Below, piece by piece: positions 1-36,028 of a stretch of DNA of 36,028 nucleotides. The DNA is from Pirellulaceae bacterium (GTDB taxonomy: Bacteria > Planctomycetota > Planctomycetia > Pirellulales > Thermoguttaceae), in assembly GCA_012744395.1 (NCBI GenBank), contig JAAYCB010000185.1:1-36028 (forward strand), read 5' to 3'. The notes beneath the pieces were generated by a model. The model did no database searches, had not been told where the DNA came from, and was given only the letters and a program-made list of their open reading frames with translations. Both the position numbers and the translations under genes were made by a program. Numbering within the stretch: position 1 is the first letter of the stretch; each line of letters begins with the position of its first letter.

Positions 1-70
1 CGACCAGGCGCTGCAAAGCCTCATCCAACGGCAGATTCGAAAAGCAACGAGTCGACGCCGCTACAAACAC
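1..70 (-). CDS. N-terminus of probable sugar phosphate isomerase/epimerase (partial, runs off left edge)
   Basis: Only 23 codons are inside the window. Reading leftwards from a GTG at 70 gives MFVAASTRCF followed by SNLPLDEALQRLV, with no stop before the edge. An AGGAG box (rc of 78-82) lies 7 bases upstream of the GTG, which supports this start. From memory, the opening FVAAST-C-F..LPLDEAL resembles the first beta strand and helix of planctomycete TIM-barrel sugar phosphate isomerases/epimerases (xylose isomerase-like fold). That is recognition by resemblance over few residues. The gene is divergent from sppA, sharing the 71-337 gap with it. Confidence 0.45.
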   Translation of the reverse strand, partial: MFVAASTRCFSNLPLDEALQRLV

Positions 71-337
71 TCCGTGACTCCTTTCTGGTGGGAGCAATCT
101 CGGCAGAAGAATCCCTCTGGCTGCCGCAGGCAACCAGATAGCTTACCGCGATTGGCGAGGGCGGGCAACACCACCGCGAAGCAGCCCCGCCCGCATTGCT
201 TCTCTCGTTTACCGAGGTAGAATTATCTCAGTCGTGGCGATTTCTGCTCGTTTTCCGCTCCAAGAAGCGAGGCAGCCAGCGCGCCGGAACGGACAGGGTT
301 GGAGTGCGTACAGGGCCCGCTGCCGCGGGAGCTCGCG

Positions 338-1432
338 ATGGAACCGATAGAACCCCAGGGTCACGAAACGATCGTCCAGGCCCAGGTTGCGCCCCAGGCT
401 GCCGATCCTCCCGGCTACTACCCGCCCCAGCGCCGCGGGCGCGGCGGGGGCCTGTTGCTGTTCTTCATCCTGATCCTTGTGATCGCCTTGGGTTGTTCAT
501 TTCTCCTCAACCTGGCCCTGCTCGCCAACCAGACCCCTTCGCGCCCGGGGCGCGCGTTGCAGGAGGAGTACATCGCTCATGACAAGTTCCAGACCGGCAC
601 GGACAAGGTCGCCATCGTTTCGGTGAACGGCGCGATCCTCGGCTACGAGGGGTACCTCAAACAGCAGATCGACCAGGCCAGCGCCGATGAGCACGTCAAG
701 GCGGTGGTCTTGCGGATCGATTCGCCCGGCGGGACCGTCTCCGCCTCGGATTATTACTATCACCATCTGAGCAGGCTCCGCACCGAATCGAACAAGCCGA
801 TCGTGGTCAGCATGGGCGCCATCGCGGCCAGCGGCGGCTACTATCTCTCGATGGCGGCTGGCCCGAACGAGAAGACGGTCTTTGCCGAGCCAACGACGTT
901 CACCGGCTCGATCGGCGTTGTGATTCCGCATTACAACTTTTCCGGCCTGCTCGACCAGTTCGGGATCGAGGAGGACAGCGTCGCCAGCCACCGGCTGAAG
1001 ACGATGGGCAGCCTGGCGCGTGAAATGACCGAGGAAGAACGGGCGATCTTCCAGCAATTGGTGGATGAAGGATTCGCGCGGTTCAAGGCGATCATCCGCG
1101 CGAATCGGCCTACCTTCCAGGACGATGGCGAGGCCCTCGAGAAGCTGGCCACCGGCCAGATCTTCACCGCCGAGCAGGCGAAGCGAGCGGGGCTGGTTGA
1201 CGAAATCGGCTTCCTGGAAGAGGCCGTCGATCGGGCGATCGAACTGGCCGGCCTCGACCGGAACAACGTCCAAGTCATTCGCTACAAGAGAACCCTCGGT
1301 TTGGGCTCGCTGTTGCTGGGCGCCAACGCGCGAGGCAGGGCCTTCAATCTGGCCCAGATGATCGACCTGTCCGCGCCGCGCCCCTACTACCTGGCCACCC
1401 AGTTGCCGCTGCTGGTCCGCAGCGGCGATTGA
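338..1432 (+). CDS. sppA: Signal peptide peptidase SppA (S49 family, single-domain form)
   Basis: 364 residues. SppA is a membrane-anchored serine protease that degrades signal peptides left in the membrane after Sec export. A cytoplasmic Pro/Gln/Arg-rich leader (1-37) is followed by one membrane segment (about 38-63) and an S49 domain (about 90-305). Visible motifs are RIDSPGG (126-132), an oxyanion-loop-like region, and AIAASGGYYLSMAA (161-174) with Ser165 as the expected nucleophile. The general-base lysine is probably Lys221 in LKTMGS. The length fits the half-size Bacillus-type SppA, not the double-domain E. coli enzyme. The ATG at 338 is chosen because GGGAG lies just upstream (328-332); the frame is open back to a TTG at 299 without a ribosome site. 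It converges on pepT, 108 bases away. Confidence 0.93.
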   Translation: MEPIEPQGHETIVQAQVAPQAADPPGYYPPQRRGRGGGLLLFFILILVIALGCSFLLNLALLANQTPSRPGRALQEEYIAHDKFQTGTDKVAIVSVNGAILGYEGYLKQQIDQASADEHVKAVVLRIDSPGGTVSASDYYYHHLSRLRTESNKPIVVSMGAIAASGGYYLSMAAGPNEKTVFAEPTTFTGSIGVVIPHYNFSGLLDQFGIEEDSVASHRLKTMGSLAREMTEEERAIFQQLVDEGFARFKAIIRANRPTFQDDGEALEKLATGQIFTAEQAKRAGLVDEIGFLEEAVDRAIELAGLDRNNVQVIRYKRTLGLGSLLLGANARGRAFNLAQMIDLSAPRPYYLATQLPLLVRSGD

Positions 1433-1540
1433 ACCCGCGCCCGAGCAAGTCTCCCCCCCCGGTCGCTTCCGGCAGCGCCGTGGATGCCGCCCCAGGGAAT
1501 TGCGGGCGGTGAAAACGGGGTCTCTCTCCGCCCGCCGCGG

Positions 1541-2806
<1,266 letters not shown>

Positions 2807-2996
2807 CGCGAGTCTTCTCCCCCGGGGAAATGGCAGGGCCCGGCCGGGCTGGCCGCCGCGGCATGGCTGCCCCGCCGCAACCGGGCACAACGGGCAAGCG
2901 TGATGCCCACGTGCTTATCTTCGCCAAACCGGGCGTGATTTGGTAGGCTGGGGAGGGGGGTTTTTTCCGCGAGACCCGTTCTGGAGAGGCCACGCC

Positions 2997-3818
2997 ATGC
3001 CGGCCGCAGATGTCCGCTACCTGGTATTCGATGTCGAGAGCGTCGCCGATCCGCCGCTGATCGCCAAGCTCCAATACGCCGGTCAGAACCTCAGCGGCGA
3101 CGAGGCGTTGCAGCGCTACCGGGCGGAGTTGCTGGAGAAATACGACAGCGATTTCATCCCCTACACGTTCCAGGTCCCGATCGCGGTGGTCGTGGCCAAA
3201 CTGGCGGCCGACTTCCGGCTGATTGACCTGGTGGCGCTGGATGCACCCGAGTTCCGCCCCCACGTGATCACCGAGAATTTCTGGAGAGGCTGGGAAGCCT
3301 ACCGTCGGCCGACCCTGGTCAGCTTCAACGGCCGCGCGTTCGATCTGCCGTTGCTCGAGCTGGCGGCGTTCCGCTATGGTTTGAACCTGGCGGCCTGGTT
3401 CCAGACGAGCGCCAGGTCGTATGAGCAGCCGCGGAACCGCTACAATATCGCCGCGCACATCGATCTCCACGAGACCCTGACCAATTTCGGCGCCACGCGG
3501 TTCACGGGTGGTCTCAACCTGGCCGCCACGTTGCTCGGCAAGCCCGGCAAGATGGATGTCCAAGGCGACATGGTCCAGGACATGTACGGGGCCGGGCGGC
3601 TCGCCGAGATCAACGACTACTGCCGCTGCGACGTGCTGGACACGTACTTCGTGTTTCTCCGCACGAGGGTCACCCAGGGCATGCTTTCCCTCGACGAGGA
3701 GCAGCGGATCATCGCGGAGACCAAGTCGTGGCTCGAGCAGCGCGCCCCGGCCCAGCAGGCCTACCGCCTCTACCTTGAGAAATGGGGCGATTGGCCGAAC
3801 CCCTGGGCATCCCCGTAG
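2997..3818 (+). CDS. Predicted 3'-5' exonuclease, PolB-like (DNA_pol_B_exo2 type)
   Basis: 273 residues. It belongs to the DEDD exonuclease superfamily, in the stand-alone group related to the proofreading domain of family-B DNA polymerases. The three exonuclease motifs are visible: VFDVES (Asp12, Glu14), SFNGRAFDLPLLEL with Asp116, and YCRCDVLDTYFVFLR with Asp212. No polymerase domain follows, so it should act as a separate nuclease; its substrate cannot be told from sequence. The ATG at 2997 has GGAGAGG about 9 bases upstream; the open frame begins earlier (2940) without support. The stop codon overlaps the first base of a 65-bp dispersed repeat (3818-3882) that separates this gene from the converging rnhA. 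Confidence 0.88.
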   Translation: MPAADVRYLVFDVESVADPPLIAKLQYAGQNLSGDEALQRYRAELLEKYDSDFIPYTFQVPIAVVVAKLAADFRLIDLVALDAPEFRPHVITENFWRGWEAYRRPTLVSFNGRAFDLPLLELAAFRYGLNLAAWFQTSARSYEQPRNRYNIAAHIDLHETLTNFGATRFTGGLNLAATLLGKPGKMDVQGDMVQDMYGAGRLAEINDYCRCDVLDTYFVFLRTRVTQGMLSLDEEQRIIAETKSWLEQRAPAQQAYRLYLEKWGDWPNPWASP

Positions 3819-3882
3819 GGTGGTGCAAAGCGGTCCAATTCGAACCAGTCGGAATGCCCACGGCCGTCTCGCGGAACCAGAC
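3818..3882 (+). repeat. Dispersed repeat of the GGGTGGTGCAA family, copy 1
   Basis: The whole gap between the converging exonuclease and rnhA genes is filled by a sequence beginning GGGTGGTGCAAAGCGG and ending GCGGAACCAGAC. A related copy of almost the same length lies at 24238-24303 (beginning GGGTGGTGCAAGCGG, ending CGAAACCGGAC). Ends and a central TGCCC block are shared; the middle has diverged. It could also serve as a two-way transcription boundary, but no U-tract is seen. Confidence 0.55.
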
Positions 3883-4329
3883 TTAGAGATACTTCTGATA
3901 GGCCGCCACCGCCAGGGCGTCGCAGCGTTCGTTCTCCGGATGGCCGCTGTGGCCGCGGACGTGGGTGAAGTGAACGCGGTGATTGACCAGCAACTGGTCA
4001 AGCCGCCGCCAGAGGTCCTCGTTCTTGACGGGCTTGAAGCTCTGCCCCTCGCGGCGCCGCCAGCCGTTAGCCTTCCATTTGGGCATCCACTCGGAAATCC
4101 CCTTGCCCACGTAGGAGCTGTCGGTCACCAATTCGACCCGCGTGGGGCGTTTCAGGGCTTCGAGGCCGCGGATCACCGCCAACAATTCCATGCGGTTGTT
4201 GGTTGTCTCCCGTTCGCCCCCCGAGCGTTCGAGTTCCTTGCCGGTGGCCGGGTGGCGCAACACGAAGGCCCAGCCTCCGGGTCCCGGATTGCCGCTGCAC
4301 GCGCCGTCGGTGTAGAGGATTACTTCCAT
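3883..4329 (-). CDS. rnhA: Ribonuclease HI
   Basis: 148 residues, nearly the length of E. coli RNase HI (155). It cuts the RNA strand of RNA-DNA hybrids in Okazaki primers and R-loops. The active-site carboxylates are present: [15 protein letters not shown] (Asp8), [10 protein letters not shown] (Glu48), LVTDSSYV (Asp70) and ENERCDALA (Asp137), with the flexible-loop histidine in VRGHSGH (about His127). The basic [12 protein letters not shown] segment matches the substrate-binding handle of the E. coli-type enzyme. No ribosome site is obvious before the ATG at 4329. Upstream lies a repeat-rich 195-bp gap towards the histidine kinase, on the same strand. Confidence 0.96.
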
Positions 4330-4413
4330 GTTGGGGGAACCGTCAGCCGTCAGCTTTCAGGTTACTCGTCATTGGTTGCAGGTTACTGATCACGGGTTAC
4401 AGGTTATCCTTTG

Positions 4414-4440
4414 TCCCCAAGCTGGAGCTTGGGAACCAGG
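4414..4440 (+). repeat. Dispersed palindromic repeat (CCAAGCTGGAGCTTGG core), copy 1
   Basis: An interrupted palindrome with core CCCAAGCTGGAGCTTGGGAA followed by CCAGG. Near-identical copies are at 8899-8926, 16745-16772 and 30101-30128, all between genes. The core can fold into a short hairpin. It sits in the rnhA-kinase gap together with GCTGAC-type direct repeats. A REP-like element is the likeliest description. Confidence 0.8.
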
Positions 4441-4473
4441 GGAATGATGGTTGTAACCTGACTACTGAAAACG

Positions 4474-4520
4474 GACGGCTGACAGCTGATAGCTGACGGC
4501 TGACGGCTGACAGCTTTCAG
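4474..4520 (+). repeat. Cluster of GCTGAC-type short direct repeats
   Basis: Five or more closely spaced units of the form GCTGACGGCTGACAGCT occur here, with variants GCTGATAGCT. An inverted counterpart (GTCAGCCGTCAGCTTTCAGG) occurs at 4341-4361 on the other side of the palindromic repeat, so the 4340-4520 gap is an imperfect inverted structure that also contains three copies of a GGTTAC motif. No open reading frame in it looks coding. Confidence 0.65.
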
Positions 4521-4524
4521 CCAT

Positions 4525-6306
4525 TCACGCCTCGGTCTCCGCGTCGTCCGACGCGACGCGGACGTGCTTGCGGTCGAACCGCGACTTGCCGAACTCTTCG
4601 AAATCGGCCGTCAGCGGGGAATCGATCAGCGGCTGCTGCTCGATTTCCCAGGGGAGCCGTACGGTGAAGGTGCTGCCCATGCCCAGCTCGCTCTCGACTG
4701 ACACATCGCCGCCGAGCAGGTTGCACAATTCGCGGACGATCGACAGCCCCAGGCCGCTGCCGCCGTACTCGCGGGTCATGGCATCCTTGCCGGACATGCC
4801 GGCCTGGCCCTGGCGGAACTTTTCGAAAATCACCTGCTGGTCTTCCTCGGCGATTCCCACGCCGGTATCGACGACGCGGAGCACGAGGTCGCCCGGGCCG
4901 TCGCGGGCGGCAATCACCTTGATCCGCCCTCCTTCGGGCGTGAACTTGATGGCGTTGGAGAGCAGGTTGTTCAGGATCTGCTGGACGCGCGACTGGTCCT
5001 GGTGCATCGGCGGCAAGTCGGGCTCGATCTGTTCGACCAGGTCGATGTTCTTCCGTTCCGAGAGCGGGCGGGCCATGTCGCACTGGGCGCCGATCACCCG
5101 GCCGATGTCGAACGACGAGAGCCGCAGTTCCATCTTGCCGCTCTCGACCTTGGCCAGGTCGAGGACGTTGTTGACCATCTCCAGGAGCAGCCGCCCCGAC
5201 TTCTGGATGTTCTGGACATAGCGTTTCTGCTTCGCGTCGAGCGAGTCGATCGAGCCGAGCACGTCGCTGAAGCCGAGAATCCCGTTCAGCGGGGTCCGCA
5301 GCTCGTGGCTCATCGTGGCCATGAAATCGCTCTTCACGCGGTTCATTTCGTAGAGCTGCATGTTGAGCTTCGCCAGCTCGTCGACCTTGACGTCGAGGCT
5401 CACGTTCGCCCGGCGGAGTTCGTCCTGGGCGTCGACAAGGTGGCGGAGCATTCGGTTGAAGGCCAGGGCGAGCGACTCGAACTCGTCGCCCGTGCGGATA
5501 TCGGCGCGCATGTTGATTTCGCCCCGGGCGATCGCGTCGCTCACGCCCCGCAGGTGGCGCAAGGGGCGGACGATCACGTAGCGGATCACAATGTAGAAGG
5601 CGATCATCGCCAGGAACGCGGTGATGATCGCCACGCCCAGAAGGAACCCCCAATAGCGATTGACGGCTTCCATCGTCCGTTCGTTGGGGATCGTGATCTT
5701 GGCGACGGCCAGCAGCTCGTCATCGGCGGGCTTCTGATCGGAGACTCCGGCCATGTTCAACAGCGGAGAGGCGAAGACGTTGCGCGGCGGCAGTCCCTGG
5801 TGACAGAGCGTCGTGCACGACTGGTTCGATCGAATCGCCCGGTAGTAGTAGTACTTCTCGTTGCCCGGCGAAAAGGCCTCGGCCCAATCCTGCCGCTTGC
5901 CGTCCTCCGGCGCCGGCTGCATGAACCTGGCGATCAGGTCCCGCTCGAAATCGTTGACCGGCCGCCCCGGCCCGGAGGCCGGATAGGTGGGGCTGTCGGG
6001 CCGGTAGAGGAAGGTCGTTTCCACACCCTTGTCGTTGAGGGTCTCGGCCATGTTCTGCGACATCTTCGCGATGAACGGTTTGAAGTCGCTGGTGTCGAGC
6101 TTCACCCAATGGACGTCGATCAAGGCCTGGTCGACCAACAGGCCCGCCGTGAGCGGATTCTGTTCGAACACCACCTTCTCGGTCACCTGCCAGTAGAGCC
6201 ACAGGCTGAACGCCATGACCACCACCAGGAACACGCCGAAAAGGAAGAGGCACTTGATTTCGAGACTCGTCGCGCCGACGGCGCGACTGATCGGTCGTCT
6301 GGCCAT
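4525..6306 (-). CDS. Membrane sensor histidine kinase with heme-type periplasmic sensor domain
   Basis: 593 residues. Domain order: TM1 (20-40), periplasmic domain (about 41-218), TM2 (219-244), HAMP (about 245-295, with RPLRHL and DEFESLALAFNRM), a short coiled segment, HisKA with the phospho-accepting SHELRTPLNGI (His334), and HATPase_c with N box NLLSNAIKF (Asn451), G1 VVDTGVGI (478-485) and G2 GGSGLGLS (515-522). The periplasmic part resembles the DUF3365/Tll0287-like heme PAS domains (PTYPASGPGRPVNDFE, then KYYYYRAI) and ends in CTTLCH (164-169) where those proteins carry a c-heme CxxCH; here the spacing is CX3CH. No response regulator gene is adjacent, so this is an orphan kinase. Redox or gas sensing is inference. 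GAGCGG upstream of the ATG at 6306 is a weak ribosome site. Confidence 0.9.
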   Translation of the reverse strand: MARRPISRAVGATSLEIKCLFLFGVFLVVVMAFSLWLYWQVTEKVVFEQNPLTAGLLVDQALIDVHWVKLDTSDFKPFIAKMSQNMAETLNDKGVETTFLYRPDSPTYPASGPGRPVNDFERDLIARFMQPAPEDGKRQDWAEAFSPGNEKYYYYRAIRSNQSCTTLCHQGLPPRNVFASPLLNMAGVSDQKPADDELLAVAKITIPNERTMEAVNRYWGFLLGVAIITAFLAMIAFYIVIRYVIVRPLRHLRGVSDAIARGEINMRADIRTGDEFESLALAFNRMLRHLVDAQDELRRANVSLDVKVDELAKLNMQLYEMNRVKSDFMATMSHELRTPLNGILGFSDVLGSIDSLDAKQKRYVQNIQKSGRLLLEMVNNVLDLAKVESGKMELRLSSFDIGRVIGAQCDMARPLSERKNIDLVEQIEPDLPPMHQDQSRVQQILNNLLSNAIKFTPEGGRIKVIAARDGPGDLVLRVVDTGVGIAEEDQQVIFEKFRQGQAGMSGKDAMTREYGGSGLGLSIVRELCNLLGGDVSVESELGMGSTFTVRLPWEIEQQPLIDSPLTADFEEFGKSRFDRKHVRVASDDAETEA

Positions 6307-6391
6307 TTCCGCTCAAATCGGGTTCACGCTCGCGAGACGTAACTCGTTTATTTTACGCAAATTGCGGCACTCTGCCAGAGGGAAAAAGGAT

Positions 6392-6460
6392 AAGGTTCAA
6401 GGCTCAATGGCCAGATGGGCGCGACGGGGTCGTTGATCGGGAGCACCGAACTGGCGGAAC
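6392..6460 (-). repeat. Dispersed repeat sharing a 22-bp core with 16535-16610, copy 1
   Basis: The core GTTCCGCCAGTTCGGTGCTC (rc, ending at 6460) matches 21 of 22 bases of 16535-16556 in opposite orientation. Both copies end about 50 bases later in CCTTGAACCTT (6392-6402 here). Next to it (6461-6490) the sequence TTGGATTTTG occurs twice around AACCTTGAACC. This fills much of the gap between the kinase and priA. Nothing in it appears coding. Confidence 0.65.
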
Positions 6461-6514
6461 TTGGATTTTGAACCTTGAACCTTGGATTTTGCAGCCTGCC
6501 CGCTGCCCGGTCGA

Positions 6515-8797
6515 TCAGAGCATATCGACCGGATCGATATCCACGATCCACTGGATTTCTTCGGGGGCCTTCCGATCGGCGGTCGCCCGGCGGATCGCCC
6601 GGCGGAGCCGATCGCCGTCGGCAGCCTGGACCTGGATCTGGAAGCGGTACTTTCCGCGGAGTTTGGCGAACGGCGCGGGGGCCGGGCCAAGCACACGCGC
6701 CCCGGCGTTCTCGGCATCGAGGGCCGCAACCAGCGCCCGCCCCAGGACCTGCGCATACTGTTCGGTTGCCTTTTCCCCCGGCCCGCGGACGACAAACCGG
6801 GCGATTGTCGAAAACGGGGGATAGGAGAACATCTGCCGGATCGGCAATTCGCCGTTGGCAAACGCCTGATAGTCGTGGCGGACGGCCGCCTGGATGGCTG
6901 GGTGTTCCGGGTTGAAGGTTTGCACGAGTACGCGCCCTCCTTTCTCCCCGCGGCCGGTGCGGCCGGCGACTTGCGTCACCAGGTGAAACGTCCGCTCCGC
7001 CGACCTGAAATCCGGCAGGTGCAGCGCCGTGTCCGCGTTGATCACGCCAACCAGCGTGACGTTCGGAAAGTCGAGTCCCTTGGCGATCATCTGCGTGCCG
7101 AGGAGAATCTTCACCTCTCCGCTGCGAAACGAGTCGAGCGCCCGCTCGTGGGCCCCCCGCGACTGCATCGTGTCGGTGTCCATCCGCAGGCAGCGGACGC
7201 CCGGAAATCTTGCTCTGACTTCCGCCTCGAGCCGCTGCGTGCCCAGGCCGCGGTAGCTGATCCCCGCGAACTGGCAGGAGGGGCAGGCCGCCGGGGCGGG
7301 AATCTGGTAGTCGCAGTAGTGGCACAGGGCAATTTCTTCCGTGCGGTGGTGGGTCAGCGCGATTTCGCACTCCGGGCAGCGGACCACCTCCCCGCACGAA
7401 GGGCACTGAATGTGCGTCGAAAAGCCGCGGCGATTCAGCAGCAGAATCACCTGCCCCCCGTCGCGGATCGCTTCTGCGATCGCCTGGTGGAGCTGACGGT
7501 GGATCGCGCCGCGGGTCGTCCGCGAGCGGAACTCGTCGCGCAGATCGATCGTTCCCACGGCCGGCATCGGGCGGTTGAGCACCCGCCGCGGCATTTCCAC
7601 GAGCCGGTACTGGCCGCACTGGGCGCGGTGCCAACTCTCCAGCGAGGGGGTCGCCGACCCGAGCACGAGCGGGACATTCTCCTGCGCTGCGCGGCGGAGG
7701 GCCACGTCGCGGGCATGGTACCGCGGTGCAGTCTCCTGCTTGAACGAGTTTTCGTGCTCTTCGTCGAGCACGATTAGACCCAGGTTGGGTACCGGAGCGA
7801 AAACCGCGCTCCGCGCGCCCACGACGACCTGGACCCCCCCGGCGGCGATCCGCTGCCACTCCCAGTGCCGGTCGGAGTCGCTCAGGTGGCTGTGCAACAC
7901 GGCCACATGGTCGAAACGCATGCGGAAGCGGCGGACCGTCTGGGGGGTCAGGCTGATTTCCGGGACCAGCACGATCGCTTGCCGCCCAAAACGGACCACC
8001 TCCTGGATCGCCCGGATGTAGACCTCGGTCTTGCCGCTGCCGGTCACTCCGTGGACCAGCACCGTCGCATGGCGCCGCTGGTTGAGCACCTCGAGAATCG
8101 CCCGCAACCCCGCGTCCTGGTCGGAATTCAACTTCAGGTCCGCTTCCCGGCCGACCGTCGGCTCCGCCCGCCGCGCCGCTTGGACGCGTGCCCGGCGGGC
8201 GGTGATCAGCCCCTTCTTGCGCAGGGCTTGGATCGGGGCCTGGGTACACTTGGCCGCGCGGGCCAGTTCGACCGGGGTCAGCGGTTCCTCGACACGGGCG
8301 AGCGATTCCATCACGGCCGCCTGTTTTTTGGGCAGGCCCATCTTCCGCCACCTGGCCGCGGCGTCCGCTGCGATGCCCAGCAGCGTGGCCACCCGGGTGC
8401 CGGCCTGGGCCCTTACACCCGAGGGAACCACCGTCTCCAACACCTGGCCGAGGTCGCAAAGGTAATACTCGGCGATCCACTCCGTCAGCCGCATCATCGA
8501 GGGCGAAATCAGCGCGTGGCCATCGACGACCGCACGGACCGGCTTGAGCCGAAATCGCCCCGGAGGCTTGACCTCGACGCGGACGCAATACCCCTCGACG
8601 AGGCGATCCCCCTTGCCCAGAGGCACGCGCAGCCGCCGGCCCGGCTCGATCTTGCCGGCCAGGGCGTCGGGCACGAGATAGTCGTACTCGCCGGGGGCGC
8701 CGCCGACGAAGACCACGGTTGCCGCCAGCTGCTCCCCCCGGTCTTCCTCCTCCCAAGGGGCCGGCTCCTCAAACAACCTCCGTTGCTCTTCCGCCAT
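6515..8797 (-). CDS. priA: Primosomal protein N' (replication restart helicase PriA)
   Basis: 760 residues, near the usual 730-830. PriA is a 3'-5' superfamily-2 DNA helicase that binds abandoned forks and reloads the replicative helicase. Order: 3'-binding domain (about 24-125), winged helix (about 145-215), helicase lobe 1 with Walker A HGVTGSGKTEVY (249-260) and DEEH (345-348), motif III GSATPS (380-385), a zinc-binding insert with eight cysteines in four CxxC pairs (465-508), lobe 2 (LGTQMIAKGLDFPNV, QVAGRTGRG) and a C-terminal domain ending WIVDIDPVDML. ATG 8797 is chosen because the family sequence begins there, with GGAG just upstream; the open frame runs back to 9064 across the divergent nadD start, and that extension has no family resemblance. 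Confidence 0.95.
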   Translation of the reverse strand: MAEEQRRLFEEPAPWEEEDRGEQLAATVVFVGGAPGEYDYLVPDALAGKIEPGRRLRVPLGKGDRLVEGYCVRVEVKPPGRFRLKPVRAVVDGHALISPSMMRLTEWIAEYYLCDLGQVLETVVPSGVRAQAGTRVATLLGIAADAAARWRKMGLPKKQAAVMESLARVEEPLTPVELARAAKCTQAPIQALRKKGLITARRARVQAARRAEPTVGREADLKLNSDQDAGLRAILEVLNQRRHATVLVHGVTGSGKTEVYIRAIQEVVRFGRQAIVLVPEISLTPQTVRRFRMRFDHVAVLHSHLSDSDRHWEWQRIAAGGVQVVVGARSAVFAPVPNLGLIVLDEEHENSFKQETAPRYHARDVALRRAAQENVPLVLGSATPSLESWHRAQCGQYRLVEMPRRVLNRPMPAVGTIDLRDEFRSRTTRGAIHRQLHQAIAEAIRDGGQVILLLNRRGFSTHIQCPSCGEVVRCPECEIALTHHRTEEIALCHYCDYQIPAPAACPSCQFAGISYRGLGTQRLEAEVRARFPGVRCLRMDTDTMQSRGAHERALDSFRSGEVKILLGTQMIAKGLDFPNVTLVGVINADTALHLPDFRSAERTFHLVTQVAGRTGRGEKGGRVLVQTFNPEHPAIQAAVRHDYQAFANGELPIRQMFSYPPFSTIARFVVRGPGEKATEQYAQVLGRALVAALDAENAGARVLGPAPAPFAKLRGKYRFQIQVQAADGDRLRRAIRRATADRKAPEEIQWIVDIDPVDML

Positions 8798-8898
8798 CGC
8801 TCCGACCAATCCGTTTATTGACCCGAAACGCCGGACAGGGGTGGCAGGTCCGGTCGCCCGCATTGCCTTCCCTCGCCCCTCATTCCCTCCGCACCCTC

Positions 8899-8926
8899 GT
8901 TTCCAAGCTCCAGCTCGGGAACCAGG
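8899..8926 (+). repeat. Dispersed palindromic repeat (CCAAGCTGGAGCTTGG core), copy 2
   Basis: GTTTCCAAGCTCCAGCTCGG followed by GAACCAGG. Same element as at 4414, 16745 and 30101, with the two central bases inverted (CC for GG) and one T to C change in the right arm. It lies in the divergent priA-nadD gap. Confidence 0.7.
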
Positions 8927-8955
8927 GCAACCGTCGGTCCTCCTTCGCGCCAACC

Positions 8956-8985
8956 CTGGCACGATCGGCCGTTTCAGGCTAACAT
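8956..8985 (+). promoter_or_regulatory. Possible promoter of nadD
   Basis: CTGGCA (8956-8961, 4 of 6 to TTGACA), an 18-base spacer and TAACAT (8980-8985, 4 of 6 to TATAAT) stand about 55 bases before the nadD ATG. The match is moderate and was found by eye. Confidence 0.3.
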
Positions 8986-9038
8986 ACCCGCAATATCCCA
9001 CGTCCCCCACGGCCCTGCAACCGGGAGATATCGCGGCC

Positions 9039-9650
9039 ATGCGCGTTGGACTGTTCGGAGGCACATTCGATCCGATCCATTACGGACATCTGTTGCTCGC
9101 CGAGGTCTGCCGCGAGCAGTGCGACCTGGACGAAGTCTGGTTCCTGCCCGCTGACGTCCCCCCCCACAAACAGGGCGAAATGGTCTCTTCGGGGCAGGCT
9201 CGCGCGGAGATGATCGAGCTGGCGGTTGCCGGCAACGCCGGGCTTCTTGTCAGTCGCCACGAGTTGGAGCACGGCGGCGTGAATTACACGGTCGATACGC
9301 TCCGCCACTTCCGCGATGAAACGCCGGAGGCGGAGTTGTTCTTCCTGATGGGCGCCGACATGTTCAACGACTTGCCGAATTGGCGCAATGCGGAGGAGGT
9401 CTGCCGGTTGGCGGTTCCGATTGTGGCCCAGCGGGCCGGCGTAAGCCCGCCCGACTACGATTGCCTCCAGTCGATCGCCACGCCGGAACGGATTTCCGAG
9501 CTGCTCAACTACCAGGTCGAGATGCCGCAGATCGAATTCAGTAGCACCGAGATTCGCAACCGGGTCGCCGAAGGGCGATCGATCCGCTATCGGACCCCGC
9601 GAGCGGTGCAGAAGTACATCGAAACCCACGGGCTCTACCTGCCCACGTGA
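9039..9650 (+). CDS. nadD: Nicotinate-nucleotide adenylyltransferase NadD
   Basis: 203 residues, typical of the family (190-215). NadD transfers AMP from ATP to nicotinate mononucleotide, giving deamido-NAD in the cytoplasm. The N-terminal nucleotidyltransferase signature GGTFDPIHYGH (7-17) supplies His14 and His17 for ATP phosphates; PADVPPHK (38-44) and the C-terminal SSTEIRNRV (169-176, the SxTxxR motif) are also there. GADMFNDLPNW (105-115) is the substrate loop usual in NadD. Start at 9039: the family sequence begins there and GGGAG lies about 12 bases before it. Divergent from priA. nadB is 15 kb away, so the NAD genes are not an operon here. A foldback repeat follows 26 bases after the stop. 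Confidence 0.95.
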   Translation: MRVGLFGGTFDPIHYGHLLLAEVCREQCDLDEVWFLPADVPPHKQGEMVSSGQARAEMIELAVAGNAGLLVSRHELEHGGVNYTVDTLRHFRDETPEAELFFLMGADMFNDLPNWRNAEEVCRLAVPIVAQRAGVSPPDYDCLQSIATPERISELLNYQVEMPQIEFSSTEIRNRVAEGRSIRYRTPRAVQKYIETHGLYLPT

Positions 9651-9676
9651 CTCAGGGGCCGCACGTAGGCAGTCGC

Positions 9677-9880
9677 CATCCCATTCCCTACGCCGAAGGC
9701 GTTGAACAGCAAAGCATGCAAGCCACCCGACAATCCACCCGGAAAGGGTCGCACAACGCATCCCAGTTGTGGAACCCTTTCGGGGTTCTTGAGGCTCCGT
9801 GGCTGCATGCCCCAGGGTGCGCCGCTGTGCGGCAACCCTGGGCTTTGCTGTTTAACGCCTTCGGCGTAGGGAATGGGATG
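9677..9880. repeat. 204-bp foldback element with 39-bp terminal inverted repeats
   Basis: The arms 9677-9715 and 9842-9880 are inverted copies with 38 of 39 bases matching (the only change is in GCGTTGAAC versus GCGTTAAAC). The pairing continues inwards imperfectly (GCATGCAAGCCAC against GTGGCTGCATGC, then CGGAAAGGGT..ACAAC against GTTGT..ACCCTTTCGG) to a loop near 9765-9773, so the whole element can fold into one long stem. A side hairpin, CCAGGGTG..CAACCCTGG, interrupts the right half. Each arm also holds the small hairpin ACGCCGAAGGCGT. There is no coding capacity for a transposase. It may be a MITE-like or REP-derived element; it may also end nadD transcripts. Confidence 0.75.
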
Positions 9881-10109
9881 ACAACCGGTATACTCACATT
9901 CTGGTTCCACCCAGGGACGCGGCGCGCACCGGCTTCTTGCCACCCCAGGGCTGTCCCCCTCGAAAGCACCCGGGCTGCCGAGCGTTATATATGCCGCCAG
10001 TTCGAGCCTGGGTCAGAACCGGGCTGGCGCCGGCCGGCGGCGGCGCGCCGGCCAACCCCGTTCTCTTCCTGCCCGCGGTTTCCGGGGTGTGTATCAGGAG
10101 GTCAAATCC
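9881..10109. other. Gap upstream of the frameshifted secreted-protein gene
   Basis: With the foldback element this completes a 459-bp stretch without a gene. It holds an AT-rich TTATATAT (about 9983-9990) that could be a -10 region without a clear -35, a GC-rich block of GCCGGC repeats (10024-10056) able to form a hairpin, and the AGGAGGT ribosome site (10096-10102) of the next gene. I see no coding frame. Confidence 0.5.
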
Positions 10110-10388
10110 GTGCGAACTGTCTTGGCACTGTTACTCGGTGTCGCTCTCGGAGCGGTCGTGTTTGCCGCAGCCTGGCCGGCCGCGCCGGCGGAGAGTGCGG
10201 CGAACGCACCCCCCCAAGGTCCAGCTCAAGGAAAAATCGGCCACGGTCTTTCCCGTGCGGATTGTCACGCCGGCCGGCCCAAACCCAGTCGATCTCAGGC
10301 AGCGGATTGCCGAAGTGGTCGGAATGCTCTTGGAGCGGGCAGGCCTCGACGACGTGCGGCTGGCGAAATCCGCGTTCACTAGTCCGGG
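10110..10388 (+). pseudogene. Signal peptide and N-terminal part of a frameshifted secreted hypothetical protein
   Basis: A GTG at 10110 follows a perfect AGGAGGT by 7 bases and encodes VRTVLALLLGVALGAVVFAAA, a clear signal peptide, then PAAPAESAANAPP. In a C7 run (about 10209-10215) the sensible reading shifts: after it the neighbouring frame gives PKVQLKEKSATVFPVRI, then VDLRQRIAEVVGMLLERAGL, up to about 10384, while the original frame becomes atypical and stops at 10380. At a GGGG run (10386-10389) the reading returns to the first frame and continues as the 10389-10904 segment. The two shifts cancel. Either the gene has two compensating lesions or the assembly has two homopolymer errors. 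I do not recognise the family. Confidence 0.6.
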
Positions 10389-10904
10389 GTGCCCGACGAC
10401 AATGAGATCAAGGCGATGGGAGGTCGCGCCGGCCGGCTCCGCAAACAGTTGGCCGAAAGCACGCTCGTCGTTCTCGGCGTGCGGGCTGGCGGCAGGACGG
10501 ATGAGAAGACTGCCGCGGAACGGGGCGTGTGGCTCGCACCGGTCGGCTTCAAGTCGGTCGTCGCGACCGACGCCGGTCCCATGCTCGATCTGAAGGACAG
10601 TCCCAACGAGCAGGAAGTTCTCTGGCAAGCCGCGCGGCAGGTCCGTGCGTGGGTCCAGCAGCACACGCCCCAAGCGGACTACGTACTGATGGCCGATTTC
10701 GCCATCAGCCGCATCGGCGGCGAGACCAAGGCCGCTGCCGTGCATTGGGTCCTCTGCGACCGGCAGGGCGACTGGGTGCTGGTCGACTACCAGAACTCGC
10801 ACCACGCTGATTTTCAGCAGGTCGATCCAAAATCCGTCGAGGACTGCGTCCGATTGGTCGAGATTCGGCTGAAGAAACGGCTCCAGGAGGCGAACAACCC
10901 CTAG
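10389..10904 (+). CDS. C-terminal part of the secreted hypothetical protein (apparent frameshifts upstream)
   Basis: 171 residues if read from the GTG at 10389, which has no ribosome site; it is more likely the continuation of the protein that starts at 10110, about 264 residues in all. Visible: LAESTLVVLGVRAGGRTDE, AERGVWLAPVGFKSVV, DYVLMADFAISRIGGETKAAAVHWVLCDRQGDWVLVD, and a basic C-terminus. The alternating strands and the predicted export suggest a small periplasmic alpha/beta domain. No catalytic motif is recognised and I assign no function. It is followed after 248 bases by moxR, which has its own probable promoter, so the two need not be co-transcribed. Confidence 0.65.
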   Translation: MPDDNEIKAMGGRAGRLRKQLAESTLVVLGVRAGGRTDEKTAAERGVWLAPVGFKSVVATDAGPMLDLKDSPNEQEVLWQAARQVRAWVQQHTPQADYVLMADFAISRIGGETKAAAVHWVLCDRQGDWVLVDYQNSHHADFQQVDPKSVEDCVRLVEIRLKKRLQEANNP

Positions 10905-10970
10905 ACGAAACGTCCCCCGAGGAACTATCCAAGGACGATTCCCCCTCTTCCGCCCGGCGCGTCAGACGAT

Positions 10971-10999
10971 TTGACACCCGCCAGTCTCCCCCCTAAAGT
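10971..10999 (+). promoter_or_regulatory. Probable sigma-70-type promoter of the MoxR gene
   Basis: A perfect TTGACA (10971-10976), a 17-base spacer and TAAAGT (10994-10999) stand upstream of moxR and would give a leader of about 147 bases. The same -10 sequence with 17-base spacing occurs before secA (16351-16379), which strengthens both calls. Confidence 0.55.
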
Positions 11000-11152
11000 G
11001 AAGGGCATCGCCGGTCGATGCGTCTCAAGCCGATCCGCCCCGGGCCGCCAATTCCGCGGATTGTTCTCACGGCCGCCTTGCGGAGATTGCCCGATCGGCT
11101 TTCCACCCCTTTTGGGACCGCCCTTCGTTCTCCGGGAGCTCCGAGGCTGCTT

Positions 11153-12127
11153 ATGACCGACGTAATGGGCACGGCCAAGCGGATCATCGCCAACGCCGAG
11201 AAGGTCATGGTCGGCAAGCGGCGGCAGATCATCCTCTCGCTTGTCTCCTGGTTCTGCGAGGGGCATATCCTGTTGGAGGACGTGCCGGGCGTGGCCAAGA
11301 CGGTCCTCGCCCGGACGCTTGCCGCGAGCGTCGGCTGCACGTTCAAGCGCGTGCAGTGCACCCCGGACCTGCTGCCCACGGACGTGACGGGGGCCTCGAT
11401 CTTCAATCAGAAGACCTCGGAGTTCGAGTTTCGCGCAGGACCGATCTTTGCCCAGATCGTGCTCGCCGACGAGATCAACCGGACCACGCCGCGGACGCAG
11501 GCCGCGTTGCTCGAAGCGATGGCCGAGAGCCGCGTGACGGTCGACGGCGTCACCCACCGGCTCGCCCCGCCGTTTCTCGTCATCGCCACGCAGAACCCGG
11601 TCGACCACGAGGGCACGTTTCCCCTGCCCGAAGCCCAGCTCGACCGGTTCCTGGTCCGCTTCAGCCTCGGCTATCCGACGCTGGAGGAGGAGTTGCGGAT
11701 GCTCGCGATGCTCCAGCGCGAGCATCCGCTCGACGGGCTCCAGCCCGTCGTGTCGGCCGATCAGATCATCGCCTGCCAGCAGGCGGTCCGCGAGGTCTAC
11801 GTCGATGAGAAGGTCCGCCGCTACCTGACCGAGATTGTCCACGCCACGCGGCAGCACGAGGACGTGAGCCTCGGCGGCAGCCCGCGGGCGTCGATCGCCC
11901 TGTTTCGCACCGCGCAGGCGATGGCGGCGATCTACGGGCGCGGCTTCGTCCAGCCCGACGACGTCAAACGCGTCGCCGGCCCGGTCCTCATGCACCGGAT
12001 GATCCTCAAGCCCGAGAGCCGGCTGAGAAAAGTCACGGCGGCCGAGATCGTGGCGGAGATTGTTGCGGACGTGCCCGTCCCCACGCTGCGGAAGGCGGGC
12101 GCGGCGGAAGACGAGTTGGAAGGTTGA
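11153..12127 (+). CDS. MoxR-family AAA+ ATPase
   Basis: 324 residues. MoxR ATPases are hexameric chaperone-like AAA+ proteins that activate or assemble partner complexes, commonly acting with DUF58 and von Willebrand A proteins. The Walker A variant typical of the family is LEDVPGVAKT (41-50), Walker B is VLADEINR (103-110), sensor 1 is ATQNP (145-149), followed by EGTFPLPEAQLDRF (153-167), all hallmarks of MoxR. The ATG at 11153 has CGAGG upstream; the open frame extends to 11018 without support. In many planctomycetes the next gene is DUF58, but here a small convergent gene follows, so it stands alone. The large membrane protein at 26172-29849, often seen near such genes, is 14 kb away. Confidence 0.92.
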   Translation: MTDVMGTAKRIIANAEKVMVGKRRQIILSLVSWFCEGHILLEDVPGVAKTVLARTLAASVGCTFKRVQCTPDLLPTDVTGASIFNQKTSEFEFRAGPIFAQIVLADEINRTTPRTQAALLEAMAESRVTVDGVTHRLAPPFLVIATQNPVDHEGTFPLPEAQLDRFLVRFSLGYPTLEEELRMLAMLQREHPLDGLQPVVSADQIIACQQAVREVYVDEKVRRYLTEIVHATRQHEDVSLGGSPRASIALFRTAQAMAAIYGRGFVQPDDVKRVAGPVLMHRMILKPESRLRKVTAAEIVAEIVADVPVPTLRKAGAAEDELEG

Positions 12128-12149
12128 GGGCCCGGCCGGCCGGCGGGAA

Positions 12150-12320
12150 TTACGGACCCTTGTGAAGTGCGGGCAACACGACGATCAAGAACGTGGCAAT
12201 CGGGCCAAGGATGATCGAGAACAGCCACCACAAGAGCCCGCTCCGCCCCTTGGCCTGCGCCAGGCCCGCGTTGATCAATGTCAGCGTTCCCCATCCGACG
12301 AAGTATTCGGTGTGCTGCAT
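12150..12320 (-). CDS. Small hypothetical membrane protein (56 residues)
   Basis: MQHTEYFVGWGTLTLINAGL starts the product, followed by AQAKGRSG and one hydrophobic stretch (LLWWLFSIILGPIATFLIVV, about 29-48). ATG 12320 is chosen because GAGG lies 8 bases upstream; the longer open frame to 12413 adds an Arg-rich stretch that looks like read-through. Short proteins of this pattern (a KGRSG..LW..S..LGP.ATFL.V core) are widespread in bacteria without known function. It lies downstream of secA on the same strand, with a 130-base gap, and converges on moxR. Confidence 0.7.
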   Translation of the reverse strand: MQHTEYFVGWGTLTLINAGLAQAKGRSGLLWWLFSIILGPIATFLIVVLPALHKGP

Positions 12321-12450
12321 GGTGCTGTCCTCAGTTCGGTTATCCGGTGGCGCCGAACGGTCCAACCGGCCGCGGTCGGCCCGCCCCCGGGCTGTCTCGC
12401 GGAGCCAAATCATCTCGCGCGGCCGACCGAGCAGCGCCGCCCCACCGACT

Positions 12451-16140
<3,690 letters not shown>

Positions 16141-16350
16141 GGCTGGTGGCGGAGAATTCCTATGAAGACACAGCCGGGCCGGCGTTGAAATCCACAGCCT
16201 GACGGGAGTCCACCGCGCAGCGAACCGCGCCGAGGCGCTGCCGCCTGACAAGACTCAACGACCGGGACCGACGAACAACCAAAACCCCACCCGTCGCCCC
16301 CCCGATTTGCCGGGGAACCTGGAGGGGAACACGATCCATACCATCTTCGC

Positions 16351-16379
16351 ACTTTATCGAATGGCCCACAACCGGTCAA
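16351..16379 (-). promoter_or_regulatory. Probable sigma-70-type promoter of secA
   Basis: On the minus strand TTGACC (rc of 16374-16379), a 17-base spacer and TAAAGT (rc of 16351-16356) lie upstream of secA, giving a leader of about 200 bases. The element has the same -10 and spacing as the moxR promoter at 10971-10999. Confidence 0.5.
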
Positions 16380-16534
16380 TCAAACGGCCCCGACGGGACC
16401 AACTCACCAGCGGGCCTGGTTTTCGGGTTGACAAGGCGCGGCAGAATAGGGCAAGTCTTTGTCCTGCCTCTCGTTAAACCTTGGCTCACCGACTCGATTC
16501 AGGCACGGTACAAAACCCGAGGTCCCAGGCCCGA

Positions 16535-16610
16535 GTTCCGCCAATTCGGTGCTCCCAGTGAGCGGTCCAGTCTTGCCCGTTTGGTCATTCGGCAGGGGAC
16601 CTTGAACCTT
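16535..16610 (+). repeat. Dispersed repeat sharing a 22-bp core with 6392-6460, copy 2
   Basis: Begins GTTCCGCCAATTCGGTGCTC (21 of 22 core bases shared with the copy ending at 6460) and ends CCTTGAACCTT at 16600-16610. The stretch between has diverged but keeps a recognisable GCCC..TTGG.CATT block. It lies in the secA-UDPGP gap. Confidence 0.65.
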
Positions 16611-16744
16611 GCCTCGATGGATTGTACCGCCGCCGACAATCGATCGGGATGGCTCCTCCTGCGAGCGGATCTGGCATAGGATGGATTGAGCGGGCTGCCC
16701 GGTCGATAGGCCCTTCCCCTGGCAGCCAACCCTCCTCCCCCCGC

Positions 16745-16772
16745 GTTCCCAAGCTGGAGCTTGGCAACCAGG
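16745..16772 (+). repeat. Dispersed palindromic repeat (CCAAGCTGGAGCTTGG core), copy 3
   Basis: GTTCCCAAGCTGGAGCTTGG followed by CAACCAGG; one base differs from copy 1 in the right flank. A half copy follows at about 16807-16820, just before the start of the UDPGP gene. Confidence 0.8.
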
Positions 16773-16828
16773 AGGAGGGGGGAGATTGGGAAGGAGGGGG
16801 CGGATGGCAGCTTGGGAACGTCAGGCAG

Positions 16829-18226
16829 ATGAAGGCAGATCAAATGTTCGAGAAACTCAAGGCACACGGCCAGGAGCACCTGGTTCGGTTCTGGGACGAA
16901 CTCTCGGAGACGCAGCACACCGCGCTAGCCGAGCAAATCGAGCGGATCGATTTTCCCCAAATTGCCCACCTCTTTGCCGAACGCGATCAGGCCAACGAGG
17001 TGGTTGAACTGGTGGATCGGGCGGGCGAGCCGGCCGCTATGCGGCTCGGCGATCAGAAGAACCGGTTCTCTCCGGAGTCGGCTTGCCGCCGCGGCGCTGA
17101 GGCGCTGGCCGGCGGCCGCGTGGCCGTCCTCCTGGTTGCCGGCGGCCAGGGGACGCGGCTCGGCTTCGAGCATCCCAAGGGGATGTTTCCCATCGGGCCG
17201 GTGTCGAGGTGCCCGATCTTCCAGATTCACCTGGAGAAGGTGGTGGCGACGGCTCGCCGCTATGGCGCCTCGGTTCCCGTCTATCTGATGGTCAGCCCGG
17301 CAACCGAACGGGAGACCCGCAGATTTTTCGCGGAGAACGCGAATTTCGGCCTGCCTGAAACCGACTTGCGGGTTTTCTGCCAGGGTACGATGCCCGCCAT
17401 CGACGATCGGACCGGCAAGATCCTGCTGGCCGAGCGCGGCCAAATCGCCCTCAGCCCCGATGGGCACGGCGGCGCGCTGGCGGCCCTCCAGGCCAGCGGG
17501 GCGCTGGCGGAGCTGGCCGAGCGAGGCATCGAGCAGGTCTTCTACTTCCAGGTCGACAATCCGCTGGTCGAGGTCTGCTCCCCCGAATTTCTCGGCTACC
17601 ACCTGCTCGCCCGGTCCGAGTTGACCAGCCAGGTGATCGCCAAGCAGGACCCGAAGGATCGCGTGGGGAATGTTGTCGAAGTGGATGGACGGCTGCGCGT
17701 GATCGAATACAGCGACCTGCCCGACTCCGTCGCCGAGCGGCGACGCGCGGACGGATCGCTGCAAATCTGGGCCGGGAGCATCGCCGTCCATGTGTTCGAA
17801 CTCGCCTTCTTGCTGCGGATGAGCGGCAGGGCCGACGCCCTGCCGTTTCATGTCGCCCACAAACGCGTCCCGTTCCTCGATGAACAGGGCCGCGCCCACC
17901 AGCCCGAGAAGCCGAACGCCTACAAATTTGAGCAATTCATCTTCGACCTGCTCCCCGCGGCTGCGAATGCCCTGGTCGTCGAAGTGGACCCGAAAACACA
18001 CTTCGCCCCGCTGAAGAATGCACCGGGCGCGGCCGACGATACGCCGGAGTCGGTGCGAGCGCAGATCGTCGCCTTGCACGCCGACTGGCTCCGCCGCGCC
18101 GGCGCGGAGGTGGCCGACGGCACGCCCGTGGAGATCAGCCCGCTGTTTGCCCTGGACGCCGAGCAGCTTCGCGAGCGGATCGCCCCCGGCACCCGGATCA
18201 GCCAGCCCATCTACTTCCGCCCGTAA
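16829..18226 (+). CDS. UDPGP-family nucleotidyltransferase (UDP-sugar pyrophosphorylase)
   Basis: 465 residues. The family joins UTP and a sugar 1-phosphate into UDP-sugar and pyrophosphate. The signature LLVAGGQGTRLGFEHPKGMF (101-120) binds the nucleotide; the segment FQVDNPLVEV supplies the metal-binding Asp, and NAYKFEQFIFDLLP matches the KFE.FIFD block of eukaryotic-type UDP-N-acetylglucosamine pyrophosphorylases. This is not the GlmU or GalU architecture. Whether the sugar is glucose or N-acetylglucosamine cannot be decided here. ATG 16829 is taken; ATG 16844 is nearly as good because GAAGG lies 8 bases before it. It converges on the DUF4340 gene across 194 bases. Confidence 0.88.
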   Translation: MKADQMFEKLKAHGQEHLVRFWDELSETQHTALAEQIERIDFPQIAHLFAERDQANEVVELVDRAGEPAAMRLGDQKNRFSPESACRRGAEALAGGRVAVLLVAGGQGTRLGFEHPKGMFPIGPVSRCPIFQIHLEKVVATARRYGASVPVYLMVSPATERETRRFFAENANFGLPETDLRVFCQGTMPAIDDRTGKILLAERGQIALSPDGHGGALAALQASGALAELAERGIEQVFYFQVDNPLVEVCSPEFLGYHLLARSELTSQVIAKQDPKDRVGNVVEVDGRLRVIEYSDLPDSVAERRRADGSLQIWAGSIAVHVFELAFLLRMSGRADALPFHVAHKRVPFLDEQGRAHQPEKPNAYKFEQFIFDLLPAAANALVVEVDPKTHFAPLKNAPGAADDTPESVRAQIVALHADWLRRAGAEVADGTPVEISPLFALDAEQLRERIAPGTRISQPIYFRP

Positions 18227-18420
18227 GGCGGGCCAGGGCCAGTCGATCCCAGATCGCCGCGCGCGTTGCCCGCAGGCGCACGAGTCGACCACAGGCCGCG
18301 ACGCCCGCGGCGGCCCATCACAACACGAGCGGCCATGCCCAGGACTCGGCTTCTCGGTGGGGCGGCGCTGGCGGGTCCGCTTGCGCCAGACTCGCCGGGT
18401 TCCCGCTAGCGATTGCAGGC
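18227..18420. other. Convergent gap with a weak hairpin
   Basis: This 194-bp stretch separates the ends of the UDPGP and DUF4340 genes. The only structure seen is CTGGCG..CGCCAG (about 18370-18391), a hairpin without a U-tract. No coding frame is evident. Confidence 0.35.
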
Positions 18421-20214
18421 CTACGGGCGCGGTGCATCCGCCTTGAGGCTCTCGAAATCGCCGACGGTGTCGGGCTTGGCAATCGGCTTGGCGGCCGATG
18501 CGTCTGAAGCCTTCTCCTCCGGCTTCTCCTCCTCCTTCGCCTTGACGATCTTGTCCCGGCTGAGGTGGATCTTCTGATACTCGGCATCGTCGATCACGTA
18601 GTACCACTCGGCGAAGCGGGCGTTCAGTTCGGCGACCTTCTTCTCCGCGTCCTCGACCTTCTTTTCGTACTCTTCCTTCTTGCGATCATTCTCCTTCTGG
18701 ATCTCTTCGCGCTTCTTTTCGATCTCCTCCCGGCTCAGCTTCGGCTCCTCGGTCTGGGACGCTTCCTCAGCCGCGGCTTCTTCCTGGCCGGCCTCCGGCT
18801 TGTCTTCCGACTTCCCCTCGCCCGGCTCTTCGCCGGCCTTGGGCTTTTCCGATTTCTCTTCGCCGGTTTTGGAATCTTGCGGTTTCTCTTCGTCGGCCTT
18901 GGGCTTTTCCGGCTTCTTTTCGTCGGCCTTGGGCTGCTCGTCAGGCAGTTCCGGCAGCTCTTCGTAGGTTGGCTTTTCGATCATCTCCGGTCTGAACTCG
19001 GCCATCACGAACAGGTAGCGGTTCACGTCGGCCGTTGACGACTCGGGCTTCTCCTCCGCCTGCTTCTCCGTCTTCTCCTCGTTGGCCTCCTCCTCGGAAG
19101 CCATACCGGCAATCTGCCCGAAGCGGAGCACGTAGTGGACGCCATCTTTCATCGTGACGGCGATCTCGCCTTCGTTGGATCGCAACTGGTAGGACTTCTT
19201 CCCGGGACTGGCCGGGTCGGAGACCGTGACCACGTGGAAACCGGCCCGGGCGAGCGAGCGTTCGGCTTCGGGATCGAGATTGATCGAGCCGCTGCTCCGC
19301 AGCGTATCGCTCAGCGAGGCGGGTTTGCGCATCACGTCGACGATCTTCAGGTCGTCGAGGGCGTTCTTCAGATTGTTGAGCGTGTCGGTATTGAGTTCCT
19401 CCTTTTCGGAGAGCCCCTGTTCGGCCCAGCCTTCCTTCTTGAACACCCGGTCGGCCGTCATTTTCCAACGCGGCTCCCCGGTGTCGTTGTACTCCAGGGT
19501 GATCTTGCCTCGGGGAGTGATGCTCTGCTGGAGGATATCGACCGAATAATCGTCGATGCTGATCGTGCGGATGTCCCACGAGCTGAGCTTGAGCAGGTCT
19601 TTTTCGATCCAGTCCTGGAACTTTGTCGAGAATTTATCGGTGCTGACTCTGACGGTATAGACCGGATCCTGGCCGACGCGCCGGACGTAGCGCAGGCCCT
19701 GCTGCTCCTCGACCGGTTTGCCGATCACCAGTTCGACAAGCTTCGTGTCGTCCTTGTCGCGGAGGCTCACGCGGGTGCCGATGCCTTCCCCGCTGGCGGC
19801 GCCCTTCTCGGCGGGATCGACGACCCCATAGAGCTTGTGGAGTCCCTTGATGTCGTCGGCGCCGATACCGGCCTCCAGCGGATCGGCGGCAACGCTGAGC
19901 ACCTTCAGGTCGATCAGGTCGGCGGCGGCTTTCGCCAATTGGTCCTGGGCGTCGGCCGGATAATTCTTGGGAGGAATGACCCAGGAATTGCCTTCCTTCT
20001 TGACCATGAAGCTGACGGGCGTCGCGGCGGCCTGGTCGAACTTGACGACTTCCAGGCTGGTGGCGGTGAGCGCGTCCTGGAAATTGGGGAACAGGCTCTG
20101 GTCCACCATGTCGGCGGGGGACATCAGGTCGGTCTTCGGCAGGGTGAAGTAACTGATCGCCGTGAGGGCCGCGGCGATCACCACGAAAGTCAGGGTTCGC
20201 TTGATTTCGGTCAT
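18421..20214 (-). CDS. DUF4340 domain protein of a Gld-type ABC operon
   Basis: 597 residues. An N-terminal membrane anchor (about 8-25) is followed by a repetitive beta-rich DUF4340 region (about 45-385; WVIPPKNYPADAQ, LVELVIGKPVEEQQGLRYVR, VYTVRVSTDKFSTKFQDWIEKDLLKLSSWDI). Then comes a low-complexity Lys/Glu/Pro stretch (about 390-500) with repeats such as KADEKKPEKPKADEEKPQ, a coiled coil (about 500-540) and a short conserved tail FAEWYYVIDDAEYQKIHLSR. DUF4340 proteins usually accompany GldF/GldG ABC systems, as here: the fused permease gene ends 74 bases upstream on the same strand. The likely place is the outer face of the cytoplasmic membrane. The transported substrate is unknown. GAGGAG lies 12 bases before the ATG. 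Confidence 0.88.
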   Translation of the reverse strand: MTEIKRTLTFVVIAAALTAISYFTLPKTDLMSPADMVDQSLFPNFQDALTATSLEVVKFDQAAATPVSFMVKKEGNSWVIPPKNYPADAQDQLAKAAADLIDLKVLSVAADPLEAGIGADDIKGLHKLYGVVDPAEKGAASGEGIGTRVSLRDKDDTKLVELVIGKPVEEQQGLRYVRRVGQDPVYTVRVSTDKFSTKFQDWIEKDLLKLSSWDIRTISIDDYSVDILQQSITPRGKITLEYNDTGEPRWKMTADRVFKKEGWAEQGLSEKEELNTDTLNNLKNALDDLKIVDVMRKPASLSDTLRSSGSINLDPEAERSLARAGFHVVTVSDPASPGKKSYQLRSNEGEIAVTMKDGVHYVLRFGQIAGMASEEEANEEKTEKQAEEKPESSTADVNRYLFVMAEFRPEMIEKPTYEELPELPDEQPKADEKKPEKPKADEEKPQDSKTGEEKSEKPKAGEEPGEGKSEDKPEAGQEEAAAEEASQTEEPKLSREEIEKKREEIQKENDRKKEEYEKKVEDAEKKVAELNARFAEWYYVIDDAEYQKIHLSRDKIVKAKEEEKPEEKASDASAAKPIAKPDTVGDFESLKADAPRP

Positions 20215-20288
20215 TTCTTATCGTGCTCCTCGCTGAGCCGGCGCAACGGCCGGAATTTCAAGACTCTGCCACGAACGTCCTTGGAAGA

Positions 20289-23090
20289 CTACCGCAGGCG
20301 CGAGCGCGAAACGCCTTCTCTCTCGCGGAATCGCCGCGTGAAGAACACGACCACGGCGATCAGCAGCGGGGGGATGGGCGGCAGGAGCACCGCCCAGAGC
20401 TTGTAGGTGTTCTGGACTCGTTCGATCTCGAGGTTCAATTCCGTGTCGATCTGGTTCTGCTGCCGCTCCATCTCGGCCTTGAGGCGGTCTTTCTCCGCGT
20501 CGAGGCGTTTCTGCCCGCTCTGCTGGGCCATCGCGACTTGCAGGAGCACGTCCTGGGAGCCCATGTTCTCCTTCTGCATCCGCTCTTCGAGCTTCTTGAT
20601 CCGTTCGTCGAACTTCTTCTGTTCCCGTTCAACGAACTCGTCGTACTCCTTTTGCAGGCGGTTGGCCTCCTTGCTGGTCGCTTCGCGAGACTCTTCGGTC
20701 TGGCGCTCGATCGCGGTCAGCGTGCGGTGCTTGACGCGGCGCGAGCGGATGTCGATGAATCGCTGGTCGCCGGCCAGCGCGTCGAGCACGTTGAGGACAA
20801 ACGTCACGTTGTCGAATTGCAGATTCAGCCCCGCTTCGGGATTGTCGCCCTGCTCGCGGAGCTGGAAGAACGCCCGGTGCAGCATATCGATGTCGCTGAC
20901 GAGGACAACATTGAGCCGCGCCGGCTCCGCCTCCTGCTGCTGCTCGTCTTCGGCGTCCTTGGCGTCGGCGTCCGTGTCGGGCGTCTCCTCCTCTTCCTCT
21001 CCGTTTCCAGAGGCCTTGTCTTCCGCTTTCTCGTCTTCCTCGGCGGCCTTCGGTTCCGCGGGGAGTTCCCCCTCGATCCGCGCGGCGAGCACATAGGTCG
21101 CGCCGGTGGGGATCTGCGGCCGATTCTCCTCGATTCGCATCATGCCGAACATGGCCATCGGCGCGATCCGCTGGACGTCGACGGTCCCGGTCTTGGCGCC
21201 GGTCTGGACGAGCGGGGTGAACTGCATCCGCGTGGCGTTCAGGCCGCTGATCGATCCCGGGAATACGAAGAGCAACTGCTGGAGCTGCATCGTCGTCGGA
21301 TCGTCCAGGTTGAACGGCCGCGATTGGGCGTCTTGGCCGCGATCGATGAACACGAACTCCTCGTAGAGGCTGCTCAGTTTGGGATAGGGGTTGTAGGTCT
21401 GCCAGATCACGTTGCGGGCGTTGAAATCCACCCCGAGCAGGTCCCAGAGCGGCGCGATGTCGCCCTTGGGCTCCGCCTGCTGCCCCATCATCATCGCCTG
21501 GGGGCCGCCGGGCGGCCGTTTCGGGGCGGTTGTGCCCGGCACTTCGGCGGCGAACAGGGGGAACGGGTCCTCGAAAATCGCCGTCGGCTGGCCCGACCGG
21601 ACCACCGCGAGGAAATTCTCCATCGGCTCGGGGGCGAGCGACGAGGGCTGGACCGCCAGCAGCACGTCGTAGCGCTCCTCGATCGGGCTGGTGGGATCGA
21701 CCTCGGCCACGTCGTACTGCTTCTGCAACTCCTCGACGATCGGCCAGTTGGGGCTCGACGACATCGCCTGCATGTTGAACTGGCCGTAGAGCCCCGCGTC
21801 GGTCTTCAGGATGCCGATCTTCTTGCGCTTCTGCTGGGTGACCGTGGCCAGCGAGCGAACCAGTTCGTATTCGACCGGGATCCCGCGATCGATGAACGGC
21901 AAGATCACCTTTTCCAGCCCGCAGGTGACGGCTACTCCGAGAAAGATGTTGTCTTCGCTGAACCGGCCGCGTTTCATGCTGAACACGCGCCGCGCCTGGA
22001 TCCCGTAGCGCTGCTCGGCCCGCGCCGCCTCTTCCGAGAGCGGCTTGGTGGAGATGATCCGCAGGAGGACCTTGCTGCCGGCCTTGGCTTCCATCTCCCG
22101 CAGCCGGTTGAGCATGTCGAGGCGGGTCTGGACGTAAGTCTCGGGGACCTCCGGGCTGACAAAGGCTTCGATCTGGATCGGATGCGCCGCATCGAGGCTG
22201 CTGAGGAGCTTCACCGTCTGGGGCGAGAGAGAACTGAGCCGTTCGCTGGTCACGTCGCTGCGGAGGTCATGCCGGCCGGCGAGCACGCAAAGATTCAAGC
22301 CGATCAGCAGCAGGGCGGTGATCTGAACCGCGTAGAAAACGTACCGCGGCACGCTCGAACTGCCCGCCCGCCAGTGCCGGGCGCTGATGAAGACCATGCT
22401 CAAGTAGAGCATTACGACGACCAGGGTGACGAAATACAGGAGGTTCGAAACGCTGAGGATTCCCCGCCCGAAGGCGGCGAACTGTTCGGCAATGCTCCAT
22501 TGCTTAAGCAGCCCACCGAAGGCGTCCGGCAGAATCGAATCGGCCCAGACGAGCAGCACCAGCGGCGCGTTGAACACGCCGCCGAGAATGTAGGCGATCG
22601 TCAAATTTGCGGTGAGGAACGACGCGACCATGCCGACGGCCAGCATCGCCAGGCCGGTCAGCCAGTATCCGACATAGGTTCCGATCAACAGGCCCGTGTC
22701 CGGCTGCCCGAGCGTCTTCAAGACCCAGATGTTGCAGACCATCGAGAAGAGCAGCGAGACGCTGTAGATCGCCACGCCGGCCAGGTACTTCGCCAGCACC
22801 ACGTCCAGATCGCTTGCCGGAATCGTCAGCAGCAACTCGTCGGTCCCCTGGCGCCGCTCGTCAGCCCAGATGCCCATCGTGATCGCCGGCACGAAAACCA
22901 GCATGATGAACGGAAACCAGCGGTTCAACTGGTCGAGGTTGGCCAGGTTCCGGTTGAAGAACTCGTCCGGCAGGAAGGCCGCGATCGAGCTGAGGAGCAC
23001 GAAAACGCAGATGAACACGTAGCCGGTCGGGCTCGTGAAATAGGCGACGAAATTCCGCTTGAAGACGGCAAGTAAGACTCTCGTATTCAT
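20289..23090 (-). CDS. ABC-2 permease fused to GldG-like auxiliary protein
   Basis: 933 residues. Residues 1-255 form a six-segment ABC-2/GldF permease (MNTRVLLAVFKRNFVAYFTS; MGIWADERRQGTDELLLTIP), a further membrane segment lies at about 285-307, and the rest is a GldG-type extracytoplasmic region (about 310-760; FVSPEVPETYVQTRLDMLNRL, GQPTAIFEDPFPLF). An acidic low-complexity stretch lies near 705-745, a long coiled coil at about 800-890, and a final membrane segment LLPPIPPLLIAVVVFF. In Bacteroidetes gldF and gldG are separate genes; here the two are one polypeptide. ATG 23090 restores the usual permease start; the frame is open to 23189. It lies 124 bases after the ATPase gene. Confidence 0.9.
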   Translation of the reverse strand: MNTRVLLAVFKRNFVAYFTSPTGYVFICVFVLLSSIAAFLPDEFFNRNLANLDQLNRWFPFIMLVFVPAITMGIWADERRQGTDELLLTIPASDLDVVLAKYLAGVAIYSVSLLFSMVCNIWVLKTLGQPDTGLLIGTYVGYWLTGLAMLAVGMVASFLTANLTIAYILGGVFNAPLVLLVWADSILPDAFGGLLKQWSIAEQFAAFGRGILSVSNLLYFVTLVVVMLYLSMVFISARHWRAGSSSVPRYVFYAVQITALLLIGLNLCVLAGRHDLRSDVTSERLSSLSPQTVKLLSSLDAAHPIQIEAFVSPEVPETYVQTRLDMLNRLREMEAKAGSKVLLRIISTKPLSEEAARAEQRYGIQARRVFSMKRGRFSEDNIFLGVAVTCGLEKVILPFIDRGIPVEYELVRSLATVTQQKRKKIGILKTDAGLYGQFNMQAMSSSPNWPIVEELQKQYDVAEVDPTSPIEERYDVLLAVQPSSLAPEPMENFLAVVRSGQPTAIFEDPFPLFAAEVPGTTAPKRPPGGPQAMMMGQQAEPKGDIAPLWDLLGVDFNARNVIWQTYNPYPKLSSLYEEFVFIDRGQDAQSRPFNLDDPTTMQLQQLLFVFPGSISGLNATRMQFTPLVQTGAKTGTVDVQRIAPMAMFGMMRIEENRPQIPTGATYVLAARIEGELPAEPKAAEEDEKAEDKASGNGEEEEETPDTDADAKDAEDEQQQEAEPARLNVVLVSDIDMLHRAFFQLREQGDNPEAGLNLQFDNVTFVLNVLDALAGDQRFIDIRSRRVKHRTLTAIERQTEESREATSKEANRLQKEYDEFVEREQKKFDERIKKLEERMQKENMGSQDVLLQVAMAQQSGQKRLDAEKDRLKAEMERQQNQIDTELNLEIERVQNTYKLWAVLLPPIPPLLIAVVVFFTRRFREREGVSRSRLR

Positions 23091-23214
23091 AGGTTCTCGC
23101 CTGACTTGGGTCTTTCGAAGGGTGAGAGGTTGGGGGAAAACCAGTCCGCGAACGCCCGCGGCGCGGCGCCCCGCGCCGATTGCCCGCAATCCGCGCCGCC
23201 GGCGCGCTGCGGGC

Positions 23215-23952
23215 TCAGACGGCCGCTCCGGTCAACTCGCGAAAGCGGACGTCGAGCCGCGGGGTGCCCTGGGCGAAGGCCTCGACCGAATCGTCGAAGA
23301 CCAGCTTGCCTTCGTTGATGAACAGCACCCGGTCGGCCATCGCTTCGACCTCCTGCAAGATATGCGTGGAAAGCAGCACGGTCTTGCTCTCGCCGAGCTT
23401 GCGGATCGTCTCGCGGACGTCGTGGATCTGGTTCGGATCGAGCCCGGCCGTCGGCTCGTCGAGAATCAGGACGTCGGGCTGGTGGAGCAGGACCTGCGCC
23501 ATGCCCACGCGCTGCCGGTATCCGCGAGAGAGCTTGCCGATCGGTTTGCCGATCACGCTCTTCAGGGCGCACAGCTGCACGACCTCGTCGATCCGGTCGC
23601 GCTTCTCCGCCCCGCGGCAGCCGCGGGCCTCGGCGAAGAACGAGAGCAGCCCGCGGGGCGTCATGTCGGGATACAGCGGCCCATTCTCCGGCAGGTAGCC
23701 CAGCCGGGCCGCCCCCTTGATCCGGTTGGTCGACATGTCGTGGCCGGCAATCTTCGCCGTGCCGCGGGAGGCCGCCAGGTACCCCGTCAGCAGCTTCATC
23801 GTGGTGCTCTTGCCGGCGCCGTTGGGCCCCAGAAAGGCCACCACCTCGCCCCGGTGGACTTTGAAGGTCACATCCTCAATGGCGGCAAAACTGCCATAGT
23901 ACTTCGTCAGCCCCTCGGCCTCGATCATGGGAAGACCTTGCTGTTCACTCAT
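23215..23952 (-). CDS. ABC transporter ATP-binding protein, GldA-like
   Basis: 245 residues, a single ABC domain. Walker [10 protein letters not shown] (42-50), Q-loop region [10 protein letters not shown] (85-94), signature [10 protein letters not shown] (141-150), Walker B VLILDEP (161-167) and H-loop His197 are intact. The LPENGPLY form of the Q-loop is usual in Gld-type and multidrug/ABC-2 exporters. It energises the fused permease encoded next. ATG 23952 is chosen with GGAG 12 bases upstream; an internal ATG at 23928 with AAGG 7 bases upstream is a real alternative and would remove eight residues. It is the first gene of the three-gene operon. Confidence 0.94.
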
Positions 23953-24036
23953 CGCTTGGTCGCTCCGCGCGTGAAGGTGCAATCGGTGGGAGAACTTGGG
24001 CCGCGGGACCCCGCGCCCGGTATGCTTAAACCAACG

Positions 24037-24066
24037 ATTATAATCCGGCGCTTTTCCGGATGCCAC
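24037..24066 (-). promoter_or_regulatory. Possible promoter of the Gld-type ABC operon
   Basis: On the minus strand a perfect TATAAT (rc of 24037-24042) is preceded at 18 bases by GTGGCA (rc of 24061-24066, 4 of 6 to TTGACA). It would give a leader of about 80 bases before the ABC ATPase. The AT-rich ATTATAAT palindrome stands out in a GC-rich gap. Confidence 0.35.
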
Positions 24067-24237
24067 TGTCCAGAGGACAATCCCCGGCGGATTGTCTGGC
24101 ACGCGGCCGGAACCCGGCAGAGCCGGACGGCAGTCCGCAGGCCGGAAGCACCGCTTGCCGGAACCCCGGATTCCCGAAAGCCTCGCCGCCGATACGCAGC
24201 ACACCGCAAAATGGTTCGCGCGAAAAATAGGGCCGCA

Positions 24238-24303
24238 GGGTGGTGCAAGCGGACCGACCCCAGGCGGCTGGGAGTGCCCCGCCGCGGTTGCACGAAACCG
24301 GAC
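24238..24303 (+). repeat. Dispersed repeat of the GGGTGGTGCAA family, copy 2
   Basis: Begins GGGTGGTGCAAGCGGACC, has a central GGGAGTGCCC and ends CGAAACCGGAC, 66 bases in all. It is the counterpart of 3818-3882, with both ends and the central TGCCC shared. Confidence 0.5.
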
Positions 24304-24388
24304 GATTCGGCTCGGCCAATCGCGCGAGCGCCGCCCTACCGCGAGCGTGCGATGCAGCGCCCCGGGGGGATGGCCCGCGTTGGACCGG

Positions 24389-26080
24389 CTACGGCAGAGT
24401 CCCCCGGCCTTCCGGCTCTTGCCGGAACGTGATGTGGCGGAGCCAATGGGCGTCGTCCGTCTCCGGAAAATCGGTGCGGACATGGCATCCCCGCGTCTCC
24501 GTCCGCTCCAGAGCGCTCCGGATCATCAGCTGTGCGATGCAGAGCATGTTCTGCAACTCCCACCCGCCGGGATCGTAGAATTGGTCGGCCAGCACGTAGC
24601 TCGACCAGCGGTCAATATTCTCCACGGCGTCCGTGAGCCCCTCGGCATCCCGCCGGACTCCGACGTCGCGCCACATCAGGCTCTTCAGCGAGTTGCGGAT
24701 GTCGATCAGGTCGAGATTCTCGGGGGTCGGCGCGACGCGGGGATTGCACAAGGAGATCGCCCGGAAGTCGTCGTCGACCTCCGCGGCCGCACGGGAGGCC
24801 CCTTCGCCCGCGACCACGCCGTGGACGAGCGCTTCCAGCAGACTGTTCGAGGCGAGGCGGTTCGCGCCATGCAGGCCGCTGGCCGTGACTTCGCCGGCCG
24901 CCCAGAGCCCCGGCAGCGTCGTGCGGCAATCCATGTCGATGGTCACCCCCCCCATCATGTAGTGGGCCCCCGGGCGCACCGGGATCCGATCCTTGGTGAT
25001 GTCGATGCCGAATTTCTCGCAGATCGCGGCAATCCCCGGAAAACGCCGGCGAACCACCGCCGGATCGAGGTGGTTCAACTCAAGGTACACGCTCGGGTGG
25101 CGCGTCCGTTCCATTTGGCTGACAATCGCCCAGCTGACCACGTCGCGCGGAGCCAGCTCGGCCCGCTGGTCGTACTCCGGCATGAATCGATGCCCGCTGC
25201 GGTCGACCAGGTACGCTCCCTCGCCGCGCATGGCTTCCGTGATCAGGTGCCGGCTGCTCCCCGCGATATACAGGACGGTCGGGTGGAATTGGACAAACTC
25301 CATGTCGCGGAGCTCGGCGCCCGCACGGTAGGCCATCGCCAGGCCGTCGCCGGTCGCCACGTCCGGGTTGGTCGTCTCGCGGTAGAGTTGCCCGGTGCCG
25401 CCGGTGCAGAGAATCGTCTCCTTGGCCCAGATCAGGGTCTTGCCGTGGCGGTGGTTCCAGACAACCGCGCCGCGGCAGACACCGTCGCAGGTCAGCAGGT
25501 CGATCGTGAAGGTGTTTTGCCAGAGTTGCACGTTCGCGGCCTTCTCCGCGCGCTCGATCACCGCCCGCATCACCTCCTTGCCTGTCGCGTCGCCCAGGGC
25601 ATGGGCGATCCGGTCCCTGCCATGCCCACCCTCGCGTCCCAGCGCAAGCTGGTCGCCCGAGGTGTCAAAATGCGCCCCCCACCGGATCAGCTCCCGGATC
25701 CGCTCCGGCCCCTCGCGGACAATCCGTTCGACAACCTGCCGCTCGCAGAGCGCCCCGCCCGCCGTCAGCGTATCCGCCACGTGTTCCTCGAAGCTGTCGT
25801 GTTCGGAGAGCACCGTGGCAATTCCACCCTGGGCGTGGGCACTGTTCGATTGCCAGACGCTGTCCTTGGCAACGACGAGAACCGAGCATTTCGGGTCAAT
25901 CGCCAACGCGGTGCGCAGACCGGCCAGCCCCCCGCCAACTACCAGAATATCCGTGAAAAAATGGGGGACTTCCTTGGGATGGAAAGGGGCGAGATAGCGG
26001 GGAGCCGGAATCGAGTTCATGGTGATGGCAATGGCGGGGGGGGAGTGAAATCGTTCGTCTTCAACCGACTCTTGCGGCAT
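24389..26080 (-). CDS. nadB: L-aspartate oxidase NadB
   Basis: 563 residues. NadB is a cytoplasmic flavoenzyme that oxidises L-aspartate to iminoaspartate, which NadA converts to quinolinate. Features: FAD-binding ILVVGGGLAGLRTAL (45-59), NSAHAQGGIA (79-88), GGHGRDRIAHA (151-161), catalytic-region QFHPTVL (His266) and EAMRGEGAY (Arg285), PGAHYMMGGV (His373), and GLHGANRLASNSLLEALVHG (402-421) at the flavin. The glutamine/glutamate and aspartate patterns fit NadB and not succinate dehydrogenase SdhA. Start: ATG 26080 has GGGAAG five bases upstream, giving a 20-residue leader; ATG 26020 (MNSIPAPRYL) is closer to the family's usual N-terminus but lacks a ribosome site. A TAGAAT (rc of 26114-26119) is a possible -10. 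Confidence 0.95.
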   Translation of the reverse strand: MPQESVEDERFHSPPAIAITMNSIPAPRYLAPFHPKEVPHFFTDILVVGGGLAGLRTALAIDPKCSVLVVAKDSVWQSNSAHAQGGIATVLSEHDSFEEHVADTLTAGGALCERQVVERIVREGPERIRELIRWGAHFDTSGDQLALGREGGHGRDRIAHALGDATGKEVMRAVIERAEKAANVQLWQNTFTIDLLTCDGVCRGAVVWNHRHGKTLIWAKETILCTGGTGQLYRETTNPDVATGDGLAMAYRAGAELRDMEFVQFHPTVLYIAGSSRHLITEAMRGEGAYLVDRSGHRFMPEYDQRAELAPRDVVSWAIVSQMERTRHPSVYLELNHLDPAVVRRRFPGIAAICEKFGIDITKDRIPVRPGAHYMMGGVTIDMDCRTTLPGLWAAGEVTASGLHGANRLASNSLLEALVHGVVAGEGASRAAAEVDDDFRAISLCNPRVAPTPENLDLIDIRNSLKSLMWRDVGVRRDAEGLTDAVENIDRWSSYVLADQFYDPGGWELQNMLCIAQLMIRSALERTETRGCHVRTDFPETDDAHWLRHITFRQEPEGRGTLP

Positions 26081-26171
26081 TGATCTTCCCGCATGGGCCG
26101 AACCGATCTCCCGATTCTAACGCCCACGAAGCCCGCCCGCCCAGGGCATCACTCACAAGAGGGGCAACCCG

Positions 26172-29100
26172 TCACTTGGCCGCCGACCCGACCGAACGGG
26201 TGTATTCTCGGAACTGCTCGCGCCAAGCGGGCGGCGGGTCCGACCGGATGGCCTCTGTCTTCCGCAGATTGTCTGTCTCAACGCCGCCGGCTTTCAGCGA
26301 AGTCCCCGAGGGGCGCAGCCCCAGACTTCGCAGCGCGTCGTCCAACTCCTCGCGCGAGCTGTCGCCTCCCGGCCCCGATTGCCGGGCGTCGGCCTTCATT
26401 TTCTGCCATCGGCGGACGAATCGCGCCAGCTCGTCGCGGCTCCAGCCGAGGCGGTCAAGCAATTGCTGATCCGGCTCTGATTGCTGCAATTGGTCTTCGA
26501 GATACTCCAGCGCCAGATCGGTCGCCTTGTCGGCATATTCCTTGATTGGGTCCGAGCCCTCCGCGGCTGGGCTCTCGGCCCCCTCGCCGGCGGCACCCGG
26601 GCCGCTCGACGTGCCGCCCGACTTCGGATTCCGCGGGCCGCTTGGGCCCTGCTGCGGCCGGCCCCCGCTGGATGGTTCTCCGGCGCCCTTGCCGGGCATC
26701 TGCGGCGAGGTCTGGCTGTCCGGACGGTTCTGGCTGTCTTGGGGCCCGCCATTGGCGTCTTCTCCCGGCTTGCCGCCCGGTTGGCTCCGCTCGCCTCCAC
26801 CCGGACCATCGGGCTTTACCGCCGAACTGCCCGTCGCCGGATCGGTTGGCGACTGCGTGCCGCCGCGCGTGCCTGGTTCTCCCTGGCCCTGCTCGCCGCC
26901 TGGTTGGCCGCCCTCGTCGGCGGGCGTGCTGCTGCCGGGATTGCCGAGACCCTGCTTGTCGGAGTCCTGCCCGCCGCCTTCGCCCCCCCCGCCGGATCGG
27001 TCCCCGTCGCTTTGCCTGTCGGCTTGGGAATCCGATTGTTTGTGGCTGATCGACGGCGACTGAGGCTCGCCTGCCTGCTTCTCTCCTCCCTCATCGCCAC
27101 CGGCTGGCTTCTTCGCCTTGGGCTGGTTGTCACCCTGGGGGATGGGGCTTGGCTGGTCGGGCCCGGCCGGCCGGCTCTGCGTCTGCCCCTCGCCCGCCTG
27201 GGGCGAGCCCGGTTGGGGTTTCTCAGTTCCACCCGGTTGCTTTTCCGCGGGACTCTGCCCCGGTTGCCGCTCGGCCGAGGTCATGTCGGCCCCGTTGATC
27301 TCGTCGGGCTTCGGCGGCGGGCCGTCGACGACATCCTGCTCCTTGGGCGATTGGCCCTCGCCCGGTCGTCCGGTCGGGGTGCCGCCGGCGTCGTCGCTTT
27401 CGGTCTTGGGTGCGGGCTCCTTAGTCGGTTCAGCGGGTTTTGAGGTCGGCTGCCCGCCCGCTCCTTCGACCCCTGGCGGTTTCTGGCTCGAATCGCCCGC
27501 GGCCTCTTCGTCCGCCGCTTTTTCCATGCGATTCGGGGCAACTCCCGATTCTCCCTGGTGCTCCTTGGCCCCCGGGGTCTCCTCGCCCGGCTGCGGCTGC
27601 CCATCCTGATTGCCGCCGTCTTGCGATTGCGGGCCGGGTTTTTCCTGCGGGCCGCCTTGCTGAGACCCGCCCGCCGCGTGACTTCCTTCAGCGGACTGGT
27701 CCTGTTCTCGCTGCTTGAGGACCTCCTCAAATACTTCGCCGGGGTTCGATTCGCCGTCGAGCGGTTCCCTGTGCGTTTCCGCCTGCTCGCCTGGTTGCGC
27801 GGCCGGCGAGCTGCCCGGCTCGGCCTGACTTTCGGCCCCGCCCGTTTGCTGGCCGGAAGCGGCCGACTCGCCCGGTGGGCCCTCTTCATCGCCCTGTTGC
27901 GCTGCCTGGTCCGGGTTGCCCTGTGTCTCCTCGGGCGTTTTCCCCGCCGGACCGTCTTCTTGGCCCCCTTGGGATTCTTCTCCAGCCTCTTGTTGCTTCG
28001 ATGCTCCCTGGTCGCCGGTTTCTCCTCCGGTGGGCTCCGGCTGGCCGGGATCTTTCTGTTCCGATGCAGCCTCAGGGGGCTTGGCGTTGTCGACGTTCTC
28101 TTGACGGGCCGGCGGATCGCGGGTCTCTGCCGGCTCGGCCCCTTGTGCGTCCTGTGGCTGCTTGGGCTGCCCCCCCGCAGCGCTGCCGTTCGCCGCGTCC
28201 CGCGCCCGCTCCGGCGGCCCGATTGTCAGCCACCGCCGGTCGGTCTCCGTGCGATTTCGCTCCGGTTCGCGATTGTCTTCCGCCTCGGCCCAGTAGAGCA
28301 CCTGGTCACCGGATTGAAGCCCCAATTGGGCCGGTGTCAGCCGGTACTTGGCCTTGAACTGGCCTTCGAAACCGCGGGCCGGGGCGACGCGATCGAGCAG
28401 CGCTGGGATCGGCAGCCGGCGGTCGTTCGCTTCGCCGCGGATAGCCACGCGCCGGAGCGAGAAATCCGGGTCTCGCGCTTCCACCGCCAATTCAATCCAG
28501 CCGTCCAGGGGCACCCTGGCGCGATCGGCCGGTGGACTTACCAGCCGGACTTCCGGCGCCGCATCGACGAGCACCTCGATCTGGTGGCGAACCGGGTCGA
28601 GGTTCTCGCGCCGCTCGCCCGTTTCCGCCTCCGTGAACCGGAATTGGTACCACCGCTGCTCGTTTTTCGAGTCGTTCTTCACGGCGCGCAGGGTCAACTC
28701 CCCGAGGGCTCGTTTGCCCTCGGCCCGGATTCGAATCCGCCGCGCGCGGTCTCCATTCAGTTCGATCTCGGCTGACTGAATCTGCCGGTTCGCCAAGGCC
28801 TCCAGCGTTACCCGCGTGCCGTCGATCGCTCGCAAATCGGCCGTGTCGGTGACGATCCGCTCGGCAATGCCCGTATAGGCCGGATACTGGTATCGCGCAG
28901 ACTTGAAAAGGATCGTCGGCGGGACCTCCATCTGCATCTTGAAGTCGCGCGTGCGGTGGTCGCCCGCGATCAGGCGGTAGCGAAGCGTCTGCTGCAATCC
29001 GGCCTTGCCGGGCGGGAGCCGGCATTCGTAGCGGGCAAACCCCGCCGCTTGCGCCATCGGCACCATCTGGTCGACGATCTGGCCGTCGTCGCTCGAATAG

Positions 29101-29849
29101 CGGACCAGAACCTGCTCGCCCGACCGGAGCCCCTCGACCACGGCGGAGATCGTCGCCGAACGGCCCTGATAGACGATCGTGTCGCCGGGTTCGACCTGGT
29201 CGATCCGCACGCGGGACGGGGCATCAATTGTCGCCCACGGCCAAAGAATGCGGCCAAACGACGGCATCGGGTTCTTGGGCGAGAACACGAGATACACCGC
29301 CAAGACCGCCAGAAGCGCGACCAGCACGTAGCCCCGGCGGATCACGTGAATCCGGTCGACCGCGACCTCCTGCGGAATCTGCTCGACTTCATTCGCCGTG
29401 GTTGTGGCCAGCCCTTCGAGAATCCGTTGGCTGAGCGGCCCTTCGTCGAAACCTCTCCCGCGGCGCAGCAGCAGCAGATTAATCAAGCCATTCTTCAGGG
29501 TCGGGCGCGCCTGTTCGAGCGTCTGGGCCGCATAGACCGGGTTGATCCGGTAGACGAGCGGGGGCAGCAGGTGGCGGGCGGCATAGAAGCCGGCGCCGCA
29601 TAACAGCCCCAGGAACAACAGCAACCGGCCCGTGAACCCGAGGCCGCCCGAGAAGAGCCAGTGATCGACCAGCGCGGCCACAAGTAGATACGCGATCAGG
29701 CCCGCGGAAAGGCCAATCAGGCCAGCGGCGAAATCCGTCACTTTCAACTGCCAGCGCGTCTGGTGAATCCGCCGATCGATCAGCACCACCTTCGCCTCGG
29801 CAAAGCTGGACTGTCTTTCAGCACGTGATTCGGCCGCGGGGCTTGCCAT
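26172..29849 (-). CDS. Large membrane protein with a disordered Gly/Pro/Gln-rich region (DUF4175-like)
   Basis: 1225 residues. Three hydrophobic segments (about 39-61, 73-93 and 172-190) precede a beta-rich region (about 205-545) with PSRVRIDQVEPGDTIVYQGR, QTLRYRLIAGD, PPTILFKSARYQYPAYTGI and GDQVLYWAEAEDNREPERNR. This order resembles DUF4175-like envelope proteins of planctomycetes and proteobacteria. About 550 residues (545-1098) of low-complexity Gly, Pro, Gln, Glu and Ser follow, then a conserved 127-residue end beginning SDPIKEYADKATDLALEYLE with helical LGWSRDELARFVRRWQKMKA. The function is unknown. The ATG at 29849 has no clear ribosome site. It stands as a single gene, 91 bases before nadB on the same strand. 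Confidence 0.85.
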   Translation of the reverse strand: MASPAAESRAERQSSFAEAKVVLIDRRIHQTRWQLKVTDFAAGLIGLSAGLIAYLLVAALVDHWLFSGGLGFTGRLLLFLGLLCGAGFYAARHLLPPLVYRINPVYAAQTLEQARPTLKNGLINLLLLRRGRGFDEGPLSQRILEGLATTTANEVEQIPQEVAVDRIHVIRRGYVLVALLAVLAVYLVFSPKNPMPSFGRILWPWATIDAPSRVRIDQVEPGDTIVYQGRSATISAVVEGLRSGEQVLVRYSSDDGQIVDQMVPMAQAAGFARYECRLPPGKAGLQQTLRYRLIAGDHRTRDFKMQMEVPPTILFKSARYQYPAYTGIAERIVTDTADLRAIDGTRVTLEALANRQIQSAEIELNGDRARRIRIRAEGKRALGELTLRAVKNDSKNEQRWYQFRFTEAETGERRENLDPVRHQIEVLVDAAPEVRLVSPPADRARVPLDGWIELAVEARDPDFSLRRVAIRGEANDRRLPIPALLDRVAPARGFEGQFKAKYRLTPAQLGLQSGDQVLYWAEAEDNREPERNRTETDRRWLTIGPPERARDAANGSAAGGQPKQPQDAQGAEPAETRDPPARQENVDNAKPPEAASEQKDPGQPEPTGGETGDQGASKQQEAGEESQGGQEDGPAGKTPEETQGNPDQAAQQGDEEGPPGESAASGQQTGGAESQAEPGSSPAAQPGEQAETHREPLDGESNPGEVFEEVLKQREQDQSAEGSHAAGGSQQGGPQEKPGPQSQDGGNQDGQPQPGEETPGAKEHQGESGVAPNRMEKAADEEAAGDSSQKPPGVEGAGGQPTSKPAEPTKEPAPKTESDDAGGTPTGRPGEGQSPKEQDVVDGPPPKPDEINGADMTSAERQPGQSPAEKQPGGTEKPQPGSPQAGEGQTQSRPAGPDQPSPIPQGDNQPKAKKPAGGDEGGEKQAGEPQSPSISHKQSDSQADRQSDGDRSGGGGEGGGQDSDKQGLGNPGSSTPADEGGQPGGEQGQGEPGTRGGTQSPTDPATGSSAVKPDGPGGGERSQPGGKPGEDANGGPQDSQNRPDSQTSPQMPGKGAGEPSSGGRPQQGPSGPRNPKSGGTSSGPGAAGEGAESPAAEGSDPIKEYADKATDLALEYLEDQLQQSEPDQQLLDRLGWSRDELARFVRRWQKMKADARQSGPGGDSSREELDDALRSLGLRPSGTSLKAGGVETDNLRKTEAIRSDPPPAWREQFREYTRSVGSAAK

Positions 29850-30294
29850 TTTGTCGCATACTGTCCAATTGGGGGATATGGATCGAGCGCCGACACAAAC
29901 CAGGGCTCTCTCGAAAAGACGAGCCCCAGCGATTTCTATATCCTGGGAGTCCTTTAATTATAATCTCTCCAGCCGGATCAGGACGCCCGCGGCGCGTGAT
30001 TTCCCCGGCTAGGTGGTACCGTGGGGGTGTTTGCGGCCGCCCGACGGGGAGTGTCTGTGCCGTGAAGCGGCAGCCCGGGGTGACAAGGCCGAAGTAGAGG
30101 GTTCCCAAGCTGGAGCTGGGGAACCAGGAACACGGCGGGCGAACCAGGAGCAAGAGATCGCCCCCCCACAATGACTGGCGGTTGACCACCTTTGGACAGT
30201 TGTGATAGCTTGACCGATCCTCTCCGGTTGGAGCGGGGAAACGAGGCGCATGGGGTGGCATGAACGAGACCTGACCAGTTGAAAGGTGGCAAGC
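29850..30294. other. Divergent intergenic region (445 bp)
   Basis: No gene is seen. It contains an AT-rich ATTATAAT at 29957-29964, which could serve the minus-strand 1225-residue protein gene although no -35 fits, a palindromic repeat (30101-30128), and TTGACC at 30182-30187 with a poor -10 (TAGCTT, 30206-30211) before the dehydrogenase gene. Confidence 0.5.
30101..30128 (+). repeat. Dispersed palindromic repeat (CCAAGCTGGAGCTTGG core), copy 4
   Basis: GTTCCCAAGCTGGAGCTGGG followed by GAACCAGG; one T to G change from the consensus in the right arm. It lies between the 1225-residue protein and the dehydrogenase gene. Confidence 0.8.
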
Positions 30295-31392
30295 ATGGCT
30301 CACGAGGTGACGTTGATCACGGGCGACGGCGTCGGGCCTGAATTGGCGCAAGCGGCGAGAAGATGCGTTGATGCAACCGGCGTGGCTATCGACTGGGATG
30401 TGCAGGAGGCCGGAGTCGACGTGATGGCGCGAACGGGCACCCCGCTGCCCGACGCGGTCCTGGAGAGCATCCGCCGCACGCGCTGTGCCCTGAAGGCCCC
30501 GATCACTACGCCCGTAGGGACGGGATTCCGCAGCATCAACGTCCACCTCCGCCAGGAGTTGGGACTATTTGCCTGCATCCGCCCCTGCAAGTACTACGCG
30601 GGTGTGCGGACTTTCTTCCGTTCCGTGCCGGTCGACCTGGTGATCGTCCGCGAAAATACCGAGGACCTGTATGCCGGAATCGAGTTCGAGCAGGGCAAGC
30701 CGGAGACCGCGGCCCTTGTCCGGCAGATCAACAGCCTGTCGGCCGACCGCAAGATCAGGACCGGTCCGGACGAGACGGGCATCTCCATCAAGCCGATCAG
30801 CATCTCGGGCACCGAGCAGATTGTCCGCTGCGCATTTGAGTACGCCAGGGAAAATGGACGCAAAAAGGTCACGACGGTCCACAAGGCCAACATCATGAAA
30901 TATACCGACGGGCTTTATTTGAAGCATTCGCGGTTAGTGGCCGAGCAGTTCCCCGACATCGAGTTCGAGGACCGGATCGTCGACAACATGTGCATGCAGC
31001 TCGCCCAGAAGCCCGAACTCTATGACGTGATCGTCCTGCCAAACCTTTACGGCGACATCCTCAGCGACCTGGCGGCCGCGCTGGTCGGCGGCCTGGGCGT
31101 GGCGCCGGGCATGAATGTCGGTCCCAACGGCGCGGTGTTCGAGGCGACGCATGGCTCGGCGCCCAAGTACAAGGGTCAGAACAAGGTGAACCCGACCGCC
31201 CTGATCCTCTCGGCAATGCTCATGCTCCGTTACCTGAAAGAGGGAGAGGCTGCCGACCGGCTCGAACAGGCGGTGGCGGCCGTGATCGCCGAGGGGAAAG
31301 ACGTGACCTACGACATGAAGCCCGACCGCGACGACCCCACCGCCGTGGGGACCCAGGAGATGGCCGAGGCGATCTGCCGCAAAATGGGTTGA
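30295..31392 (+). CDS. icd: Isocitrate/isopropylmalate dehydrogenase family enzyme, probably isocitrate dehydrogenase
   Basis: 365 residues. The enzyme oxidatively decarboxylates isocitrate to 2-oxoglutarate in the TCA cycle. Substrate residues: Ser80 and Asn82 with Arg86 in [18 protein letters not shown], Arg96, Arg119 in [14 protein letters not shown], and Lys197 in TVHKANIMK; metal-binding aspartates lie in [12 protein letters not shown] (Asp254, Asp258). The ENTED form and the Ser-x-Asn-x-x-x-Arg block point to isocitrate and not isopropylmalate. The length is that of the short NAD-type subgroup, yet [15 protein letters not shown] (286-300) has the Lys-Tyr pair of NADP enzymes where NAD enzymes have Asp-Ile. 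ATG 30295 has AAAGGTGG upstream; a GTG at 30286 is less likely. Confidence 0.9.
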
Positions 31393-31743
31393 CCACGGGA
31401 CGGTCAAGCCCGGCTCTTCTCCAGGCGATCTGCCGTACAGGGCCCGGGGCGCCGCGGCGCCCCCGGGGAGGAATCGCTCCGCGCAGCTCTCTCGCCTCCT
31501 CCTCCCGCCCGCGAATCCTCCCGGATCATCGAGAAATGCCCAGCCCGGCGGCGGAGGATTGAAACCGCCGAGGCGACAGGCTATTCTGGAAACCACTGCT
31601 GAAGCTCTCGCATTTGTGGCATTTTCCTGCCACCGTAATTCACATCATCAATGCGAGGTGTTTTCATATAGGGGCTGCCTTGGGAGACTAGCGGATCGTT
31701 GCGGATCCATGGTAAGGGGCAGAGCATGGGAGGGAAAAGTGTG
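31393..31743. other. Intergenic region before the giant repeat protein (351 bp)
   Basis: It holds a strong GC hairpin (31446-31463) early on. The rest is AT-richer than the surroundings (31590-31680), which is where a promoter for the next gene would be expected, but no box pair is convincing. GGGAGGG (31728-31734) is the ribosome site of the next gene. Confidence 0.5.
31446..31463 (+). terminator. Perfect 18-bp GC palindrome, possible terminator or attenuator
   Basis: GGGGCGCCGCGGCGCCCC is its own reverse complement and lies 53 bases after the dehydrogenase stop. No U-tract follows, so an intrinsic terminator in the E. coli sense is not shown; a stable hairpin at the transcript end is still plausible. 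Confidence 0.35.
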
Positions 31744-34700
31744 ATGAGAGAGTATCGCGCGCTTGTCAGCGGATTCCTGCCGGTTCTGGGCCGCGGAAGA
31801 GAGTTGTGGAAATCATCCGAGCTGCAATCCGGGCGAAGCGTTCGCCTGCGCTCGATGCGGATCGAGCCGCTGGAACTGCGGACGCTGCTTTCCGCCGGAG
31901 GGCCGCTGCAATCCGGCGATGCTCTGCTCGCCGGCGGGGCGATTGCCGGGCCGATGCAGACCGCGGGGCAGCCTGGTGAACTGGAGTTGCCGGCGGCGGA
32001 CTACGCCGCCAATGCCCTGGCGGCGCCTCTGCAAACGGAAGAGTCGCGAGCAGTGGGGCGGCTATTCGCCGCCTGTGTTGGCCGGGGCATCATGGAGATC
32101 GACCCGGTCTCCGGCGCGGTGCTGAATGTCTTCGCCGCTCCGAAACCCCAGGGGGTCGGTGACGGTCTGGCATTCGATGGCAAGAGTCTCTGGTACCTGG
32201 CCGGTTCGTTCGACCAGAACACGCTGTACCAGATGAATCCCAACAACGGGGCGGTGATCCGAGCGTTCCCCTTGCCGGACAATGCGTTTCGCGACGGCCT
32301 GACGGCCCTCAACGGCCTGGTTTACATCAGCCACTGGTCCGCCGTGGAACAGGATATCGTCGCCTTCGATCCCGACACGGGGAAGATTGTTCAGACGCTG
32401 GACATCAATGGATTGAATCCCGAGGTCTTCTTCAGCGGCGGCCTGGGGAGCCTCAGCGGACCGGACGCTCTGTTTGTCACCGGGGCGACTACCGACCTGG
32501 TCTACGAGATCGACCCGGCCACGGGCCACTTGGTCGGCTCGTTTACGCAGACGGACGCTTCCGGAGACCTCGGCGTCGCCGGCTGGGGGGGCGAGATCTA
32601 CGTCGGCCGGAACGCATCGAACGTGATCATCGTCTACGACCGCGGCGGCCGCGAACTCCGCCGGATTTCCGTCTCCGGCGCAGGGGGCATTCAAGCGCTC
32701 GGCGGCGGGATCGTCGAGCCGGGCGTCGAAGTCCACCCCCGGTTCGGATTGACGACCAGCGAGGCGGGCGGGACGGCCTCCTTTACCGTCGCTCTCCGCA
32801 CGCAGCCCGCGGACAATGTGACGATCCCGCTTGTCTCCAGCGATACGACCGAAGGCGTTGTCTCGCCGACGAGCCTGACCTTCACTGCCGAGAATTGGGC
32901 CGTGCCTCAGACCGTAACCGTCACCGGAGTCGACGATTCCGGCGATGATGGCAGCCTCGCCTACCGTGTGCTCACCGCGCCGGCCGTCAGCGCCGACCCG
33001 AGATACGACGGCTTGGACGGCCCCGATGTCTTCCTGACCAACCTCGATGACGAGGTCTCGGGCAGCGTTGGGCGGCTGTTTGCCTCGTCCGTGGGCGATG
33101 GCATCCTTGAAATCGACCCGGCATCCGGGGCGATTCTCAACCAGCTGGCCGCGCCCGAAACTCTCGGGGTCAACGACGGGCTGGCCTTCGACGGCGTCAG
33201 CCTCTGGTTCCTCGCCGGCTCCTTTGCCCCCAACACGCTCTACCAGTTGGATCCCGACAGCGGCGCGGTAATCAACAGTTACCCCTTGCCGAAGAACGGC
33301 TTTCGCAATGGGCTTACCGCGCTCAACGGGCGAATCTACATCACGCAGGGCGGCGTCGTCGAAAACGACATCATCGCCTTCGACCCCGCGACCGGAACCG
33401 TTGTCCAAACGCTGGATGTCGACGGGCTGAACCCCGGCGTGGCCCTCGTCGGAGGCCTTGGCAGCTTGACGGACCCCGACGTGCTTCTGGCGACGGGGGC
33501 ACTCGACGACCTGATCTACAAGATCGATCCTTTTACCGGCCTGGTCCTCGGTTCCTTCACGCAGAATCAAGGCGGCGTCGACGATGGCCTGGCCGGCTGG
33601 GGGGGAGAAATCTACATCGGCAGGCACATCGGCAACGAAGTCTTCGTCTACGACCGATCGGGCGCCGAGGTCCGCAGCATCACAATCCCCGGGATCGGCG
33701 GCATGCAGTCTCTCGGGGGCGGGGCGCTCCGCTCCGGCATCACGGTCAGCCCCACCTCGCAGTTGAGGACCAGCGAGGCCGGAGGCACGGCGACCTTCAC
33801 CATCGTGCTGGAATCCGCCCCCTCGGACAACGTGACGATTCCGGTCTCTTCGAGCAATCCCGACGAAGGCGTCGCCTCGCCCTCCAGCCTCACGTTCACG
33901 CCAGCCGACTGGCGCACGCCGCAGACGGTGACCGTCACCGGAGTCGACGACGACGTGGACGACGGCGATGTCCCGTACACCATTATCCTGGGCGAAGCGA
34001 TCACCGCCGACCCGACGTATGCGGGTTTCGATCCGGCGGACGTCTCGGTGACCAACGCCAACGACGACACGGCGGGCATCGCGGTCGTGCCGATGTCGCC
34101 GCTGGTGACCACCGAGGCCGGCGGCGCCGCCCGGTTCGCCGTCGTGCTCGCCAGCCGCCCGGCGGCCAGCGTCACGATCGCTTTGGCTTCCAGCGACAGC
34201 GGCGAAGGGATCGTCTCGCCCGGCAGCCTGGTGTTCACGACGGACAACTGGAGCACGCCGCAGACGGTGACCGTTACCGGAGTCGACGACTTGATCGATG
34301 ACGGCGATGCGGCCTACACGATCGCCGTCGGTCCGCCGACCACGAGCGACGCGCAGTACGCGGCGGTCCGCCATCCCGGCGTCGCCGTTACGAACATCGA
34401 CGACGACACGGCCGGGATCAGCGTCGCGCCGACCGCCGGCCTCGTGACCACCGAGGCCGGCGGCACCGCCGAGTTCACCATCGTGCTCGACAGCCAGCCG
34501 ACCGACAATGTGACCGTGGCGGTCTCTTCCAGCAATCTCAACGAAGGCACGGTCTCGCCCGGCAGCGTCACCTTCAGCACTGCCAACTGGTACGTCCCCC
34601 AGACGGTCACGGTCACCGGCGCGGACGATCTGGTGGACGACGGCGATGCGGTCTACACGATTCTTGTCCGCCCGGCGGTCACGGGCGATCCGAAGTACGC

Positions 34701-36028
34701 AGCACTCAACCCGGCCGGCGTCACGGTAACGAACGTCGATAACGATACGGCCGACATCGTGGCCGTTCCGCTCTTCGGACTATCGACCACGGAAGCCGGC
34801 GGCAGGGCCCAGTTCACCGTCGTCCTGGCCAGTGCGCCGACCTCCGACGTGGCCGTCGCGGTCTCTTCGACGAATCCGGCCGAAGGAGTCGCCTCTGTAT
34901 CCAGCCTGAGATTCACCACGGCCAATTGGAGCACGCCGCAAACGGTGACGGTCACGGGCGTCAACGATTTCGTCGACGATGGCGACGTTCCCTACACGAT
35001 CATGGTCGGCCCGGTGACCTCGAGCGACACGAAGTACGCGGCAATCGGCACGAAGGAAATCTGGGCAACGAATCTCGACGACGACACGGCCGGGATCAAG
35101 ATCATGCCCACCTCCGGGCTGGTGACGACCGAGGCCGGCGGCGCCGCCACGTTCAGCGTCGTGCTCAATAGCCAGCCGAAGGACAACGTGTCCATCGCCG
35201 TCTCGTCCAGCGACCTGACGGAGTGCGCGGTATCGCCGGCGGCGCTCTCGTTCACTCCAGCCAACTGGCGCATACCGAAGCAGGTGACCGTGACGGGCGT
35301 CGACGATTCTGTCGTCGACGGCGATAGAAGCTGCACGATCCTGTTGAGCCCGGCCGCTTCCGCTGATCCGCAATACGCCGGGATGCAGCCGGTCGGCGTC
35401 TCCGTCAGGAATCTCGACAACGATGCGGTCGGCATCCGCGTCAGCCCGGATTCCGGCCTGGCGACGAGCGAGGCCGGCGGCGCCGCCACGTTCACCGTCG
35501 TGCTCACCAGCCGGCCGGAAGCCGACGTCTCCCTTGCCATCACCTCGAACGACCCCGGCGAGGGAACCGTCTCGCCAGCAGCTCTGACCTTCGCGCCGAG
35601 CAACTGGAACGTAGCGCAGACGGTCACCGTAACCGGCGTGGACGACCCGGTCGACGATGGCGATGTGACCTACACGATCCGCATCGAAGCCGCGGCCAGC
35701 GCCGACCCCGACTACGCCGCGCTCGTTGCGGTGGACGTCGCCGTCGTCAATGCCGACGACGACGCGGCCGGAATCACGGTCAGCCCGATCTCCGGCCTGG
35801 TGACGACCGAGGGGGGCGGCACGGCGGCGTTCACCGTCGTCCTCGACACGCCGCCGGCGGCCGACGTGACGATCCGCCTCGCGTCGAGCGACCTGGGCGA
35901 AGGGACGGTCTCGCCGGCCGGCCTGACGTTCACCGCGGCCAACTGGAACCTGCCGCAGACGGTCACCGTGACCGGCGTGGACGACCTGGTGGACGACGGC
36001 GATGTGGGCTACACGATCCACGTCGGGC
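31744..36028 (+). CDS. Giant surface protein with LEPR-XLL N-terminus and Calx-beta-like repeats (partial, runs off right edge)
   Basis: 1428 residues are visible with no stop. The ATG at 31744 follows GGGAGGG by 9 bases (GTG 31741 is also possible). The N-terminal RIEPLELRTLLSA (39-51) matches the LEPR-XLL signature of planctomycete exported giant proteins. Module A (104-328) has repeated short strands (GIMEIDPVSGAVLNVF, LWYLAGSF, NTLYQMNPNNGAV, YISHWSAVEQDIVAFDPDTG) suggesting a beta-propeller-like fold. Repeat R1 (329-441) follows, then A' (442-666) and R2 to R8 (from 667, 113 residues each, R8 cut). Each R carries TEAGG.A.FTVVL, SSS..EG.VSP..LTF, NW..PQTVTVTGVDD and DDGD..YTI. The acidic DD clusters suggest calcium binding. 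Adhesion or cell-surface function is inference. Confidence 0.88.
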   Translation, partial: MREYRALVSGFLPVLGRGRELWKSSELQSGRSVRLRSMRIEPLELRTLLSAGGPLQSGDALLAGGAIAGPMQTAGQPGELELPAADYAANALAAPLQTEESRAVGRLFAACVGRGIMEIDPVSGAVLNVFAAPKPQGVGDGLAFDGKSLWYLAGSFDQNTLYQMNPNNGAVIRAFPLPDNAFRDGLTALNGLVYISHWSAVEQDIVAFDPDTGKIVQTLDINGLNPEVFFSGGLGSLSGPDALFVTGATTDLVYEIDPATGHLVGSFTQTDASGDLGVAGWGGEIYVGRNASNVIIVYDRGGRELRRISVSGAGGIQALGGGIVEPGVEVHPRFGLTTSEAGGTASFTVALRTQPADNVTIPLVSSDTTEGVVSPTSLTFTAENWAVPQTVTVTGVDDSGDDGSLAYRVLTAPAVSADPRYDGLDGPDVFLTNLDDEVSGSVGRLFASSVGDGILEIDPASGAILNQLAAPETLGVNDGLAFDGVSLWFLAGSFAPNTLYQLDPDSGAVINSYPLPKNGFRNGLTALNGRIYITQGGVVENDIIAFDPATGTVVQTLDVDGLNPGVALVGGLGSLTDPDVLLATGALDDLIYKIDPFTGLVLGSFTQNQGGVDDGLAGWGGEIYIGRHIGNEVFVYDRSGAEVRSITIPGIGGMQSLGGGALRSGITVSPTSQLRTSEAGGTATFTIVLESAPSDNVTIPVSSSNPDEGVASPSSLTFTPADWRTPQTVTVTGVDDDVDDGDVPYTIILGEAITADPTYAGFDPADVSVTNANDDTAGIAVVPMSPLVTTEAGGAARFAVVLASRPAASVTIALASSDSGEGIVSPGSLVFTTDNWSTPQTVTVTGVDDLIDDGDAAYTIAVGPPTTSDAQYAAVRHPGVAVTNIDDDTAGISVAPTAGLVTTEAGGTAEFTIVLDSQPTDNVTVAVSSSNLNEGTVSPGSVTFSTANWYVPQTVTVTGADDLVDDGDAVYTILVRPAVTGDPKYAALNPAGVTVTNVDNDTADIVAVPLFGLSTTEAGGRAQFTVVLASAPTSDVAVAVSSTNPAEGVASVSSLRFTTANWSTPQTVTVTGVNDFVDDGDVPYTIMVGPVTSSDTKYAAIGTKEIWATNLDDDTAGIKIMPTSGLVTTEAGGAATFSVVLNSQPKDNVSIAVSSSDLTECAVSPAALSFTPANWRIPKQVTVTGVDDSVVDGDRSCTILLSPAASADPQYAGMQPVGVSVRNLDNDAVGIRVSPDSGLATSEAGGAATFTVVLTSRPEADVSLAITSNDPGEGTVSPAALTFAPSNWNVAQTVTVTGVDDPVDDGDVTYTIRIEAAASADPDYAALVAVDVAVVNADDDAAGITVSPISGLVTTEGGGTAAFTVVLDTPPAADVTIRLASSDLGEGTVSPAGLTFTAANWNLPQTVTVTGVDDLVDDGDVGYTIHVG
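32053..34080 (+). repeat. 1014-bp tandem duplication within the giant surface gene
   Basis: The unit 32053-33066 (module A plus repeat R1) is followed directly by 33067-34080 (A' plus R2). Landmark codons at the start (GTG/GTT of VGRLFA), in VTVTGVDD (32914 and 33928) and in the closing TN-DD (33037 and 34051) are all exactly 1014 bases apart, so the copies differ by substitution with no net length change. The proteins are clearly homologous, for example GLAFDGKSLWYLAGSF against GLAFDGVSLWFLAGSF. Confidence 0.9.
33742..36028 (+). repeat. 339-bp periodic repeat array (113-residue modules R2-R8)
   Basis: The codon beginning VTVTGVDD occurs at 33928, 34267, 34606, 34945, 35284, 35623 and 35962, each exactly 339 bases after the last. 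Every unit has the same order of strands and an Asp-rich DDxxDDGD loop. The sixth unit departs most (TECAVSP and DGDRSCTI introduce two cysteines). The array continues beyond the window. Confidence 0.92.

Follow-up and report, generated by a model that had tools for sequence, protein, structure and literature searches.

A gene-less foldback element beside nadD in a Pirellulaceae bacterium as a likely member of a REPIN-like family of an IS200-type transposase

Repeats of the general kind considered here are already known in planctomycetes: the account of R. baltica given in PMC3733652 mentions several REP families together with many tyrosine transposases accompanied by flanking repeats. From the side of the transposases, the description of TnpA-Y1 class 3 in PMC6006769 places this class between insertion sequences and REPtrons and reports several atypical hairpins around the gene. 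In the open-licence papers that we searched, no description of a family with three hairpins at each end was recognised.

The window analysed herein is a 36,028-nt stretch of DNA from a Pirellulaceae bacterium (contig JAAYCB010000185.1 of assembly GCA_012744395.1), in which a foldback is located between nadD and the next gene. We consider it likely that this foldback is a gene-less REPIN-like copy from a family of an IS200-type Y1 transposase, scattered through related bacteria. The label that suits it best is a REPIN/REPtron-like family of an IS200-type transposase, the movement of which we infer.

The inverted arms of the foldback (9672-9715 and 9842-9885) are 44 nt each, are 93% complementary and enclose 126 nt. 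In their inner 39 nt (9677-9715 and 9842-9880), 38 of 39 positions (97%) are complementary, exactly the inverted ends that an earlier note on this DNA had reported. As RNA, the stretch 9660-9900 reaches a folding energy of -154.8 kcal/mol (shuffled sequences: -85.2, sd 5.0; z -14.0), and as DNA one of -92 (z -15.1); none of 200 shuffles folded equally well in either form. The same note had the entire 204 bp pairing with itself. The foldback stands, and 'entire' is slightly strong for a folded stretch of 224 nt with about 80% of its bases paired and for inner arms, nearer the centre, that show only 77% similarity versus 97% in the outer ones. With inner arms of such modest similarity, the window element as a whole is not fresh.

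Read from the outside in, the left half of the foldback carries hairpins A and C, without B, and the right half carries A, B and C (Table 1). The right half presents a two-hairpin unit, composed of hairpin B (CCCAGGGT..ACCCTGGG), a T-rich linker and the triloop hairpin A (ACGCCTTCGGCGT). Hairpin B is the side hairpin of the earlier note, which had rightly assigned it to one half only (9811-9842) and had taken it for an insertion. It seems better read as a hairpin lost from the left half than as one gained by the right, because other members carry B in both halves. The absent left stretch would sit between two GC dinucleotides, as slippage across a hairpin predicts.

Table 1. Coordinates of the features of the foldback within the window
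Feature	Position	Strand	Basis or remark
Whole gene-less pair (REPIN-like element)	9677..9880	.	Symmetric pairing weakly continues to 9672-9885
Left hairpin A (ACGCCGAAGGCGT, triloop)	9690..9702	-	Model R1, minus strand, 9687-9718, 26.9 bits
Site of absent left hairpin B (between AAAGC and ATGC)	9714..9715	.	Right half has a hairpin between identical letters
Degenerate counterpart of hairpin C, left (CCGGAAAGGGTCG)	9739..9751	-	Pairs with right hairpin C in RNA and DNA folds
Foldback centre, CACAAC..GTTGTG stem and loop	9752..9771	.	Sequence reading, RNA and DNA folds
Right hairpin C (GAACCCTTTCGGGGTTC)	9772..9788	+	Sequence reading; hairpin C known in other members
Right hairpin B, 'side hairpin' (CCCAGGGT..ACCCTGGG)	9811..9842	+	R1 match 9811-9870, 80.7 bits; alignment A1
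T-rich linker (CTTTGCTGTTTA)	9843..9854	+	CT and T-rich linker conserved in A1
Right hairpin A (ACGCCTTCGGCGT)	9855..9867	+	Family conservation ends directly after it
Outer extension (AGGGAATGGGATGACAAC)	9868..9885	+	Inverted repeat at 9672-9689; outside the family unit

The unit is widely dispersed among relatives. We aligned 27 units from the loci of relatives (alignment A1: hairpin B, linker and hairpin A, with matches centred on the right half), and 97.9% of the cells pair, with changes on both sides in six pairs; as the rows were picked for readable hairpins, this rate owes something to the selection, which bears less on the double changes. R1, a covariance model of the two-hairpin unit for which no more than 91 candidates were scored in each genome, matched at E 0.001 in 35 of 60 related genomes, and under the same limit on candidates the richest single relative gave at least 86 matches. 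In the identical 60 genomes, the plain pattern of hairpin B was found at 213 places versus 23 for the reversed pattern. The base pairs of 64 distinct, higher-scoring units comprise 1052 Watson-Crick, 3 G-T and 23 mismatched pairs, and this near-absence of wobble pairs points to, rather than proves, a constraint on DNA and not on RNA. A choice of strand through the wobble pairs was rejected, the 3 G-T and about 13 A-C cells (A-C counted by eye) being too few and too related. Units also tend to form pairs: among the 150 places listed for R1, there are 29 neighbours within 400 nt, 24 of them back to back, 4 in tandem and 1 face to face, and the gaps between neighbouring units cluster near 100, 122 and 151 nt. 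A scan of named genomes for the unit pattern gave one match, in Rhodopirellula maiorica SM1.

The genome of the window itself (6.17 Mb, 551 contigs, 98% complete) yields a different picture for the complete element. The copy count that the earlier note had suggested gives the full element once at home, with partial copies at C120 and C461, beside the units present in more than half of the relatives; R1 at E 0.1 finds 12 matches at 9 sites of the own genome. A search with the whole element in 396 genomes of the order, including the own one, returned 12 genomes with a match at E 1e-10; outside the own genome, these matches cover at most 141 of 241 nt, and neither the own genome nor the 395 others hold a near-identical sibling of the full element. 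Elsewhere in the window, a weak R1 match (31415-31467, minus strand; 15.2 bits, E 0.022) is probably due to chance.

The units lead to one particular group of transposases. The Y1 domain (PF01797) is present in 49 of the 60 relatives, and we read 33 Y1 loci, 30 from relatives and 3 from the own genome. Units were located within 1.5 kb at 14 of the 33 loci, the other 19 being without units, and none accompanied the genes at eight loci of typical IS200 proteins (L037-L044). In a tree of 31 Y1 proteins, 13 of the 14 flanked ones fell into one clade (support 95/86); the exception, L054, has a gene that looks frameshifted, and it groups with the unflanked L046. A profile built from 11 flanked clade proteins (A3), in all of which H56 and H58 (HUH), Y116 and Q120 are invariant, detected the clade at E 1e-25 in 119 of 296 genomes of the order, with 1-5 matches each. 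All 30 clade loci listed from this search carried units, 22 of these loci being new with respect to the first survey, versus 0 of 29 nadD loci taken as a control; since A3 was built from flanked genes, the figure of 30/30 applies to the clade and not to Y1 genes in general. The nearest units usually stand 45-80 nt off the transposase gene and are oriented outward at 19 loci, inward at 5, on one side only at 4 and in a mixed fashion at 2.

The proteins of this clade are about 150 residues long and of the IS200 type. Four of four tested members scored above the cut-off of 55 for NF033573 (IS200/IS605; 60.2-62.1 bits), and three of three were matched by PF01797. The model of REP-associated tyrosine transposases (NF047646) matched one of four members, weakly (24.2 bits, cut-off 80), and gave nothing for the other three. 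The only solved relative found for the clade protein was the ISHp608 transposase (E 0.0096). Two loci deserve mention for their unusual arrangement. At L055 (G037:C35, 1486-2025), the reading frame enters the repeat directly past the catalytic tyrosine, as though the end of this copy had cut its gene short or become fused to it. At L170 (G200:C78, 1075-2551), several near-identical back-to-back pairs follow one another at a spacing of about 251 nt beside the transposase gene, like a tandem array.

Gene-bearing and gene-less forms agree in size. Between bracketing units, the median gap without the gene is 120 nt (97-232, n=19), and for gene-less pairs it is 103 nt (n=24). Because these two gaps are so similar, the pairs without a gene appear to derive from the element by deletion and to be moved in trans; in the simplest reading, such a pair would be the element minus its gene. 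The triloop hairpin C flanks the gene on both sides in 16 of 19 cases (0.3% for shuffled flanks), and its stems agree within an element in 15 of 16 cases versus 68 of 240 between elements; read most simply, the two ends of one element would change together. The feet of hairpin C are TGTN in 25 of 55 cases and [AC]CG in 15 of 55. Behind these two kinds of foot there may be two subfamilies that differ in their guide sequences.

Such regularities bear on the notion that the hairpins are hot spots for Y1 insertion, that is, targets and not the element's own ends. There are five of 30 loci at which the gene lies between inward-facing units, as if between two pairs, and many units occur in places without a gene, as this notion would have it; yet we find it unlikely, given that most loci are bracketed outward, on both sides and at 45-80 nt, that hairpin C occurs on both sides and with stems matched within the element, and that the other Y1 clades of the same genomes are unflanked.

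The family reading would work as follows. An element has two inverted ends of three hairpins each, A being the outermost, followed by B and C. Autonomous members carry these identical two ends around the Y1 HUH transposase gene, and the gene-less pairs would, most simply, be derivatives of such members by internal deletion. The transposase would recognise and presumably cleave the single-stranded hairpins and would copy or move gene-less pairs in trans, probably at replication, when the DNA is single-stranded. The MITE mobilised in trans that the earlier note had offered as one option is thus partly retained: a miniature element served in trans fits best with the presence of units in relatives, the empty site of a congener (see below) and the same ends around a transposase gene, and the classical MITE with terminal inverted repeats gives way to an element of a Y1 single-strand transposase (IS200/REP type). 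Counting against the family explanation are the lack of a sibling for the full element, the lack of an intact transposase at home, arms that remain alike past the unit, a blurred junction at the empty site, and the 11 of 30 loci without an outward pair.

The immediate surroundings of the foldback were considered separately. The upstream gene is indeed nadD, as the earlier note had called it (NF000840, 197 bits, cut-off 150); its stop codon ends at 9650, and 26 nt separate it from the element. Within the element, no gene was recognised, again in line with that note, and the listed open reading frames there cross the arms and look spurious by eye. A scan of 30 nadD loci showed the window's own element alone, none of the 29 loci of relatives having a unit. 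The genome G001, of the same genus and about 89% identical nearby, has about 68 nt in place of the window's 306, which represents a presence/absence difference at nadD. An empty site was thus found where the earlier note had proposed to look for one; its junction is blurred. The companion search for target-site duplications was less fruitful: none was seen by eye at either border, and the blurred junction belongs to the sole empty site.

The position on the transcript side of nadD and the very strong RNA fold might speak for a local RNA structure that ends the nadD transcript, as a terminator or an mRNA stabiliser, and that is kept for its function there; the earlier note had listed this option as well. 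We regard it as very unlikely. Neither the relatives' nadD loci nor the congener have the element, so that a single copy conserved at one locus in relatives, which that note had taken as the mark of a local regulatory structure, is not what we see. In addition, wobble pairs are hardly used in the units, and the region 9500-10200 contains no terminator-like sites (a G+C-rich stem followed by a T run) and no promoters. As to an identity in Rfam, the only hit was MIR6457 (E 1.4, 17.7 bits versus a threshold of 140), a chance match. A side effect of the element on the nadD mRNA is possible.

One feature of the window copy stands apart from the family. Over 98 units, conservation ends directly past hairpin A, whereas the arms of the window agree at 13 of 15 nt beyond the unit, versus 1-8 of 15 in 16 other pairs. 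A late inverted duplication or a conversion of the ends may lie behind this agreement. That the whole window copy was made locally, by an inverted duplication (template switch) of one half-unit with some host flank and not by transposition of a complete pair, would suit both this continued symmetry and the missing sibling, but it is most improbable, as a single duplication should leave arms evenly alike inside and outside, and the layout A-C-C-B-A is that of an ordinary family pair minus one B.

Returning to the reading as a family member, we looked at the transposases of the own genome. Four stretches resemble the clade protein (C369, C383, C472 and C542). By eye, C542 is no more than a short piece of such a gene, and the other three look like partial genes with a repeat resembling the unit behind them. 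This repeat receives 32.9 bits from R1 at C472 and 17.6 bits at C383; R1 scores none at C369 or C542. No intact cognate transposase was found in the own genome, where the A3 profile has no matches at E 1e-25. The own-genome PF01797 proteins at C169, C282 and C531 were rejected as cognates, having no unit nearby; the protein at C169 is hit by the REP transposase model alone, with a score under the cut-off (64.5 versus 80). Because the left hairpin B is absent and the assembly holds no intact cognate transposase, the copy in the window is likely to be old or stranded, or else served by a gene absent from the assembly. Speaking against the recent formation that the earlier note had suggested are the uneven similarity of the arms and the failure to find a near-identical sibling in the genomes searched or an intact cognate transposase at home. 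As a separate observation, a Y1 fragment occurs at an apparently identical place in both congeners (L150 at G000:C542 and L014 at G001:C300), after a DNA-polymerase-Y-like gene that we take to be ImuB-like. There is a unit beside the fragment in G001:C300 (7536-7595), and R1 found none at the own C542. The fragment common to both may be an old shared insertion.

Within this one family, the ends, the size and the inner hairpins are common to members with and without the gene, and the gene is still present in 119 of the 296 genomes of the order. It thereby becomes possible to test how a transposon turns into a REPIN, and how hairpins are recognised that vary in concert at both ends. It is tempting to go further and to suppose a separate kind of single-strand transposon, standing between IS200 insertion sequences and domesticated REP systems, with symmetric three-hairpin ends, stems that change together within an element and differ between elements, and a gene-less form equal to the element minus its gene. 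We put this forward tentatively, as a serious possibility that we would not yet back; if true, it would directly show REPIN populations arising from an IS200-type ancestor.

Among the described systems, MITEs and TIRYT elements, as outlined in PMC3733652, resemble our family in having a gene-less derivative with inverted ends that is moved, in our case presumably, in trans; they differ in that the ends here are hairpins with changing stems and not a fixed terminal sequence, and no target duplication was seen. The IS200/IS605 family is close in its protein, with NF033573 above cut-off, the HUH motif and catalytic Y, and the ISHp608 transposase as solved relative. However, each end here is an inverted copy of the other, pairs without a gene occur commonly, and the eight typical IS200 loci of the same genomes are without a unit.

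The likeness to TnpA-Y1 class 3, as far as the published description in PMC6006769 goes, extends to planctomycete-type hosts, a protein of about 150 residues in which conservation reaches the end and the Q lies four residues from the Y, and atypical hairpins flanking the gene. By contrast, the CnGA foot stated for that class is found at 7 of 98 hairpins here when hairpin B is taken as the flanking structure.

Finally, REPIN/REPtron systems, in the accounts of PMC6006769 and PMC8266576, share with our family the dispersed palindromic units, the back-to-back pairs with near-fixed gaps and a low-copy Y1 HUH gene (here 1-5 matches per genome) flanked by those units. The REPIN tag GT[AG]G was found before 0 of 98 B hairpins and in 0 of 55 cases within the 8 nt preceding the trimmed stems of hairpin C; by eye, GTG together with the G of the stem gives GTGG in 5 of 55 hairpin C cases. 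Unlike those systems, the family described here has three hairpins per end, its gene often lies inside a single pair, and its clade protein scores as IS200 type and not as a REP transposase.
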